Positions 1 to 64,000 of a stretch of 64,000 bases of DNA are shown here, piece after piece. This DNA comes from Cryobacterium arcticum (GTDB lineage: Bacteria > Actinomycetota > Actinomycetes > Actinomycetales > Microbacteriaceae), in assembly GCF_003185895.1 (NCBI RefSeq), contig NZ_QHLY01000012.1:248001-312000 (forward strand). Direction: 5' to 3'. The position numbers were made by a program, and so were the translations under genes. How positions within the stretch are numbered: the first letter of the stretch is position 1; every line of letters begins with the position of its first letter. The notes below the pieces were generated by a model. It was not told the DNA's origin, did no database searches, and worked only from the letters and a program-made list of their open reading frames with translations.

Positions 1-26
1 CACGGCTGCCTAACGTAGCCCCGTCG

Positions 27-1247
27 TCATCGCCGTCGTCCCCACCGGCCACGACGTCCGCCTCGCCAGTCCCAGCGAAGCTGATGGCGTCGGGCGAGCA
101 CGAGCGCAATGGTGACGGCGGCGCCCGCGGGAACCAAGCCGGAGACAAGCATGCCCGTCTGCGCGCCGAAATGTTCGATCACCCAGCCCATCAGGGGACT
201 GCCGAGAGCCTGACCGCCGAGCAAGACCAGCACGTAGACGGACATGACCCGCCCGCGAATGCGGACGTTCGATGACAGTTGCACGAGCGGATTGCAGGCC
301 ATGAAGAAGAACTGGTTGGCCATGCCGGAGGCTATGAGCACCGCGCCGAACGCCAGCTGATTGGGCATGAGCCCCAGTGACGCCTGAATCAACGCCCATA
401 CTCCGGCGCAGAAGATCACGGTGCGCAGACGGATCGTGACCCGCAGAGTTGACGCCAGCGCGCCGGAGAGGGCACCCACCGCGACCAGGCTGTTGAACAG
501 GCCGTAGCCGCCGGCGCCTGCGGCGAAGACGTCCCCTGCAAAGGCGACCAGAAGTACGGGCATGTTGAGGGCGAAGACCGATAGGAACGACATCATCACC
601 AGCGGCCACAGGATGGTGGGGGTGGCCACCACATATCGCAGACCCTCGCGCAACTGGCCCTTGCTGCGAGGTGTCGGTGGCTTGCGATGCAGCGCCGTGG
701 TGTCCAGGAGTACCAGGGCGAGCACGGTGAGAAGACACGCCATCCCATTGATCGCGAACGACCAACCGGCCCCGACGGCCACGATCAGCAGTCCACTGAT
801 CGCTGGGCCGACGAGTCCACCCAGCTGGAAGGCCGAGGAGTTCACGGTGATGGCATTGCGCAGGAACTGCGGGCCCACCATCTCGTTGACGAACACCTGC
901 CGGGTGGGATTGTCGATGACGGTGACGAGCCCGAGGATGAAGGCGATTACCCAGACATGCCAGACCTCGACCAGGCCGCCCAGTGTGAGAGCCGCGAGGG
1001 TGAGGCTGAGCACCGACGCCGCGGACTGAGTGAACATCAGCAACATCCGTTTGGAGTATCGGTCGACGACCACCCCGCCGATGAGGCCGAAGAGCAGCAT
1101 CGGTGTGAACTGCATGGCCACGGTCACGCCGACGGCGGCGACACTGTCGGTGAGTTGCAGCACCAGCCAGCCCTGGGCGATGCGCTGCATCCAGGTGGCG
1201 GTCATAGCGATCACGTTGGAGATCGTGAACAGTCGAAAGTTGGGCAC
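27..1247 (-). CDS. MFS efflux transporter (EntS/MFS_3-like)
   Basis: A 406-residue polytopic membrane protein of the major facilitator superfamily. It begins with NFRLF and GTWMQ-like residues typical of the MFS_3/enterobactin-exporter group and carries the loop 2-3 motif DRYSKR at residues 62-67. About twelve hydrophobic segments follow, and the C-terminus is an Arg/Gly-rich cytoplasmic tail. The GTG start has no clear Shine-Dalgarno; the frame stays open upstream, so the true start could differ slightly. It lies 55 bp downstream of the LacI gene on the same strand and may be co-transcribed with it. The substrate cannot be told from sequence; drug, siderophore or metabolite export are all possible. 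Confidence 0.85.
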   Translation of the reverse strand: MPNFRLFTISNVIAMTATWMQRIAQGWLVLQLTDSVAAVGVTVAMQFTPMLLFGLIGGVVVDRYSKRMLLMFTQSAASVLSLTLAALTLGGLVEVWHVWVIAFILGLVTVIDNPTRQVFVNEMVGPQFLRNAITVNSSAFQLGGLVGPAISGLLIVAVGAGWSFAINGMACLLTVLALVLLDTTALHRKPPTPRSKGQLREGLRYVVATPTILWPLVMMSFLSVFALNMPVLLVAFAGDVFAAGAGGYGLFNSLVAVGALSGALASTLRVTIRLRTVIFCAGVWALIQASLGLMPNQLAFGAVLIASGMANQFFFMACNPLVQLSSNVRIRGRVMSVYVLVLLGGQALGSPLMGWVIEHFGAQTGMLVSGLVPAGAAVTIALVLARRHQLRWDWRGGRRGRWGRRR

Positions 1248-1302
1248 GCTGAGGGAATCCAGGGTGATTCCCCGCGGGCGGCGGGGCGGGGGAGGCGGGG
1301 CG

Positions 1303-2355
1303 CTAGTTGACAGGCGGTGCCGCCGTTGAACCGCGCACGATCAGTTCGGGTCGAAGGAGCACCGAGCGACCGGGCTCACGGTGGGCGAGTCCATGGTGAG
1401 AGACGATCTCTGCAATGGCCAGCTGCGCCATCTGACTGATCGGTTGGCGCACCGTCGTGAGGGGAGGATCATAGAGATCGGCCAGGATGATGTCGTCGAA
1501 CCCCACAACCGACACGTCACGGCCGACCTGAAGGCCGAGGTCGCGCAGCCCGCGACAGACGCCGAGGGCCGTCATGTCGTTGATGGCCACCACCCCCGTG
1601 GGCGGGTCGGCGGCGGCGAAAATCTCGTGCACCGCGCGTCGGCCCACATCGGCAGCTTCGACATCGCCGAACGGGGACTCGTCTGCGCCTGTCCACAGGG
1701 TCATATCCGCCACCGCGAGCCCTGCAGACTCGACGGCGGAGCAGAATCCCTGGTATCGCCCGGTGCGGTTGACCGAGCGGAGCGAGCCTGAAACGAAGGT
1801 GAGCCTTCGATGGCCGAGGCCAGTCAGATGGGAAGCAGCCAGGTGCCCGCCCACCACGTTGTTGATGCTGATACTCACCACGGTGGACGGATCGTCGGCT
1901 TGGGCGGGGCGGTCGAAGGTGACCAGGCGTAGGCCCTGGTCGATGATGTGGGCCAGGTGATTCAAGGACGGTAGCGAGGTGCAGAGGACGATATCGCGCA
2001 CGCCGTCGTCCCACAGCTCTTCGACGTAGTGGCTCTCGCGTTCCGGATCGCGCTCACTGTTGCACAGCAGCACGTTGTAGCCCTCTGCGAGCGCGGCGTG
2101 CTCGAGTTCTCGGGCGAAGGCGCCCCAGAAGGGATTGCCGACCGAGGGCACGATCAGTCCGACCGTGCGGGTGCGGCCGGTGCGCAACTCGCGGGCCGCC
2201 CGATTAGGCCGGTACCCGAGTTGGGCGATCGCCTCGGTGATGCGGTCCCTGGTAGCGGGAAGCATGCGTCCGGAGCGGCCGTTCAGCAGGTTCGAAACCG
2301 TGCTCGCGGACACTCCGGCGGCTCGGGCGACTTGCTGGATGGTGACCTTCTCCAT
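1303..2355 (-). CDS. LacI-family transcriptional regulator of the sugar locus
   Basis: A 350-residue LacI/GalR regulator. The N-terminal helix-turn-helix reads TIQQVARAAGVSASTVSNLL, followed by the hinge and a periplasmic-binding-protein-like effector domain ending around VRQPISQMAQLA. I chose the ATG at 2355 because it places MEKVTI directly before the HTH; the frame is open for about 90 codons upstream, but that stretch covers the divergent promoter and does not look coding. It is divergent from the ABC/lyase operon, and two inverted TGTAACGATYTAC sites lie on the two promoters. It probably represses both its own gene and the operon until a sugar ligand binds. Confidence 0.9.
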   Translation of the reverse strand: MEKVTIQQVARAAGVSASTVSNLLNGRSGRMLPATRDRITEAIAQLGYRPNRAARELRTGRTRTVGLIVPSVGNPFWGAFARELEHAALAEGYNVLLCNSERDPERESHYVEELWDDGVRDIVLCTSLPSLNHLAHIIDQGLRLVTFDRPAQADDPSTVVSISINNVVGGHLAASHLTGLGHRRLTFVSGSLRSVNRTGRYQGFCSAVESAGLAVADMTLWTGADESPFGDVEAADVGRRAVHEIFAAADPPTGVVAINDMTALGVCRGLRDLGLQVGRDVSVVGFDDIILADLYDPPLTTVRQPISQMAQLAIAEIVSHHGLAHREPGRSVLLRPELIVRGSTAAPPVN

Positions 2356-2400
2356 CGTTTTCCATTCACGGGGCATCGGCTGAAAGGTGGGGTTTTCAGC

Positions 2401-2429
2401 AGTGTAACGATCTACCAGACTTAGCGCAA
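2401..2429 (-). promoter_or_regulatory. Promoter of the LacI gene
   Basis: On the minus strand TTGCGC (2429-2424), a 17-bp spacer and TACACT (2406-2401) form a good sigma-70-type promoter reading into the LacI gene. The operator half at 2403-2415 overlaps its -10, implying autorepression. Confidence 0.6.
2403..2415 (+). promoter_or_regulatory. LacI-type operator copy 1
   Basis: TGTAACGATCTAC, matching the inverted copy at 2523-2535 at 12 of 13 positions. It has the TGTAA-N4-TTACA-like symmetry of LacI-family operators and overlaps the -10 of the regulator gene. Confidence 0.65.
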
Positions 2430-2491
2430 CGATGCCGCTAGCGACCGCAAGCTTGGCCGGGTTGGCGGCCAGATTGTTCGATGAGGAATGC

Positions 2492-2520
2492 TTGACGAAC
2501 GCAAAACCGGCCGTTATGGT
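2492..2520 (+). promoter_or_regulatory. Promoter of the sugar ABC/lyase operon
   Basis: TTGACG (2492-2497), a 17-bp spacer and TATGGT (2515-2520). The expected transcription start falls inside the operator at 2523-2535, so bound repressor would block initiation. Confidence 0.65.
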
Positions 2521-2522
2521 CA

Positions 2523-2535
2523 GTAAATCGTTACA
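2523..2535 (-). promoter_or_regulatory. LacI-type operator copy 2
   Basis: On the minus strand TGTAACGATTTAC, the inverted partner of the site at 2403-2415. The centres lie about 120 bp apart, close enough for repression by looping as well as direct occlusion. Confidence 0.65.
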
Positions 2536-2654
2536 CCAGATTGGACGGCTCACAGCGCGAGCTTGGCCCCCATGACGTAGAGACAACGACGAAGACGTCT
2601 GAGTTTGCGGCAGCGTCGCCACCAACTAATGCACTCCCCGTGAAGGGAACGATC

Positions 2655-3998
2655 TTGACCAGTCAGACAGTACGACACACTTCCACTCGGCAGCGGTCCG
2701 CTGCAGGCAGGCGGGCCGCACGCCGATACACGGCCTTCGGCGCCGCCGCGGTCATTGCCGTGGCCCTTTCCGCCTGCTCAAGTGACAACGGTGCGGCAAG
2801 TGACGACTCCGGAGCCGTGAGCGGCGACATCACCCTGCTCACTCCCATCTACGAAGGAGCTGCGGGGCAGCGCCTGCTTGAGGACGAGCTGCTGCCCCAG
2901 TTCTACGAAAAATACCCAGACGTGAAAGTCACCGTCGACTACACCAACTTCGCCCGACTGAACGAGAAGCTCACCACCGGTGTCGTCTCCGGTCTCGTGC
3001 CCGACGTCATGATGATGGGCGTCGGCTGGGTTGAGGCTTTCGCCGACAAGGGCGTGCTGGCCAACCTCAGCGAGAGTGGCATCAGCGTCGCCGACCTCGA
3101 AAAGTCGACAACGGCCGAGATCGTGAAGGCGGGTGTGTGGGACGGTGATGTCTACGCGGTTCCGATCATGCTGGACGCGCGCTTCGGCGTTGCCCGCATG
3201 GACCTCCTCCGGGAGGCCGGCTACGACGCCCCGCCGACCACCTGGGCCGAACTGGTGGAGATGGCCGAAGCTCTCACGATTCGCTCGGAGGGCGGCGATC
3301 TCGAACGCGCCGGCTTCGACGTGCTGTCCCTCGATGCCCGCCAGATGTACGAGACGATGCTGTTTTCGTCGGGCGGGTCGCTCTTCAATGACGACAACAC
3401 CGCACCGGCTTTCAATTCGGCTGCCGGGGTCGAGGCCCTTGAATCCGTGGTGGACCTCATCCACACCAGCGAGGTTGAGGACACCGGGTTTTCCTCAACG
3501 AAGGAAACCGTCAACCCCCTGATCAACGGTCGGGCCGCGATGGGCATCGCGCACAACAACCTGTGGACCCAGACACTAGAGGCGGCGCCCGAGCTGCTGC
3601 CCGAACTGGAACCGTTCCTCATCCCAGGCGATTCGCCGGGGATGTTCGTCGGCGGAACCCTGGCCACGATGTCGAGCAGCTCCGAACACCCGGCAGCCGC
3701 CCAGGCCCTGCTCGAGTTCCTCGCCAGCCCCGGCCCGGCCCTCGCCGCCAACGAACAGCGGGGCAACATCCCTGCCCTGACCGAACTGCTGGACACCGAC
3801 TACGCCCAGGGCAACCGCCTCGTTCAGTTCTCCATGGAGAACCTCGAGGTGGCCAAGCGTGAGGGCGGACCGAGCGAATGGTTGGGTCTCCGTGGCGAGA
3901 TCGCGCCCGCCATCGAATCCGCACTGCTCGCCCAGAAGACACCGAAACAGGCCCTCGATGACCTGGCTGACGTGTTCACCGGCAAGATGGCTGGTTGA
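2655..3998 (+). CDS. Sugar ABC transporter substrate-binding lipoprotein
   Basis: A 447-residue family 1 extracellular solute-binding protein (MalE type). An Arg-rich n-region and hydrophobic core lead to the lipobox LSAC, with the acylated Cys near residue 41. The mature part contains the usual ABC-sugar motifs, for example GRAAMGIAHNNLW and the C-terminal helices. I chose the TTG at 2655 because AAGGGA lies 6 bp upstream; the frame extends further upstream, but across the promoter. It is the first gene of the operon with two MalFG-type permeases. No ATPase is encoded in the operon, so a shared MsiK/UgpC-type ATPase elsewhere is probably used. The ligand is inferred to be an acidic oligosaccharide. 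Confidence 0.88.
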   Translation: MTSQTVRHTSTRQRSAAGRRAARRYTAFGAAAVIAVALSACSSDNGAASDDSGAVSGDITLLTPIYEGAAGQRLLEDELLPQFYEKYPDVKVTVDYTNFARLNEKLTTGVVSGLVPDVMMMGVGWVEAFADKGVLANLSESGISVADLEKSTTAEIVKAGVWDGDVYAVPIMLDARFGVARMDLLREAGYDAPPTTWAELVEMAEALTIRSEGGDLERAGFDVLSLDARQMYETMLFSSGGSLFNDDNTAPAFNSAAGVEALESVVDLIHTSEVEDTGFSSTKETVNPLINGRAAMGIAHNNLWTQTLEAAPELLPELEPFLIPGDSPGMFVGGTLATMSSSSEHPAAAQALLEFLASPGPALAANEQRGNIPALTELLDTDYAQGNRLVQFSMENLEVAKREGGPSEWLGLRGEIAPAIESALLAQKTPKQALDDLADVFTGKMAG

Positions 3999-4963
3999 CC
4001 GTGAGCGCCTCCACGCGCCTTGCCCCTGCGCCCCGCCTCGCACCGCCCACCCGGAAGCTCGGTGTGGATAGCAGCAAGGCCGGTCGTGGCCGGTCTCCGG
4101 CTCAGCGCAAGCTGAGCCGGGCCGGCTGGTGGATGGTGACGCCCGCCGTCGCCCACATCGGGCTCTGGACCGCGCTGCCGGTTCTCGCGACGTTCGCCCT
4201 GAGCCTGACCGATTACAACATCTTTGACGCCCCGCGCTGGATCGGGATCGACAACTACATCCAGATTTGGAACGACCCCACGTTCCGCCTGGCCACCTGG
4301 AACACCGTGGTCTACACGTTTTGGACGGTGCCGGTATCCATGGCCATCGCGATGATCATCGCCGTGGCCCTCAACCAGAACCTCTGGTTGCGCACGTGGT
4401 ACCGCACAGCCTTCTTCCTGCCGCAGGTCACCGCCACGGTCGCCATCGCAATGGTGTGGCTGTGGATCTACAACCCCCAGCAGGGGCTGCTGAACGCGGC
4501 CCTGTCGGTTATCGGTATTCCTGGCCAGGCCTGGCTGGCCAACCCTGACTGGTCACTGTGGGCCGTCATCCTTGTCGGCGCCTGGCAGGGCATCGGAATC
4601 AAGATGCTTATCTACATCGCCGCCCTGCAAAACGTCGACAACAGCCTGTATGAAGCGGCATCCGTCGACGGCGCCTCAGTCGTGCGGAAGTTCTTCGCCA
4701 TCACGCTGCCAATGCTCAAGCCCGCCACCTTCTTCGTCCTCGTCATCTCGATCATTGGAGCATTCCAAGTGTTCGATCAGATCTACGTCCTCACCGATGG
4801 CGGTCCGGCCAACGCGACCACCATGATGACCTACGAGGTCTACCGATCCGCCTTCCAGAACTTCCAGATGGGCCTCGCCTCTGCGCAGTCCGTGTGTCTG
4901 TTCGCTTTCCTGCTCGTGATGACCCTGATCAGCCGACGCGCGACCCGAGGTGATGACGAATGA
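3995..4963 (+). CDS. Sugar ABC transporter permease (MalF/UgpA type)
   Basis: A 322-residue inner-membrane permease with six predicted helices after a basic N-terminal tail of about 45 residues. The EAA loop reads EAASVDGASVVRKFFAITLP, which docks to the ATPase. The TTG at 3995 overlaps the stop of the binding protein (TTGA); a GTG two codons later is an equally good start. It forms a heterodimer with the next gene product. Confidence 0.9.
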   Translation: MTVSASTRLAPAPRLAPPTRKLGVDSSKAGRGRSPAQRKLSRAGWWMVTPAVAHIGLWTALPVLATFALSLTDYNIFDAPRWIGIDNYIQIWNDPTFRLATWNTVVYTFWTVPVSMAIAMIIAVALNQNLWLRTWYRTAFFLPQVTATVAIAMVWLWIYNPQQGLLNAALSVIGIPGQAWLANPDWSLWAVILVGAWQGIGIKMLIYIAALQNVDNSLYEAASVDGASVVRKFFAITLPMLKPATFFVLVISIIGAFQVFDQIYVLTDGGPANATTMMTYEVYRSAFQNFQMGLASAQSVCLFAFLLVMTLISRRATRGDDE

Positions 4964-5886
4964 GCACCACTCGGATGCAGCCGGTCACGACCCCGGCAGA
5001 GGCCCCGCGGCCGCGCAGTAGGCGGCGCCGGCCGTGGAAGGGACGGCTGCTGCTCAACGTGATCCTCAGCATCGGCGCCTTCACCATGGTCATCCCGTTC
5101 CTCTGGATGATCGCCACATCGCTGAAGTCACCCGCTGAGCTGGCCCAGTTCCCGCCGACTCTGCTGCCGCAGGTCTGGCAGTGGAGCAACTACAGCGAGG
5201 CCCTGCAGGCGGCACCCTTCCACCTGTACTTCCGAAACAGCTTCCTGATCTCGGCCGGGCACACCATCATCACGCTGGTACTGGGCTCGATGGCCGGGTA
5301 CGCGCTGGCCCGCATCCCGTTCCGCGGCCGGGAGTGGGTGTTCATGGGCTTCGTCGCGATGCTGATGATTCCCACCTACACCAAGATCGTGCCGCAGTTC
5401 CTGCTGGTGAAGTTCATGCCCCTTTTCGGCGGTAACGACATCTTCGGTCAGGGCGGCACTGGTTGGCTCAACACCTGGTGGGCACTCATCATCCCGGGCG
5501 GCCTCAGCGCCACGGCGATCTTCCTGTTCCGGCAGTTCTACCTCTCGTTGCCGCGCGAACTCGAGGAGGCCGCCCGGCTGGACGGACTGAACGAGTTCCG
5601 CATCTACGCGCAGATCTACACGCCCCTGATCAAGCCGGCGCTGGCAACCGTGGCCTTGCTCACCTTCCAAGAGAGCTGGAACAACTTCCTCTGGCCACTG
5701 CTGGTCACCACCAGGGACGACCTGCGGGTGATCCAGGTGGGGCTGGCGGTCTTCCAACAACTCGACAGCACCTCGTGGCACTACTTGATGGCCGGCACCA
5801 CCCTGGCCACCGTGCCGATGGTCGTGTTGTTCCTCTTCTGCCAGAAGTACTTCATCCAGGGATTCACCCATGCCGGCATCAAATAG
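4960..5886 (+). CDS. Sugar ABC transporter permease (MalG/UgpE type)
   Basis: A 308-residue permease, second subunit of the importer. A basic N-terminus is followed by six membrane helices and the EAA loop EAARLDGLNEFRIYAQIYTP. The C-terminus ends in GFTHAGIK, as is usual for MalG-type carbohydrate permeases. It starts with an ATGA overlap with the preceding permease, showing translational coupling. Confidence 0.9.
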   Translation: MSTTRMQPVTTPAEAPRPRSRRRRPWKGRLLLNVILSIGAFTMVIPFLWMIATSLKSPAELAQFPPTLLPQVWQWSNYSEALQAAPFHLYFRNSFLISAGHTIITLVLGSMAGYALARIPFRGREWVFMGFVAMLMIPTYTKIVPQFLLVKFMPLFGGNDIFGQGGTGWLNTWWALIIPGGLSATAIFLFRQFYLSLPRELEEAARLDGLNEFRIYAQIYTPLIKPALATVALLTFQESWNNFLWPLLVTTRDDLRVIQVGLAVFQQLDSTSWHYLMAGTTLATVPMVVLFLFCQKYFIQGFTHAGIK

Positions 5887-5932
5887 TCCGGCATCCGGAA
5901 CGACACCACTACACCCCACCAAAGGACTCATC

Positions 5933-6742
5933 ATGCCGAACGACACCGCACTCCTGACCCCCACGTCCCTCGGCGGCCTGCAGCTCGACCTCACCGGCAG
6001 GCGCGCCCTGGTCACCGGCGGCGGCAGCGGCATCGGCGCGGCCATCGCCAGGGCCCTCGGCGCCCGCGGCGCCGATGTGGCCGTGCACTATGCGAACAGC
6101 AAGGACGGGGCGGAAACGATCGCCACAGAATTGGCCGCCGCGGGCCGGCGATCCATCGCCGTGGGCGGCGATCTCACCGACGCTGCCCAGGCGTCCGCCG
6201 TGGTGGCCGCCGCCGCGGAGCACCTCGGCGGACTGGACATCGTGGTCAACAACGCCGGTCATCTGGTGGGCCGAGCTACCGTCGCTGAGATGACGGACGA
6301 CCACTGGGCGAGAGTGCTGGCCGTGAACGTGTCCAGCAGCTTCTACGTGACCCGCGCGGCCGTACCCCACCTCGAGAAGTCGACGGCCGGTCGAGTGGTG
6401 TTGATGTCGTCGCTGGCCAGCGAGAACGGCGGCGGCGCCGGGTCCGTCGCCTACGCCACGGCCAAGGCCGCCGTGGTCGGGTTCGCCCGCGGCCTCGCCA
6501 AGGAACTGGCAGGCAGCGGCATCACCGTCAATGCGCTCGCGCCGGGCTTCATTGAGGACACCGCGTTCCACAACACTTTCACGCCGGAGGCCGCGCAGAA
6601 GGGAATCGTGGCCGGCCTGCCCCTGCAACGCCCCGGAACCGTCGACGACGTCGCCGGTGCCGTGCTCTTTCTCGCCTCTGACCTTTCCTCCTTCGTGACC
6701 GGCCAAGTGATCGACATCAACGGTGGGGCGAACTTCCGGTGA
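5933..6742 (+). CDS. SDR-family NAD(P)-dependent oxidoreductase
   Basis: A 269-residue classical short-chain dehydrogenase. The cofactor motif TGGGSGIG is at residues 28-35, NNAG at about 106-109, and the catalytic Ser at about 159-160 with Tyr174 and Lys178 in YATAK. AAAGGA lies 6 bp before the ATG at 5933; an upstream in-frame start lacks such support. The C-terminus NGGANFR is typical of family members acting on sugars or keto acids. Between an oligosaccharide importer and two lyases, it could reduce an unsaturated-uronate product, as the alginate DEH reductases (also SDRs) do. That role is inference. Confidence 0.85.
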   Translation: MPNDTALLTPTSLGGLQLDLTGRRALVTGGGSGIGAAIARALGARGADVAVHYANSKDGAETIATELAAAGRRSIAVGGDLTDAAQASAVVAAAAEHLGGLDIVVNNAGHLVGRATVAEMTDDHWARVLAVNVSSSFYVTRAAVPHLEKSTAGRVVLMSSLASENGGGAGSVAYATAKAAVVGFARGLAKELAGSGITVNALAPGFIEDTAFHNTFTPEAAQKGIVAGLPLQRPGTVDDVAGAVLFLASDLSSFVTGQVIDINGGANFR

Positions 6743-8655
6743 GCGCCATCCAGCGCGCCAGGGGAGGGTGGTGGCACGACTACGTGTGCCCCACCCACGG
6801 AACCGAACTGGAGCCGCGCGCCGAGCAGACGTACCCGTGCCGTTACGGCTGCCGCTACACCGGTGAGCCATTCGCCTCCGCCTGGACCGTCTATGAGCAC
6901 CAGGCCGCTGCCCGCAGAGCGCGGCTGCTCGCCCACCGCGCCACCCAGGACTCCAAGCGGGGATCGGCCGATCCGGCCGACCTGGCCGGTGCCGTGCAGA
7001 TTGTCGTTGACTTCGCCGAGTTCTACGAGGAGATCGCCGCTGCCGGCTGGAACGAACAGAGCGAACCGTGGATGCTGCGCGGCAAGCTGTTCGCCCAGGC
7101 CCTCACCGAAGCGATCTGGGCGGTGCAGCTGGCTGATGCCGTGGCCGAACTGGCCACCCACAGCACAGCCAGGACCCACCTGGGCGCTCCTGTCGAGAAC
7201 CTGCTCACCGGCCTGCTGGCGACCATCACGTCTGCCCGGCACACGCTGGTGATCGACAAGAACGACCCCACCAGCAACTACGTGGCCTGGATCGACGCGG
7301 CCGGAACTACCCTCAACCGGGCTTTGGTCGCGCTCGGTCGCCCCGACGACGGCCAGGACTGGGCGGCCCGTGCGTTCGAACACGCCAGGCTCGCCATCGG
7401 AGCCGACGGCTGGGAGTGGGAGGGATCGACCTATTACCACCTGTTCGTGCTGCGGGCCTATTTGCTCGGGCTGCGCGGTACGGACCCGGCCGCGCTTCCC
7501 GCCGATGCCGTCAGCCGGCTCGATGGCATGGTGCGGGTGCTGGCGGACCTGGCCGCTCCGGACGGCACCCTGCCCATGCTGCACGACGGGCCGTTCGACC
7601 GGATCCACGCCCATCTCGAGATGCTCGAGGTATGCGTACTCGCCGGCCAGCTCTGGAGCGACTCCCCGCTCGACCGGGTCGAAGCGGCAACCCGTCGTTC
7701 CCTCGGGAACACCCACGACGGACTTGAGGACCTCCTGGTGGGGTGGTTCACCGGTGACCCGCTGGCGCGCCAGAACGGCCCTGCGGACACCGACCGTGCG
7801 GGCGCCCGCGCATCCGTGCTGTTCGCTGACGCCGGCTATGCCGTGCTGCGCGATCGCCACGACACGTGGCAGGCCGTGCTTGACGCGGGCCCGCACGGAG
7901 GTTCGCACGGTCACCTGGACAAGCTCGGCCTCTACCTCTATGGAACCGGCGTGTCCTGGCAGCCAGCCCCCGGCGTGCCACCGTATGCCAGCGGCCTGCG
8001 CCGCGGCTACTACGCCCGCACGTTGGCGCACCCCACCGTGCGAGTCGACGACCTCGACCAGTTGCCGACGACGGCAGTCGTGGAGGCCTTCTCACCCACT
8101 CGTGTCGTGGCGAGCACTATCGGCGCCATCGCCGGGGTCACCCTGCGCCGGGAGGTCGTGATGGCGGACGACTACCTGCTCGACATCGTGCACGCCGTCG
8201 TCGACGGCGCCACCGGGACTGCCACCGAGACCGGCGGTCACCGTCGGATCACCCTCGCCCTCCGGCCCGCGGTGCCCGTGACGGTCACCGCGGAGGCCGA
8301 CGCCTGGCGAACCACGTGGGCGGCATCGACCGTCGAGCCGCCTCCCGCCGCCCAACTGACTGAGCCTGGCCCGAGAGGTCCGGGCCCGAACACCGAACTG
8401 CACGGATTCCACCGCGCCTCCGCGCCGGCCGTGCTGCTGGCCGGTCCGGGTCGGGGGCCCTCTGACGACCCGGCCCGCAGCCTCACCATCGCGGACTGGA
8501 CCGTAACCGGCCCGGATGCCTGGTTCGTCTCGGCCTACTCACCGGGGCGCGGTGTTGTGCGCGACGTGGTCCTCGTACCCATCGACAGTGGACTCGGCAT
8601 TGTGCGCGCCATCCTCGCCGACGGCCGCTCCATCGACCACGAGGTAGCCCGATGA
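6739..8655 (+). CDS. Heparinase II/III-family protein (intracellular lyase candidate)
   Basis: A 638-residue protein with a small Cys/His motif near the N-terminus (VCPTHG then CRYGC, about residues 15-38), an alpha/alpha toroid, and a C-terminal heparinase II/III beta-sandwich containing GPHGGSHGHLDKLGLYLY. The His-rich GGSHGHLD segment is the hallmark of the Hepar_II_III fold. There is no signal peptide, so it should act in the cytoplasm on imported oligosaccharide. It starts with a GTGA overlap with the SDR gene. The polysaccharide-lyase family and substrate cannot be assigned by eye; alginate-, heparin- or other uronate-type lyases are candidates. Confidence 0.8.
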   Translation: MSAIQRARGGWWHDYVCPTHGTELEPRAEQTYPCRYGCRYTGEPFASAWTVYEHQAAARRARLLAHRATQDSKRGSADPADLAGAVQIVVDFAEFYEEIAAAGWNEQSEPWMLRGKLFAQALTEAIWAVQLADAVAELATHSTARTHLGAPVENLLTGLLATITSARHTLVIDKNDPTSNYVAWIDAAGTTLNRALVALGRPDDGQDWAARAFEHARLAIGADGWEWEGSTYYHLFVLRAYLLGLRGTDPAALPADAVSRLDGMVRVLADLAAPDGTLPMLHDGPFDRIHAHLEMLEVCVLAGQLWSDSPLDRVEAATRRSLGNTHDGLEDLLVGWFTGDPLARQNGPADTDRAGARASVLFADAGYAVLRDRHDTWQAVLDAGPHGGSHGHLDKLGLYLYGTGVSWQPAPGVPPYASGLRRGYYARTLAHPTVRVDDLDQLPTTAVVEAFSPTRVVASTIGAIAGVTLRREVVMADDYLLDIVHAVVDGATGTATETGGHRRITLALRPAVPVTVTAEADAWRTTWAASTVEPPPAAQLTEPGPRGPGPNTELHGFHRASAPAVLLAGPGRGPSDDPARSLTIADWTVTGPDAWFVSAYSPGRGVVRDVVLVPIDSGLGIVRAILADGRSIDHEVAR

Positions 8656-10712
8656 CCCCGGCGCGCATGAGCACGAACCATAGACCGCTCCTGCTGGCCG
8701 GGCGCGAAGAGCAGCTCCGCACCGACGTCTCCTCGGTCAAGGGTGCACAGTTCCGTCGGCTGCTCGACGAATGCGAACGGTATCGGGGTCTGCCGCTGGC
8801 TGCGGAACATCCGGATGCGTCGATCACCTACGTCGGCGCCGCAGCGGCCAACCTTGCCCTCGCCTTTCGGCTGACCGGGCAGCAGCACTACCTCACGGAA
8901 CTGCGACGCTGGCTCGACGTAGCCGTCGGCTTCCCACACTGGGGTAAGGCCCACCTGCCTGACCACGACCTCGACGCCGGCTGGCTGCTGCACGGCCTGG
9001 GGCTCGCCTTTTCGTGGGCGGGCGACGCCCTGTTGGAGAACGACCGCGCGCGTTTACGCGACAAGCTCATCCTGCAGGGCACTCGGCTGCACGACTTCGC
9101 TGTGGCCTCGGAGGGTGGGTGGTGGGCCTCGTCCTACTGGCAGAACCACAACTGGATCTGTTTCGCGGGCCTCGCCACCGCGGCCTATGCGATCGCGGAC
9201 GAGCATCCCGCCGCCGTCGCTTGGTCGGACCTCGCCAAGGCGAACTTCGATACCGTGCTCGACCTGCTGCCGGAAGACGGCTCCAACAACGAGGGAGTCG
9301 TCTACTGGCGTTACGGGGTGCCTTGGTTGGTGAGCTACCTCGACGTGCTGCGCTCCGCGGAGGGCACGGACTGGTTTCCCCGCAGCGCCTACCTGCGGGA
9401 AACCTTCTGGTACCGCCTCTATCAGGCCGCACCCGACCTCGAACGAATTGTGAACCACGGCGACTGCCATGACCGGCGCAGTGGTCACTCGGTGGCGCTG
9501 TATTACAAGCTGGCCGCCGAATACGGCATCCCGCAGGCGCAGTGGCTGGCGCGCCGGGTCGCCGACGGGTTCTTCTGGCGAGAAGCCTACGAGAGCGGCG
9601 TCCGCCCCGGCGTGCGCGCCGAGGCCTACCAGGAACTGCTCTGGTTCGACCCTGACGTGGCCGAGGCGGGCCCCGACGTCCTGCCGACCAGCCGGTACTT
9701 TCCCGACCTCGGACTCGTCGTCGGCCGCACCTCATGGCAGCCGGACGCAACCCTCGTCTCCGTCAAGGCGGCCCCCGGTGGCGGGCATACGGCTTGGAAC
9801 GCCTCGGCCAGGCTGGATCTGGAGCGGGGCTGGACCACGCTGAACGCCGGCCACCAGCACCCGGACGCCGGCAGCTTCGCCATTCTCGGTCACGGTTCCT
9901 ACCTCGCCATCGATGAGGGTTACTCGTCCCGCAAACGCACCGACCACCACAATGGGGTGCTCGTGGACGGTCACGGGTTCGTGAACGAGGACCGCTACCA
10001 CGTGTTCGAGAATATCGATCGACAGCACACCGCCGAGGTGATGACGACGACGCTCGCCGGCGGGTGGGTGCATACCGTGAGCGAGATCGGGGCCATGTAT
10101 GACCCGGCTCTGGGCGTGCAGCGACTGCGCCGGCACCTGGTGATGTCACCCTCGGGCACGGTCTTCACTGTCGACGAGTGTGTGGCTCGCGAGCCGCGCA
10201 CCTTCACCTGGCTGCTGCAGACCGACAATCCGCCCGCACCGTTGGGAGACGGCCGGTATCTGGCCCAGGCAGGCAGCGGCTGCCTCCTGGTGACACTGCT
10301 CGGGCCGGCGGATGCCACCACCGAGGTCCACTCGACCACGGTCCAGGCCAACCCCACATCATCGACGCCCGCGTTGGCCATCGTGACCGAGCAGTACACC
10401 CTGCGGCACCGCACGGCACCGGTCTCCTCCGCGATTTTCGTCGCGGTCCTCGAGTCGCGCCCCTGGAACGGCGTCGCGCCGGCGGTAGTGACCGGGAGTG
10501 TCCGCGACCGGACGGTGCGCCTGAGAGTCACTGCGGGCGGCCATCGTGAAGATGTCGCCGTCCACCTGGACGGTCTGGCGCCGGAGCTACCGGTGACGGC
10601 CGGTCGGGCGCAGGTCGTCGGCACAGGATTCGCGGCCAGCACCGGCGGCACTCCATCCGTGGCGGCGTCAGTCCTGCCGGATTCCACGATCGAGGATGGG
10701 CTGCTCCGATGA
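8652..10712 (+). CDS. Second heparinase II/III-fold protein (PL15/PL21-like)
   Basis: A 686-residue protein with an alpha/alpha toroid (WASSYWQNHNWICFAG and NNEGVVYWRYGVPW, the Asn/Trp/Tyr/His motifs of this lyase class) and a beta-sandwich heparinase II/III domain with NAGHQHPDAGSFAILGHG. The pattern resembles PL15 oligo-alginate lyases and PL21 heparinase II, but the exact family is uncertain. No signal peptide is present. It begins four bases before the end of the previous lyase gene. Two different lyases in one operon suggest stepwise or two-linkage degradation of one imported oligosaccharide. Confidence 0.8.
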   Translation: MTPARMSTNHRPLLLAGREEQLRTDVSSVKGAQFRRLLDECERYRGLPLAAEHPDASITYVGAAAANLALAFRLTGQQHYLTELRRWLDVAVGFPHWGKAHLPDHDLDAGWLLHGLGLAFSWAGDALLENDRARLRDKLILQGTRLHDFAVASEGGWWASSYWQNHNWICFAGLATAAYAIADEHPAAVAWSDLAKANFDTVLDLLPEDGSNNEGVVYWRYGVPWLVSYLDVLRSAEGTDWFPRSAYLRETFWYRLYQAAPDLERIVNHGDCHDRRSGHSVALYYKLAAEYGIPQAQWLARRVADGFFWREAYESGVRPGVRAEAYQELLWFDPDVAEAGPDVLPTSRYFPDLGLVVGRTSWQPDATLVSVKAAPGGGHTAWNASARLDLERGWTTLNAGHQHPDAGSFAILGHGSYLAIDEGYSSRKRTDHHNGVLVDGHGFVNEDRYHVFENIDRQHTAEVMTTTLAGGWVHTVSEIGAMYDPALGVQRLRRHLVMSPSGTVFTVDECVAREPRTFTWLLQTDNPPAPLGDGRYLAQAGSGCLLVTLLGPADATTEVHSTTVQANPTSSTPALAIVTEQYTLRHRTAPVSSAIFVAVLESRPWNGVAPAVVTGSVRDRTVRLRVTAGGHREDVAVHLDGLAPELPVTAGRAQVVGTGFAASTGGTPSVAASVLPDSTIEDGLLR

Positions 10713-11425
10713 CCGCCTCCGGTCGGCTTCCCCGGGGCGGTTCCCGTCCGCCCGCCGCTCAGCGCGGGTGGGAGCACCGGTTGCTCGCCGCTCTGGCATA
10801 TCCCGCAAACCTGGCTTTCGTGGGGGTGGCCGCCCTCCTTCTGGCCGTGCCGATCGTCACCATCCTGCCTGCGTCGATCGCAGCGGGCCGGGCGTTACGG
10901 GCCTGGCTGCAGGACGGCGAAACCGCCGTCTTCACTGCAACGTTCCGGGAGTTCGGCGCCACCTGGCGACGCACCCTGCCCTTGGGCGTCGGCAGCGTCG
11001 TCGTCGTGTTCCTCCTGCTGGTGGACAGTGTCTTCCTGGGCCAACAACTCAGTGCGGCCGAGGCCGGAGCCAGCCCAGTGGCCTTGATCCTGGCCGCGGC
11101 CGCCGTCCCTGTGGCCGTTGCCGTGACCCTGCTGCTGCTGGCGCTGCCGGTTGCGGGCGCCAAGAGCCCGGACGCTACCGCCCGCCAATGGTTGGTGGAG
11201 TCCGGCTACCTGATCGCCCGCCGGCCGATTCAGGCGCTGCTGCTGCTGGCGACAGTCGCTTTCTTCGTTCTCACCTGTTACCTGCTGCCCACCCTGGTGC
11301 CGTTCTTCGGCCTCTCTCTGCCTGTCTATCTGGCCATCGTCACCCTCGGCCGGGAGAAGCCGGACACGTCGGCATCCGCACCGAACGCCACCGGCGGTTC
11401 AACCCCGTCACTGGAGCAGCCATGA
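10709..11425 (+). CDS. YesL/DUF624-family membrane protein
   Basis: A 238-residue protein with about five hydrophobic helices, matching the YesL (DUF624) family in pattern: LPASIAAGRALRAWLQDGE after the first two helices, then GATWRRTLPLG. YesL proteins are found next to MalFG-type ABC importers in polysaccharide loci, such as the rhamnogalacturonan cluster of Bacillus subtilis; their function is unknown. It is the last gene of the operon, with an ATGA overlap with the lyase gene and a convergent LacI gene 29 bp downstream. Confidence 0.8.
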   Translation: MTASGRLPRGGSRPPAAQRGWEHRLLAALAYPANLAFVGVAALLLAVPIVTILPASIAAGRALRAWLQDGETAVFTATFREFGATWRRTLPLGVGSVVVVFLLLVDSVFLGQQLSAAEAGASPVALILAAAAVPVAVAVTLLLLALPVAGAKSPDATARQWLVESGYLIARRPIQALLLLATVAFFVLTCYLLPTLVPFFGLSLPVYLAIVTLGREKPDTSASAPNATGGSTPSLEQP

Positions 11426-11454
11426 TCTGCGGTTCGGTGTGCTCCGAGCGGTGG

Positions 11455-12429
11455 TCAGTCGATGGGTGACCAGCGCACCGGCACCGGCAACTTGGTGGCC
11501 GCCGCATCCGGCAGCACGCCGGAGTGCGGGGGTGCGTCGATGCGCTCGATCAGGCGGTGCATGGCCTGACGGCCGAGCTCCTCACCGTCGACCTCGATCG
11601 ACGGGGCGCCGCGCAGGTTGAGGGCGGCCACAACGCTGTCGTCGGCGCTCACGATGATGTCGCCCGGCACGGCCAGCCCGCGGGCGTTGAGGCCGAAGAT
11701 CAGGCCGAGCGAGATCGCGGCGGCATAGGAGATCACCGCGGTTGCGCCGGATTCGACGATGGCCGCGGTCGCGGTCACGCCGGAGGCGACGGTGGCCGGG
11801 TACGGTCCCAGCACGGTGAGGGTGCAGCGGCCGGCGGCCGCGGCCTGCACAGCCGCGATGCGCTGGGTGTTCTGCCACGACCGGTCCGGGCCGCCCACGA
11901 AGGCGATCGAGGTGTGCCCGCGGTCGATAAAACCGCGGGCCAGCTCGCCGAATGCGGTGGCGGTGTCGGCCGACACCGATGGCAGGCCGGCGATTTCCCG
12001 GTCGATCAGCACACTCGGGATGCCGGCCGCTGCCGGGTAGACGACCTCGTCGGCGCCGCGCGGGGCGGCAATGAGAAAGCCGTCCACCTGCCGGGACAGG
12101 GTGTCGAAGGCGGCGATGTCGGCGGGGGAGTCGAGCCCGTGCACGGCAATGGTGAGGTGCAGGCCGGAGGCGGCGGCCTGTTCCTGGGCGCCCCGGATGA
12201 TCGGGGTGAAGAAACTGTTCTCCAGGGTGGGCACCACGATGGCCACGAGTCCGGTGCGTCCGCCGGCGAGCGCACGGGCGGTGCGGTTGGGCACAAAACC
12301 GAGCACCCGAGCCGAGTCCAGCACCCGCGCGACAGTGGCCGGCGACACCAGCGACGGCCTGCTCAGCGCGCGCGACGCGGTGGCCTTCGAGACGCCCGCG
12401 TGCTGCGCGACGTGGTCCAAAGTTGCCAC
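11455..12429 (-). CDS. LacI-family transcriptional regulator of the Pot-type operon
   Basis: A 324-residue LacI regulator. The HTH is TLDHVAQHAGVSKATASRAL directly after the chosen GTG start at 12429; starts further upstream would run into the operator. The effector domain is complete and ends RWSPID. It is divergent from the Pot-type ABC genes, and the double operator at 12523-12556 lies between them. The KATASRAL recognition helix fits the TG-N-AACCGGTT-N-CA class of LacI operator. It probably controls the importer and the deaminase in response to a nucleoside-like or related ligand. Confidence 0.88.
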   Translation of the reverse strand: MATLDHVAQHAGVSKATASRALSRPSLVSPATVARVLDSARVLGFVPNRTARALAGGRTGLVAIVVPTLENSFFTPIIRGAQEQAAASGLHLTIAVHGLDSPADIAAFDTLSRQVDGFLIAAPRGADEVVYPAAAGIPSVLIDREIAGLPSVSADTATAFGELARGFIDRGHTSIAFVGGPDRSWQNTQRIAAVQAAAAGRCTLTVLGPYPATVASGVTATAAIVESGATAVISYAAAISLGLIFGLNARGLAVPGDIIVSADDSVVAALNLRGAPSIEVDGEELGRQAMHRLIERIDAPPHSGVLPDAAATKLPVPVRWSPID

Positions 12430-12522
12430 GGAAACCCGACTTTCTGGTGAGAGGGCGACCCCGCAGGATTTACGTGGTCGTAACATTTGCCGGTGAAATG
12501 CCGACGGTCGGTGCCTTAGGTT

Positions 12523-12556
12523 GGAATGAAACCGGTTGCACAACCGGTTTCATTCC
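12523..12556. promoter_or_regulatory. Double LacI operator (large perfect inverted repeat)
   Basis: Two 16-bp arms (GGAATGAAACCGGTTG and its exact complement) are separated by CA. Each arm contains the palindrome AACCGGTT (12530-12537 and 12542-12549). TGAAACCGGTTGCA at 12527-12540 is a full LacI-type operator, and the second core forms another site with its centre 12 bp away. It lies just upstream of the TAGTAT -10 for the importer operon. Confidence 0.75.
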
Positions 12557-12560
12557 CCCC

Positions 12561-12566
12561 TAGTAT
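12561..12566 (+). promoter_or_regulatory. -10 element of the Pot-type ABC operon
   Basis: TAGTAT, 18 bp before the ATG. A TTGCAC at 12536-12541 inside the operator could be the -35, but the 19-bp spacing is long. Repressor bound at 12523-12556 would cover this -35. Confidence 0.5.
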
Positions 12567-12584
12567 GCCGAAGGTTAGCTCTGT

Positions 12585-13406
12585 ATGTCTCGAAAACCAG
12601 CACTACTGCTCGTCCCGGGTCTGGTGTTCATTCTGTTCGGTTTTGCGATCCCCTCGGCACTGATGCTGCTCGCGCCGCCGTCCACCCCCACCGCGGATGT
12701 CTTCGCCCGGCTGGGTGCGATGCTCACCGACCCGTATGACCTCGCCATCATCTGGCGCACCGTGCGGATCGGCCTGATCGTCACCGTCGCCTGCGTGCTG
12801 CTGGGCTTCCCGATCGCCTACCTGCTGGCCCGCTCCACCTCCCGGTTCGCCGGCATGTGGCTGGCCCTGGCCATCTTCCCGCTGCTGCTGAGCAATGTGG
12901 TGCGCACCTTCGGCTGGTTGGTCATCCTCGGTAGCCAGGGCGCCATCGGCCAGCTGCTCGTGATCCTCGGCGTCACCGACCAGCCGCCCCAGTTGCTCTA
13001 CACCGAACTCGCCGTGGTGCTCGGCCTCATCCAGCTCTTCCTGCCCCTGGCCGTGATCTCCTGCTACTCGGCCGTGGCCCAGGTCGACGCCGGCCTCGAC
13101 CACGCCGCTCGGGGACTGGGCGCCACCAAATCCCAAACCCTCTGGAAGATCGTGATCCCACTGTCCCGCCCCGGCATCCTCATCGCCGGCACCCTCGTCT
13201 TCGCCGGCGCCACCACGGCGTACACCACGCCGTACTTGCTCGGCGGCTCCAGCCAGCGGATGCTCTCCACCCAGCTCTTCTCCTACGCCAGCGTCAGCGT
13301 GGACTGGGCCGCCGCATCCGCCACAGCGCTGATCATGACGGTGCTGGTGTTCCTGGTCTCCGGGCTCTCCTCGCTCGTCTCCCGCAAGGCAGGGGTCACC
13401 GCATGA
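12585..13406 (+). CDS. ABC transporter permease (PotB type)
   Basis: A 273-residue permease with six membrane helices and the EAA-type loop HAARGLGATKSQTLWKIVIP. It belongs to the spermidine/putrescine-type (PotB) branch, which also includes importers of amino-acid-like and nucleobase-like compounds. GAAGG lies about 10 bp before the ATG. It is the first gene of the operon controlled by the divergent LacI regulator. Confidence 0.88.
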   Translation: MSRKPALLLVPGLVFILFGFAIPSALMLLAPPSTPTADVFARLGAMLTDPYDLAIIWRTVRIGLIVTVACVLLGFPIAYLLARSTSRFAGMWLALAIFPLLLSNVVRTFGWLVILGSQGAIGQLLVILGVTDQPPQLLYTELAVVLGLIQLFLPLAVISCYSAVAQVDAGLDHAARGLGATKSQTLWKIVIPLSRPGILIAGTLVFAGATTAYTTPYLLGGSSQRMLSTQLFSYASVSVDWAAASATALIMTVLVFLVSGLSSLVSRKAGVTA

Positions 13407-14197
13407 GAGGCCGTCCCGTCCTCGGCACCCTGGCGGTGCTCGGCTACATCATCATGATCGTGCCGATCCTGTTCGTCGTCTCCACGGCGTTCACCGCCGG
13501 TGATGCGCTCACCTTCCCTCCGCAGGGACTCTCGCTGCGCTGGTTCGGCGAGGCCCTGGCCTACCAGCCGTTCATCAGCGCGCTGGTCTCCTCGCTGCAG
13601 CTGGCCGTGGTCTCCACCGCGCTTGCCCTGCTGCTCGGCGTGCCCGTGACCCTGGCCATCCAGCGCGGCAAGATCCCCGGCAAGTCCCTCGTCGAGGGCC
13701 TGTTCCTCTCGCCGCTCGTGGTGCCGGAGCTGGTGGTGGGCCTGGCGCTCTACCAGCAGATCATGATCGGCCTGCACCAGACGTCGTTCGTCGCCCTGCT
13801 CGTGGGCCACACCGTGCTGCTGCTGCCCTATGCGGTGCGGGTGACCGGCGCGTCCCTCGCCCTGGCCGACCCGGCGGTCGAGGAGGCCGCCAGGGGCCTC
13901 GGCGCATCCCCGCTGCGCACCTTCTTCTCGGTGACACTGCCGCTGCTGCGGCCGGGCATATTCTCGGCCGGCCTGCTCAGCTTCGTCACCTCGTTCAACA
14001 ACGTGCCGTTGTCGCTGCTGCTGCAGAGCCGCCAATTCCGCACCCTGCCGGTCACGATGCTCGATTACGTGCAGCAGTCCTATGACCCGATGATCGCGGC
14101 CATGTCCACGCTCATCCTCGCCGGAACAGTCGTCATCGCGATCGTGGCCGAGAAAACAGTCGGCTTCGCCAAGATCTTCGGAGGTATCAACAAATGA
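13403..14197 (+). CDS. ABC transporter permease (PotC type)
   Basis: A 264-residue permease, partner of the preceding one, with six helices and the loop EEAARGLGASPLRTFFSVTL. It starts with an ATGA overlap. Confidence 0.88.
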   Translation: MRGRPVLGTLAVLGYIIMIVPILFVVSTAFTAGDALTFPPQGLSLRWFGEALAYQPFISALVSSLQLAVVSTALALLLGVPVTLAIQRGKIPGKSLVEGLFLSPLVVPELVVGLALYQQIMIGLHQTSFVALLVGHTVLLLPYAVRVTGASLALADPAVEEAARGLGASPLRTFFSVTLPLLRPGIFSAGLLSFVTSFNNVPLSLLLQSRQFRTLPVTMLDYVQQSYDPMIAAMSTLILAGTVVIAIVAEKTVGFAKIFGGINK

Positions 14198-15219
14198 CCA
14201 ATGCGGCAGAATTCTCAGGCGTCACCCAGTCGTACGGCGAGACCATCGCCGTGGACAACCTCAACCTGCAGATCGAAGAGGGCAAGCTCACCACCCTGCT
14301 CGGCCCCAGCGGGTGCGGCAAGACCACCACCCTGCGCATGCTCGCCGGCTACATCACGCCCTCGGCCGGCACCATCACCATCAACGGCGTCGACGCCACC
14401 CGGCTGCCGCCGGAGAAGCGCAACCTGGGCATGGTCTTCCAGTCCTACGCGCTGTTCCCGCACCTCACCGTGGCCGACAACGTGGGCTTCGGCCTCAAGC
14501 TCCGCAAGGTCCCGGCCGCCAAGCGCCGCGAACTGGTGCTGCACAACCTCGACCTCGTCGGGCTGGCGCACCTGGCCGACCGCAAGCCCAAGGCCCTCTC
14601 CGGCGGCCAGCAGCAGCGCGTCGCCCTGGCCAGGGCGATCGCCATCAGCCCCTCCCTGCTGCTGCTCGACGAGCCCCTCTCCAACCTCGACGCCAGGCTC
14701 CGGGTGCAGATGCGCAGCGAGATCCGGCGCATCCAGGCCGAGACCGGCCTCACCGTGGTGCTGGTCACCCATGACCAGGAGGAAGCGCTCGAGATGAGCG
14801 ACGTCATGGTCGTGATGCGGGCAGGCAAGGTCATGCAGACCGGCGCCCCGGCCACGGTCTTCACCGCCCCGGCCAACCGGTTCGTCGCCGACTTCCTCGG
14901 TTACGAGAACTTTCTGGCCACGGCCGACGGCAGCCTGCTCACCGTGCGGCCCGAACACCTGCGGGTCGGCACCGCGGGCGGCACCACCGGGGGAGCGCCC
15001 GCGACCGGCCTCAACCTGCCCGCCGTCGTCACCGATTCGGTCTACCGCGGCGTCGACCACATCGTCACCATGACCGCCACGGATGCCGCCGGCCAGCAGA
15101 CAACGCTCGTCTCGACCACCCGCCGCGACACCCTCAGCAGCGACCAGAGCGGCGTGCGCCCCGGCGACCGCGTGCTGGCCCAGGCCCGCGACCACGAGAT
15201 CGTGCGCCTCGCCGCCTGA
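14194..15219 (+). CDS. ABC transporter ATP-binding protein (PotA type)
   Basis: A 341-residue ATPase: Walker A GPSGCGKTT, signature LSGGQQQRVALARA, Walker B LLLLDEPLSNLD, H-loop VTHDQEEAL, then a TOBE-like regulatory domain from about residue 240. A GGAGG ribosome site precedes the ATGA overlap with the permease gene. It energises the two upstream permeases. Confidence 0.92.
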   Translation: MTNAAEFSGVTQSYGETIAVDNLNLQIEEGKLTTLLGPSGCGKTTTLRMLAGYITPSAGTITINGVDATRLPPEKRNLGMVFQSYALFPHLTVADNVGFGLKLRKVPAAKRRELVLHNLDLVGLAHLADRKPKALSGGQQQRVALARAIAISPSLLLLDEPLSNLDARLRVQMRSEIRRIQAETGLTVVLVTHDQEEALEMSDVMVVMRAGKVMQTGAPATVFTAPANRFVADFLGYENFLATADGSLLTVRPEHLRVGTAGGTTGGAPATGLNLPAVVTDSVYRGVDHIVTMTATDAAGQQTTLVSTTRRDTLSSDQSGVRPGDRVLAQARDHEIVRLAA

Positions 15220-15282
15220 CCGTCCCCTCCTCGGCACTTTTCCCACTGCAGCACCCGTCCCCCCACACCCAAAGGAAACACA

Positions 15283-16380
15283 ATGTCCCACGCATTTCCT
15301 CGCCGGCGCACCGCGGTCCTCGGTCTCGCTTTCGTCGCCACCGCCGCCCTCCTGGCCGGCTGCTCCGCCACCCCGGCGCCTACGGCCACCCTCGAGCCCG
15401 GCGAGACCGCCAGCGGCACTCTCGTGGTGAGCACCTTCCCGTTCGGCGTCGAAGAGTTCCAGCAGGCGATCGTCGACCCGTTCGAAGAGGCCACCGGCAT
15501 CACCGTCGAACTCGACACGGGCAGCAACGCCGACCGGCTCTCCAAGCTCGAACTGAACGGTGACTCCTCGGGCATCGACGTGATGCTCATCTCCGACTAC
15601 TACGCCGCGCTCGGCCAGTCCAAGGACCTCTTCGCCGAGGTCGACGCCGACGAGGTGCCGAACCTCGCCGAAATCAGCGACTTTGCCAAGGAAGAGCAGT
15701 ACGACGGGCCGGCCTACAGCTACCAGCTCAACGGCACCCTGTACCGCACCGACCAGATGACTGCGGCCCAGGCCGCCGACTGGGAGACCTTCGGCGAGCC
15801 CGAGTACGCCGGCAAGATCGCCATGCCCGACATCTCCGTCACCGCCGGCCAGCTCACCGTCTCCGGCATCGCGGATGTCTTCGGCTCGGACCCGTATGAC
15901 GTCGACGAGGCGTTCAGCACCCTGGCCTCCTGGAACGACAACGTACTGCAGTACTACACGTCCTCCACCGAGGTCTCCAGCCTGCTCAGCCAGGGTGAGA
16001 TCGCCGCCGCTCCGGCGCTCAGCGGCTTTGCCACCAGCCTCGTCGCCTCCGGCGCGCCCATCGCCTGGACCGCTCCGACCGAGGGCAAGTTCATGGCCAC
16101 CAACCGGGCCATGATCCCCGTCGGCGCCCCGAACACCCCGGCCGCGAACGCGTTCATCGACTACCTGCTCTCGGCTGAGGCACAGACCTCCTCGGCCGCG
16201 ATCGTCGGCGACCTGCCGGTGAACCCGGGCGCCACCGTGCCGGAGGACCTCACCGAGATCGCCGGCCTCGCCGCGACCGACCCGATCGGCGACGGATACG
16301 CCACGCTCGACATCGACACGATCGTGGAGAACCGCACCGACTGGGTCGACCGGTTCGCCCGTGAGGTCTCCTCGCTCTAA
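15283..16380 (+). CDS. ABC transporter substrate-binding lipoprotein (PotD/PotF type)
   Basis: A 365-residue extracellular solute-binding protein with signal peptide and lipobox LAGC (Cys near residue 28), then a linker and the PotD-like fold (LVVSTFPFGVEEFQQAIVDPF). AAAGGAA lies a few bases before the ATG. The ligand is not evident: the polyamine-type fold is shared by many importers. The deaminase-like gene next door points to a purine nucleoside or modified base as an alternative. A 63-bp gap separates it from the ATPase gene. Confidence 0.86.
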   Translation: MSHAFPRRRTAVLGLAFVATAALLAGCSATPAPTATLEPGETASGTLVVSTFPFGVEEFQQAIVDPFEEATGITVELDTGSNADRLSKLELNGDSSGIDVMLISDYYAALGQSKDLFAEVDADEVPNLAEISDFAKEEQYDGPAYSYQLNGTLYRTDQMTAAQAADWETFGEPEYAGKIAMPDISVTAGQLTVSGIADVFGSDPYDVDEAFSTLASWNDNVLQYYTSSTEVSSLLSQGEIAAAPALSGFATSLVASGAPIAWTAPTEGKFMATNRAMIPVGAPNTPAANAFIDYLLSAEAQTSSAAIVGDLPVNPGATVPEDLTEIAGLAATDPIGDGYATLDIDTIVENRTDWVDRFAREVSSL

Positions 16381-16400
16381 GCCAGCAGCACTGCCCGCAA

Positions 16401-16441
16401 GCGGCGGCCGGACGGGTTCCCCCCACCCGGCCGGTCGCCGC
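16401..16441 (+). terminator. GC-rich hairpin between binding protein and deaminase genes
   Basis: Arms GCGGCGGCCGG (16401-16411) and CCGGTCGCCGC (16431-16441) pair at 10 of 11 positions. No T-run follows, so it may be an attenuator or mRNA-stabilising hairpin rather than a full terminator. Confidence 0.4.
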
Positions 16442-16472
16442 CACCATCTCTTCAGTTACCACCGTGAAAGCC

Positions 16473-17579
16473 ATGACGCTCATCGAAACGCCCACCACCG
16501 CCAGCTACCTCGACCGGATGCCGAAGACCGACCTGCACTGCCACCTCATCGGCACCGTGCGGGCGTCGACCTTCGGCGAGCTGGCCCGCCGCGAGAAGCT
16601 GGCGCTGCCCGACAGCGCCGAGGCGATCTTCCGCGACATCAACTCACTGCCGCCGGACCCCGCGCTGTACGCCGACACCCGCATCCCCGTGCCGATGGGG
16701 CGGAGCGCCAACGAACCGGTCACGTCTTACTCGCTGTTCAAGGCATCCGAATGGGTGGTTTCGGTGCTGCGCAGTGCCGAGGACCTCACCCGCATCACCT
16801 ACGAGGCTTTCGAGAGCGCTCACCAGAGCGGCACCCGGCACCTCGAGTTGTTCTTCGACCACCTGCCGCCGCACCTGGAATCGCTCGGTTACCGTGGCGC
16901 CGTCGAGGCGTATGCCGACGGCATCCGCCTGGCCGAACGCGACTTCGGCATGACCGGCCGCATGATCGCGGGCATCGACCGCAGCAAGAGCGGCGAGCAC
17001 GCGCTGCAGTTGGTGCAGCAGATCGTGGACAACCCGCACGAGTACGTGGTGGGCATCGGCCTCGACAACCTCGAGACCGCCGGCCCGCCGGAGCGGTTCA
17101 TCGACGCCTATCGGCTGGCCGGCGCCGCGGGCCTGAAGCGCACCGCGCACTCCTCCGAGCACGCGCCCATCGCCGCCAACACGATCACCTGCCTCGACGA
17201 GCTGGGCTGCGACCGCATCGACCACGGCTATTTCGTGCTCGAAGACGACGCCGTGGTGGAGCGCGTGCGCGCCGACCAGACCGCGTTCATCGTGGCCTTC
17301 ACCACCTCGCGCCGGTCCTGGCGACCGTGGCGCCAGGCGTCGATCAAGGCGATGCTGGATGCCGGCCTGAACGTGGTGCTCTCCTCCGACGACCCCGGCA
17401 TGTTCCCCACCACCCTCGCCACCGAGTACCGCATCGCTGCGACCGAACTGGCCGTGCCGGCTGAGAAGCTGCGCGCGATGTCCCTGGCCGGAGTGGAGGC
17501 TGCCTGGCTGCCCGAGCCCGAGAAGGCGTTCCTGCGCCAGCGGTTCCTCACCGAATTCGCCGCGCTCGAGAGCGCCTGA
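16473..17579 (+). CDS. Adenosine/adenine deaminase-like metal-dependent hydrolase
   Basis: A 368-residue TIM-barrel deaminase of the adenosine deaminase family. Metal and catalytic residues are present: H22-C-H24, H226-S-S-E229 (where classical enzymes have HAGE), D250-H251-G252, and D306-D307 in SSDDP. The usual LAGxE segment is replaced by LDNLE, and HAGE and NTDDP are altered at non-catalytic positions, so substrate choice may differ from adenosine. I chose the ATG at 16473 because GAAAG precedes it; a GTG three codons upstream is possible. It is the last gene of the LacI-controlled importer operon and probably acts on the imported compound. Confidence 0.82.
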   Translation: MTLIETPTTASYLDRMPKTDLHCHLIGTVRASTFGELARREKLALPDSAEAIFRDINSLPPDPALYADTRIPVPMGRSANEPVTSYSLFKASEWVVSVLRSAEDLTRITYEAFESAHQSGTRHLELFFDHLPPHLESLGYRGAVEAYADGIRLAERDFGMTGRMIAGIDRSKSGEHALQLVQQIVDNPHEYVVGIGLDNLETAGPPERFIDAYRLAGAAGLKRTAHSSEHAPIAANTITCLDELGCDRIDHGYFVLEDDAVVERVRADQTAFIVAFTTSRRSWRPWRQASIKAMLDAGLNVVLSSDDPGMFPTTLATEYRIAATELAVPAEKLRAMSLAGVEAAWLPEPEKAFLRQRFLTEFAALESA

Positions 17580-17583
17580 GTCT

Positions 17584-17644
17584 CGCGAGCCGTGAGTTAA
17601 GCCCCGAAAAACTCCAGGTTTCGGTGCTTGGCTCACGGCTCGCG
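17584..17644. repeat. 61-bp REP-like hairpin repeat, copy 1
   Basis: Outer arms CGCGAGCCGTGAG (17584-17596) and its perfect complement (17632-17644) enclose shorter pairings AAGC/GCTT and CCGAAA/TTTCGG, giving a long cruciform. A second 61-bp copy lies at 58040-58100. It also sits where a terminator for the deaminase gene would be expected. Confidence 0.7.
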
Positions 17645-17668
17645 TAGGTGGGGGCGGCTCACCGTAAA

Positions 17669-18235
17669 ATGAGAGCCGTGCCGCCTCTAGCCCGGATCGT
17701 CGACGAAGGGTTGCTCATCGCGCTCTCCGCCGTGCGGATGGCGGTGAAGAACGACATCATCATGTCCGGCCTCGGCGAGCGTGCCGACTACGACCTGGCC
17801 CGCTTCAACGACACTGCCCGGCGCGAACTGATCCGGCTCGCCCACGAAAACCAGGAATCCGCCGAACGGGTGCGCCGCCAACGCAAGGAACTCACCTCGA
17901 TGACCTGGCGGCTCGATCTCTCCCAAGACCAGTTGCAGGACATCAGCCAGCTCAAGCTGCGACGCCGGGTGCATCGCCGTTTGGCGACGGCGTTGATCGA
18001 GGCGGCCGACGATGACGACAGGGTGGCCGAGCTGGTGCGGCAGGCCCAGGTCGCGGCCAGCGACGAGGTGCGGCGGGCCATGCGCAGCCGCCTGATCAAG
18101 CTGGCGATCGATCCGACCGACCCGGAATACGACCGCCGCCGGGCCGAACGCACCGACATGTTCGTCAACATCGACCTGGCCCTGTTGAAAATCAAGGCCG
18201 ACGAGGCCGCCGGCAACGGTCCGAGCGACTACTGA
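17669..18235 (+). CDS. Conserved actinobacterial helical protein of unknown function
   Basis: A 188-residue, highly charged, mostly helical protein (stretches such as RRELIRLAHENQESAERVRR and QLKLRRRVHRRLATALIEAA) with no signal peptide or membrane segment. I recall similar short actinobacterial proteins, sometimes annotated as asparagine synthase, but no such active site is visible and I do not accept that name. The ATG at 17669 is chosen over a GTG seven codons upstream. It sits 105 bp upstream of the Jet/Mks genes on the same strand, separated by a small GC hairpin. A link to that system is only suggested by position. Confidence 0.6.
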   Translation: MRAVPPLARIVDEGLLIALSAVRMAVKNDIIMSGLGERADYDLARFNDTARRELIRLAHENQESAERVRRQRKELTSMTWRLDLSQDQLQDISQLKLRRRVHRRLATALIEAADDDDRVAELVRQAQVAASDEVRRAMRSRLIKLAIDPTDPEYDRRRAERTDMFVNIDLALLKIKADEAAGNGPSDY

Positions 18236-18237
18236 CC

Positions 18238-18253
18238 GGCCGGGATACCGGCC
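18238..18253 (+). terminator. Short GC hairpin after the helical protein gene
   Basis: GGCCGG-GATA-CCGGCC starts 2 bp after the stop codon. It lacks a T-run, so full termination before the Jet genes is uncertain. Confidence 0.4.
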
Positions 18254-18340
18254 CCACGTTCTCCACAGCGGCCAAGCTGGCAGCGTCGGTGCGACTACGG
18301 TTGTAGAGGCCCGATCGAGGTGGCCGCGAAGGGAACGTGC

Positions 18341-19891
18341 TTGGTGAGTGACATTGCGGGTGAATTGGCGCGGGTGCGCGAAGCGTTCGACCGACCCACC
18401 CTGCGGCTCCTCGACCGCAAATGGGCACCCTTCGTTCTGGCCGTGTTCAAGCTCTCCTTCAGCCGCGACCGCCGCAGCGTGCAGGCCGACCGGCTGCACG
18501 CCCAGGTGGATGCCTACCTCGCCGACCTGCGCTCGATCGGCAGCGACGTTCCGGGCAAGAACGGCCGAGCGCTCTGCGTGCAGTGGATGAACGACCAGTG
18601 GCTCTACCGCGAGACCGGCGACGACGAGGAAGAGCAGTACTCACTCACCTCGCACGCCCTCGAAGCCCTGCTCCTGGTCGACGGTCTCTCCCGCGACCGG
18701 GCGCTGATCAGCGAATCCAGGCTCACCACGATCGTCGACACCGTGCGGCACCGCGCCACCCAGGCCAACCCCGACCGGGACGAACGCATCCGCCGGCTCG
18801 ATCAGGAAATCGACGAGCTGGCCGCGGAGCGAGGTCGCTTGGCCGCCGGCGGCGAGATCGCGAGCGCGACGAACGACCAGATGCACGAGGGCTACGCCAA
18901 CCTGATCGACCTGATCACCCAGCTGCCCAGCGACTTCAAACGGGTCGAAGAATCCGTCGCCGGCATGCACCGGCAGATCGTGAACGACTTCCGGGCCGAA
19001 GAACGACCGATCAGCGAGGTGCTCGACGAGTACCTCTCCAAGACGGATGCGTTGATGTCCTCCACCGCGGAGGGCCGCGCGTTCGAGGGCGCATTCGTGC
19101 TGCTGCGCAACGACGCGCTGCTGACCGAACTCAAGAACGACCTCGAATCGATCCTGCTGCATCCGTTCGCCCTCGAACTCAGCGCCGCCGACCGGCGCAG
19201 CTTCATGGGCACCGTGAGCCTGATCCGCAAGGGCGTGGACGACGTTCTCACCCAACGGAACGGCCTCACCACGACGCTCCGCGAGCACATCGTGAACCAC
19301 GACGTGGTGAAGGACCGTGAACTGGAGCGGCTGCTGCGCGAGATCAACAAGGAACTCGCCGTGTGGATGGAGACGGCCGGTCCCCGCTCCACCGTGACCG
19401 CCGAACTCATGCCGGGCACCCTCGAACTCGAGCACCTGCGCGAACGTTTCTACGATCCCGGCGCCCACAAGGCGCCGCCGCCGCTGGAGGACGTCTCGGC
19501 GTATGCGCCGAAACCGCCGAGCCTGGATGCGATGCGCACCCAGGGTGGCCCGCTGCTCGAGGAACTGCGCGACGCCATCGTGACAGCCTTCACCGACGGC
19601 GCCGCCACAACGGTGGGAGCCGCCTTCAACAGCCTCGAGCCCGCCCTGCGCCGGCCGGTGGAGATTCTGGGCCTCTTGCAGATCGCCACCCAGATCGACG
19701 CCGTGCACTCCGCCCCGAGCGCTGGAAGCGACGCGAGCACCGAGAGCGCGCCAACCTCGGGTAACTCTGAGACCTTCGAAACCGTGCGGCCCGACGGCAG
19801 CCGGCGCACCTTCACCGTGCCGCGCATCACCCTGACCGACGACGACACCGCGGCCCTGGCCGCCCTCAATTATGGATCTGACGATGACTGA
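18341..19891 (+). CDS. jetA: JetA/MksF-like protein (DUF3375)
   Basis: A 516-residue kleisin-like subunit of a Wadjet/MksBEF-type SMC complex, recognised by its opening ([20 protein letters not shown]), winged-helix-like N-terminal part, long charged coiled coil (about residues 145-320) and its place before DUF4194 and an SMC-like ATPase. AAGGGA lies 6 bp before the TTG at 18341 and 9 bp before a GTG at 18344; either could be the start. In this family JetA bridges the SMC dimer and recruits JetB. The C-terminal 60 residues are Ser/Thr/Glu-rich. It overlaps jetB by 8 bp. Confidence 0.83.
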
Positions 19892-20687
19892 CGACGTGAC
19901 CGACGTGACCGATGACACGACCGCTGCGGACGACCTCCTCACCGAGGAAGACACGGCAGAGGATGACGTGGCCGAGAGCTTCTCGCTCTTCGAAGGCGAC
20001 GAGGGCGGCCTCACCGTGGACCAGCGCCGCACCCTCGTGCTCCTGCTCAAGCACCGCTACATCTCCGCCGCCCTGCAACCGGCCGAGTGGCGCACCCTGC
20101 TCGCCTCCGAGAGCCTGCTCAAGTCCCGTCTCAACGACCTCTTCCTCGACCTGCACGTCGACCTGCACTACGAGGTGGCCTTCAAACGCCAGGCCGTCGG
20201 TGAGGGCGGCGAGCGATTCCCCACCCTGCTGCACGACGTGTCATACACCCGCGAGGAGACCATCCTGCTGGTGCTGTTGCGTCAGCGGTTCCGCAGCGAA
20301 CGCGCCAGCGGCGTTGACATCGTGATCGTCGACCGCGACAACCTGGTCGAGAACGTCGCGCACTTCCGGCCGGAGCACGCCACCGACAGGTTCGGTGACG
20401 CCCGCCGCGCCACCGCCGCCGTCGACAGCCTGGCCAAGGCCAGGGTGCTGCTGAAGACCAGCGACCCCGACAGGTTCCGGGTCTCGGCCGTGATCGAGGT
20501 GCTGCTGCCCATCGAGCGCCTCGCCGAGCTGTGGGAGTGGCTGGTGGAGCAGAACGGCCGCGAGCTGCCCGACCCCGCGGATGCGCACGCCTCCGAACTC
20601 GACGTCACTGACCCCGCATCCGACGCCGCTGTTGATCCTGCTACTGCCGACATCCCGGCCAGCCCCGACCTGGAGGCCGTCTCATGA
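19884..20687 (+). CDS. jetB: JetB/MksE-like protein (DUF4194)
   Basis: A 267-residue DUF4194 protein, the KITE-type accessory subunit that binds the kleisin in Wadjet/Mks complexes. The core ([20 protein letters not shown] through [20 protein letters not shown]) is two winged-helix-like lobes. The N-terminal 40 residues are almost all Asp, Glu, Thr and Val, and the C-terminal tail is also acidic; both look disordered and are extra to the core. I chose the ATG at 19884, inside the end of jetA, because GGAT precedes it; an ATG four codons upstream is possible. Confidence 0.83.
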
Positions 20688-23600
20688 CCGATTCCCCGCT
20701 CTTCCACATGGACGGCGCCACCGAGGGCACCACCCAGTGGCGTGCAGAGTCCTTCCAGATGGTCAACTGGGGCGGCTTCCAGGGCCACCACGAGGTGGAC
20801 TTCGCCGCCACCGCCACCCTGGTCTCCGGTGCCTCCGGCACCGGCAAGTCCAGCCTGCTCGACGCCTACCTGGCGCTGATGATGCCCTCCGACACGCCGT
20901 TCAACGGCGCCTCGAATGACGCCGGCTCCGGCCGCGCCCGCAGCGTCGACCAGCGCAACCTGATGACGTACCTTCGCGGCAAGACCGACTCCACCCGCGA
21001 AGCCGACACCGGTCAGATGCACGATCAGGTGCTGCGCGGCGCCGACGAGGCCACCTGGGGCGCTGTCGCCATGACCTTCATCGACGACAACAAGCGCCGC
21101 TTCACCGTGCTGCGCGCCTACTTCGTGCCGCGCGGAGCCACGAAGTTCGCCGACGTCACCATGAAGATGGCGACCCGCGACGGCCGGCTCGACCTGCGCG
21201 ACCTCGCCGACGTCACCGAGGCCCGCTTCGACAAGCGCGCCCTCAAGAACCGGTTCAGCGACCTCGACGTGTTCGACACCTACGCCGCGTTCTCCCAGAC
21301 CCTGTACACCCGGCTCGGCATCGGCGCCAACGGCGAGGGCGGCAAAGCCTTGCGCCTGCTCGCCCGCATCCAGGCCGGCCAGCAGGTGAAGACCGTCGAC
21401 GGCCTCTACAAGTCGATGGTGCTCGAAGAGCCCGCCACCTACGCCGCGGCCGACAAGGCCGTTGACCACTTCGAAGACCTCGAACGCTCCTACGGCGCTA
21501 TGGTCACCGAAGCGCAGAAGGCCAAGGTGCTTGAACGCCTGCCCGAACTGCACCGTGACTTCGAGTCCGCCACCGAGAAGGCCGACCTGATCGACCGGTT
21601 CGGCGTACACCGCGAGGGCGACACCCCGTTCGTGCTCTGGCAGCTGCTCACCGAGCACGGCTTGCTCGACGCCGCCGCCGACACCAACCGCGGTGCGCGG
21701 CGCGAGAACCAGGCCGCGTTCATCACGGCGCGGGATGCCGAGACCGAGCTGAAGGGCCGGGTCGCCGATCTGCAGCACCAGCAGCGCGACAACGGCGGCG
21801 ACGTTCTCGCCGGCCTGCAGAACGACCTCGACGTACTCACCGCCAAACGCGACGACGTGGCGGCGGAGCGCGCCAGGTTCAACGACCGCATCTCGCTGTT
21901 GGGCGCCGTCGCGGGCAGCGCTGACGACACCGCCGACGACAGTGCCGACGGTGTCGCCGGTGACACCGGTGACGTAGCCATCACCTCGGCCGACGACTTC
22001 GCCGCCGCCCAACTGGCCGCGGAGGGGTTCATCGCCCGGTTCGCGGCATCCGAGCAGGAACTCGATCTTGAGCGGGTGTCCCTGCAGCGCACGGCCTACC
22101 CGGTCGAAGAGAAGATCCGTACCCTCAAGCAGGAGCACGCCTTCCTCAAGGGGCGCGCCAGTCTGGTTCCCCAGCACCTGCACAACGCCCGCATGATGAT
22201 CGCCGAAGCCGCTGGAATCCCCGCCGAGGAACTGCCGTTCGTGGCCGAACTCATCGACATCGCCCCCGGCGAAGACGACTGGCGCCAAGCCGCCGAGGTC
22301 ACCCTCGGCTCGGTGGTGCGGGTGCTGCTCGTCGACGAGAACAAACTGGCCGCCCTCGGCCGCGCCATCGACCCGCTGCACATCCCGGTGCGCATCCACT
22401 TCGAAGGTGTCACCCTGCACCCGCACCAGCAGGTGCAGCACGACCCGCGCTACGTCTCCGGCAAACTCACCTTCAAAGACTCACCGTTCAGCCGCTGGGT
22501 GCAGGACCGCGTGCAGGCGCCCGCGATCGACGCGCTCTGCGTCAACAGCGCAGCCGAGCTCGTCGGCGACGGCTCCCGGGTCACCCAGAGTGGCCAGATC
22601 CGCCAGGGCAAGCGGGGCGCCCACGGCTGGAACAAGGAGCAGCGGGCCATCATCGGGTTCTCCAGCACCGTGCGGCTGGCTGAGATCACCGAGGAGCTGG
22701 CCGCGCTGAAGGCCTCCGCCGACTCCCTGGCGCAGCAGGCCACCGCCAAGGCCGGGCAGATCATCGCCCTGCGCCGCCTGAAGGATGCCCACCAGCACCT
22801 GATCGACACCGCCTGGACCGCCATCGACGTGGCCGGCGCCTCCGCCAGGATCGCCGCCAAGGAAACCGAACGCGAACGCCTGCTCGCCGGCAGCGACGTG
22901 CTGCGCGGGCTCCAGGACGAAGAAGCACGCCTGTCGGTCGAACTCGAGGCCGCGCAGAAGCTCAAGCACGAGATCGAGCGCGCAGCCGCCACCCTCAGCG
23001 AGGAGCACGCCGCGATCGTGGACCGGCAGGACATCGTGAATGTGCGGCTGGAGCGCATCCAGGCCGACGAGACCGTCACCCTGACCGCCGAGCACTCGGC
23101 GCACCTCGACGCGCAGTTCGCCGCCGTCGGCGACAGCACCGACCTCCCCAGCTTCACCAACGGCGTGAAGCGGCTGCGGGAACGGCTCACCGAGCAGTCC
23201 GCCCAGGACCGCGAGACCGCCCGCAGCGCCAGGGACACGCTGCTCGGCATCTTCGAAACCTTCCAGAGCCGGTGGCCAGACCCCAACATCGGGGTGTCGA
23301 TGGAGTCGTACACCAGCTACAGCGACATCCTCGACGCCGTCTACACCCTCGGTCTTTACGAGCGCCGGCAGGAGTGGAAGCGCCGGTTGTCGGCGTGGAG
23401 CGGGCAGGACCTCGTGCCGCTTGTGGGCGCGTTCACCACCTCGATCGAAGAGATCGAAGACCGGTTGCGGCCGATCAACGAGATCCTCACCACTCTGCCG
23501 TTCGGGGCCGGCCGCGACCGGCTGCAGATCTCGCTGCGGCGCCTGCACCGCGACGACGCCACGGCGTTCCGCAAGGAACTCAAGCTGCTCTCCTCCGGCT

Positions 23601-24172
23601 CGACCGAAGAGTTCACCGACGAAGAGACCGAAAGCCGCTTCACCCGTCTGCAGGCGTTCATGAACCTGATCCGCCGGCCGGATGACCTCGATGCATCCGG
23701 CCGGGCCGGCGCCGTCCGCGGCCGGGGCGACTCCGAGCGCGACCTGCTGCTGGATGTGCGCCGACACGTGGAGATCACCGCGGTGCGCACCACGCCGGAC
23801 GGAGTCGAAGTGAGCACCTACTCGTCGCTCGGCGGCAAGAGCGGTGGCGAATCGCAGGAACTCGTCGCGTTCGTCGTCGGTGCCGCGCTGCGCTTCCAGC
23901 TCGGCGACGAGAGCCGCACCCGGCCCCGGTTTGCCCCGGTGTTCCTCGATGAGGGCTTCGTGAAGTCGGACTCAGAGTTCGCCGGCCGGGCCGTGGCGGC
24001 CTGGAAGGGCCTCGGCTTCCAGCTGATCGTGGGCTCGCCGCTCGACAAGGTCACCGCGCTCGAACCGCACATGGACCTGGTGCTGTCGATGACCAAGAAC
24101 ACCACGACGGGCTTCTCCTACATCACACCGTTGGTCTCGGCCGAACCGGCGGGGGAGCGTGCGGTGGCCTGA
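20684..24172 (+). CDS. jetC: JetC/MksB-like SMC-type ATPase
   Basis: A 1162-residue SbcC/MukB-like ATPase. Walker [10 protein letters not shown] is at residues 49-57, long coiled coils span about 270-400 and 660-840 around a hinge region, the signature GKSGGESQE lies at about 1050 and the Walker B VFLDEGF near 1086. An acidic low-complexity insert (Asp/Ala/Gly-rich) lies near residues 408-435. It begins with ATGA overlap with jetB. In Wadjet, JetC dimers extrude DNA loops and activate the JetD nuclease on small circular plasmids. No JetD (DUF3322/DUF2220) gene follows, so here the complex may act as a condensin or need a distant nuclease. Confidence 0.88.
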
Positions 24173-24208
24173 CCCGCGCGTCGCTCCCGATCCGGCAGAC
24201 TCGGGGCT

Positions 24209-24214
24209 TACGCT
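24209..24214 (+). promoter_or_regulatory. -10 box for leaderless hydrolase mRNA
   Basis: TACGCT exactly 6 bp before the ATG at 24221, with no Shine-Dalgarno; fits transcription starting at the ATG. Confidence 0.55.
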
Positions 24215-24220
24215 GGCCCG

Positions 24221-25150
24221 ATGGTGTTCGTGCACGATGTGCGGCTGCCCGACGGCCGCGTCCTCCGGGTGCACGACAGCGCCTCCGGTCCTTTGCCAGG
24301 CAGCGCGCAGGCGCAGGCCGGCACCCAAGACGCCGAGTTGGGCTACAACCCCGCCGGCGCGTACGAGCGGGCGATGCCCGCCGGCCTGGGCGCCCGGGTG
24401 GTGCTCTGGCAGCACGGCTCGCCGCAGACCGGTGCACTGCTCGAGCCGCTCCTGACTGCCGCGGCCGAGCGCGGCATCCGGCTGGTCTCCTATGGTCGGC
24501 CCAGCTATGGCGGATCGACCCCGCAGCCCGGCCGGACCGTGGCCGGCGCAGCGGCGGATGTAGCCGCGATCATGGACGACCTGGGCGTGGAACGGTTCGC
24601 GGTGATGGGCGCCTCCGGTGGCGGCCCGCATGCCCTGGCCTGTGCCGCCCTGCTGCCGGATCGGGTGAGTGCGGTGGCGTGCCTCGCCGCGATCGCACCC
24701 TCCGATGCCGACGGGCTCGACTTCCTGGCCGGCATGGCGTCGGATGGCGCATCGCTGCGGGCTGCCCGGCAGGGCCGGCCGGCGCGTGAGCATTACGAGG
24801 CGACCGCCGAGTTCGATCCGGAGAGCTTCGTCGAGCGTGACTACGCCGCGCTCGAGGGCGACTGGGCGTCGCTTGGCGCGGATGTGGGGGAGGCCTCGGC
24901 CGACGGCCCCGATGGTCTGATCGACGACGACATGGCCTTCGTGATGCCGTGGGGATTCGCCGTGGCCGAAATCGCGGTGCCCGCATTGTTCGTGCAGGGC
25001 GGCCGCGACCGGGTGGTGCCGCCCGCCCACGGCGCCTGGCTGGCCCGCGCCTGCCCGGGCGCCGAACTCTGGGAACGCCCGAACGACGGCCACATCTCGA
25101 TCCTCACCGAATGCCCGGCGGCCTTGGACTGGCTGGTTGGGCACTCCTGA
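24221..25150 (+). CDS. Alpha/beta hydrolase
   Basis: A 309-residue alpha/beta-hydrolase. The nucleophile elbow is GASGGGPHA, the oxyanion region QHGSPQTG, and the catalytic His is in NDGHIS near the C-terminus, with the acid in GGRDRVVPP. No signal peptide is present. It begins 48 bp after jetC but has its own leaderless-type -10 box, so it is probably not part of the Jet system. Substrate unknown. Confidence 0.82.
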   Translation: MVFVHDVRLPDGRVLRVHDSASGPLPGSAQAQAGTQDAELGYNPAGAYERAMPAGLGARVVLWQHGSPQTGALLEPLLTAAAERGIRLVSYGRPSYGGSTPQPGRTVAGAAADVAAIMDDLGVERFAVMGASGGGPHALACAALLPDRVSAVACLAAIAPSDADGLDFLAGMASDGASLRAARQGRPAREHYEATAEFDPESFVERDYAALEGDWASLGADVGEASADGPDGLIDDDMAFVMPWGFAVAEIAVPALFVQGGRDRVVPPAHGAWLARACPGAELWERPNDGHISILTECPAALDWLVGHS

Positions 25151-25211
25151 CCGGAGCTAGGCTCGGGCCAGAACCACGGTGTACTGCCCGTTCTGAACAA
25201 AGGAGTCTCTC

Positions 25212-25589
25212 GTGGACATGCGTCTGGAACTTGTACCCCTGGTGAGCACCGATGTCGATCGCACCAAGGCGTTCTATGCCGACCAGGTGGGCTTCGTCGT
25301 CGACCACGACGTTCAACCCGGCAACGGTATGCGCGTGGTGCAGCTGACCCCGCCGGGGTCGGCCTGTTCGATCGTGATCGGGATTGGAATCAATGAGCCC
25401 GGCTCCGCCCCCGTGCGCGGCCTGCACCTCGTGGTGGACGACCTGGCTGCCGTGCGCGGTCAACTCCTCGACCGCGGCGTCGAGGTCTCCGCGGTGAGCG
25501 ACATGGGTGGTGTGCTCTACGCCTTCTTCAGCGACCCCGACGGCAACTCCTGGGCACTGCAACAGATCCCCGGCGGTGCTACGCTCTGA
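25212..25589 (+). CDS. VOC-family (glyoxalase/dioxygenase-fold) protein
   Basis: A 125-residue vicinal-oxygen-chelate protein with paired beta-alpha-beta-beta-beta units (LVPLVSTDVDRTKAFYADQ; LHLVVDDLAAVRGQLLDRG; FFSDPDGNSWALQQ). AAAGGAG lies 6 bp before the GTG start. Small VOC proteins of this type often act as thiol- or metal-dependent detoxification enzymes or antibiotic-binding proteins; the role here is unknown. Confidence 0.82.
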   Translation: MDMRLELVPLVSTDVDRTKAFYADQVGFVVDHDVQPGNGMRVVQLTPPGSACSIVIGIGINEPGSAPVRGLHLVVDDLAAVRGQLLDRGVEVSAVSDMGGVLYAFFSDPDGNSWALQQIPGGATL

Positions 25590-25608
25590 ATCGCGCTCCT
25601 CAGATGTA

Positions 25609-25664
25609 AATAATCCTTGACACGGTGTCTGATTCGACATACATTCACAGTGTCAAGAATTATT
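25609..25664. promoter_or_regulatory. Inverted repeat operator spanning the XRE-pair promoter
   Basis: Arms AATAATCCTTGACAC (25609-25623) and GTGTCAAGAATTATT (25650-25664) match at 14 of 15 positions. The left arm contains the -35 and the right arm begins just past the -10. GACAC-G-GTGTC at 25619-25629 is a nested palindrome. It is a likely binding site for the XRE regulator encoded downstream. Confidence 0.6.
25617..25645 (+). promoter_or_regulatory. Near-consensus sigma-70-type promoter
   Basis: TTGACA (25617-25622), a 17-bp spacer and TACATT (25640-25645). This is the strongest promoter match I saw in the window; it drives the membrane protein/XRE/oxidoreductase genes. Confidence 0.75.
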
Positions 25665-25693
25665 GACATTCCGAACGGATGTGGGAGACGCTG

Positions 25694-26122
25694 ATGGCGA
25701 TCGAAGAGAAACGTGCATGGATCATGGCGGTGGTCACGATCGTCGCCTACGGCACGTACCTCGCCCTCGTGCTGAACGCCGCGGCAGGCGCACCACTCGG
25801 GGAGGCCCCGTACGTGTACGCGATGCTGTGGACGATCGGCGGCGCCATCGTGGCCGCCATCCTGCTGAACATCCTCGCCGCGATCGTGTCGCCCAGAGAC
25901 GGGGGAAAGAAAGACCAGCGAGACAAGGAGATCAACCGGCTCGGTGAGCACATCGGCCAGTCGTTCGTGATCCTCGGCGCGGTGCTGGCGCTGCTCTTCG
26001 CCATCACCGGTCTGGCGGCGTTCTGGATCGCCAACGTGATCTACCTGGCCTTCGTGCTCTCCTCGATCCTGGGTTCCATCGCCAAGATCGTCGCCTACCG
26101 CCGCGGCTTCCAGTCATGGTGA
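25694..26122 (+). CDS. Four-helix membrane protein paired with XRE regulator
   Basis: A 142-residue protein with four hydrophobic segments, separated by a charged loop (PRDGGKKDQRDKEINRLGEH). I cannot name the family with certainty; it resembles the small DUF2178-type membrane proteins that commonly precede a short HTH regulator. I chose the ATG at 25694, which has GGGAG 6 bp upstream. Its end overlaps the XRE gene, so the two are co-translated. Confidence 0.7.
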   Translation: MAIEEKRAWIMAVVTIVAYGTYLALVLNAAAGAPLGEAPYVYAMLWTIGGAIVAAILLNILAAIVSPRDGGKKDQRDKEINRLGEHIGQSFVILGAVLALLFAITGLAAFWIANVIYLAFVLSSILGSIAKIVAYRRGFQSW

Positions 26123-26358
26123 AGGCAACGAGCATCACCAACACCATCCGCGGGCTGCGGTTCGCTCACGGCGAGATGACCCAGGCAGCCCTCGCGGACC
26201 GGGTGGGCGTGACCCGGCAGACCATCATCGCCATCGAGCAGGGCCGGTATTCACCCTCGCTCGAGGTGGCGTTCCAGATCGCCCGGGTGTTCAATCGGCC
26301 ACTCGACGACGTGTTCCAGTACCCGGCCGCGCAGGCCACAGAGGAAGAGACATCATGA
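26116..26358 (+). CDS. Short XRE-family (HTH_3) transcriptional regulator
   Basis: An 80-residue stand-alone helix-turn-helix protein: IRGLRFAHGEMTQAALADRV, then VTRQTIIAIEQGRYSPSLEV and the FNRPLDDVFQY tail common to this short regulator class. The start is the ATG at 26116, or a GTG one codon later. It probably autoregulates through the inverted repeat at 25609-25664. Confidence 0.85.
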   Translation: MVKATSITNTIRGLRFAHGEMTQAALADRVGVTRQTIIAIEQGRYSPSLEVAFQIARVFNRPLDDVFQYPAAQATEEETS

Positions 26359-27320
26359 GGGCAATCGTGCAAGACGGCTACGGCACCGCCGACGTTCTGC
26401 GGCTGGCCGAGATCGACCGACCCGCGGTGCGGGAGAACGACGTGCTGGTTCGGGTGCACGCCGCCAGTGTGAACATCGGCGACTGGCATCTGATGGCCGG
26501 GCTGCCTTACCTGGTGCGGGTCACGGGCCTGCGCGGACCGGGCAATCCGGTGCGCGGCATGGACCTGGCCGGCCGGGTGGAGCAGGTCGGCGCGGGTGTC
26601 ACCCGCTTCCAGCCGGGCGACGAGGTATTCGGGGTCGGCGACGGCACTCTGGCCGAGTTCGTCATCGCCCACGCCGACAAGCTCGAACCCAAGCCCAGCA
26701 GGTTGAGCTTCGAGCAGGCCACCGCAGTACCCACCTCGGCGGTCACGGCCCTGCAGGCCGTCGCGTCGCTGCGCACGGCGGGGCTGGGGGAGCGGGTGCT
26801 CGTGATCGGGGCATCCGGTGCCGTCGGCGGCTATGCCGTGCAGCTCGCCGTCGCCTTCGGAGCCCAGGTGACCGGGGTGGCCAGCACGGCGAAGCTCGAC
26901 TACGTGCGCTCGCTCGGGGCGGCGGTCACGGTCGACTACACCCGTGGTGATATCACCCGGTCGGGCGAACGTTACGACCTGGTGGTCGACACCGCGGGCC
27001 TCCGGCCGGTGTCGGCACTGCGCAAGCTGCTCGCGCCGCGTGGCACCCTGGTGATCGTTGGAGGTGAGGGCGGCGGCCGGGTGACCGGAGGTTTTGGCCG
27101 GGCACTGTGGGCCGCGGCGGTGTCGCCGTTCGTGTCGCAGAAGCTCAGCGGGCTGGTCTCGATCGTGCGCCCGGGTGACCTGGCCACCCTGGCCGAGTTG
27201 CTCCAGAGCGGGGCGATCACCCCGGTGATCGACCAGGTCTATCCGCTGGCCGACGCCGCCACCGCGATGCGCCGGCTCACCGACGGCAGCGCCAGGGGCA
27301 AGCTCGTCGTCACGATGTAG
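26355..27320 (+). CDS. Zinc-type alcohol dehydrogenase / quinone oxidoreductase (MDR family)
   Basis: A 321-residue medium-chain dehydrogenase/reductase. The GroES-like N-terminal half contains GMDLAGRVEQVG, and the Rossmann half has the NAD(P)-binding VLVIGASGAVGGYAVQLA. The zinc-binding cysteines are absent, which places it with quinone oxidoreductases rather than true zinc alcohol dehydrogenases. It starts with ATGA overlap with the XRE gene. It probably reduces quinones or enones using NADPH. Confidence 0.86.
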   Translation: MRAIVQDGYGTADVLRLAEIDRPAVRENDVLVRVHAASVNIGDWHLMAGLPYLVRVTGLRGPGNPVRGMDLAGRVEQVGAGVTRFQPGDEVFGVGDGTLAEFVIAHADKLEPKPSRLSFEQATAVPTSAVTALQAVASLRTAGLGERVLVIGASGAVGGYAVQLAVAFGAQVTGVASTAKLDYVRSLGAAVTVDYTRGDITRSGERYDLVVDTAGLRPVSALRKLLAPRGTLVIVGGEGGGRVTGGFGRALWAAAVSPFVSQKLSGLVSIVRPGDLATLAELLQSGAITPVIDQVYPLADAATAMRRLTDGSARGKLVVTM

Positions 27321-27347
27321 CCCGCCGCGTGCACTCACCCTGGCTGT

Positions 27348-27389
27348 GTTTCACGGTGCCAGGAGTGCGTTTCACGGTGCCAGGAGTGC
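27348..27389. repeat. 21-bp tandem duplication at the end of the AlkD-like gene
   Basis: Two perfect head-to-tail copies of a 21-bp unit starting GTTTCACGGTGCCAGG (27348-27368 and 27369-27389). The second copy contains the stop codon and the last codons of the minus-strand gene. Confidence 0.75.
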
Positions 27390-27887
27390 CTGCACCAATC
27401 CGGCCGCCCGGCGCAACCCCGCGCCGGGCTCCGCTGCCCAGCGGTCGACCACGGCCGTCGCGCGGGCCCGATCGGCACCCGCGAGGCCGAGGACCAGTGG
27501 GGCGACCACGTCGGTGGCCAGCGGGTCGATCAAGGCGGGCAGCCCCGCCTGGCGCAGGAACCCTTCGATGCGGGTGAGGTCGGAGGCGCGCAGCATCCGC
27601 AGGTGCGTCTGCAGCAGCACGATCGCGGCCAAGCGCCGCTCGAACACCGGCGCGGCCCAGAGTTCGCTGCTGAGCGCGGTGATGTCGTCGTGGCCGAGCC
27701 CCGGGTAGCGGCGGCCGGCATCCCGGATGGTGCCGCGGATCGCGCCGACGGAGGCGCCGTAGAACGCCAGGCCGCCGCCCTCTTCGCCGCCCAGCCCGTC
27801 GCCCAGGCGGGCCCGGTCGGCCTCCGCCCGCTGCCAGGAACTCTCGTACTGCAGGGTGGCGTCCACGAACTCGCCGGCGGCACTCAT
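27372..27887 (-). CDS. AlkD-like DNA alkylation repair protein, C-terminally short
   Basis: A 171-residue helical-repeat protein resembling AlkD DNA glycosylases: YGASVGAIRGTIRDAGRRYP and LWAAPVFERRLAAIVLLQTH are typical. Family members are usually about 220-240 residues; this one stops at LVQALLAP, inside a 21-bp tandem duplication, so roughly the last quarter is missing. The start is the ATG at 27887 (MSAAGEF), which has GAGAAT 6 bp upstream and could be leaderless. If functional it would excise N3/N7-alkylated bases; loss of the C-terminal helices may make it inactive. Confidence 0.65.
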   Translation of the reverse strand: MSAAGEFVDATLQYESSWQRAEADRARLGDGLGGEEGGGLAFYGASVGAIRGTIRDAGRRYPGLGHDDITALSSELWAAPVFERRLAAIVLLQTHLRMLRASDLTRIEGFLRQAGLPALIDPLATDVVAPLVLGLAGADRARATAVVDRWAAEPGAGLRRAAGLVQALLAP

Positions 27888-27990
27888 CTGCCCATTCTCG
27901 CCGATCGCGGGCGGGTGTCCGAACGTAGCGGGTGAGCGGCATCGGCGGTGGTCGTTGTCGAACGGCCGCCGGTCTGCTTGGCTGGGCGTC

Positions 27991-28572
27991 ATGACCGATT
28001 CCGATAAAACCGCCGACCTACTTCGCTACCTGCAGAGCGCCAGGAGCGCGCTTGTCTGGAAGCTCGAGGGGCTCTCCGAGTACGACTTGCGCCGACCGCT
28101 CGTACCCACGGGGACCAATCTGCTCGGTCTGGTCAAGCACATGGCCGGGGTCGAGGCCGGGTATCTCGGCGCCACGTTCGGCCGGCCGTTCCCCGAGGAG
28201 CTGCCGTGGATGGACGAGGATGCCGAGCCCAACGCCGACATGTGGGCCACCGCGGAGGAGTCCAGCACGGAGATCGTTGACCTGTACCGCCGGGTCTGGG
28301 CGCACTCCCAGGTGACCCTCGAGACCGTGCCGCTCGACGGGATTGGCCGGGTGGCCTGGTGGTCGCCCGACCGCAACACCGTCACCCTGCACCTGATTCT
28401 GTTGCACCTGATCAGCGAAACCCACCGGCATGCCGGTCACGCCGACATCCTGCGCGAACTGATCGATGGTGCCGTCGGGCTGCGCCAGGACAACGACAAC
28501 CTGCCGCCGGCGACCGCGGAGTGGTGGGCCGGTTACCGCGACCGGGTGGAGCAAGTCGCCCGCGACGCCTGA
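27991..28572 (+). CDS. DinB-fold (DUF664) protein
   Basis: A 193-residue four-helix-bundle protein of the DinB/DUF664 superfamily (RSALVWKLEGLSEYDLRRPL, LVKHMAGVEAGYLGA, LISETHRHAGHADILRELID). The three metal-binding histidines of the fold can be placed at the KHMAG His and in the THRHAGHAD segment. Actinobacterial members are often mycothiol-dependent transferases; the role here is unproven. It is divergent from the AlkD-like gene. Confidence 0.82.
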   Translation: MTDSDKTADLLRYLQSARSALVWKLEGLSEYDLRRPLVPTGTNLLGLVKHMAGVEAGYLGATFGRPFPEELPWMDEDAEPNADMWATAEESSTEIVDLYRRVWAHSQVTLETVPLDGIGRVAWWSPDRNTVTLHLILLHLISETHRHAGHADILRELIDGAVGLRQDNDNLPPATAEWWAGYRDRVEQVARDA

Positions 28573-28587
28573 CGTCCCGCACTGTCA

Positions 28588-28602
28588 CTGGGCGCGGCCC
28601 AG
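28588..28602 (+). terminator. Hairpin after the DUF664 gene
   Basis: CTGGGC-GCG-GCCCAG, a perfect 6-bp stem 16 bp after the stop. No T-run follows. A possible promoter for the next operon (TTGACG at 28617, TAAGGT at 28638, only 15 bp apart) lies just beyond. Confidence 0.4.
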
Positions 28603-28724
28603 CCCGACCCGGTTCGTTGACGCGTAAACCTGACGCCTAAGGTGGACTGCGCCCGAAAGTCGCGCCTCCCCGCCTGCGCCCGCCTGCCTCACGCCGGTCT
28701 CCAACAACGAAGGACGATAGCCCC

Positions 28725-29720
28725 GTGCCGAGAATTCCCGCCCGCTGGGCCGCCGCCGCTGCCGGTGGCGCTGCCGCCCTCGCCCTGCTCACCCTCAGCG
28801 CCTGCACCGGCCAGCCGGTGACCGCGACAAGCGGCGGCACCGCCCAGGCGGGTGCCGACACCGGTCGCACCTACGCCCTCGTTGTGCACGCCGTGCCCGG
28901 CGACGCGTTCTGGGACGTCGTGAAAAGCGGCGCGCAGGCCGCCGGGGCGCTCTACGGCTCCACCGTCACCTACCAGGGCGACCCCGATGTGCAGAAGCAG
29001 AGCCAGCTGATCGAAACCGCGATCGCCGACAACGTCGACGGCATCATCGTGTCGATGGCCAACCCCGACGGCCTGAGCGGGGCGCTGGCGGATGCCGTCG
29101 CCGCCGATATCCCGATCATCACGATCAACTCCGGCGCCGAAGAGTCCGCCGCGCTCGGCGCACTCACCCACGTGGGCCAGGGCGAGTACCTGGCCGGCCA
29201 GGGTGCAGGAACGAAGCTCACCGAGGCCGGCGCGAAAAAGGTGCTCTGCGTCATCCACGAGGCCGGCAACGCCGGGCTCGAGGACCGCTGCGCCGGGGCC
29301 GCCGACACCCTGGACGGCAGCATGACCAACCTGCAGGTCGACATCGCCAACCTCGCGGATGCGCAGAACACCATCAAGAGCGCCCTGTTGGCCGACCCCA
29401 CGATCGACGGTGTGCTCACCCTCAACTCCGCGGTGGGAGTGGCGGCTGCCCAGGCCCAGGTGGAGGCCGGCAGCGACGCGCAGATCGGCACCTTCGACGT
29501 GTCCGCCGACGTCACGCGGTTGATCGCCGACGGCAGCATCCTCTTCGCCGTCGACCAGCAGCCCTACCTGCAGGGCTACCTGCCGGTGAGCTTCTTCGAG
29601 CTGTTCTACACCAACGGCAACGTCGTGGGCGGCAGCCAGCCGGTCTACTCCGGGCCCGGCTTCGTCACCAAGGAGAACGCCGGCCAGGTGGCCACGTTCG
29701 CGGGGCTCGGCACCCGATGA
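28725..29720 (+). CDS. Sugar ABC transporter substrate-binding lipoprotein (RbsB type)
   Basis: A 331-residue periplasmic-binding-protein type 1 lipoprotein. The signal peptide ends in the lipobox LSAC (Cys near residue 26). The mature part follows the RbsB pattern (VVKSGAQAAGALYGSTVTYQ; ADNVDGIIVSMANPDG; GVLTLNSAVGVAAAQAQV). The GTG start has GAAGGA about 10 bp upstream. It is the first gene of a three-gene importer; the ligand is a monosaccharide or polyol by family, not determined. Confidence 0.87.
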   Translation: MPRIPARWAAAAAGGAAALALLTLSACTGQPVTATSGGTAQAGADTGRTYALVVHAVPGDAFWDVVKSGAQAAGALYGSTVTYQGDPDVQKQSQLIETAIADNVDGIIVSMANPDGLSGALADAVAADIPIITINSGAEESAALGALTHVGQGEYLAGQGAGTKLTEAGAKKVLCVIHEAGNAGLEDRCAGAADTLDGSMTNLQVDIANLADAQNTIKSALLADPTIDGVLTLNSAVGVAAAQAQVEAGSDAQIGTFDVSADVTRLIADGSILFAVDQQPYLQGYLPVSFFELFYTNGNVVGGSQPVYSGPGFVTKENAGQVATFAGLGTR

Positions 29721-30769
29721 CAAGCCTCGCCCCCGCCCCGGCACGGCCCGGCAGTGACGAACGGCTGGCCGCGAGGCATCCGGTGGCCCGACTGCTGCGC
29801 CGGCCGGAGATGGGCGCCCTCGTGGCCGCGCTGGCCATCTTCACCTACTTCTCGCTGGCCACCAACGCGTTCCTGTCGCCGGCCGGAGCGGCCACCTGGC
29901 TGTACTCCGCGTCGCTGTTCGGCATCATGGCGGTCGCCGTGGCGATGCTCATGATCGGCGGCGAATTCGACCTCTCGGCCGGCGCGATGACCGGCACGAC
30001 CGGGCTGCTGGTGGGCGCGTTCACCACCCAGTACGGCATGAACCTCTGGTTCGCCATGCTGCTGGCCCTCGTGATCGCCCTCGCGGTCGGGGCCGCCAAC
30101 GGCTTTCTGGTGGTGAAGACCGGCATCCCGAGTTTCATCGTCACCCTAGCCACCTTCTTCATCCTGCAGGGAGTGAACCTCGCCGGCACCAAGCTGATCA
30201 CCGGCCAAGTCGCGATCCAGGGCATGACCCTGGTGCCAGACTTCGCGGCCGGCAAGGCGATCTTCGGGTCGACGATCCCGGTGCTGGGGCTCGACCTCAA
30301 GGTCTCCATCTTCTGGTGGATCGGCATCACCGCCCTGGCCAGCTGGCTGCTGCTGCGCACCCGCTACGGCAACTGGATCTTCGCCATCGGCGGGCAGCTG
30401 CAGAGCGCGGTGCAGACCGGCGTGCCGGTGCGGCGCACCCGCATCGGCCTGTTCATGGGCACGGCCGCTGCCGGCTGGCTGGTGGGCATGCTCTCACTCT
30501 TCGACGTGGCAACCGTGCAAGCCACCACGGGCATCGGCCAGGAGTTCGTCTACATCATCTGCGCCGTGGTCGGCGGCTGCCTGCTCACTGGCGGCTACGG
30601 CTCCGCGATCGGCGCGGCCCTCGGCGCGTTGATCTACGGCATGATCCTGCAGGGCATCGTGTTCGCCCAGTGGGACAACAACTGGCTCAAGGCCTTTCTG
30701 GGCGGGATGCTGCTGCTCGCGGTACTCGTGAACCTCTCGGTGCGCCGGCAGGCCGGAGTGCGGGCATGA
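29717..30769 (+). CDS. Sugar ABC transporter permease (RbsC/FrcC type)
   Basis: A 350-residue permease with about ten hydrophobic helices and RbsC-type motifs: [20 protein letters not shown] after the second or third helix and [20 protein letters not shown] near the C-terminus. It starts with ATGA overlap with the binding-protein gene and overlaps the ATPase gene in the same way. Confidence 0.9.
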
Positions 30770-31557
30770 GCGGCGCGAACCCGGCCGCTGCCATCCTGGC
30801 GGTGCGCGGCATCGGCAAGGTCTACGGCTCGGTCATCGCGCTCACCGACATCTCCACCTCGGTGAGCGCGGGCGAGGTGCTCTGCGTGCTCGGCGACAAC
30901 GGTGCGGGCAAGTCCACGCTGCTCAAGGTGCTTGCCGGGGTGCATCCGCACTCGACCGGCGAGCTGCTGCTCGACGGCGAGGCCGTGCGATTCGACGGAC
31001 CACGGCAGGCGCTGGATGCCGGCATCGCCACGGTGCACCAGGACCTCGCGATAGTGCCGTTGATGCCGGTCTGGCGCAACTTCTTCCTCGGCGCCGAACT
31101 GAGCGCCGGCCGCGGACCGTTCTCCCGGCTCAAGGTCGCCGAGATGCGGGCGCACACCTCAGAGCAGCTGGCTCGCATGGGCATCGACCTGCGCGATGTC
31201 GACCAGCCCATCGGCACCCTGTCGGGCGGTGAGCGCCAGTCCGTGGCGATCGCCCGGGCGATCTACTTCGGCGCTCGGGTCGTGATCCTCGACGAACCCA
31301 CCTCAGCGCTGGGCGTCAAACAGGCCGGGGTGGTGCTGCGCTACGTGGCACAGGCCCGCGACCGGGGTCTGGCCGTGGTGTTCGTCACCCATAACCCGCA
31401 TCACGCCTACCCGGTGGGCGACCGGTTCCTGGTGCTCAACCGCGGCGCCAGCCTGGGCGAGTTCGACAAGGCCGGAATCAGCATCGCCGAGCTGACCCGG
31501 CTGATGGCCGGCGGCGCCGAACTCGACACACTCGCCCGGGAGATCGAGCGGGGCTGA
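30766..31557 (+). CDS. Sugar ABC transporter ATP-binding protein (single-domain, FrcA type)
   Basis: A 263-residue ATPase: Walker [10 protein letters not shown], signature [14 protein letters not shown], Walker [14 protein letters not shown]-loop VTHNPHHA. Unlike RbsA it has only one nucleotide-binding domain, as in fructose-type FrcA, so it should work as a homodimer. I chose the ATG at 30766 (ATGA overlap); the upstream open frame is out-of-frame permease sequence. Confidence 0.9.
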
Positions 31558-31591
31558 CCGCCTCAGGGCATCATCCGTTTCGGAGGATAAG

Positions 31592-31610
31592 GCGGCGGGA
31601 ACGTCGCCGC
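31592..31610 (+). terminator. Hairpin after the sugar importer operon
   Basis: GCGGCG (31592-31597) and CGCCGC (31605-31610) with a 7-base loop, 34 bp after the stop codon. No T-run follows. Confidence 0.3.
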
Positions 31611-31720
31611 TGCTGACATTGCTTGCTACCGTCTGCCGCGTGAGGCCGCCACCCGGTGCGCCCGCCAACCGCTGAGGCAGCGCCGCCACGCGGCCAGGCC
31701 CGGCAGAAGGAGAAACTCTC

Positions 31721-32038
31721 ATGGCTACAGGAACAACACCGGTACTGGATGCGGCAGCCGAGATCAACGCCGTCTCACTGTCACGCACCGACCTCGACCC
31801 GCGCACGCTCATGATCGCCCGCATCTCGGCCCTCGTGGCGGTGGATGCTCCGGTCGGTTCGTACCTCATGCATATCGGCCCGGCGGCGGAAGTGGGGCTC
31901 ACCGTTGACGACGTCGAGGACGTTCTGGTGGCCGTGGCGCCGATCGTAGGAACGCCGCGGCTGCTCGCGTCGGCCCGAAAGATCGCGGAGGCGTTCGACC
32001 TTGCGATCCAGATCGGCGCGGAAGACGACATCCAATAG
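31721..32038 (+). CDS. Carboxymuconolactone decarboxylase-like (AhpD-fold) protein
   Basis: A 105-residue all-helical protein resembling the carboxymuconolactone decarboxylase family (LDPRTLMIARISALVAVDAP; GLTVDDVEDVLVAVAPIVGT). The CxxC pair of AhpD-type peroxidase reductases is absent, so it is not a redox member. GAAGGAGA precedes the ATG. Function unknown. Confidence 0.75.
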   Translation: MATGTTPVLDAAAEINAVSLSRTDLDPRTLMIARISALVAVDAPVGSYLMHIGPAAEVGLTVDDVEDVLVAVAPIVGTPRLLASARKIAEAFDLAIQIGAEDDIQ

Positions 32039-32086
32039 CCCGCCGAAACCCACCACCGAACCGACACCAGCGAAGGGTCGTCCGAC

Positions 32087-32704
32087 GTGAAGAAGATGGT
32101 CTTGGCCGGAGCCGTGCTGCTTCTCCTGACCGGCTGTGCATCGTCGGGCAGCCCGACGCCATCGCCCACGCCGGCAACGACCTCGACGGCCGGGTCGACA
32201 TCGACGTCGACGCCCGGAGAGACGGGCGCGACGCCGAACGCCGACCAGGTCACCTGGGCCGGCAACGTCTGCAGCGACACGACCGCGCTGCAGAACGAGG
32301 TGCAGGCGCTGGCGGCGGCGGCTGCGGCCGGTGGCAGCGGGGTGGGCCAGGCCATCTCTGACCAGATGACCCAGATTTCGGCGTCGGTGGGCACCCTCGT
32401 CGAGACGGTGAAGTCGGCGCCGACGGGAACCGGCGACGACCCGGGCTATGCCGCGGTGCGCAGCTCGACCGACAAGGTGGACCAGTCGCTGCAGAAACTG
32501 CAGGCCAGCGCGAGCCAGGTCGAGGGTGCCACCGGCGCGGCCCTGATCACCGCGCTCGGGACCGTCGTCGTGGACACGGGCACGGTGCTCACCGATATCG
32601 CGGCCACCGTGACTGCCATCACCACCGCCATGAAGGATGCCTCCAGCACCCTGGGCCAGTCCTTCCGCGCCGCTCCCGATTGCGCCACCCTCACCGCCCC
32701 CTAA
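32087..32704 (+). CDS. Putative lipoprotein of unknown function
   Basis: A 205-residue protein with signal peptide and lipobox LTGC (Cys17), then a Ser/Thr/Pro/Gly linker of about 35 residues and a helical domain rich in Ala, Thr and Val (WAGNVCSDTTALQNEVQALA). GAAGGG lies about 9 bp before the GTG. It is probably anchored on the outer face of the membrane. I do not recognise a family with assigned function; similar surface proteins are common in Actinobacteria. Confidence 0.7.
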   Translation: MKKMVLAGAVLLLLTGCASSGSPTPSPTPATTSTAGSTSTSTPGETGATPNADQVTWAGNVCSDTTALQNEVQALAAAAAAGGSGVGQAISDQMTQISASVGTLVETVKSAPTGTGDDPGYAAVRSSTDKVDQSLQKLQASASQVEGATGAALITALGTVVVDTGTVLTDIAATVTAITTAMKDASSTLGQSFRAAPDCATLTAP

Positions 32705-32727
32705 CCGGTCACGCACCCAGCGCCGCT

Positions 32728-32746
32728 GGTCGAGCCTGTCGAGACC
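32728..32746. repeat. Isolated GGTCGAGCYTGTCGAGACC element
   Basis: A variant (GCC for GCT) of the core found in the tandem array downstream, 22 bp after the lipoprotein stop codon. Confidence 0.65.
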
Positions 32747-32781
32747 CGCTGACCCGGTCTACGGGACGCGCCCGCTCCGTC

Positions 32782-33152
32782 GGTCGAGCTTGTCGAGACC
32801 TGGTGACCCGGCTTGGGGAGCCGCCCGGTGTCATTCTGGTCACTGCCAGAGGCCTTCTCGCGGGATCTCGACAAGCTCGATCGGCGATGGGGTCCCGCAC
32901 CCGTCCGTCGGTCGAGCTTGTCGAGACCTGGTGACCGGGTCTGCGGGGAGCCGCCCGGTGTCGTTCTGGTCGCGACCGTAGGCGTTCTCGCGGGATCTCG
33001 ACAAGCTCGATCAGCGATGGGGTTCCGCCTCCGTGCGTTGGTCGAGCTTGTCGAGACCTGGTGACCCGGTCTGCGGGGAGCCGCCCGGTGTCGTTCTGGT
33101 CGCGGCTGTAGGCGTTCTCGCGGGATCTCGACTGGATCGATCAGCGATGGGG
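32782..33152. repeat. Three tandem 128-130 bp repeat units
   Basis: Units start at 32782, 32910 and 33040, each with GGTCGAGCTTGTCGAGACC. About 80 bp further each has the inverted partner GATCTCGACAAGCTCGATC (32864-32882, 32994-33012); the third partner is degenerate. Between the arms all units share GGAGCCGCCCGGTGTC. The region 32705-33246 contains no credible gene, only this array; apparent frames across it just follow the repeat. Confidence 0.8.
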
Positions 33153-33246
33153 TCGAGATTCAGGAACCTCCATCAGCGGACGGGCTCTATCGCCCTCAGC
33201 GAAATCTCAGCCACCGCCGGGAATGAAACCCGCCCCCCAGCGTTGA

Positions 33247-33267
33247 CTTGAGTCGAGGGCACTCAAG
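33247..33267. promoter_or_regulatory. HAIR element (HspR-binding inverted repeat)
   Basis: CTTGAGT-N7-ACTCAAG, a perfect match to the HspR-associated inverted repeat, 42 bp upstream of the Clp ATPase start. It overlaps a possible -35 TTGACT at 33243-33248, so HspR would repress the gene except under heat or proteotoxic stress. Confidence 0.88.
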
Positions 33268-33308
33268 TTTTGGTTTCCCTCCTCGTTTTGAACTCCCAGG
33301 AGGTTGCT

Positions 33309-35885
33309 TTGCCTACATACTTCGGTCCGACCGGATCCGAGAACGGCTCGTTCGACGAATTCCTGGCCCGCTACCTGCAGGGCCAGCGGTCGGGCCAGTC
33401 GGGTCGACCCATCGAGATCACCCGGCTGCTCAGCCGTCGCACCCACGAACTCCTCGTGCAGGCCGCCCAGTACGCGGTCGACCACGGCCACGCCCACGTC
33501 GACGCCCTGCACCTGCTGCGCGTCATGGTCGAACAGGAACCCGCCGCTTCGGCCATCCGCCGTGCCGGTGGTGACCCCGCTGCCATTGCGGCCGACGCCG
33601 AACAGCGCCTGCCGGAATCCAGCGACCGGGAAGCCCAGTCCGCCCCGGGCCTGACTCCCTCGGCTCAGCGCGCCCTGCTGGACGCACATCAGGTGGCCCG
33701 CGCCTTCGGCTCCACCTACATCGACCCCGAGCACCTGTTCTTCGCCTTCGTGGTGAACCAGGACTCGCCCGCCGCTCGCGTGCTCGCCGAGTCCGGTGTC
33801 ACCGCCGAGTCCCTGCAGGCCGGCGCTCAGCAGGCCGAAGCCGACGAGGCCAACGCCGCCGCCGGCACCACGGCCACGGGCAGCACCTCGAACACCCCGA
33901 TGCTCGACACCTACGGCATCGACCTCACCGAGCGCGCCCGCTCCGGCAAGCTCGACCCGGTGATCGGCCGCAGCGACGAGATCGAACAGACCGTCGAGAT
34001 CCTCTCCCGGCGCACCAAGAACAACCCGGTGCTCATCGGCGAGGCCGGCGTGGGCAAGACCGCCGTGGTCGAGGGCCTCGCCCAGGCCATCGTCGACGGC
34101 CTCGTGCCCGAGCAACTGCGCAGCAAGCGCGTCATCGCGCTCGACCTGCCCGCCATGCTCGCCGGCACCCGGTACCGCGGCGACTTCGAAGAACGCCTCA
34201 CCAAGACCATGGATGAGATCAGCGAACGCAGCGACGAGATCATCGTCTTCATCGACGAGCTGCACACCGTGGTCGGAGCCGGCGGCGCCGGCGAGGGCGG
34301 AATGGACGCCGGCAACATTCTCAAGCCGCGCCTGGCGCGCGGTGAGCTGCACGTCGTGGGCGCCACCACCCTGAACGAATACCGCAAGGTCGAAAAGGAC
34401 CCGGCGCTCGAACGGCGCTTCCAGCCCGTGCGAGTGGGCGAGCCGAGCATCGACGACGCCGTGCAGATCCTGGCCGGGCTCCAGGGCCGCTACGCCGAGC
34501 ACCACTCGGTGCGGTACACGGATGCGGCCATCCGCGCCGCCGTGGAAATGAGCGCCCGGTACATCCCCGACCGGTTCTTGCCCGACAAGGCCATCGACCT
34601 GATCGACCAGGCCGGCGCTCGCGCCCGCCTGGCACTCGGTTCCCGGGTCGACATCGATGGCCTGCGCGAGCAGCTTGCCGGAGTCGAGACCGCGAAGACC
34701 ATCGCCGTCGCCGCCGAGGCCTACGAAGAGGCGTCCCGGCTGCGGGATGAGTCCGAGGCGTTGAGCGAGAAGATCGAGACCGCCGAGGCCGACCAGGCCG
34801 CGGATGCCGGAAAGCCGGCGCCGTCCGCCGTGGTGGACGAGGCCGAGATCGCCGCGATCATCGCCCGGGCCACCGGTATCCCGGCCAGCCGCCTCACGGC
34901 GGGGGACCGCGAACGCCTCGTCACCCTCGAAGACGACCTGCACCAGCGGGTCATCGGCCAGGACGACGCGGTCACCGTGATCGCCAAGGCCGTGCGCCGC
35001 AACCGCACCGGCATGGGCGACGCCTCCCGCCCGGTCGGTAGCTTCCTCTTCCTCGGCCCGACCGGGGTGGGTAAGACCGAACTGGCAAAGACCTTGGCGC
35101 AGTCGCTCTTCGGCGACGAGAAGGCCATGCTGCGCTTCGACATGAGCGAGTTCAGCGAGCGTCACACCGTCAGCCGTCTGGTCGGCGCCCCTCCCGGCTA
35201 CGTCGGCTACGACGAGGCGGGCCAGCTCACCGAACACGTGCGGCGCAACCCGTACTCGGTGGTGCTGCTCGACGAGATCGAGAAGGCGCACCCGGACGTC
35301 TTCAACCTGCTCCTGCAGGTGCTCGACGACGGCCGCCTCACCGACGGTCAGGGTCGCACGGTGGACTTCCGGAACACCGTGGTCATCATGACCTCGAACA
35401 TCGGTTCAGAGGTTCTGGCCAGCCGCAGCGGTGCGCTCGGCTTCACCGCCGACCTGGACGGCGCCGGCAACGGATTCGGCTCGGAGAAGGCACTGCGCGA
35501 CCGGGTGATGGCCAAGCTCCGCGAGGCCATGCGGCCCGAGTTCCTCAACCGCATCGACGAGGTCGTGCTGTTCCGCAAGCTCGACCAGCCGCAACTGCGC
35601 CAGATCGTGCGGCTGCTGCTGACTCAGACCGAGGCCCGCCTGGCCGCTCAGGGTCACGCGCTCACCGTGAGCGACGAGGCCGTGGACTGGATCGCCGAGA
35701 CCGGCTACGAGCCCGAGTACGGGGCCAGGCCGCTGCGCCGGGTCATCCAGCGTCAGCTCGACGACAGGATTGCCGACCTGCTGGTGGCCTCCGAGCTCGG
35801 TGACGGCGGAGTCGTGGCCGTGACCGTGCAGGACGGCGCGCTGCGGGTGAACGCCGAGCCGGTGCGGATGCCGCTGGCCGCGTAA
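33309..35885 (+). CDS. ATP-dependent Clp-family unfoldase with two AAA+ domains (HspR regulon)
   Basis: An 858-residue Clp/Hsp100 ATPase. The Clp N-domain repeats span about 30-175. The first AAA+ module has GEAGVGKT (about 244-251) and [13 protein letters not shown]; the second has [12 protein letters not shown] (about 583) and [14 protein letters not shown], ending in a D2-small domain. The middle region is short and UVR-like ([20 protein letters not shown]), as in ClpC, not the long ClpB M-domain. AGGAGG lies 5 bp before the TTG at 33309. Control by a HAIR site fits the ClpB/DnaK regulon of Actinobacteria, so regulation looks ClpB-like while architecture looks ClpC/ClpL-like. Confidence 0.88.
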
Positions 35886-35891
35886 CCCGCA

Positions 35892-35942
35892 AACGACAAG
35901 ACCCAGCCGTGCCCTCAGGGGTGCGGCTGGGTCTTCGTCGTT
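35892..35942. terminator. Bidirectional terminator between Clp and glutamine synthetase genes
   Basis: Arms AAGACCCAGCCG (35898-35909) and CGGCTGGGTCTT (35924-35935) pair perfectly around a 14-base loop, extended outward by ACGAC/GTCGT. It lies between two convergent stop codons and can serve both. Confidence 0.85.
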
Positions 35943-35950
35943 AGTGGCGG

Positions 35951-38128
35951 CTACAGGATGAAGAGCATCTCCTGGTAGGTCGGCAACGGCCACAGGTCGT
36001 CGGCCACGATCTCTTCGAGAGCGTCGGCCGCCGTGCGCACCGCGGCCATCGCGGGCAGCAGGGCGTCGCGGGCGTGCTCGGCCTCGGCCAGAGCCTCGTG
36101 GCCGGTCTCCTCAGCCAGGGCGGCCTTGAGCGTGGCCAGGGCGTCGCGCAGCTCGGCGATCGGGCCGCTCACCGCCAGCAACGGAGCAGTGTCGGCGTCC
36201 ACGCCGGCAGCCTTGAGGGCGCCGACGTTGACCGCGACCTCGGTCTGGTGCCGCACCGCGGCCGGGAGAATCTGGGTGGTCGCCATCTCCAGGGTGAGGC
36301 GGGCCTCGACGCTGATGGTGAGGGCGTACTGCTCCAGGCCGATCTCGTAGCGGCTGTGCATCTCGCGGTGGTTGAAGACCTTGTACTTGTCGAACAGGTC
36401 CATCGCGGATTCGGTGATCAGCTCGGGTAGGGCGTCGAGCGTGGTGCGCAGGTTCGCGAGTCCGCGCTTCTCGGCCTCGATCGGCCAGGCATCCGAGTAG
36501 CCGTCACCGTTGAACACGACAGCGCCGTGATCGGTGATGATCTGGGTGAGCAGGCTCTGCACGGCGGTGTCGAAGTCGGTGCCGGCGGCGACAGCGGCTT
36601 CGAGGTCGGTGGCGATGTAGTCGAGCGACTCGGCCATGATCGTGTTGATGGTGACCATCGGGCCGCTCACGGTCTGCATCGAACCCGGGGCGCGGAACTC
36701 GAACCGGTTGCCGGTGAAGGCGAACGGGCTGGTGCGGTTGCGGTCACCCGGGTCGGTCGGCAGCTGCGGGAGCGTGTCGACGCCGATGATCATGGTGCCC
36801 TTGTCCTTCGACGAGGTCGCCGGTCCCTTGGCCAGCTGCTCGAAGACATCCGCCAGCTGGTCGCCGAGGAAGATCGAGATGATCGCGGGCGGAGCCTCAT
36901 TGGCGCCGAGGCGGTGGTCGTTGGTGGCCGACGCGACCGACACCCGCAGGAGGCCGGCGTACTTGTGCACGGCGCGGATGACCGCGGCACAGAAGACCAG
37001 GAACTGGGCGTTGTCGTGCGGGTTGTCGCCGGGCACCAGCAGGCTGCCGAGCTGGTTGTTGCCGAGCGAGAAGTTGACGTGCTTGCCGGAGCCGTTGACG
37101 CCCTGGAACGGCTTCTCGTGGAACAGGCAGGCCATGCCGTGCTTCTTGGCGACGGTCTTGAAGGTGGTCATCAAGAGCTGCTGGTGGTCGGCGGCGATGT
37201 TGCCGCGCTCGAACATCGGCGCGATCTCGAACTGGCCGGGAGCGACCTCGTTGTGGCGGGTCTTGGCGGGGATGCCGAGCTTGAACAGCTCCCGCTCGGT
37301 GTCCATCATGAAGCCGAGCACACGCTCGGGGATGGCGCCGAAGTAGTGGTCGTCGAATTCCTGGCCCTTGGGCGGTTTGGCGCCGAAGAGGGTGCGGCCG
37401 GAGTTGAGCAGGTCGGGGCGGGCGAGGAAGAAGTGACGGTCGACCAAGAAGTATTCCTGCTCCGGACCGCAGAACGAGACGACCTTGGCCGGCTTGACGT
37501 GGCCGAACAGACGCAGAATGCGTTCGGCGTGCTCGCCCATGGCCTGCTGCGAGCGCAGCAGCGGCGTCTTGTGGTCGAGGGCCTCACCGGTCATCGAGAC
37601 GAAGACGGTGGGGATGCACAGGGTATTGCCGTTCGGGTTCTCCAGAACGTATGCGGGGCTGGTGACGTCCCAGCCGGTGTAGCCGCGGGCCTCGAAGGTG
37701 TTGCGCAGGCCGCCGTTGGGGAAGCTGGACGCGTCGGGTTCACCCTGCACCAGGGTCTTGCCGGCGAACTCGGCGAGTGCGGTGCCATCGCCGACGGGTT
37801 CGAGGAAGCTGTCGTGCTTTTCGGCGGTGAGGCCGGTGAGCGGGTAGAAGACGTGCGCGTAGTGCGACGCGCCCTTCTCCATCGCCCAGTCCTTCATCGC
37901 GGAGGCGACGGCGTCGGCGACGAGTGGGTCGAGCATGGCGCCGTGTTCGATGGTGGCCATCACCGACTTGTAGACCAGCTTCGGCAGGCGCTTCTGCATG
38001 ACAACGCTGCTGAACACGTTCTCGCCGAAGATCTGGCCGGGGGTTTCAGCGTCAGTGAAGCTGACGGCCGGGGGCACATACGCCTCGACATCTCTGATCG
38101 CCTGAAGGCGCATGGCATTTCCACTCAT
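35951..38128 (-). CDS. glnN: Type III glutamine synthetase (GlnN type)
   Basis: A 725-residue GSIII enzyme, which makes glutamine from glutamate, ammonia and ATP. Length and motifs fit: the GSIII N-terminal domain, then [39 protein letters not shown] and [12 protein letters not shown]. The ATG at 38128 has AAAGGGG 6 bp upstream. GSIII is less common in Actinobacteria than GSI/GSII, and it is a homododecamer not known to be adenylylated. The gene has its own promoter region and is not linked to other nitrogen genes here. Confidence 0.93.
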
Positions 38129-38349
38129 TGTTACCCCTTTGTGCTCGCAAGACTCCGCGCCGGGTTGCGGAATCCGGTGCCCCAAATCTAGGGAGCTTGT
38201 ATGCCGGTCAGGTTTCGGCCGCGTGACGGATTAGCTTCGGTGACCGGCCAAACAAGCCCAGGTCACCCCGTGCGGGGGACGAAGGCCGGCGCGAAACCCG
38301 ACCGGGCCACCAGCGGCTAAACTGGTCGTTTGATTTGAGGGGTGTTTGA

Positions 38350-40590
38350 GTGGTCGATCGAGAGCTCGCGCGGGAACAGGACTACGTCGCAACGCTGTAC
38401 GCGCGACTCGACGCACTGCAGCGGGAGGCCGAGGGCCAGTTGAAGGCCGTGCGGATGCTCGACGTCGGTGGCAACCACCAGTCCCGGTCGGAGCGCGACA
38501 CCTTCGCCCGCACCTACGAGGACCGCATCGTGCAGCTGCGCGAGGTCGACGACCGGCTCGCCTTCGGCCGGTTGGAGACCGCGCCCGACGACGACGGCGC
38601 ACCCGTCTACCGGTATATCGGCCGGGTGGGCCTGCGCGATGAGAACCTGCAGCCGATCCTGCTCGACTGGCGGGTGCCGCAGGCCAGCGCCTTCTACCAG
38701 GCCACCGCAGCGACGCCACTGGGCGCCCGGTCGCGCCGCCATCTGCTCTCCAGCGGGCGCCGCATCATCCGCATCGAAGACGAGATCCTGGATGCCGCGC
38801 TGCTCGAGGGTGACACCGCCGCGCTGCACCAGGGCGAGGGAGCGCTGCTCTCGGCCCTGACCGCCCAGCGCACCGGGCACATGACCGACATCGTCTCGAC
38901 CATCCAGGCCGAGCAGGACCGCATCATCCGGTCGGGGCTCAACGGTGTGCTCGTCGTGCAGGGCGGCCCCGGCACCGGCAAGACGGCCGTTGCCCTGCAC
39001 CGGGCGGCATATCTGCTCTACACCCACCGCGACCGGCTGCAGAACTCCGGTGTGCTGATCGTGGGCCCGTCCACGTCGTTCCTGCAGTACATCGAGGCGG
39101 TGCTGCCCTCGCTCGGCGAGACCGGCGTTGTGCTGGCCTCTGTGGGCCAGCTGTTCCCCGGGGTCGAGGCAAACCACGAAGACGCCCCCGCGGTCGCCGC
39201 ACTCAAGGGCCAGACCTTCATGGCCGACCTGATCGCCCGTGCCGTGAAGAGCCGGCAGAAGGTGCCGGCCGCCAGCCAGAAGCTGCTCGTGAACGGCGAC
39301 ACTCTGGTGCTGAAGCCACAACTGATCGAGTCGGCCATCCACCGTGCCCGTTCCGGCGGCAAGCCGCACAACGAGGCCCGGGTGGTCTTCGTCAAGCACG
39401 CCCTCAACTCGCTGGCCCGGGAATGGCTCGAACAGCTCAAGAAGCAGGGTCGGTCGATGGACGACACCGACTTGCCGATGCTGCGTGAAGACCTGCGCCT
39501 GGCCGACGACGTGCGGGTGGCGCTGAACACCGCCTGGTTGCCGCTCACACCGCAGAAGCTCGTGCAGGACCTTTATGCCCGCCCGCAGTGGCTCGAGCAA
39601 CTGACCCCGCGCTGGCGTGCCGCGCAGCGCGCCCTGCTCTACCGCACCCGCGACGCCGAGTTCACGATCGCCGACATCCCGCTGCTCGACGAGGCCGCCG
39701 AGCACCTGGGGGAGTACAGCGCCGTCGACGCCGCCCAGAAACGTGAGGCCAAGGAACAGCGCAAGCGCGACATCGAGAACGCCGAACTGGCGATCAAGAA
39801 CATGGACGTGAAGGGGCTCGTGAACGCGAAGGCCCTCGCCGACAATTTCGCCGAGCTCGGCGACCGGGCCACCACTGCCGAACGGGCCGCTCTCGACCGC
39901 AGTTGGACCTACGGGCACGTGATCGTGGACGAGGCGCAGGAACTTTCCCCGATGCAGTGGCGGTTGCTGATGCGCCGCGGTCCGCGCCGGTCGTTCACGA
40001 TCGTGGGTGACATCGCCCAGGCTGCTGCGGCCGCTGCGGCCAACAGCTGGCGGGAGGCCCTCGCGCCCGTGCTGGAGGCCTCCTTCGAGGCCGACCGCTG
40101 GCGCCTGGAAGAGCTCACGGTGAACTACCGCACGCCCAGCCAGATCGCCGAGGCCGCCGAGAGCATGGCGGTGGCCCACGGTCTGCCGATCACGGCGTCA
40201 CGCACCGTGCGCGCGAGCGATTGGCCGGTCGAGGTGCTGACGGATGCGCTCGACGCCGTGCGGCGGGAACGCGCACTCGGTGTGGGCGGCACCGTGGCCG
40301 TGATCGTGCTCGAGCCCGAGATCGATGCCCTCTACCAGGCGTTGCGGGCCGAGTTCGGTGACGCCATCGGTCGGGGTTCCGCCGGTCTGCTCCGTGACAT
40401 CGCGGTGCTCACCCCGCATGACTCCAAGGGCCTCGAATTCGACGCCGTGGTCGTGGTCGATCCGGCCGCGATCGTCGCCGCCTCGGAGCGGGGTGCTGGC
40501 GCACTCTACGTGGCGATGACCCGGGCCACCCAACGTCTCTACCTGGTGAGCGACGGGCCGTTACCGGCTGGGTTGGACGGCCTGAACTAG
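38350..40590 (+). CDS. helR: HelD/HelR-like RNA polymerase recycling ATPase
   Basis: A 746-residue UvrD/Rep-like superfamily 1 ATPase. An N-terminal coiled coil (about residues 1-75) precedes Walker A GGPGTGKTAVAL (about 205), the HVIVDEAQELSPMQW Walker B, a split second RecA domain and the motif VI region YVAMTRATQRLYLV. This layout is that of HelD proteins, which pull RNA polymerase off DNA; actinobacterial HelR also gives rifampicin tolerance by displacing the drug. GAGGGG lies about 9 bp before the GTG. I saw no obvious rifampicin-associated element upstream. Confidence 0.85.
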   Translation: MVDRELAREQDYVATLYARLDALQREAEGQLKAVRMLDVGGNHQSRSERDTFARTYEDRIVQLREVDDRLAFGRLETAPDDDGAPVYRYIGRVGLRDENLQPILLDWRVPQASAFYQATAATPLGARSRRHLLSSGRRIIRIEDEILDAALLEGDTAALHQGEGALLSALTAQRTGHMTDIVSTIQAEQDRIIRSGLNGVLVVQGGPGTGKTAVALHRAAYLLYTHRDRLQNSGVLIVGPSTSFLQYIEAVLPSLGETGVVLASVGQLFPGVEANHEDAPAVAALKGQTFMADLIARAVKSRQKVPAASQKLLVNGDTLVLKPQLIESAIHRARSGGKPHNEARVVFVKHALNSLAREWLEQLKKQGRSMDDTDLPMLREDLRLADDVRVALNTAWLPLTPQKLVQDLYARPQWLEQLTPRWRAAQRALLYRTRDAEFTIADIPLLDEAAEHLGEYSAVDAAQKREAKEQRKRDIENAELAIKNMDVKGLVNAKALADNFAELGDRATTAERAALDRSWTYGHVIVDEAQELSPMQWRLLMRRGPRRSFTIVGDIAQAAAAAAANSWREALAPVLEASFEADRWRLEELTVNYRTPSQIAEAAESMAVAHGLPITASRTVRASDWPVEVLTDALDAVRRERALGVGGTVAVIVLEPEIDALYQALRAEFGDAIGRGSAGLLRDIAVLTPHDSKGLEFDAVVVVDPAAIVAASERGAGALYVAMTRATQRLYLVSDGPLPAGLDGLN

Positions 40591-40621
40591 CACCCGCTGG
40601 CGCCGAGCCTCCGCCTTCGGG

Positions 40622-41113
40622 TTATGCCCGGATCCGCACGATCCAGCCGACAATCGTGCCGTGGTGCGCGCGCGGCTCCCGCACGCTCAGCACGCTGTGC
40701 TGCATAGCCCCGCCGGTTTCCGGAACCAGCCCGCGCTCCGCCGGGTCTTCCGACGGGTGATAGCGCACCGAGATCTGGTCGATCCGGGCAACACGGCCGG
40801 AGAGGTGCGTCCACGTCGGGGCGCCGGGGGTGCCGCGCAGTGCGTCGGCGTAGGTGTCCCGCTGCAGGGCGACGGCTCGCCTGCAGGCGAACAAGCGGGC
40901 CATCCAGTCCTGATCCATCGGCACGAGGGACCAGGCGACGTGCTGGTCGAGTGCGACGTCGAAACGGCCCTCGGCGACCTGCCATGCGGTCAGCCAGATA
41001 TCCGTGTCGTGGGATCCGGCGACCGGGGGAATGTCCTCCGCATCGACCGCGCGTGCTTCTTCCGACACGAGTGGCTCGTGGGAAGCGCTGAGATGCACGC
41101 GGGGAATAGCCAT
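40622..41113 (-). CDS. Hypothetical protein
   Basis: A 163-residue soluble protein with no signal peptide. It contains AWSLVPMDQDWMARLFACRR and a C-terminal strand-rich part (ISVRYHPSEDPAERG; HHGTIVGWIVRI). I do not recognise the family. The ATG at 41113 is supported by a TATTCT box exactly 6 bp upstream, fitting a leaderless mRNA. Confidence 0.65.
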   Translation of the reverse strand: MAIPRVHLSASHEPLVSEEARAVDAEDIPPVAGSHDTDIWLTAWQVAEGRFDVALDQHVAWSLVPMDQDWMARLFACRRAVALQRDTYADALRGTPGAPTWTHLSGRVARIDQISVRYHPSEDPAERGLVPETGGAMQHSVLSVREPRAHHGTIVGWIVRIRA

Positions 41114-41119
41114 TTCACC

Positions 41120-41125
41120 AGAATA
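41120..41125 (-). promoter_or_regulatory. -10 box for leaderless hypothetical gene
   Basis: TATTCT on the minus strand, 6 bp before the ATG at 41113. Confidence 0.55.
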
Positions 41126-41183
41126 GGCAAAACGCTGCCTCCGGGCAGGCACTCGGTCCCTCGCTTCAGCAGGGAGCCGATGC

Positions 41184-41780
41184 TCAGGACATCGGCCGGA
41201 ACGCCTGCAGGGTGGCGAGCAACGCCTCGGGGGTGAAGGACGCCGGATTGCGGATCGCCTGGATGGACGCGCCCTGCACCAGGGCGACAACCGTGGCCGC
41301 GAGGTCGTCCCCGGTGGTTCGCGAGGCCACGCTCCCGGGTGCGCTGTCGGTGACCAGCTCGCGGCAGACCGGCAGGAACGCCTCCAGGTAGCGCCCGAAC
41401 GACGCCTCGATGCGGGGACGGAAGAGGTCGTCGCGCCGGGCGAAATAGAACGCGAAGAGCAAATCGACGGCGGCGTGATACTGCTGCAGGCGCTCCAGCT
41501 CGCCCCGGATCATCCGTTCGAGCCGGTCCCACGGTGCCAAGACAGCCAGGTCCGGGGCGGTGAGGGCGTCGAGCGTGCCATCGAGCAGCGCATCCAGCAG
41601 AGCCTGGAGCAGGCCGTCTTTCGACTGGAAATGGAAGAACACCAGCCCGGGGGAGATTCCGGCCGCCGTGGCGACCCGGCGGGCGGTGACGGCGTCGAGC
41701 CCCTCGGCGACGGCGATGTCGTACGCCGCGGCAAGAATCGCGTCGCACCGCTCTTGTTCCGACTTCTTCGGTCCGCCCAC
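41184..41780 (-). CDS. TetR-family transcriptional regulator
   Basis: A 198-residue TetR regulator. The HTH is TARRVATAAGISPGLVFFHF, followed by a helical ligand-binding domain. The GTG start lies 3 bp after the stop of the DoxX gene, so the two form an operon. It probably autoregulates through the inverted repeat at 42304-42321. Confidence 0.87.
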   Translation of the reverse strand: MGGPKKSEQERCDAILAAAYDIAVAEGLDAVTARRVATAAGISPGLVFFHFQSKDGLLQALLDALLDGTLDALTAPDLAVLAPWDRLERMIRGELERLQQYHAAVDLLFAFYFARRDDLFRPRIEASFGRYLEAFLPVCRELVTDSAPGSVASRTTGDDLAATVVALVQGASIQAIRNPASFTPEALLATLQAFRPMS

Positions 41781-41783
41781 GGA

Positions 41784-42260
41784 TCAGTCCTGGGCGCTGG
41801 GCTGGGTGCTGCGCTGGGTGCGCTGCGCGGCGCGGTACTCGCGCCACGCCTTCCAGGCGCCGGTCGACCAGAGCGCCCAGAGCACTAGAACCGGCTGGAA
41901 GAGCAACCGGATACTGCGGTCCAGATCGGTGTTCAGGCCGAAAGAATCGGTGTGGGTGACCAGCTGGGAGATGTTGCCGGGGAAGATGGCGACGAAGAAG
42001 GCGGCGACGATCCAGCCCACCTGCACCCGGTAGCGCCCCAGGGCGAGGAGCGAAGCGCCGAGCAGGATCTCGACGATGCCGGAGGCCACCACGACGAAGT
42101 CGCCGTCGAACGGTAGCCAGGTGGGAACCTGCGCCAGGAAAGCCTCCCGGGCCACAGTGAGGTGGCCGATGCCGGCAATCAGCAGGAAGGCGCCGAGCAC
42201 CAGCCGGAAGAGAGTGCGGAGGATTGTGGTGCGCTTCTTCTGCGGGGCGAGGAGGGTCAT
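41784..42260 (-). CDS. DoxX-like four-helix membrane protein
   Basis: A 158-residue protein with four hydrophobic helices, resembling the DoxX family: LFRLVLGAFLLIAGIGHLTV, then VVVASGIVEILLGASLLALG. DoxX proteins are linked to oxidative stress at the membrane. It is first in an operon with a TetR gene, which suggests induction by a small molecule. Confidence 0.78.
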   Translation of the reverse strand: MTLLAPQKKRTTILRTLFRLVLGAFLLIAGIGHLTVAREAFLAQVPTWLPFDGDFVVVASGIVEILLGASLLALGRYRVQVGWIVAAFFVAIFPGNISQLVTHTDSFGLNTDLDRSIRLLFQPVLVLWALWSTGAWKAWREYRAAQRTQRSTQPSAQD

Positions 42261-42296
42261 GGTGCGGCTTTCGAGCGGGGCGGATGGGGCGCCCTC

Positions 42297-42327
42297 AGAC
42301 TACATTGATCACGCGGTCAATGATCAA
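42297..42327 (-). promoter_or_regulatory. Promoter and TetR-type operator of the DoxX-TetR operon
   Basis: On the minus strand TTGATC (42327-42322) and TAGTCT (42302-42297) are 19 bp apart. ATTGATCACGCGGTCAAT at 42304-42321 is an imperfect palindrome (outer five positions of each arm match) between them, a typical TetR operator position. Confidence 0.55.
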
Positions 42328-42385
42328 CCGGTCAGTACCAGGTCGGCGCTACGGATGGGCCAGCTCGCGGCCGGAATGCCGTCGC

Positions 42386-42700
42386 CTAGCTGGCGGCAGC
42401 CACCAGCGCCGCCACCTCGGCGTCGGGCCTGGCCTCGAACACTCCCCACATCACGTGGGTGGGTCCGCTGCCGTCGCTGCCGGCCACCGACGGGCGGCTG
42501 ATCCACCGGTTCGCCGCCGCGGCGGCGCCCAGGGCTGCCAGGGAGGGCGCGATCGTCGTCTTGCGCAGCGAACCGGCGACCACGCTGCCGTCGCTACCCA
42601 GCTTCCAGCCGCGGCTGCTGGCCAGCACCTGGCCTACTTCTTCATCGGTCAACCAGCGGGAAAAGCTCCGACCGGGCGGGTCGATCTTGGTCAGCTTCAT
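42386..42700 (-). CDS. Small hypothetical protein
   Basis: A 104-residue protein. The segment LTDEEVGQVLASSRGWKLGS faintly recalls the start of pterin-4a-carbinolamine dehydratases, but the catalytic histidines of that family are not evident, so I do not assign it. The ATG at 42700 is preferred over one eight codons upstream because TACAGT lies exactly 6 bp before it. Confidence 0.6.
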   Translation of the reverse strand: MKLTKIDPPGRSFSRWLTDEEVGQVLASSRGWKLGSDGSVVAGSLRKTTIAPSLAALGAAAAANRWISRPSVAGSDGSGPTHVMWGVFEARPDAEVAALVAAAS

Positions 42701-42706
42701 GCAACC

Positions 42707-42712
42707 ACTGTA
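42707..42712 (-). promoter_or_regulatory. -10 box for leaderless small gene
   Basis: TACAGT on the minus strand, 6 bp before the ATG at 42700. Confidence 0.55.
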
Positions 42713-42741
42713 GTCACGGCGCATAGCCCGCGACCCCGGCG

Positions 42742-42747
42742 TACCCT
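42742..42747 (+). promoter_or_regulatory. -10 box for leaderless nnrE mRNA
   Basis: TACCCT, 6 bp before the ATG at 42754. Confidence 0.55.
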
Positions 42748-42753
42748 GAGCGA

Positions 42754-43455
42754 ATGACCCCCGAGCACAGTTTCACGGCGGCCCAGGTGCGCGAAGCCGA
42801 AGAGCCGCACCTCGCCCGCGGCGAACCGTTGATGCAACGGGCAGCGACGGCCCTGGCCGAGGAGGCCGCCGCGCTCCTGGAAACTCGGCGCGGGGGAGTC
42901 GCCGGCGCGCACATGCTGGTACTGGCAGGGGCCGGGAACAACGGCGGGGATGCGCTGTACGCCGCCGCCATCCTGGCCGGTCGCGGCGCCCTGGTGAGCA
43001 TCCTGCCCACCAGCGATCGGCTGCACCGGGCCGGCCTCGAAGCCGCTCTGGCGGGTGGTGCGGCGCTCCGGCCGCTTGATGAACCGGCCGATGCCATAAC
43101 CGATCTGGGACGGCGGAGCGACGCCATTCTCGATGGCATCCTGGGGACCGGCACCTCTGCGAGCCCCGCCCTGCGCGGTCGGGCACGAGACGTCGTGGCC
43201 GCGCTTCTCGGGGTCACCGACGGCCCCGCGTCGCCACCCCTCGTGATCGCGGTGGACCTGCCCAGCGGCATCCACCCCGATGACGGATCGGTGCCAGATG
43301 CCACCGTGCTGCGAGCCGATGTCACCGTGACCTTCGGCGGCTGCAAGACCGGGCTGGTGCGCCGGCCCGGTGCGGACTACAGCGGCCGGCTGGTCGTGGC
43401 CGACATCGGCATCAGCGCAGATCTGGAACGGATTCGGCGGCGCGATCTGGGGTGA
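42754..43455 (+). CDS. nnrE: NAD(P)H-hydrate epimerase (YjeF N-terminal domain)
   Basis: A 233-residue stand-alone YjeF_N domain protein that interconverts the R and S forms of hydrated NAD(P)H for repair. Typical motifs are LAGAGNNGGDALYAAAILA (nucleotide binding) and VDLPSGIHPDDG with the catalytic Asp. The partner dehydratase (NnrD) domain is not fused. Its last 44 bp overlap the convergent gene. Confidence 0.88.
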   Translation: MTPEHSFTAAQVREAEEPHLARGEPLMQRAATALAEEAAALLETRRGGVAGAHMLVLAGAGNNGGDALYAAAILAGRGALVSILPTSDRLHRAGLEAALAGGAALRPLDEPADAITDLGRRSDAILDGILGTGTSASPALRGRARDVVAALLGVTDGPASPPLVIAVDLPSGIHPDDGSVPDATVLRADVTVTFGGCKTGLVRRPGADYSGRLVVADIGISADLERIRRRDLG

Positions 43456-44329
43456 CGGCAGCGACCACCCGAGCGCGCAGTTCGTTGCTGCGCTCGGTGA
43501 AGCCGCGCTGCCGGCGCACGTACTCCGCCTTGCCGGCTGGCGTCTCAATAGCCACCGGCACAGTTCCCCAGTCCCCGAGGTCGTACGGCGAAGCCTGCAT
43601 ATCGAGTTCCCGGATGTCGCGGGCCAGGTCGAAACAGTCCAGCAGCAGGTCGCCCGGAATCAGCGGCCCGAGCTTGATCGCCCACTTGTAGACATCCATA
43701 CCCGCGTGCAGGCAGCCGGGCTGCTCGAGGGTGGGTTGGTTCTCCCGGCTGGGAAGCACCGGATGAGCCTGCTCCGAGTTGAGGTCGACCGCAGCAGGAG
43801 TGAAGAACCGGAAGGCATCGAAGTGGGTGCAGCTGATGCGGTGTGTCTCCACCACGGCGTCGGTGTCGCCCTGACTGAGGCGCAGCGGGGATTCATGCCG
43901 GTGTTCGCCCTGCCGGTAGACCATTGCCCACTCGTGCAGGCCGAAGCAGCCGAAGTTGCCGGCTCGCTGCGCGGTGCGCGTGAGCAGTCCGACGATGAAG
44001 CGGATGCTGCGCTCGTTCCTGGTGTGGAAGGCCGCCACGTCGACCGACACGTCGTCGCCGTCCGTCAGGTACCACTTCCAGGTGGCGCGCTCCTCGTGGG
44101 CGGCGTTCTCCAGCACGACGTTGGCGCCCGGGTGCCAGCGGCGCAGCAGGCCGGGCCGGAACGGGTAGTAGGTGAAGAGAAAATCGTCGACCGGATGCGT
44201 GCGGCCGGTGCCGGCGCGTTCCCGGCGTCCCCGGGTGGCGGCATCTGCCCGATCCTGGTGCTCCCGTTCTCGTTCGAGCCACTCGGATCGCGGAAGCCGC
44301 GGGGTGGGAGTCGAAGGAGGAATCGGCAC
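43412..44329 (-). CDS. Conserved protein of the family annotated as 3-methyladenine DNA glycosylase
   Basis: A 305-residue soluble protein I recognise as a conserved actinobacterial family usually named 3-methyladenine DNA glycosylase, with Trp/His-rich conserved blocks (YYPFRPGLLRRWHPGANVVL, GCFGLHEWAMVYRQGEHRHE, GCLHAGMDVYKWAIKLGPL). That name is not supported by any motif I can see (no HhH-GPD), so the activity is doubtful. I chose the GTG at 44329 because TACCCT lies exactly 6 bp upstream; the frame is open for 32 more codons. Confidence 0.65.
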   Translation of the reverse strand: MPIPPSTPTPRLPRSEWLEREREHQDRADAATRGRRERAGTGRTHPVDDFLFTYYPFRPGLLRRWHPGANVVLENAAHEERATWKWYLTDGDDVSVDVAAFHTRNERSIRFIVGLLTRTAQRAGNFGCFGLHEWAMVYRQGEHRHESPLRLSQGDTDAVVETHRISCTHFDAFRFFTPAAVDLNSEQAHPVLPSRENQPTLEQPGCLHAGMDVYKWAIKLGPLIPGDLLLDCFDLARDIRELDMQASPYDLGDWGTVPVAIETPAGKAEYVRRQRGFTERSNELRARVVAAVTPDRAAESVPDLR

Positions 44330-44335
44330 AATTCG

Positions 44336-44341
44336 AGGGTA
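44336..44341 (-). promoter_or_regulatory. -10 box for leaderless glycosylase-family gene
   Basis: TACCCT on the minus strand, 6 bp before the GTG at 44329. Confidence 0.5.
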
Positions 44342-44390
44342 CTCGGGCCGGAATGTTGCCGAACGCGTCGCGTTGGAGACGTTCACCGAA

Positions 44391-44396
44391 TATAGT
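44391..44396 (+). promoter_or_regulatory. -10 element for kduD
   Basis: TATAGT, placing the start of transcription near 44403, at the edge of the operator. I see no good -35, which would fit an activator- or repressor-controlled promoter. Confidence 0.5.
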
Positions 44397-44404
44397 AGGA
44401 GTGC

Positions 44405-44423
44405 GGTGGAACAAAGTTCCGCC
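44405..44423. promoter_or_regulatory. IclR-type operator upstream of kduD
   Basis: GGTGGAACAAAGTTCCGCC: arms GGAAC and GTTCC around AAA, the shape of IclR-family (KdgR-like) operators. It lies just downstream of the TATAGT -10. No IclR gene is present in the window. Confidence 0.6.
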
Positions 44424-44494
44424 ATGCAGAACGCGCGCTCAAGCGCGATTCGGAAGACGTCATCGACGCAGAAGACTCACAGAGGAGCACTACA

Positions 44495-45256
44495 ATGACC
44501 GCGAACCCCTTCGACCTCACCGGCAAGGTTGCCATCGTCACTGGCGCCAGCAGTGGCATCGGACTTGCCATGGCCGAGGGTCTCGCCGCCGCCGGCGCCG
44601 ACATCGTGGGCGTCAGCGTCAACATGCCCATGGTCGGCAGCGAGGTCTCCCAGCGCGTTGAGGCGCTGGGTCGCACCTTCACGCCGTTCGACACCGACTT
44701 CGCCGACCGTGCCGCCATCACCGCACTCGGTGAAGAGCTTGCCGCGCTGAACGCCGACATCCTGATCAACAACGCCGGCACCATCCGCCGTGCGCCGGCC
44801 GCGGAGCACTCCGATGAGTTCTGGGACGAAGTGATCAACGTGAACCTGTCGTCACAGTTCGTGCTCAGCCGCGCCGTCGGTGGCAACATGGTCAAGCGGG
44901 GCCACGGCAAGATCATCTTCACCGGCTCGCTCCTCAGCTTCCAGGGCGGCGTGAACGTACCCGGCTACACCGCCTCCAAGTCGGCCGTCGTCGGTCTGGC
45001 CAAGGCTCTGGCCAACGAATGGGCAGTGTCCGGCGTCAACGTGAACGCCATTGCTCCCGGCTACATCGCCACCGCGAACACGACCGCGCTGCGCGAAGAC
45101 GCTGCCAGGTCCAACGCGATCCTCGAGCGCATCCCGGCCGGCCGCTGGGGTCAGGCTTCTGACCTGGTCGGCGCCGCGGTGTTCCTGTCCAGTAGCGCCT
45201 CCGACTACGTGAACGGCATCACCCTCCCGGTTGATGGCGGCTGGCTCGCTCGCTAG
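44495..45256 (+). CDS. kduD: 2-dehydro-3-deoxy-D-gluconate 5-dehydrogenase (KduD)
   Basis: A 253-residue SDR enzyme of uronate catabolism, which interconverts 2,5-diketo-3-deoxygluconate and 2-keto-3-deoxygluconate. The cofactor motif TGASSGIG is at residues 16-23; the KduD-type NNAGTIRRAPA is at 92-102; Ser145, Tyr158 and Lys162 form the active site; IPAGRWGQASDLVGAAVFLS and the LPVDGGWLAR terminus are typical. GAGGAG lies 7 bp before the ATG. It is alone here: no KduI, KDG kinase or aldolase is adjacent, although it would fit downstream of the lyases at 6739-10712. Confidence 0.88.
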   Translation: MTANPFDLTGKVAIVTGASSGIGLAMAEGLAAAGADIVGVSVNMPMVGSEVSQRVEALGRTFTPFDTDFADRAAITALGEELAALNADILINNAGTIRRAPAAEHSDEFWDEVINVNLSSQFVLSRAVGGNMVKRGHGKIIFTGSLLSFQGGVNVPGYTASKSAVVGLAKALANEWAVSGVNVNAIAPGYIATANTTALREDAARSNAILERIPAGRWGQASDLVGAAVFLSSSASDYVNGITLPVDGGWLAR

Positions 45257-45284
45257 TCACTTGCTCAATGGGGTTCGCCCCACG

Positions 45285-45319
45285 CATCCCGCTTTCGTCT
45301 CGCCGACGGAGGCGGGATG
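45285..45319 (+). terminator. Terminator-like hairpin after kduD
   Basis: CATCCCGC (45285-45292) and GCGGGATG (45312-45319) pair perfectly around a 19-base loop, 28 bp after the kduD stop. Confidence 0.5.
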
Positions 45320-45348
45320 GCTGCGTTAACCGTGCCGCGATCAGGGGC

Positions 45349-45402
45349 AGTCGTGCCGCCGCGTGGAACATAATTCCGCAGAAAGGGCCGGGCGGCACGA
45401 CT
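45349..45402. terminator. Long hairpin with an embedded operator-like palindrome
   Basis: Arms AGTCGTGCCGCC (45349-45360) and GGCGGCACGACT (45391-45402) are perfect complements. The 30-base loop carries GGAACATAATTCC (45365-45377), close to the kduD operator. It lies between convergent kduD and the GST-like gene and may end transcription in both directions. Confidence 0.6.
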
Positions 45403-45415
45403 CCGACCTGATGGG

Positions 45416-46423
45416 CTACAGCGCCGGCACGCGTTCGCCCTCGAGGGGCGCGTCCGGCGGGGTGCCGTCGCCGAACGGCCGGCCGCCCAGTGCCTCGCGG
45501 CCGTGCGGGGTGAGCCAGACGGCGGCATCCGGACCCTTAGGCACAATGCCAGTGGGGTTGATATCGCTGTGGGTCACGTAGTAGTGCTTCTTGATCTGCT
45601 CGAAGTCGATGGTGTCGCCGAATCCCGGCGTCTGGAACAGGTCGCGGGCGTAGGCCCAGAGCACCGGCATCTCGCTGAGCTTGTTGCGGTTGCACTTGAA
45701 GTGGCCGTGATAGACCGCGTCGAACCGGGCCAGGGTGGTGAACAGCCGGATATCCGCTTCGGTGATGGTGTCGCCCACCAGGTAACGCTGGCCGGACAGT
45801 CGCTCTTCGAGCCAGTCCAGGCGTGCAAAGAGTGTGTTGTAGGCGCGCTCGTACGACTTCTGACTGCCGGCGAAGCCACATTTGTAGACCCCGTTGTTGA
45901 CGTCGTGAAAGATCAGCTCGGCCACCTGGTCGATCTCCGCGCGCAAGGCCTCGGGGTAGAGGTCGGGGGCGCCGGGTCGGTGATAGTCAACCCACTCGGT
46001 TTCGAGGTCGATCGTGATTTGCGGATAGTTGTTGGTCACGACCTTGCCGCTGGGCACATCCACGATCACCGGCACTGTGATGCCGCGCTGGTAGTCGGGG
46101 AAGCGGGCGAAGTAGGCCCGTTGGATGCGGTCGATGCCGAGGACCGGGTCGACGCCGTCGGGGTCTAGGTCGAAGGTCCAACTGTTCTTGTCGTGGGTCG
46201 GTCCGGGCAGGCCGAGGGAGATGACGTTCTCCAGTCCCAGTAGACGACGCACGATCGCCGTGCGGTTCGCCCACGGGCAGGCCCGGGCTGCCACCAGTCG
46301 GTAGCGCCCCGGTTCGACCGGCCAGCCGTCGCGGCCATCGCGAGTGATGCGGTCCTCGATGTAGTTGGTGTCGCGGTTGAAGGCTTGGCCGGGTTCCACG
46401 TAGCTGGGAGTGAGATTGCTCAT
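45416..46423 (-). CDS. Glutathionyl-hydroquinone-reductase-like GST (xi class)
   Basis: A 335-residue Xi-class glutathione-transferase-like protein (YqjG/ECM4 family). The thioredoxin-fold catalytic motif ARACPWANR has Cys49; the C-terminal helical domain contains VYKCGFAGSQKSYERAY and the family motif ADIRLFTTLARFDAVYHGHF. Actinobacteria lack glutathione, so mycothiol is the likely thiol. It would reduce thiol-conjugated hydroquinones. The ATG has TAGCGT 6 bp upstream (leaderless type). Confidence 0.88.
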   Translation of the reverse strand: MSNLTPSYVEPGQAFNRDTNYIEDRITRDGRDGWPVEPGRYRLVAARACPWANRTAIVRRLLGLENVISLGLPGPTHDKNSWTFDLDPDGVDPVLGIDRIQRAYFARFPDYQRGITVPVIVDVPSGKVVTNNYPQITIDLETEWVDYHRPGAPDLYPEALRAEIDQVAELIFHDVNNGVYKCGFAGSQKSYERAYNTLFARLDWLEERLSGQRYLVGDTITEADIRLFTTLARFDAVYHGHFKCNRNKLSEMPVLWAYARDLFQTPGFGDTIDFEQIKKHYYVTHSDINPTGIVPKGPDAAVWLTPHGREALGGRPFGDGTPPDAPLEGERVPAL

Positions 46424-46429
46424 AAGAGA

Positions 46430-46435
46430 ACGCTA
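46430..46435 (-). promoter_or_regulatory. -10 box for leaderless GST-like gene
   Basis: TAGCGT on the minus strand, 6 bp before the ATG at 46423. Confidence 0.55.
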
Positions 46436-46489
46436 CGCGACAACCCCGTGCGTATGCATGGAAAACCGACCCGGGTGGGGAGGAGCCGA

Positions 46490-46786
46490 TCAGCCGCGCA
46501 GATGATGAAGCGGCCAGCCGGTCGCTGTGGTGAGGGTCTCGAGTAGCGCCTGGGCCGCGGCGTGTGCCTCCGCAGTGCCGCGTAGGTCGTAGACGTCGAT
46601 CGCGAGCGGAGGAGCCTCACCGAACTTCGGGGTGTCCACCTCGACCCGACCTCCTTCCGGCAGGGCCACGAAGGCGTGCGCCGTGTGTGCGCCCGACACC
46701 GCCGAATTCAGGGCGGTTGCGATGACCCGCAAGGTATCCGGGGAGGTCATGTGGATGTCGGCGACGATTGTGGCGAGGTGGTCCAT
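46490..46786 (-). CDS. Small hypothetical protein
   Basis: A 98-residue soluble protein (MDHLATIVADIHMTSPDTLR at the start, IDVYDLRGTAEAHAAAQALL near the end). GAAGGA lies a few bases before the ATG at 46786. I do not recognise the family. Confidence 0.6.
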   Translation of the reverse strand: MDHLATIVADIHMTSPDTLRVIATALNSAVSGAHTAHAFVALPEGGRVEVDTPKFGEAPPLAIDVYDLRGTAEAHAAAQALLETLTTATGWPLHHLRG

Positions 46787-46976
46787 GGCTGTCCTTCGGT
46801 TTGTCGGGAACAGGGCCAGCGTAACCCGAGCCGACGCGGCGGTGACCGCTGGGCCGACACGGGCCTTGCGCTGGCACCTCATCCCGGATATTCACGACCT
46901 CAACGGATGCGATGAGCACCCGGCTACCGGTCCGTCCCCACAACCCCGCATCGGACTCCTGGAAGGGATTGTCAAC

Positions 46977-47855
46977 ATGGTCGCAGCTGAACCGCCCACT
47001 CTCACGGACTGGGAGGTCGACGAAATTGACCGGGCCAATGCGTCCGGACTCACTCCCGTGGTGTTCGTGCACGGACTCTGGCTGCTCTCGAGTAGCTGGA
47101 AGCCGTGGCGTGACCTGTTCGAAGCCAATGGCTTCATCACCATCGCGCCCGGCTGGCCCGACGACCCGCGCACGGTCGAGGAGGCGTACGAGTCGCCCGA
47201 TGCCTTCGCCCACAAGATGGTGCAGCAGGTCACCGACCACTATCTGGGGGCCATCTCCCGACTCACGCTCAAGCCCGCCGTGATCGGGCACTCCTTCGGC
47301 GGCCTGATCGCGCAGAAGCTGGCCGGCGAGGGGGTGGCATTCGCCACCGTGAGCATCGACAACGCCCCGTTCAAGGGAGTGCTGCCGTTGCCGGCCTCCG
47401 CCCTCAAATCGGCCGCTCCCGTGCTCGGCAATCCGGGCAACCGCGGAAAGGCGATCTCGCTCACCTTCGAGCAGTTCCAATACGGCTGGGCCAACAACCT
47501 CGACCTGGCCGAAGCGAAGCACCTTTACAGCGAATACCACGTGCCCGCCGCCGGTGCGCCGCTGTTCCAGGCGGCGGTGGCCAACTTCAATCCGTTCGGC
47601 GGTGAGACCCGGGTGGATACGAAGAATCCCGACCGCGGCGCCCTGCTCGTGCTGGCCGGCGAAAATGACAACACTGTTCCCCTGGCGATCACCCGCGCGA
47701 GCTACAAGCTGCAGGCCAGGAACGAGGGCATCACCGAGATCACCGAGATCCCCGGTCGCGGGCACTCCCTCGTGATCGACAGCGGGTGGCGCGATGTGGC
47801 CGATTTGGCTTTCGGGTTCATCAGCCGGTTCGTACCGGCCCGATCGGCCGGCTGA
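46977..47855 (+). CDS. Alpha/beta hydrolase (lipase/esterase-like)
   Basis: A 292-residue alpha/beta hydrolase with VVFVHGLWLLSSSWKPW (oxyanion loop), nucleophile elbow GHSFGGL, acid in LAGENDNTVPL and catalytic His in GRGHSLVID. GGAAGGGA lies about 8 bp before the ATG at 46977; the upstream open frame is not convincing. The segment NPFGGETRVDTKNPDRGALL is seen in members often annotated as lysophospholipase-like. Substrate unknown. Confidence 0.83.
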   Translation: MVAAEPPTLTDWEVDEIDRANASGLTPVVFVHGLWLLSSSWKPWRDLFEANGFITIAPGWPDDPRTVEEAYESPDAFAHKMVQQVTDHYLGAISRLTLKPAVIGHSFGGLIAQKLAGEGVAFATVSIDNAPFKGVLPLPASALKSAAPVLGNPGNRGKAISLTFEQFQYGWANNLDLAEAKHLYSEYHVPAAGAPLFQAAVANFNPFGGETRVDTKNPDRGALLVLAGENDNTVPLAITRASYKLQARNEGITEITEIPGRGHSLVIDSGWRDVADLAFGFISRFVPARSAG

Positions 47856-47904
47856 CTCCGCGGCAGCGAAGTGGTCGGCCCGGATCGACAGAGCGGAGGG
47901 CACA

Positions 47905-49377
47905 ATGAGCGCACGATTCCCGATCATTTACGTGCGCGGGTTCGCCGGTGGCCAGGGCGCCATCGACGCCGCGGCGGATGACCCGTTCTACGGTCTCAAT
48001 GAAGGGTCAGTACACGTGCGGGTGGGAGCGAACGGTACTCCGCGGTTCCACCAGTATGAAGGGCCGCTGATCCGGCTGATCAAGGACCAGGGCTACGACG
48101 TGCGCATCGAGGGCAGTCAGCAGCAGGTGCTGCTCGATGCCGAGCCAGGCACGCTGCGCACCGACTCGGTGTGGATCTACCGGTTCTACGATGCGGCGGC
48201 CCGCACCTTCGGCACTCCGCCGCGACCGTACGACATCCGTTCGGCCGCGAAAGGGCTGGTCGACTTCATCTGGCTCGTGCGGGAGAAGACCCTCGGCCAC
48301 CCGCCGGTGTATCTGGTGGCGCATTCGATGGGTGGGTTGATCTGCCGCACCGCGTTGCAGGTGGGGCTGAAGGACCCGCGTATGTCGGTCTCTAAGCTGT
48401 GCACCATCGGCACGCCGCACGGTGGCATCGACCCGCAACTCGGTGGACCGATCGGCGGCTGGATCATCAATACCTTCGGCCCGCAGGGGTCGCGCATCTT
48501 CGCCCCGGAGTACATGCGGGAATACCTCTATCCCGACGATGCCCCCGGGCCGGCCAACGGCGACACCCGGCGGCTGAGCGGCGCGTTCACCCCGGACCGA
48601 GTGCTCAGCATCGTGGGCACCAACGCGCGCGACTATGACGTGGCAGCCGGGCTGTCCAGCACACTGATGGGCGTGCAGAGCGACGGGCTGGTCGCCATCC
48701 GCAACGCTTACGTGGTGGGGTCGGCGCGCGCCTATGTGCATCGGTCGCACTCGGGCCGGTATGGCCTGGTGAACTCAGAAGAGGCGTACCAGAACCTCAA
48801 ACGCTTTCTCTTCGGCACCCTGCGAGTTGAGATCGGGTTGCAGGGGTTGAGCTTCGAGGACGCCCGGGTCTGGCAGGCGGAGGTGCGGTTGGCGATTCGC
48901 AAGCTCCCGGTGCTCATCCACGAGCAGACGGCAGACCACTACTGCCCGGTTGACCTGAATGCGGAGGCGAAAAGGATTCCCACGCCGATGTCACCGGTTC
49001 CGTTGATCACGGCCTTCCTGATTCCCACGGCCCAGCACGTGGCGCGATATGCGCTCGACCTCAAGCTGCTCTCGCTCGAAGAGCGCGGCGGGCTGTTCGG
49101 CTTCGGCGAGCACCTCGAACAAATCGGGGACTGGCAGGACTCGCTCATCATTGAGGTACAACTCACCGAGGCCGGCGCCCTCGCCCACATTCAATGGGAG
49201 TGGAACAGCACTCTGGTGGAGCGGCCCGGCGCCGCCGAACTCTCCAACACCCTGGAGTGGGCGTCGGGACGGGCCGCAGACGGCAGCTGGCATCCGGTCA
49301 TTCCGTTGCCCAACGTGGCTGCGCGGCTGCTGGGCGACGAGGCCGCGCTGGCGCTCACGGTCACGCACTGGCAGTGA
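47905..49377 (+). CDS. PGAP1-like lipase/esterase with C-terminal beta-domain
   Basis: A 490-residue protein. The N-terminal half is an alpha/beta hydrolase with FPIIYVRGFAGGQ (oxyanion loop), nucleophile elbow AHSMGGL near residue 140, and IGTPHGG as in PGAP1/lipase-2 proteins. The C-terminal 170 residues are a separate, strand-rich domain I do not recognise. GGAGGG lies 5-6 bp before the ATG at 47905. No signal peptide is present, so it is probably cytoplasmic. Confidence 0.77.
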   Translation: MSARFPIIYVRGFAGGQGAIDAAADDPFYGLNEGSVHVRVGANGTPRFHQYEGPLIRLIKDQGYDVRIEGSQQQVLLDAEPGTLRTDSVWIYRFYDAAARTFGTPPRPYDIRSAAKGLVDFIWLVREKTLGHPPVYLVAHSMGGLICRTALQVGLKDPRMSVSKLCTIGTPHGGIDPQLGGPIGGWIINTFGPQGSRIFAPEYMREYLYPDDAPGPANGDTRRLSGAFTPDRVLSIVGTNARDYDVAAGLSSTLMGVQSDGLVAIRNAYVVGSARAYVHRSHSGRYGLVNSEEAYQNLKRFLFGTLRVEIGLQGLSFEDARVWQAEVRLAIRKLPVLIHEQTADHYCPVDLNAEAKRIPTPMSPVPLITAFLIPTAQHVARYALDLKLLSLEERGGLFGFGEHLEQIGDWQDSLIIEVQLTEAGALAHIQWEWNSTLVERPGAAELSNTLEWASGRAADGSWHPVIPLPNVAARLLGDEAALALTVTHWQ

Positions 49378-49510
49378 CCACATGCTGTCCGCGGCTGTCC
49401 GCGGCTGGCCTCGCGCTCCGGCCGGGACAGGTCGATAATCGAGTCACGATAAAGCAACCCAAGATCAATGTGGATCTGGACGCCTGGTCCGGACAGTGAG
49501 GAGTATCACC

Positions 49511-49933
49511 ATGAGCACGAAGCTCAACCCCTATCTCGGCTTCCGTGACAACGCCCGACAGGCCATGGAGTTCTACCAGACCGTTTTCGGCGGCGACCTG
49601 ACCGTGAGTACGTTCCGGGACTTCCACGCCAGCGAGGACCCGGCCGAGTTAGACAAGGTCATGCACTCCGCGCTCGAGACCCCCACCGGGTTCAACCTGA
49701 TGGCGTCTGACACCCCGAATTCGATGGACTACAAGCCGGGCAACAACTACTCGGTATCGCTGAGCGGCGAGGACGAGACGGAGCTGCGCGGGTACTGGGA
49801 CAAACTGGCCGATGGCGGTGCCGTGACCCTGCCGCTGGAGAAGGCGCCGTGGGGCGACAGCTTCGGCATGTGTGTCGACAAATTCGGGGTGGCGTGGATG
49901 ATCAACATCGCCGGAACGCCTCCCGCGCAGTAG
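49511..49933 (+). CDS. VOC-family protein (PhnB-like)
   Basis: A 140-residue PhnB/3-demethylubiquinone-methyltransferase-like VOC protein (LNPYLGFRDNARQAMEFYQT; FGGDLTVSTFRDF; WGDSFGMCVDKFGVAWMINI). GAGGAG lies 7 bp before the ATG. These proteins lack an assigned reaction in most cases. It is followed by another VOC gene 44 bp downstream. Confidence 0.85.
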   Translation: MSTKLNPYLGFRDNARQAMEFYQTVFGGDLTVSTFRDFHASEDPAELDKVMHSALETPTGFNLMASDTPNSMDYKPGNNYSVSLSGEDETELRGYWDKLADGGAVTLPLEKAPWGDSFGMCVDKFGVAWMINIAGTPPAQ

Positions 49934-49977
49934 GCTCCGTTCGTCCGGCTGGAACGAATGTCTTGGAGGCTGTGCCC

Positions 49978-50418
49978 ATGTCGCGAATCATGCGGTTCGA
50001 TCACGTCGGAGTCACGGTGCGGGATCTCGAGCGGGTGACGGCGTTCTTCGTGGGCCTCGGCCTTGAGATCGAGGGCCGCGCATTCGTGGAGGGCGAGTTC
50101 ATCGACACCGTCATTGCGATCCCGGACTCCCGCACGGAGATCGTCATGATGAAGGCACCCGGGGGAGGTACCGGAGTGGAGTTGTCCAGCTTCGTTCGGC
50201 CCGACCCCGTTCCGGGTTCGGCCGACGCCATGGCCAACGAGCTCGGGCTGCGCAGTTTGTCGTTCGAGGTCGACGACCTCCAGGCACGGGTGGACCGGCT
50301 CGCCGCGGACGGGTATGGTCTGGTCGGCGGCATCGGTGAGTACGAGGATGTCTGGCGGATGGCGTACGTGCGCGGTCCGGAGGGCATCATCGTTGCCTTG
50401 GCCGAGCGGATCGGCTGA
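49978..50418 (+). CDS. VOC-family protein (glyoxalase-like)
   Basis: A 146-residue VOC protein with FDHVGVTVRDLERVTAFFVG and VRGPEGIIVALAERIG. The metal ligands of glyoxalase I can be placed at the FDH His and the C-terminal strand. GGAGG precedes the ATG at 49978. It is the second of two tandem but dissimilar VOC genes. Confidence 0.85.
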   Translation: MSRIMRFDHVGVTVRDLERVTAFFVGLGLEIEGRAFVEGEFIDTVIAIPDSRTEIVMMKAPGGGTGVELSSFVRPDPVPGSADAMANELGLRSLSFEVDDLQARVDRLAADGYGLVGGIGEYEDVWRMAYVRGPEGIIVALAERIG

Positions 50419-50448
50419 TATCACCGCCGGTGAGCGGCGCTGGTGCGA

Positions 50449-50904
50449 TCACATACCCTTCGGGAAGCCCATCGAGCGCAACTCCGGGGCCAGGTTCTGC
50501 CATTGCCACACGCGTTCGGCGTCACGGGCGCCCTCACCGCCGTGCAGGCCGAGCGCCTTGGCAGCGTAGGTCGCCGCGTGCGGCGCATGATTGAACATGT
50601 GAGCGACAGCAACGGCTTGCCCCGCTGCGCGCGCAGCAGCAACGGCGGCCATCGCGCCCGCGTCGTTCGCATCGCGTGCCGCGGCGTGAGCCGCGAAAGC
50701 GGCGTTGCGGCAGGCAGTCATCGGGAGCTCGCCGCGCTCCCACGCGCGCAAGGCGGCGATCGCCGCGCGGGGCCGATCATCGCGGGGCCGCAACTCCTCG
50801 AAGATCGGCAGGGCGCGTTCGGCGGATGCCGCCGCCCAGCGCGCGATCGCGTGGTGAATCGGCGGCTGGGGGTTGGCCCATTTCTCGTGCGGTTGTCCGT
50901 CCAC
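50449..50904 (-). CDS. Imm-5-like putative immunity protein
   Basis: A 151-residue Ala-rich helical protein matching the pattern of the Imm-5-like family: RALPIFEELRPRDDRPRAAI, LRAWERGE, then repeated AAFAAHAAARDA-type helices and FNHAPHAATYAAKAL. Members are named immunity proteins from toxin-system surveys. No toxin gene is next to it here, so it is an orphan or has another function. Start GTG at 50904. Confidence 0.65.
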   Translation of the reverse strand: MDGQPHEKWANPQPPIHHAIARWAAASAERALPIFEELRPRDDRPRAAIAALRAWERGELPMTACRNAAFAAHAAARDANDAGAMAAVAAARAAGQAVAVAHMFNHAPHAATYAAKALGLHGGEGARDAERVWQWQNLAPELRSMGFPKGM

Positions 50905-51017
50905 CCCCTAATAGTCTCAGCTAGGCCGCTGCGCCGAGTCGTGGTTGGCTTGCCCGACGGATCCGCTTGGCTGCAGGCGGCCCTGCCAACCAGCGGAGTT
51001 TGGGACACACTGGTGGC

Positions 51018-52091
51018 GTGAACGAAATCCGGTGGGTGCTGCACGTCGATCTGGATCAGTTCATAGCGGCGGTCGAGGTGCTCCGGCGGCCGGAGCTTGC
51101 GGGCAAACCGATCATCGTCGGCGGCCGGGGCGATCCCACGGAGCGGGCTGTCGTGTCGACGGCGTCCTATGAAGCCAGGGCGTTCGGGGTGGGTTCCGGG
51201 ATGCCGCTCCGAATTGCGGCCCGAAAGGTGCCCGATGCGGTGATCCTGCCCGTCGATCACGAGGCATACCTCGCGGCATCCGACACCGTGATGGCCACCC
51301 TGCGCGATCAGCCCGGCGCTACCGTGCAGGTGTTGGGCTGGGACGAGGCCTTCCTGGGAGTAGGAACGCCCAATCCGGAGGACTACGCCCGGCGGGTGCA
51401 GGCCGCGGTTCTGGAGCGCACTCTCTTGCACTGCAGCGTGGGCATCGGCGACACCCTGGTGCGAGCCAAGGTCGCCACCGGGTTCGCCAAGCCGGCCGGC
51501 GTCTTCCGTCTCACGGCGGGCAACTGGCTCGACGTCATGGGCAGTCGGCCCACCCAAGACCTGTGGGGTGTGGGAGCCAAGGTGTCGGGCAGGCTGGCGA
51601 AACTCGGCATCACCACCGTCGCAGAACTTGCCGCCTCCGACCCCCAAGTCCTGGTTCCGGAGTTCGGGCCCAAGATGGGTCCGTGGTACGCGGAACTCGG
51701 CCGAGGGGATGGCGCGAGCGTGGTCGACGACACCCCGTGGGTCGCACGCGGGCATAGCCGGGAGACCACCTTCCAGCACGACCTGACCGACCCCGCCCAG
51801 GTGTCCGATGCTGTCATCGAACTGGCGGCGCGGGTTCTTGAGGACGTCCAGGCCGAAGGGCGGCCCGTGATCGGGCTGACCCTCAAGGTGCGTTATGCAC
51901 CATTCGTCACGACGACCCGCGCCCGGAAAATACCCGCAACCTCCGACCAGAACGAAATCCGTGCCCGGGCGCTCGACCTCGCGGCGGAGATTGAGGCGGG
52001 CCGGCCGATCCGGCTCCTGGGCCTGCGGGCCGAGATGGCCATGCCCGACGACGCCCGACAGGGACACACGCCGACCCGCGGCGGCTGGTGA
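51018..52091 (+). CDS. Y-family DNA polymerase (DinB/Pol IV type)
   Basis: A 357-residue translesion polymerase. The first catalytic motif is VLHVDLDQFIAAVE (two Asp), the second reads GWDEAFLGV where most Pol IV enzymes have SxDEA, and the thumb has HhH motif LWGVGAKVSGRLAKLGITT. The little finger spans about 235-340. There is no clear C-terminal clamp-binding peptide. The GTG at 51018 has CACACT 6 bp upstream. It probably synthesises across damaged bases. Confidence 0.85.
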   Translation: MNEIRWVLHVDLDQFIAAVEVLRRPELAGKPIIVGGRGDPTERAVVSTASYEARAFGVGSGMPLRIAARKVPDAVILPVDHEAYLAASDTVMATLRDQPGATVQVLGWDEAFLGVGTPNPEDYARRVQAAVLERTLLHCSVGIGDTLVRAKVATGFAKPAGVFRLTAGNWLDVMGSRPTQDLWGVGAKVSGRLAKLGITTVAELAASDPQVLVPEFGPKMGPWYAELGRGDGASVVDDTPWVARGHSRETTFQHDLTDPAQVSDAVIELAARVLEDVQAEGRPVIGLTLKVRYAPFVTTTRARKIPATSDQNEIRARALDLAAEIEAGRPIRLLGLRAEMAMPDDARQGHTPTRGGW

Positions 52092-52117
52092 CCGCGTCGG
52101 CCCGTCGGTCACGCCGG

Positions 52118-53020
52118 TCAGCGGGTGAGAGCTCCGGCAATGGTCTTGATCTGTGACAGCACCGCCTGCGCGTTGGCGCGCTCGAGGGTCTCGGGTCGAG
52201 CCAGGCAGTCGATGTAACGGCCCAGTTCGAGGCGGGCGAGCGGGCGAAGCACCAGTTGAGGGTGGTCGCGCAGGTCGGTCGTGTAGCGGGGCATCAGAGC
52301 GATGCAACCGCTCGCTTCGACAACGGAGGCGGCTACGGAGAACTCGTTGATCCGGTGCAGGATGCGCGCTTCACGGCCCCCGATTCCCGCAATCACCGAG
52401 AGAGCCTGCTTGAGCGGGAAGCCTTCGTGCACCGTGACCCAGGCCTCGTCGTGAAGGTCGGCCGGTTCGATCGCCCCTTTCGCAGCGAGGGGGTGGTCGC
52501 GTCGAACGGCGATATCCAGGGGCTCATACAGGAGCGGTTCCACCCGCACCGACCCCGGCCAGGGCGGGCTGCCGACCAGCCGGTGCGCGAGAACCAGATC
52601 ATGGTCGGCGGTGAGAGGAGGAAAATCCTCCTGAGCCACGTCGAAATCGCTCAACTGCACGTCAGGCTGCTCCGGACTCGCACACGCGGCGATCAGCGGG
52701 CCGAAAACGGCCTGGCCCGCGCTGTGGAACGCAGCCACGGAAACCGTTCCCCACCGATCGTCCTGAAAGCGCGCCACAGCCTGGTGGGCGCGTTCGAGCG
52801 CGACGTCCACGTCGATCGCCGCTCTCGCCAGAGCGCGCCCCGCGTCGGTCAGCACGGTCCTCCGCCCGTCCTTGTAGGTCAGTGGCGCAGCGGAGTGCCG
52901 TTGCAACGCACTGATTTGTTGCGACACCGACGAGGGTGTGACGTAGAGCGCCGCTGCGACGGCAGCGATGCTGCCCCTGTCGCCCAACTCTCTCAATGCC
53001 CGAAGTTGACCCAATTCCAT
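52118..53020 (-). CDS. LysR-family transcriptional regulator
   Basis: A 300-residue LysR regulator. The HTH is SIAAVAAALYVTPSSVSQQI, then the usual linker helix and a two-lobed effector domain. TAGTTT lies exactly 6 bp before its ATG. It is divergent from an EamA-family transporter, whose gene it probably controls. Confidence 0.87.
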   Translation of the reverse strand: MELGQLRALRELGDRGSIAAVAAALYVTPSSVSQQISALQRHSAAPLTYKDGRRTVLTDAGRALARAAIDVDVALERAHQAVARFQDDRWGTVSVAAFHSAGQAVFGPLIAACASPEQPDVQLSDFDVAQEDFPPLTADHDLVLAHRLVGSPPWPGSVRVEPLLYEPLDIAVRRDHPLAAKGAIEPADLHDEAWVTVHEGFPLKQALSVIAGIGGREARILHRINEFSVAASVVEASGCIALMPRYTTDLRDHPQLVLRPLARLELGRYIDCLARPETLERANAQAVLSQIKTIAGALTR

Positions 53021-53026
53021 AAGTTC

Positions 53027-53032
53027 AAACTA
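53027..53032 (-). promoter_or_regulatory. -10 box for leaderless LysR gene
   Basis: TAGTTT on the minus strand, 6 bp before the ATG at 53020, in the 72-bp gap shared with the divergent transporter gene. Confidence 0.5.
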
Positions 53033-53092
53033 AAGCATCCGGCACATAATCGCTTTCTTGTATTACGTTAGGTCCACCCCCACGATGGGAAC

Positions 53093-54052
53093 ATGCCCGC
53101 TCTCCTCAGTCGATTCCGCGTCGACTTGCTCCTGCTCCTGGTCGCCGCCACGTGGGGGTCGACCTACCTCGTGGCCAAGGAACTGGTCACGCCAGAATCC
53201 GTCGTGGCGCTTCTCGCCGTGCGGATGCTGCTCGCTGCGGCCCTGATGGCGGCAATCGTGGCCGCTGGGCGCGCCCGGATATCCGCGGCGGAACTGCGAG
53301 CGGGGGTGCTGCTCGGGATGATCTTGGCTGCCGTGTTCGCCTTCGAAACCTTCGGCATCGCGCACACCTCCGCGACCAATGCCGGACTCATCATCAGTTT
53401 GACGATCGTATTCACGCCGATCCTCGATTCCGCGCTCTCCGGGCGTCGGCTACCCGGCAGATTCTTCCTCGCCGCTGTGCTGGCCATAGCCGGGGTTGCC
53501 CTGCTGGCCAGCAGGGGCGCATTCCAGGCGCCGAGCCTCGGCGACCTGCTCGTCCTCGTGGCGGCGCTCGTTCGCGCCGTGCATGTCACCTCGATGTTCA
53601 GGCTCACCGGCAACGCCCCGATGAATTCGCTCCACCTCACCACGGTGCAACTAGCGACCTGCGCGCTCGTCTTCTCGGCAGCGTCACTGTTCTACGGCGA
53701 GTCGATTCCGCGGTTTGTTGCCCGTCTCGACCCCGGGAGCACGGTTCTGCTCCTCTACCTCGTCGTCGCGTGCACAGTCTTCGCGTTCCTCGTGCAGACC
53801 TGGGCGGTGCGGCGCACCTCGCCGTCGCGAGTGAGTCTGCTCCTGGGCACTGAACCCGTCTGGGCGGCGATCATCGGCATCACTGTCGCCCACGACTCCG
53901 TTACCTTCGCTGGCTACGTGGGGATCGCCCTGATCCTCGCCGGGACCGCGTGGGGCAGGTCAATCGAGCAACGACACCGCTCCGCCTCCACCGCCGAGCT
54001 ATCTGGTGTCGGCGCTCTCCAGAGTGGCAGCCCAGCTTCCCAGCAGCTGTAG
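53093..54052 (+). CDS. EamA/DMT-family transporter
   Basis: A 319-residue membrane protein with ten hydrophobic helices in two EamA repeats (LLVAATWGSTYLVAKELVTP; SLLLGTEPVWAAIIGITVAH). DMT proteins of this type export amino acids or related metabolites. It is divergent from a LysR gene. Its last 54 bp overlap the convergent regulator gene. Confidence 0.87.
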   Translation: MPALLSRFRVDLLLLLVAATWGSTYLVAKELVTPESVVALLAVRMLLAAALMAAIVAAGRARISAAELRAGVLLGMILAAVFAFETFGIAHTSATNAGLIISLTIVFTPILDSALSGRRLPGRFFLAAVLAIAGVALLASRGAFQAPSLGDLLVLVAALVRAVHVTSMFRLTGNAPMNSLHLTTVQLATCALVFSAASLFYGESIPRFVARLDPGSTVLLLYLVVACTVFAFLVQTWAVRRTSPSRVSLLLGTEPVWAAIIGITVAHDSVTFAGYVGIALILAGTAWGRSIEQRHRSASTAELSGVGALQSGSPASQQL

Positions 54053-54532
54053 CGCGTCGGCCGAGCTGGACCCAGGTTCTGCGGTGTAGATGAGTAGGGA
54101 TAGGCCGGGGTCGGCGACGAGCTCGGCGGCTTCGTAGACCAGGTGGAGGTCGCCGACGACCGGGTGCCGGAAGTGCTTCGTGCCCGTGCCATGATCGCGG
54201 ACGTTGTGGGCGCCCCACCGCGTACGGAACTCCTGGCTGCGAGTGGCCAGTTCACCGACCAGGTCGTGCAAATCCTTGTCGTGGGGGTCCCGTCCCGCTT
54301 CCAGGCGCAGAATTCCAACGGTGATGTCGGCAGCGAGATCCCAGTTCGGGTGGAACGACTCTGAGTGCTCGCGGTCCAGGAAGGTGAATCTGGCCAGATT
54401 GGGCTGTGCGACTTCTCCGCGCCGCAGGCCGGGAACCCGGCGATTCGTGCCCGGCAGCAGGCCGACCTGCTCGGGCTTCACCTTGGCTCGACGCGAGGTC
54501 AGGAAGTCCTGCAGCTGCACCGTGCTCTCCAT
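53999..54532 (-). CDS. MmyB/XRE-type regulator with a large in-frame internal deletion
   Basis: A 177-residue remnant of a class usually about 270-290 residues. The normal start is present (LQDFLTSRRAKVKPEQVGLL, then RRVPGLRRGEVA), but it jumps directly to PNLARFTFLDREHSESFHPN, which normally lies about 100 residues later. Most of the helix-turn-helix and the first half of the MmyB ligand domain are gone. The rest (ADITVGILRLEAGRDPHD through YTAEPGSSSADALQLLGSWA) is well kept. The frame is intact and TAACCT lies 7 bp before the ATG, so a protein could still be made, but it should not bind DNA normally. Confidence 0.75.
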   Translation of the reverse strand: MESTVQLQDFLTSRRAKVKPEQVGLLPGTNRRVPGLRRGEVAQPNLARFTFLDREHSESFHPNWDLAADITVGILRLEAGRDPHDKDLHDLVGELATRSQEFRTRWGAHNVRDHGTGTKHFRHPVVGDLHLVYEAAELVADPGLSLLIYTAEPGSSSADALQLLGSWAATLESADTR

Positions 54533-54539
54533 ATCTTCG

Positions 54540-54545
54540 AGGTTA
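54540..54545 (-). promoter_or_regulatory. -10 box for leaderless deleted-regulator gene
   Basis: TAACCT on the minus strand, 7 bp before the ATG at 54532. Confidence 0.5.
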
Positions 54546-54578
54546 GCCGTGACGCCGTGAACCCGGCTCCGTCGGTGG

Positions 54579-55550
54579 TCAATCAGTACAGAACGGAGCC
54601 TGGGCCACATACGGCGCTTCGAGTGCCCGGACCTCGTCGTCGGTGAGCTGCAGTTCGAGGGCCGCCGCTGCGTCAGCAAGATGGTGCGGCTTCGTGGCAC
54701 CGACGATGGGCGCACTCACGGTGGGCTTGCTGAGCACCCAGGCCAAGGCGATCTGCGCCATCGGCACGCCACGGTCGGCCGCGACCCGCTCGACGGCATC
54801 GATCACCGGGCCGTCAAAGTCAGTGTCGAACGCCTTCGCGACAGTGTCAGCGGCTGAACGGTCGGTGACGACATCGCGGGGCCTGGTCAGCCGGCCCTTG
54901 CCCTGCGGCGAATACGGGATGGCGCCGACACCCATATCGGCACACATCGGTAGCATCTCGCGTTCTTCCTCACGCTTGATCAGGTTGTACTGATCCTGCA
55001 TCGACACGAAGCTGGTCCAGCCGTGAACGGCGGCGGCCGTCTGTAGCTTCGCGAACTGCCAGGCATACATTGATGACGCGCCGAGATAGCGCACCTTGCC
55101 CGCCCGAACGATGTCATGGAGGGCTTCCATCGTCTCCTCGACGGGCACGTCGCTGTCGAAACGGTGAATCTGGTAGAGGTCGATGTAGTCGGTGCCGAGG
55201 CGGCTGAGCGACGCATCCACCTGCTCGAGGATGGCCGCGCGGGAGAGGCCGGACCCTCCGGGACCAGCGTGCATCGTGCCGTTGACTTTGGTAGCCAGAA
55301 CGATCTCTTCTCGGCGGGAGTATCGCCTGACGGCGCGACCCACGTATTCCTCCGACGAGCCGCCCTGGTACACATTCGCGGTGTCCCATAACGTGACGCC
55401 GAGTTCAGCCGCCTGCCGGAAGAACGGTGCTGCGGCTTCCTCGTCGAGGGTCCAGTTGTGCAAGCCGGCATGCGGGTCTCCGTAGCTCATGCAGCCGAGC
55501 CCGATTCGGCTCACGGTGAGCCCGCTTCGGCCAAGTCGGGTGTATTCCAT
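54579..55550 (-). CDS. Aldo/keto reductase
   Basis: A 323-residue NADPH-dependent aldo/keto reductase. The catalytic set is visible: Asp and Tyr in WDTANVYQGGSSEEYVGRAV, Lys in LATKVNG and His in LYQIHRFD; the cofactor loop is in KPTVSAPIVGATKPHHL. AGGAG lies 7 bp before the ATG at 55550. It is upstream of the deleted MmyB-type gene, and such regulators often neighbour the reductases they control. Confidence 0.88.
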   Translation of the reverse strand: MEYTRLGRSGLTVSRIGLGCMSYGDPHAGLHNWTLDEEAAAPFFRQAAELGVTLWDTANVYQGGSSEEYVGRAVRRYSRREEIVLATKVNGTMHAGPGGSGLSRAAILEQVDASLSRLGTDYIDLYQIHRFDSDVPVEETMEALHDIVRAGKVRYLGASSMYAWQFAKLQTAAAVHGWTSFVSMQDQYNLIKREEEREMLPMCADMGVGAIPYSPQGKGRLTRPRDVVTDRSAADTVAKAFDTDFDGPVIDAVERVAADRGVPMAQIALAWVLSKPTVSAPIVGATKPHHLADAAAALELQLTDDEVRALEAPYVAQAPFCTD

Positions 55551-55687
55551 GCTGTGCTCCTGTGTGTTCGCGTGGATTGTGTTCGCGTGGGTGTATTGCG
55601 GTTGTGAGCGACGGTACGCGACTGGCGAAAAACGAGGGAGTCCCTGTCGGGGAATGGCTCGGCTCACGGCTGCTGAGACCCGCGGAA

Positions 55688-56254
55688 TCAGCGCCCTCGG
55701 GCTGCCCTCGCTCGTTCCTTGATGGCCATGATGACGTCAGTCTTGGCGTCGGCGTAGTCGTTCATGTCGTCCCACCGCTTGCTGAGCAGTCTCCTCTTGG
55801 TGTCCTCATAGAGGGCACGGTCCGTCGCATCGGAACGGAGATGGTCACGCAGGAGGAGGTACTCGTGCACGGCAGGATCGTCGTGTTCAAACAGGTGCAC
55901 ATGCACGTCGCGCGTTGGAGTGCGCACGAGGCGATGTCTCGGTTCGCGGACCCGCAGTTCATACCCGGCATCCAAGAGCGCATCGAGGTAGTCCTCTTCG
56001 GCGGTGATGTCGTCCACCGTGACCAGGATGTCGATGATCGGCTTCGCTGCCAGTCCGGGCACCGACGTGGAACCGATGTGCTCGATGCTGATTTTGCCCG
56101 TCGTGACAGCATCGCTGATGCGTCGCTGGTGTTCCAGATAGCTGCTCGCCCATCGTTTGTCATAGCTGTGAAGCTCGAGTTCGAGCGCCTCGGCTCCTCC
56201 GATCAACTCAAGGGTCGTGACATCGGGGCGCCGCGGCGTACGCATTCTGCTCAT
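55688..56254 (-). CDS. GrpB family protein (UPF0157)
   Basis: A 188-residue GrpB/UPF0157 nucleotidyltransferase-fold protein. The family block SIEHIGSTSVPGLAAKPIID is at about residues 58-77, and VHVHLFEHDDPAVHEYLLLR follows. Members have no proven reaction; some are fused to CoaE. The ATG at 56254 has GACAAT 6 bp upstream, and another ATG lies three codons in. Confidence 0.85.
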   Translation of the reverse strand: MSRMRTPRRPDVTTLELIGGAEALELELHSYDKRWASSYLEHQRRISDAVTTGKISIEHIGSTSVPGLAAKPIIDILVTVDDITAEEDYLDALLDAGYELRVREPRHRLVRTPTRDVHVHLFEHDDPAVHEYLLLRDHLRSDATDRALYEDTKRRLLSKRWDDMNDYADAKTDVIMAIKERARAARGR

Positions 56255-56375
56255 AGAGCCATTGTCGCAAGGGGGGCCAGCGAACCAGAAAGAGCGCACA
56301 TGCCGGTCGTAACCATTCGCCGTCGGTCGTAACCGATCGCGGGTGGACTCCGTGAGTTGCTCGCTGCCAAGCGCT

Positions 56376-56394
56376 GGTCGAGCTTGTCGAGACC
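56376..56394. repeat. Dispersed GGTCGAGCTTGTCGAGACC element
   Basis: An exact copy of the 19-bp core of the tandem array at 32782-33152, alone in the 172-bp gap between the GrpB and HNH genes. It is an imperfect palindrome (GGTCGAG/TCGAGACC). Confidence 0.75.
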
Positions 56395-56426
56395 TCGCGA
56401 GCCGGCCTGCGGTCGTTTCGCCTGGG

Positions 56427-57974
56427 TCAGAACGGTGGGTCGTCGGGTACCGGTGGTGACGGGTGGCGTTCGGGTTGGTGCTTCGGTCTGAGGTAGCGGT
56501 CGTCGGCGGCTTGTTTCCGGGGTCGCTGTTCCGCGACTGGTGGTGCGGGTGGGGGTGGGGCGAGTTGGTTGGCGGGGTCGGTGCGGTAGCTGCGTTTGCC
56601 GGGTGAGGTCCAGAGCAGGATTCCGCCGGGTTCCTGGGTGACGGTCCATTGGGAGAGGTGTTTGAGCCGGTGGTGGGGTTCGCAGAGGTGGGCGAGGTTG
56701 TCGTGATCGGTCGGTCCGCCGTCGGCCCAATCAGTGGTGTGGTCGATGTCGGAGCGGATCGCGGGCCGGGAGCAGCCGGGGAACCGGCAGGTCTCATCCC
56801 GCATCCGCAACCAGGTTTTCATGGCTGTGGTGTTCTTGTACTGGGTGGTGCCCAGGGAGAGCACGACGCCGGTTTCGGGGTGGGTGAGCAGCCGGGTGAA
56901 GCCGGGCACGTCGCCGGCGATCCTGCGGGCCGCTTCGGGTGAGATCGGCCCGTAGCCTTCCAGGATCGCCGGTTCGTCGCTGCGGCCGAGGAGGGTGTCC
57001 GCGGTCACGGTGACCATCACCGTGCCGGTCACCCCGGTGCCGAGTCCGGTGCTGGTAATCCCGTCCAGGAGCAGGGCGGCGGTGACATCGGCCCGGAACT
57101 GGTCCAGGCCGCGTTTCTCCGCCTCCAGCGCCTCAACCGCTGACACCCCGGGTTCACCGAACGCATTCTGTGGTCCGTCGGCGGGTGGGGTGGGGTCGCC
57201 GATTTTCTTCAGGCTGGTGGCCATCGAGGTGATCCGGTCGAACGCGGCCGTGGTTTGTTCGGCGGTGCCGTACCAGTGCAGCCAGCCCATGCCGTCGTAG
57301 TCGGCCTCCCAGTACGTGCGCCGGCCGGCGACCGCGGTCTTGGCCCTAGTGACGAGGGATTCCGGGTGCAGTTTCTCCCGCAGTCGGCGGGCTTTCTCCC
57401 TAAACCGGCCGACGGGCATGGTCTTCGCGGCCGGCAGCAGTTGTTCTTCGAACGCAGCCTGGTCCTCGTCCGGCAGGGTGCGCACCTGGTCGACCATCGT
57501 GGTTGCGTGCCGGTAGCTGATCTCTCCCGCCGCCAACGCGTCGAAGGTCGCTGGGGCGTAGTAGTAGAGGAACTGGGCTTCGTCCATCCAACGGTCCACG
57601 GTGCGTTCGGCCACACGGGTCAGGCAGGCGAGCTCGCTGACGATAGTGCGCCGGGCGACCTCCTTGTCTTCCCAGCGGGCAAAAGCGGCGGCGCGGGCCT
57701 GCGCCACGGTCAACGGCGCATCCCGATCGGCGAGCACGGTGGCCGGGCTGGTGCCGTGGAGCTCCTGGGCGACACCTGCTTTCTCGCTCCAGGTTTGCAA
57801 CTCCACCAGGCGTTCCACTTTGCGGGCTTGGGCCTGCGCGATGGCACGATCCTCGATCGCGACCAGTTCGGTTTTGCGGGCCAGTTCGGCCAGGACCCGG
57901 TCGTGCCGGGTGGGCTGCGGAGAGGGAACGTCATCGTCCGGAGCCGGCGGTGGTGCCACGGATGGGCTACTCAT
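56427..57974 (-). CDS. DUF222 protein with C-terminal HNH endonuclease domain
   Basis: A 515-residue protein. DUF222 spans about residues 25-330 (VERLVELQTWSEKAGVAQEL; AARRIAGDVPGFTRLLTHPE), and the HNH motif is CRFPGCSRPAIRSDIDHTTD with HDNLAHLCEPHHRLKH. The Pro-rich tail is probably disordered. DUF222-HNH genes occur in many near-identical copies in Actinobacteria and behave like mobile or repeat-associated genes; their role is unknown. The ATG at 57974 has GACGAT 6 bp upstream. Confidence 0.88.
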   Translation of the reverse strand: MSSPSVAPPPAPDDDVPSPQPTRHDRVLAELARKTELVAIEDRAIAQAQARKVERLVELQTWSEKAGVAQELHGTSPATVLADRDAPLTVAQARAAAFARWEDKEVARRTIVSELACLTRVAERTVDRWMDEAQFLYYYAPATFDALAAGEISYRHATTMVDQVRTLPDEDQAAFEEQLLPAAKTMPVGRFREKARRLREKLHPESLVTRAKTAVAGRRTYWEADYDGMGWLHWYGTAEQTTAAFDRITSMATSLKKIGDPTPPADGPQNAFGEPGVSAVEALEAEKRGLDQFRADVTAALLLDGITSTGLGTGVTGTVMVTVTADTLLGRSDEPAILEGYGPISPEAARRIAGDVPGFTRLLTHPETGVVLSLGTTQYKNTTAMKTWLRMRDETCRFPGCSRPAIRSDIDHTTDWADGGPTDHDNLAHLCEPHHRLKHLSQWTVTQEPGGILLWTSPGKRSYRTDPANQLAPPPPAPPVAEQRPRKQAADDRYLRPKHQPERHPSPPVPDDPPF

Positions 57975-58039
57975 GATGAGATCGTCTCACCTACCACCGA
58001 CACTGACGGGTTCGTCAGAGCCACCCCGCCCACAACATC

Positions 58040-58100
58040 CGCGACCCGTGAGAAAAGCACCGAAAACCCCGGAATTCTGGGGCTTAGGTCACGGCTCGCG
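58040..58100. repeat. 61-bp REP-like hairpin repeat, copy 2
   Basis: Same length and order as the copy at 17584-17644: CGCGACCCGTGAG at one end and TCACGGCTCGCG at the other, with the shared AAGC and CCGAAAA inner parts. It lies between the divergent HNH and polymerase-domain genes. Confidence 0.7.
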
Positions 58101-58136
58101 GGCCCCTGGTGCGTGGCGGGAAGCGGGGGAGATGGC

Positions 58137-58142
58137 TAAGTT
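58137..58142 (+). promoter_or_regulatory. -10 box for leaderless polymerase-domain gene
   Basis: TAAGTT, 6 bp before the ATG at 58149. Confidence 0.55.
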
Positions 58143-58148
58143 GGGCCC

Positions 58149-59171
58149 ATGGCTAGCGAAGCGACCGAAATCACTGTGCCCGGCCCACAGGGCGACAGGG
58201 TCATGCGTGTCTCCAGCCCGAGCCGGGTGCTCTGGCCAGACGACGGCATCACCAAGCTCGACCTGGTGAACTACCTGGTCGAGGTGGGGGAGGCGTTCGT
58301 CGCGGCGAACGGCGACCGTCCGGTCTCGCTGCAGAGATTTCCCGGCGGCATCGACGGTGAACAGTTCTTCTCCAAGAACCCGCCGAAGGGCGCACCGGAG
58401 TTCGTGCGGGCGGTGCCGGTCGTGTATCCGAGCGGGCGCACACATCCGCAGCTCGTGATCGACGAACCCGCCGGCGCGGTCTGGGCCGCGCAAATGAACA
58501 CGGTCGTGTTCCACCCGTGGCCGTCCAGAGCCGAGAACACCGACAATCCCGACCAGCTGCGCATCGACCTCGACCCGCAACCCGGCACCGACTTCGACGA
58601 CGCCATCCCTGTTGCCCTCGAGCTGCGCACAGTGCTGGCGGAGGCCGGCCTCACGGCGTTCATCAAGACGTCCGGCAACCGGGGGCTGCACGTGTTCGCG
58701 CCCATCGAGCCGACCCGCGAGTTCCAGGTCGTGCGGCACGCGGTGATCGGTGCCGCCCGCGAACTGGAACGTCGCCTGCCCGACACCGTCACCACCAACT
58801 GGTGGAAGGAAGAACGCGGCAGCCGCATCTTCGTGGACTTCAACCAGGCCAACCGCGACCGCACCATGGCGGGTGCCTACAGCCCGCGAGCGCTGGCGCA
58901 CGCCTCCGTGTCGTGCCCGATCGGCTGGGATGAGCTGGAGAACACCGACCCGAAGGCGCACACGATCCTCACCGTGCCTGAGCGGCTGCGCACCACGGGC
59001 GATCCCTGGGCCGACATGCACGCGCACCCCGGTCGGATCGACACGCTGCTGGAGTGGTGGGAACGCGACCTGGCCGCGGGCCTCGGCGAGCTGCCGTTCC
59101 CGCCCGACTACCCCAAGATGCCGGGGGAGCCCCCGCGGGTGCAACCCAGCCGGGCTCGCCACGACACGTAG
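58149..59171 (+). CDS. Stand-alone LigD-type polymerase/primase domain protein
   Basis: A 340-residue archaeo-eukaryotic-primase-type polymerase of the LigD PolDom family used in non-homologous end joining. The metal-binding Asp pair is RIDLDP (Asp140, Asp142), and the conserved SGNRGLHVF block is at about 175-183. Ligase and nuclease domains are absent, so it is a single-domain protein that may add nucleotides at DNA ends or work with a separate ligase. No Ku or ligase gene is adjacent. Confidence 0.88.
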   Translation: MASEATEITVPGPQGDRVMRVSSPSRVLWPDDGITKLDLVNYLVEVGEAFVAANGDRPVSLQRFPGGIDGEQFFSKNPPKGAPEFVRAVPVVYPSGRTHPQLVIDEPAGAVWAAQMNTVVFHPWPSRAENTDNPDQLRIDLDPQPGTDFDDAIPVALELRTVLAEAGLTAFIKTSGNRGLHVFAPIEPTREFQVVRHAVIGAARELERRLPDTVTTNWWKEERGSRIFVDFNQANRDRTMAGAYSPRALAHASVSCPIGWDELENTDPKAHTILTVPERLRTTGDPWADMHAHPGRIDTLLEWWERDLAAGLGELPFPPDYPKMPGEPPRVQPSRARHDT

Positions 59172-59289
59172 CCCCACGCCTGTAAGACGGCGAGCGAGCG
59201 GATGCACTCGGCCGCCCCGCAGGAACGTTTGTGCCGGTCAGGGCACACGTCTCCGCCGCGCGGGGGATGCCGGGCGGCCGAATGCTGGC

Positions 59290-59295
59290 TAGCGT
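59290..59295 (+). promoter_or_regulatory. -10 box for leaderless CPBP protease gene
   Basis: TAGCGT, 7 bp before the ATG at 59303. Confidence 0.5.
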
Positions 59296-59302
59296 GGTGG
59301 GT

Positions 59303-60394
59303 ATGACCGCAGCGAACCAGAGCGCACAAAACCAGAGCATCCCGAACCACAGCATCCCGCACGAGAGCCCGGCGAAGTCGGCTGCGGAGCCGGTGCGCCC
59401 GACCTCACCCGGGCCGGCGTCGACGTCGACGCCGGCCCGGGTGCCGTGGACGGCCGTGGTGGTCTTCGTCGTGCTGGCCTGCGGGCTGGCCTGGCTCGTC
59501 TCCCTGCCGCTGTGGTTCGACGGCGGTCTGGCCAACCCGCTCGCGGCCCTGCTGCTGCCCGTGATCATGTTCACCCCCGGCGTGGCGGCCCTCTTCGTGG
59601 TGTTCATGGTGCAGCGCCCGCGCCCGCAACCGATCTCGGAGTACCTCGGGCTCTGGCCGCTGCGCCCGCTGGGTCGCATCATCTGGATGACCGTGTTCGG
59701 CATCATCGGCAGCGCCCTGCTGGTCATCGTGGGCGTCTTCCTGGCCGCAGCCCTGGGCCTGGTGCAGCTCGACCTGGTCACCTTCTCCGGCTTCGCGCAG
59801 GTGCTCCAGGCCGCCAGCCCGATCGAATCACCCGTACCCGTCGGCGTGATCGTGCTGCTGCAGGTGCTCACGATTCCCATTGGAGCGCTCTTCAACGGCA
59901 TCTTCGCCCTGGGGGAAGAGCTCGGTTGGCGCGGCTGGCTGTTGCCGAGCCTGCGTCCGCTCGGCACCTGGCCCGCCCTGCTCATCTCCGGCGCGGTCTG
60001 GGGCTTCTGGCACAGCCCGCTCATCCTGCTCGGCTACAACTTCGGCCAGGCCAACCTGCTGGGCGTCGCCATGATGATCGGCGGATGCGTGTTCTACGGC
60101 GTGCTGATCGGCTGGTTGCGGCTGCGTACGGCATCGATCTGGCCGGCTGTCTTCGCGCACGGCGCGTTCAACGCGGCAGCAGGGTTCCTCCTGCTGGTCG
60201 TGGCCGCCAACAGCACCGCTGACCCCGTGGCCACCGGCCCGCTCGGCTGGGTGGGCTGGATCGTGATGGCGGTCGTGATCGGGGTACTCGTGCTCACCGG
60301 CCAGTTCAGGATCCAGCCGGCCCTGCAGCGACGTACCGCTGCCGCAGCCAGTCAGCCCTCCCCGGTTACGCCGGAGTCGAACCGCCCGGCGTAA
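59303..60394 (+). CDS. CPBP-family (CAAX-like) intramembrane metalloprotease
   Basis: A 363-residue membrane protein with eight or so helices. The motif EELGWRGWLLPSLRP supplies the Glu pair and Arg of the CPBP/Abi signature; GFWHSPLILLGYNF and HGAFNA supply the later His residues. I chose the ATG at 59303 because TAGCGT lies 7 bp before it; the longer frame is unsupported. The N-terminal 45 residues are polar and likely cytoplasmic. The 3' end overlaps the convergent PPOX gene by 29 bp. Confidence 0.85.
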   Translation: MTAANQSAQNQSIPNHSIPHESPAKSAAEPVRPTSPGPASTSTPARVPWTAVVVFVVLACGLAWLVSLPLWFDGGLANPLAALLLPVIMFTPGVAALFVVFMVQRPRPQPISEYLGLWPLRPLGRIIWMTVFGIIGSALLVIVGVFLAAALGLVQLDLVTFSGFAQVLQAASPIESPVPVGVIVLLQVLTIPIGALFNGIFALGEELGWRGWLLPSLRPLGTWPALLISGAVWGFWHSPLILLGYNFGQANLLGVAMMIGGCVFYGVLIGWLRLRTASIWPAVFAHGAFNAAAGFLLLVVAANSTADPVATGPLGWVGWIVMAVVIGVLVLTGQFRIQPALQRRTAAAASQPSPVTPESNRPA

Positions 60395-60773
60395 GCACGA
60401 TCGCCACGCTGGCGGCCGCACTACCGGGGCCGTGGGCGGCCGCGCGTACCGCGGTGAACTGCTCGCCGTACTTCGCCAGCAGCACCTCGTCGAGCCTGGC
60501 GAGAGTCGCCGCGTCCGTGGCCACCGTGGCGTGGGCCGTCACAGCCAAGGCGCCGTCGAGAATGTCACCGCGCATCGAGCAGGCCGTGAGCTCCACCCGG
60601 GCGGTGTGCCCGATGCGCTTGACCTTGCCCGACGTGCCGCCTGTGGTCACGAGCAACCTGTCACCGTCGCGGGCCACCCACACCGGGGTGCCCACCGCGA
60701 TCCCGGTCGTGCGGAAGGTGGAGAGCAGAACGAAGGCCTCGTCGCCGAGCGCGAGCAGCGGATGCACGCTCAT
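60366..60773 (-). CDS. PPOX-class (F420-dependent type) oxidoreductase
   Basis: A 135-residue split-beta-barrel flavin/F420-binding protein (VLLSTFRTTGIAVGTPVWVARDG; VTTGGTSGKVKRIGHTARVE). The pattern is that of the actinobacterial F420 PPOX class. ATGA overlap with folA shows co-translation, so it may share a folate- or redox-related setting. Activity unproven. Confidence 0.83.
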   Translation of the reverse strand: MSVHPLLALGDEAFVLLSTFRTTGIAVGTPVWVARDGDRLLVTTGGTSGKVKRIGHTARVELTACSMRGDILDGALAVTAHATVATDAATLARLDEVLLAKYGEQFTAVRAAAHGPGSAAASVAIVLTPGGSTPA

Positions 60774-61303
60774 CGGGTGCGCTCGTAACTCACGAAGCGA
60801 TAGCGCAGTCCGGTGCGCGAGACCAGCCACTCAGTGGCAGCGGCTTGGCCGAACTCGGTGTCGATCGGGGGAGCGACGGTGTCGCCGGTTGCGTCGAGGT
60901 CGACCTCGGTGATCTCCAGGTGATCGGCCAACGGCAGGGCCTGCCGGTAGATCTCGCCGCCGCCGATGACCCAGGCGGAGACACCCTCGGCCACGTTCGC
61001 CAGCGCCTCTGGCAGCGAGTGGGCGACAACGGCCCCGTCGGCGGTCCAGTCGGCCTGCCGGGTGACCACGATGTTGTCTCGGTCGACGAGCGGGCGGAAC
61101 CGCTCCGGCAGGGAATCCCAGGTGCGGCGACCCATGATCACGGCGCCGCCGAGGGTGAGTTCCTTGAACCGGGCGAGGTCTTCCGGCAGTCGCCACGGGA
61201 TGGTGCCGGCATCGCCGATGACGCCGTTCACGGCCTGTGCCCAGATCAGCCCGATGCGGGCATCCGGCCGGGTCTCGGTCGCCGCGACGACGTCAGACGG
61301 CAA
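60770..61303 (-). CDS. folA: Dihydrofolate reductase
   Basis: A 177-residue DHFR, which reduces dihydrofolate to tetrahydrofolate with NADPH and so recycles the product of thymidylate synthase. Motifs: [16 protein letters not shown] with the catalytic Asp42, GRRTWDSLP, and the C-terminal [12 protein letters not shown] cofactor loop. The start is TTG at 61303, inside the end of thyA (11-bp overlap). Confidence 0.92.
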
Positions 61304-62132
61304 CGGGAGCCTTGATGGCGGGGTGGTGCACGTAGTCCACGACCTCGAGGTCGCCGAACTCGTAGTCGAAGATGCTCTCCCGGTCGGCGGTGATCTTCAG
61401 CGTCGGCGCCGGGAACGGCGTGCGGCTGAGCTGCTCGGTGACCTGCTCGAGGTGGTTGGAGTAGATGTGGCAATCTCCGCCGGTCCAGATGAAGTCGCCC
61501 ACCTCCAGTCCGGTTTGGGCGGCCACGAGGTGCGTGAGCAACGCGTAGCTGGCGATGTTGAACGGCACCCCCAGGAAGAGGTCGGCGCTGCGCTGGTAGA
61601 GCTGGCAGGAGAGCTTGCCGTCGGCGACGTAGAACTGGAACAGGGCGTGGCACGGGGCCAGGGCCATCTCGGGGATGTCGGCGACGTTCCAGGCCGACAC
61701 GATGATGCGGCGGGAGTCCGGGTTGGCCTTGAGGGTCTCGATCACCTGGGCGATCTGGTCGATGTGGCCGCCGTTCGGGGTGGGCCAGGATCGCCACTGC
61801 ACGCCGTAGACCGGGCCGAGTTCGCCCTGCTCGTCGGCCCATTCGTTCCAGATGCGCACGCCGTGCTCCTGCAACCAGCCCACGTTGCTCTCGCCGCGCA
61901 GGAACCACAGCAGCTCATAGGCCACCGACGGGAAATGCACCCGCTTGGTGGTGATGAGCGGGAAGCCCTCACTCAGGTCGAAGCGCAGCTGGGCGCCGAA
62001 CACGCTCAGGGTGCCGGTGCCGGTACGGTCGGCCTTGTTCGCGCCGGTTTCCAGAACCAGCCGGAGCAGGTCCTCATACGGAGTGGCGATGCTGCTGGCC
62101 TCGGATGCGCTGGTGTCAGGCTGACTGTTCAT
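61293..62132 (-). CDS. thyA: Thymidylate synthase
   Basis: A 279-residue ThyA, which methylates dUMP to dTMP with methylene-tetrahydrofolate. The catalytic Cys161 is in [20 protein letters not shown] and [20 protein letters not shown] are typical. It is first in the operon thyA-folA-PPOX. TAGATT lies 7 bp before the ATG at 62132, a leaderless-type start. Confidence 0.96.
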
Positions 62133-62139
62133 TGGCTCA

Positions 62140-62145
62140 AATCTA
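62140..62145 (-). promoter_or_regulatory. -10 box for leaderless thyA operon
   Basis: TAGATT on the minus strand, 7 bp before the ATG at 62132. Confidence 0.55.
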
Positions 62146-62219
62146 CCCGGTGCGCAGCACGATTAAGGTGTTGCTGCGGGTCTGGCCGTCATATCCGTAA
62201 TACCCGCCCGCATCCTCGG

Positions 62220-62225
62220 TAGCAT
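62220..62225 (+). promoter_or_regulatory. -10 box for leaderless amidotransferase gene
   Basis: TAGCAT, 6 bp before the GTG at 62232. Confidence 0.55.
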
Positions 62226-62231
62226 GGGCCC

Positions 62232-62966
62232 GTGAAGCCCTTTCTGCTGCTCGCGACCCGGTCTGAGGACGAGGCCGCCGACGACGAGTACAACGGCTTC
62301 CTTGCCGCGGGCGGGCTGCGGCCCGAACAGCTGCACCGGGTGCGCCTCGAAGCCGGCCCGATGCCCCCGATCGCCCTCGACGACTACTCCGGCGTGATCG
62401 TCGGCGGCAGCCCGTTCAATGCCAGTGACGCCGCAGAGACCAAGTCGGCTGTTCAGCGGCGGGTCGAGGGGGAACTCGACGGCCTGCTCGCCGATGTGGT
62501 GGCGCGAGACTACCCGTTCCTCGGCGCCTGCTACGGCATCGGCCTGCTCACCAGCTACCTCGACGGTGTCGTCGACGATACCTGGTCGGAGGCGGCCGGA
62601 CCCATCGAGGTGAGCCTCACCGCCGACGGCGAGGCCGATCAGCTCTTCGGTCGCGTGGCGCCCCGCTTCGAAGCGTTCGTGGGCCACAAGGAGGCCTGCA
62701 CGGCGCTGCCGACCGGAGCGGTGTTGCTGGCCACGGGGGAGAACTGCCCGGTGCAGGCCTTCCGGGTGGGCCAGAACGTCTACGCCACGCAATTCCATCC
62801 CGAACTGACCCAGGCCGGCATCCTCACCCGGCTGCGCGTCTACCACGACAACGGCTACTTCGAACCGGATGCCTACGACGACGTCATCGCCGCGATCGAC
62901 GCGTCCACGGTCACCGAGCCGGCCACCATCATGAAGGCCTTCGTGCAGCGGTTCGGCACGGACTGA
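62232..62966 (+). CDS. Class I glutamine amidotransferase (GMP synthase-like)
   Basis: A 244-residue GATase. The nucleophile is Cys100 in GACYGIG, the catalytic His189 and Glu191 are in FHPEL, and IVGGSPFN is the oxyanion strand. It is a stand-alone domain (no synthase partner), like GMP-synthase-type amidotransferases of unknown target. It is divergent from thyA; both use leaderless-type -10 boxes. Confidence 0.87.
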   Translation: MKPFLLLATRSEDEAADDEYNGFLAAGGLRPEQLHRVRLEAGPMPPIALDDYSGVIVGGSPFNASDAAETKSAVQRRVEGELDGLLADVVARDYPFLGACYGIGLLTSYLDGVVDDTWSEAAGPIEVSLTADGEADQLFGRVAPRFEAFVGHKEACTALPTGAVLLATGENCPVQAFRVGQNVYATQFHPELTQAGILTRLRVYHDNGYFEPDAYDDVIAAIDASTVTEPATIMKAFVQRFGTD

Positions 62967-62994
62967 CGGCACGCCTGAGTCGACGCCGGCCGGG

Positions 62995-64000
62995 TCACTC
63001 CGCTGCGGTGAGGTACGCCGCGATCGTGTCGGATTCCTCCTGGAGGGTGTCTTCCGGCACGAGATCGCTCGCCTGGTCGGTCAGCAGGGCGGTCCACCGG
63101 TCGAGCACGTCCTGGGCGTCGCCGCTGTCGTAAAGGCTGGCGGTGAGGGTGGTCGTGGCCGTGTCGACGAGCGCGGAGAAGGTGCTGTCGGCCAGGAACC
63201 GGGTGGCCAGGATGTTGTCGCCCCCGCCGGGACCGCCGTCTGGTGCTGCGCCGTCTGGTGCAGCGCCATCTGGTGCTTCCCCGTCGGGCGCGGTCGCACC
63301 GTCCGGCGGGGCGCCGCGATCGCCACCGTCTCCGCCGAAGCCGCCGCCCATCCCGCCATTCATGCCGCCGAAGGAGAGGTTGGCGTCCCAGGCCACAACC
63401 GTCATCAGCCCGGTCTCGCTGTCGTAGCGCAGGTAGGAATTATTGCCGGGGCCATCGATGTCGTCGGTGTTCGCGGTGAGGTCCTGCATGGCCAGATAAG
63501 TGGCGAACGAGTCCACGTCGAGGTGATCACCGAGGTCGGCGGCGAAGGTCGCGTCGTCGGAATTGTTGATGAAGTCGAGGAAGTCGATCAGCGGGGTGAG
63601 GTCGTCGTCGCCGGTCTTCTGGTCGAAGACGTCGGTGTACTCCGCGGGATCGTCGCCCCGATAGCTGTAGTCGCCGCCGGAGTCGGCCTTGTACGTAGAG
63701 CCGCCGGCCTCGAAGGCGTCGTCGTTCCAGGCGTCGTCGTCGATGCTCTCCATCACCAGCCGCAGCGCATCGTCGCCGCCGTTCACGCTCAACCGCACCG
63801 CGGCCGACTTCTCGGTGGCGAGTCCGCTCAGACCGATGAGCTCGAGTGCCACTGCCTCGTTGAGCGAGGATTCGCTGGTATTGCCCCGCACGATGAATTC
63901 GGTGCGGTCCTGATAGGACTGATCGGTGACGTACTTGTCGAGCCGGATGAGCCAGGGCAGCGTCTCGGGGTCGTCGGTGTTCACCGAGCCGTCGCCCGAG
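62995..64000 (-). CDS. CotH kinase family protein (partial, 5' end outside window)
   Basis: At least 335 residues, open to the window edge, of a CotH-type atypical kinase: YDSETGLMTVVAWDANLSFG contains the Asp that binds metal, and ALELIGLSGLATEKSAAVRL fits the family. A repetitive Ala-Pro-Asp-Gly stretch (about 63222-63310) interrupts the C-terminal part. Bacterial CotH proteins are often exported surface proteins. The N-terminus, including any signal peptide, is not visible. Confidence 0.8.
   Translation of the reverse strand, partial: SGDGSVNTDDPETLPWLIRLDKYVTDQSYQDRTEFIVRGNTSESSLNEAVALELIGLSGLATEKSAAVRLSVNGGDDALRLVMESIDDDAWNDDAFEAGGSTYKADSGGDYSYRGDDPAEYTDVFDQKTGDDDLTPLIDFLDFINNSDDATFAADLGDHLDVDSFATYLAMQDLTANTDDIDGPGNNSYLRYDSETGLMTVVAWDANLSFGGMNGGMGGGFGGDGGDRGAPPDGATAPDGEAPDGAAPDGAAPDGGPGGGDNILATRFLADSTFSALVDTATTTLTASLYDSGDAQDVLDRWTALLTDQASDLVPEDTLQEESDTIAAYLTAAE

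Follow-up and report, generated by a model that had tools for sequence, protein, structure and literature searches.

What does a Wadjet-type SMC motor do when its nuclease is missing? The question is raised by a locus of Cryobacterium arcticum in the 64,000-nucleotide stretch of DNA analysed here (the window), in which jetA, jetB and jetC stand without jetD. The original prediction, made by reading the sequence, had offered three options: a chromosome-organising Mks-type complex, a degraded defence system, or a variant with another effector. It also noted that a 188-residue protein encoded beside jetA occupies a place where a fourth component might be expected.

The window encodes an intact JetABC

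Positions 18320-24172 encode intact JetA, JetB and JetC of Wadjet type I, in three adjoining genes all on the + strand. jetA (18320..19891, +; probable start at the in-frame GTG 18344, near which most homologues begin) encodes an mksF-like kleisin with DUF3375 (PF11855, 352.7 bits, E-value 4.3e-105; PADLOC JetA1, 616 bits). jetB (19872..20687, +) encodes an mksE-like KITE subunit with DUF4194 (PF13835, 115.7 bits, E-value 2.3e-33; JetB1, 375.5 bits), and jetC (20684..24172, +) an mksB-like SMC ATPase of 1162 aa (JetC1, 1354.9 bits; SbcC_Walker_B, E-value 1.1e-21; AAA_29, E-value 9.7e-19). The JetA/JetB overlap is 20 nt and the JetB/JetC overlap 4 nt. JetC carries Walker A (GASGTGKS, residues 49-56; 20828..20851, +), the ABC signature (KSGGE, residues 1052-1056; 23837..23851, +) and Walker B (VFLDE, residues 1086-1090; 23939..23953, +). 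Pfam, PADLOC and the ORF coordinates thus bear out the earlier reading of three intact, overlapping genes, and all three ATPase motifs reported for JetC were located.

The significant PDB sequence matches of JetA, JetB and JetC were the Wadjet JetA, JetB and JetC; JetB as a single sequence was without a significant match, and its profile gave one. The motif LFEGDEGGL was listed close to the N-terminus of JetB. Within the window's subfamily, LFEGD is retained in JetD-bearing and JetD-less loci alike; if LFEGD were the JetD dock, its retention would point to a partner that still binds. The PDB alignments of the JetB profile do not show the position of the published IFDR motif of JetB. A promoter scan of the locus found none, and terminator-like sites were no more frequent than expected by chance.

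JetD is missing from the locus and from the genome

JetD had originally been seen on neither side of jetABC. The whole-genome HMM search for DUF3322/DUF2220 proposed at that time was run and extended, and the absence held for the entire genome (100% complete, 13 contigs): neither PF09983 nor PF11795 had a match, and PF09664 (DUF2399), which was searched across Cryobacterium, was likewise empty there. These searches rule out a hidden JetD in the window's genome. JetD carries DUF2399 in Wadjet types II and III; the genome therefore contains neither the DUF3322/DUF2220 nuclease of type I nor the DUF2399 JetD of types II and III. PF09983 matched in 23/57 Cryobacterium genomes and 16/150 genomes of the family, some of the matches being fragments; the model therefore works in this group.

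An HMM trained on 15 JetDs of the family found none for window-type JetABC in family loci (15-19.5 kb) or named loci (5.5-21.6 kb). Of the 57 Cryobacterium genomes, 53 had window-type JetC (≥65% identity), and in none of these 53 was JetD within 20 kb of it. These two results rule out a JetD that has moved nearby. PF09983 was absent from 32 of the 53 genomes, and both PF09983 and PF09664 from 26. A JetD encoded elsewhere, one of the findings that would have refuted the original prediction, did not appear in the window's genome; 21 of the 53 genomes with the same JetC do have PF09983 elsewhere, beyond that 20 kb.

jetABC is retained at a conserved position in Cryobacterium

JetA, JetB and JetC occurred together at all 42 named Cryobacterium loci. 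ScpA was present in 56/57 Cryobacterium genomes, including the window's genome, where scpA (G000:C9:14069) is 255 kb from jetABC. In 19 of 19 genomes with both genes on one contig, window-type JetC lay on the strand of scpA, 99-339 kb downstream of it; the distance could not be judged in the other 34. JetC genes beside JetD, by comparison, were patchy and scattered (21 genes in 19/57 genomes), and the five that could be placed ranged from -516 kb to +1.79 Mb from scpA, three of them on the opposite strand. Window-type JetC was missing from 4/57 genomes, indicating that it is not strictly essential.

A Wadjet in decay, disappearing after a recent loss of JetD, could account for the locus without JetD, for jetD fragments in three genomes without JetABC nearby, and for a few jetC copies broken over frames (G156, G172, G189 and, likewise, locus L113). 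However, the jetD fragments are not beside the window-type locus, most of the 53 genomes have jetC as an uninterrupted frame, dN/dS of JetA, JetB and JetC was 0.07-0.20 in eight species pairs, and the chromosomal place is conserved in a genus where every window-type JetC is free of a JetD neighbour within 20 kb. We consider decay very improbable. As judged by sequence comparison, the JetD-less jetABC is not a product of decay: near-universal retention, conserved position and purifying selection contradict the option of a degraded defence system.

These properties are those of an MksBEF-type condensin: three intact subunits without a nuclease subunit, a second SMC complex beside Smc-ScpAB (the latter judged by ScpA), and a core, apparently vertically inherited locus, as indicated by the 53/57 presence and the 19/19 collinearity with scpA. 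The nuclease-less Wadjet type I motor is therefore probably kept as a second housekeeping MksBEF-like condensin beside Smc-ScpAB, and of the three options originally offered the chromosome-organising one is favoured. JetA (kleisin) and JetB (KITE) would bind the JetC ATPase, and the dimeric motor would load on DNA and extrude or bridge chromosomal loops with ATP. Because there is no JetD there would be no cleavage outcome, and the complex would act on the chromosome, in folding or segregation, instead of cutting small circles.

Alternatively, JetABC may remain a defence against plasmids or phages that works without cleavage: small circles would be extruded or compacted and thereby silenced or excluded. 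The motor subunits are all intact and their nearest PDB proteins are those of Wadjet, and eukaryotic Smc5/6, which silences extrachromosomal DNA as described in the cited part of PMC10586767, offers a precedent. Against this stand the near-core presence and conserved position of the locus, in contrast to the patchy JetD-bearing systems of the genus (the 23/57 genomes with PF09983), and the C. glutamicum system, whose defence is ascribed to the nuclease MksG in the portion cited of PMC10123090. We regard non-cutting defence as unlikely. The resemblance of the complex, by sequence, to the JetA, JetB and JetC of the PDB is in itself a point against the condensin reading, as the retained LFEGD motif would be if it were the JetD dock.

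The 188-aa protein upstream of jetA is not a substitute for JetD

The upstream neighbour of jetA (17669..18235, +) encodes a protein of 188 aa and starts at ATG 17669, inside the listed ORF 17648-18235. Homologues in 56/57 Cryobacterium genomes indicate that the ORF is real. The structure model is all-helical, with five helices, in agreement with the helical protein first described. A fold search with this model found no match with an E-value of 0.001 or lower, an NCBIfam search found nothing, a Pfam search found no nuclease domain, and the best PDB sequence match had an E-value of 0.12. A Pfam MAD match (E 1.2e-4, below its cut-off) and a PADLOC DruE match (E 0.0068) were taken as coiled-coil noise.

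If JetABC works with another effector, the candidates are the adjoining 188-aa protein and a nuclease or topoisomerase encoded at an unlinked site. The co-occurrence check proposed with the original prediction gave a divided answer. In 24/53 Cryobacterium genomes a same-strand homologue lay no more than 3 kb from jetABC (12 upstream, 12 downstream); at L159, a distant Microbacteriaceae locus, one lay ~1.3 kb upstream of jetA. In a tree of 66 hand-picked rows the jetABC-adjoining copies clustered, with support (93/82) below the tool's starred level. However, the best homologue was away from jetABC in 28/53 genomes and no match was found in 1/53; among named non-Cryobacterium loci (flanks up to 10 kb), a homologue was near 2 of 38. 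The helical family occurred in 116/150 Microbacteriaceae genomes, most without jetA, compared with 32/150 for DUF3375, and genome G201 carried a homologue without window-type JetC. The 188-aa gene is thus not a general neighbour of jetABC, as a fourth subunit would be. An alternative nuclease downstream was also rejected, since clustered neighbours show no recurrent gene directly after jetC across the orphan genera; the few of these neighbours that were read by eye looked esterase-, HAD- or membrane-like, or were small unknowns. Another effector is, in our estimate, quite unlikely; family distribution, linkage and the all-helical model leave the variant with a 188-aa effector unsupported. The protein is a possible accessory of jetABC and not a JetD substitute.

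JetD has changed repeatedly among related loci

JetD was missing at 71/77 informative named loci, a count that leaves out L107, L121 and L122 (truncated ahead of jetC or immediately behind it). The JetD-less loci belong to Cryobacterium, Mycetocola, Plantibacter, Curtobacterium, Leifsonia, Microterricola, Nocardioides, Pimelobacter, Motilibacter and unclassified relatives. A class scan used a 37% identity cut, placed by eye where the identity values showed a gap. It scored two candidates per genome, such that second loci may be missed. On an 81-row JetABC tree, obtained by a quick search with long-branch warnings from 81 of 113 loci (redundant Cryobacterium, duplicate, truncated and broken loci having been dropped by hand), JetD presence or absence changed at least six times. 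A careful tree of 30 rows hand-chosen from those 81 agreed on the main points; the clades tested on it were named after the first tree had been seen. A single clade of the eight JetD-bearing relatives was rejected on JetABC (p-AU 1e-51), whereas their JetD proteins formed one clade (100/99). If JetD was never regained, the trees require at least five separate losses. Loci without JetD are nested among near relatives that have it, and related actinobacterial JetABC loci appear to have lost JetD several times, regain being less likely.

The retention of such a motor by nearly all Cryobacterium genomes examined suggests that a defence machine was turned into a chromosome-maintenance machine. More broadly, and tentatively, Actinobacteria may repeatedly have converted an SMC complex that cleaves plasmids into a housekeeping condensin through loss of the nuclease, part of Cryobacterium gaining a 188-aa helical partner.

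Comparison with known systems

Smc-ScpAB is encoded in the same genome at a separate locus, and its SMC subunit belongs to the same superfamily as JetC; its kleisin and KITE families differ from those of JetABC. Wadjet type I systems (JetABCD/MksBEFG/EptABCD of C. glutamicum, M. smegmatis, P. aeruginosa PA14 and E. coli GF4-3) have the same gene order and overlaps; the window's genome differs from them in being without JetD, and its jetABC in being near-core in the genus at a conserved position. A further point against the condensin reading is C. glutamicum MksBEFG, the actinobacterial representative that has been studied: according to the part cited of PMC7083940, no chromosome-organising role was found for it, although it does possess MksG. 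Surveys that take jetABC by itself for plasmid defence may include a housekeeping complex.

P. aeruginosa PAO1 MksBEF is likewise a three-subunit MukBEF-like complex beside Smc-ScpAB, the likeness drawn here being one of make-up. P. aeruginosa MksBEF has a role in chromosome segregation (PMC7485682, as far as cited here), and the PAO1 complex has been suggested to be Wadjet minus JetD (PMC10586767, in the part cited). The SMC field has yet to settle whether MukBEF/MksBEF condensins descended from defence complexes; section 7 of that article puts the idea forward as speculation. Compared with PAO1 MksBEF, the actinobacterial case has close JetD-bearing relatives and a repeated change of state. 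In Glaciihabitans tibetensis (L120), JetABC is 71-78% identical to that of the window, and jetD adjoins and overlaps jetC, unlike the window locus. The nesting of the JetD-less state among such relatives makes the change testable, by comparing Glaciihabitans JetABCD with Cryobacterium JetABC; if true, Actinobacteria would offer a natural and replicated passage from defence to chromosome biology, with close relatives on either side of the change.

JetABC genes in the window and absence of JetD

Four genes in one orientation were found at 17669-24172 of the window (G000:C9:248001-312000): the gene of a 188-residue protein, then jetA, jetB and jetC, the last three with short overlaps. Their products gave strong Pfam and PADLOC scores as DUF3375/JetA1, DUF4194/JetB1 and JetC1. 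Walker A, signature and Walker B were all present in JetC, and significant PDB matches of JetA, JetB (by profile) and JetC were the Wadjet JetA, JetB and JetC. Pfam, PADLOC and motif positions thus agreed with the original prediction of intact, overlapping DUF3375, DUF4194 and SMC-like ATPase genes with ATPase motifs. JetC had 1162 aa, against a median of 1130 for 85 called ORFs of homologues; its residues 411-438 formed an Asp/Ala-rich low-complexity stretch (window 21914-21997).

The JetD nuclease had been predicted to be missing. Searches of the window's whole genome (100% complete, 13 contigs) with the JetD domain models PF09983, PF11795 and PF09664 gave zero matches. The PF09983 model detected JetD in 16 of 150 Microbacteriaceae genomes, including G122 (taken as Glaciihabitans tibetensis), whose JetABC was 71-78% identical to that of the window. 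JetD is truly absent from the window's genome, not overlooked.

Distribution in Cryobacterium

A search with JetC alone revealed JetC of at least 65% identity in 53 of 57 Cryobacterium genomes, and none in G191, G199, G201 or G202. Of 206 confirmed named loci, the best 80 were used; among these, JetA, JetB and JetC occurred together at all 42 Cryobacterium loci. The jetABC locus is a stable trait of Cryobacterium.

PF09983 matches were found in 23 of the 57 genomes, none within 20 kb of a JetC of at least 65% identity. In 19 of the 23, the match adjoined a different JetC of 24-35% identity (50% in G171). A JetD encoded elsewhere, the alternative raised with the original prediction, was not found in the window's genome; 21 of the 53 JetC-bearing genomes had a PF09983 match elsewhere, always unlinked at that distance. 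Of these 53, 32 had no PF09983 match and 26 had neither PF09983 nor PF09664; thus, reliance on a JetD supplied by another system cannot be the rule. Locus L220 (G171:C39:86000-105000) held a full JetABCD, with JetC 50% identical to that of the window, and G171 has an orphan JetC (one with no JetD nearby) elsewhere. In G166, G167 and G170 the matches were jetD fragments standing alone (L221, L222, L223): the 17-18 kb around them held no jetABC, and they are probably remains of other Wadjet systems.

In all 19 genomes that had both on one contig, the locus lay on the scpA strand, 99-339 kb downstream of that gene; the other 34 could not be judged. scpA was present in 56 of 57 Cryobacterium genomes. 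Five JetD-adjoining JetC genes could be placed, at -516 kb to +1.79 Mb from scpA, three on the opposite strand. dN/dS was 0.07-0.20 for JetA, JetB and JetC (eight species pairs). The JetC match was split across frames in G156, G172 and G189, and likewise at L113 (C. breve). At L113 and L224 (C. breve, G156), jetC was spread over three reading frames. Split copies may be real breaks or assembly or sequencing errors.

The 188-residue protein

The product of the gene at 17669-18235 (+) had been noted to sit where a fourth component might be expected. Within Microbacteriaceae its family reached 116 of 150 genomes, and within Cryobacterium 56 of 57; a second copy (44% identity) lies in the window's genome at G000:C9:1817701-1818234. 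Of the 53 Cryobacterium genomes with JetC, 24 had the best homologue no more than 3 kb from jetABC, each time in the same orientation; 28 had it elsewhere and 1 gave no match. The adjoining homologues comprised 12 upstream copies and 12 that followed jetC at 27 bp to 2.8 kb. They clustered in a 66-row tree (93/82, not starred), suggesting that adjacency arose in few evolutionary events. At the 38 named non-Cryobacterium loci among the best 80 of 206, a homologue was in the fetched flanks only at L151 and L159. Co-occurrence with jetABC, the check suggested with the original prediction, was thus seen in part of Cryobacterium and at 2 of the 38 loci outside it, and a general fourth component was not supported.

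No Pfam match exceeded the cut-off, and no neighbour gene recurred widely around the unlinked copies inspected. Structure prediction gave a five-helix model (mean pLDDT 83), and a fold search with it yielded nothing at E up to 0.001. A role as JetD stand-in was rejected: the family is far wider than jetABC and often unlinked to it, and the helical model lacks a fold match. The protein may have an accessory role in part of Cryobacterium.

JetD absence and its probable loss in the family and class

DUF3375 matches were found in 32 of 150 family genomes (31 above the cut-off). Counting the window's locus together with 31 retrieved ones, 18 of 32 JetABC loci of the family had no JetD. Of the best 80 of 206 named loci, 71 had no JetD, 6 had JetD and 3 were uninformative. 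The 71 comprised 41 from Cryobacterium and 30 from Microterricola, Mycetocola, Leifsonia, Plantibacter, Curtobacterium, Motilibacter, Nocardioides, Pimelobacter and unclassified relatives. In a class sample of 394 genomes, JetC of at least 37% identity occurred at 24 loci (23 genomes), and JetD adjoined 5. JetABC of L096 and L097 (G035, G110), also without JetD, formed another lineage inside Microbacteriaceae, deeply separated, with proteins 28-38% identical to those of the window. Another actinobacterial family (f11) had 18 genomes in which JetC matched, mostly at 25-29% identity; 12 of these had no PF09983 match and may have another JetD type or be orphans too.

JetD presence required at least 6 changes on an 81-row JetABC tree. 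A careful 30-row tree required 5 changes for 8 JetD-bearing relatives, and rejected a single clade of the 8 (p-AU 1e-51) or of a set of 6 (8e-7). The JetD proteins of these JetD-bearing relatives formed one clade (100/99) with similar branching order. The simplest reading of these trees is an ancestral JetD with several losses, at least in Nocardioides, Plantibacter-Curtobacterium, Mycetocola, Leifsonia-Microterricola and Cryobacterium. Whole JetABCD operons may have been transferred into Glaciihabitans or Streptosporangium, in which case the loss count would be lower. Searches of an open-licence library turned up no description of JetD-less JetABC in Cryobacterium or of repeated JetD loss in actinobacteria.

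Comparison with Wadjet and MksBEF

All functions given here for the window's JetABC are inferred. By homology to Wadjet and MukBEF, JetA and JetB would join JetC dimers into a loop-extruding motor, a model based on reviews of Wadjet/MukBEF (PMC10586767, PMC10512200) and on a source on Wadjet loop extrusion (PMC12647877). In Wadjet the endpoint is JetD cleavage of small circles, a step that the window's complex lacks; its motor could then only organise or hold DNA. The chromosome would be the likely substrate because of the near-core status and conserved position of the locus. C. glutamicum MksBEFG, nuclease included, is a counter-case, which reportedly has no part in shaping the chromosome (PMC7083940), and P. 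aeruginosa MksBEF is a precedent for a chromosome-acting complex (PMC7485682), already proposed to be a Wadjet that lost JetD (PMC10586767).
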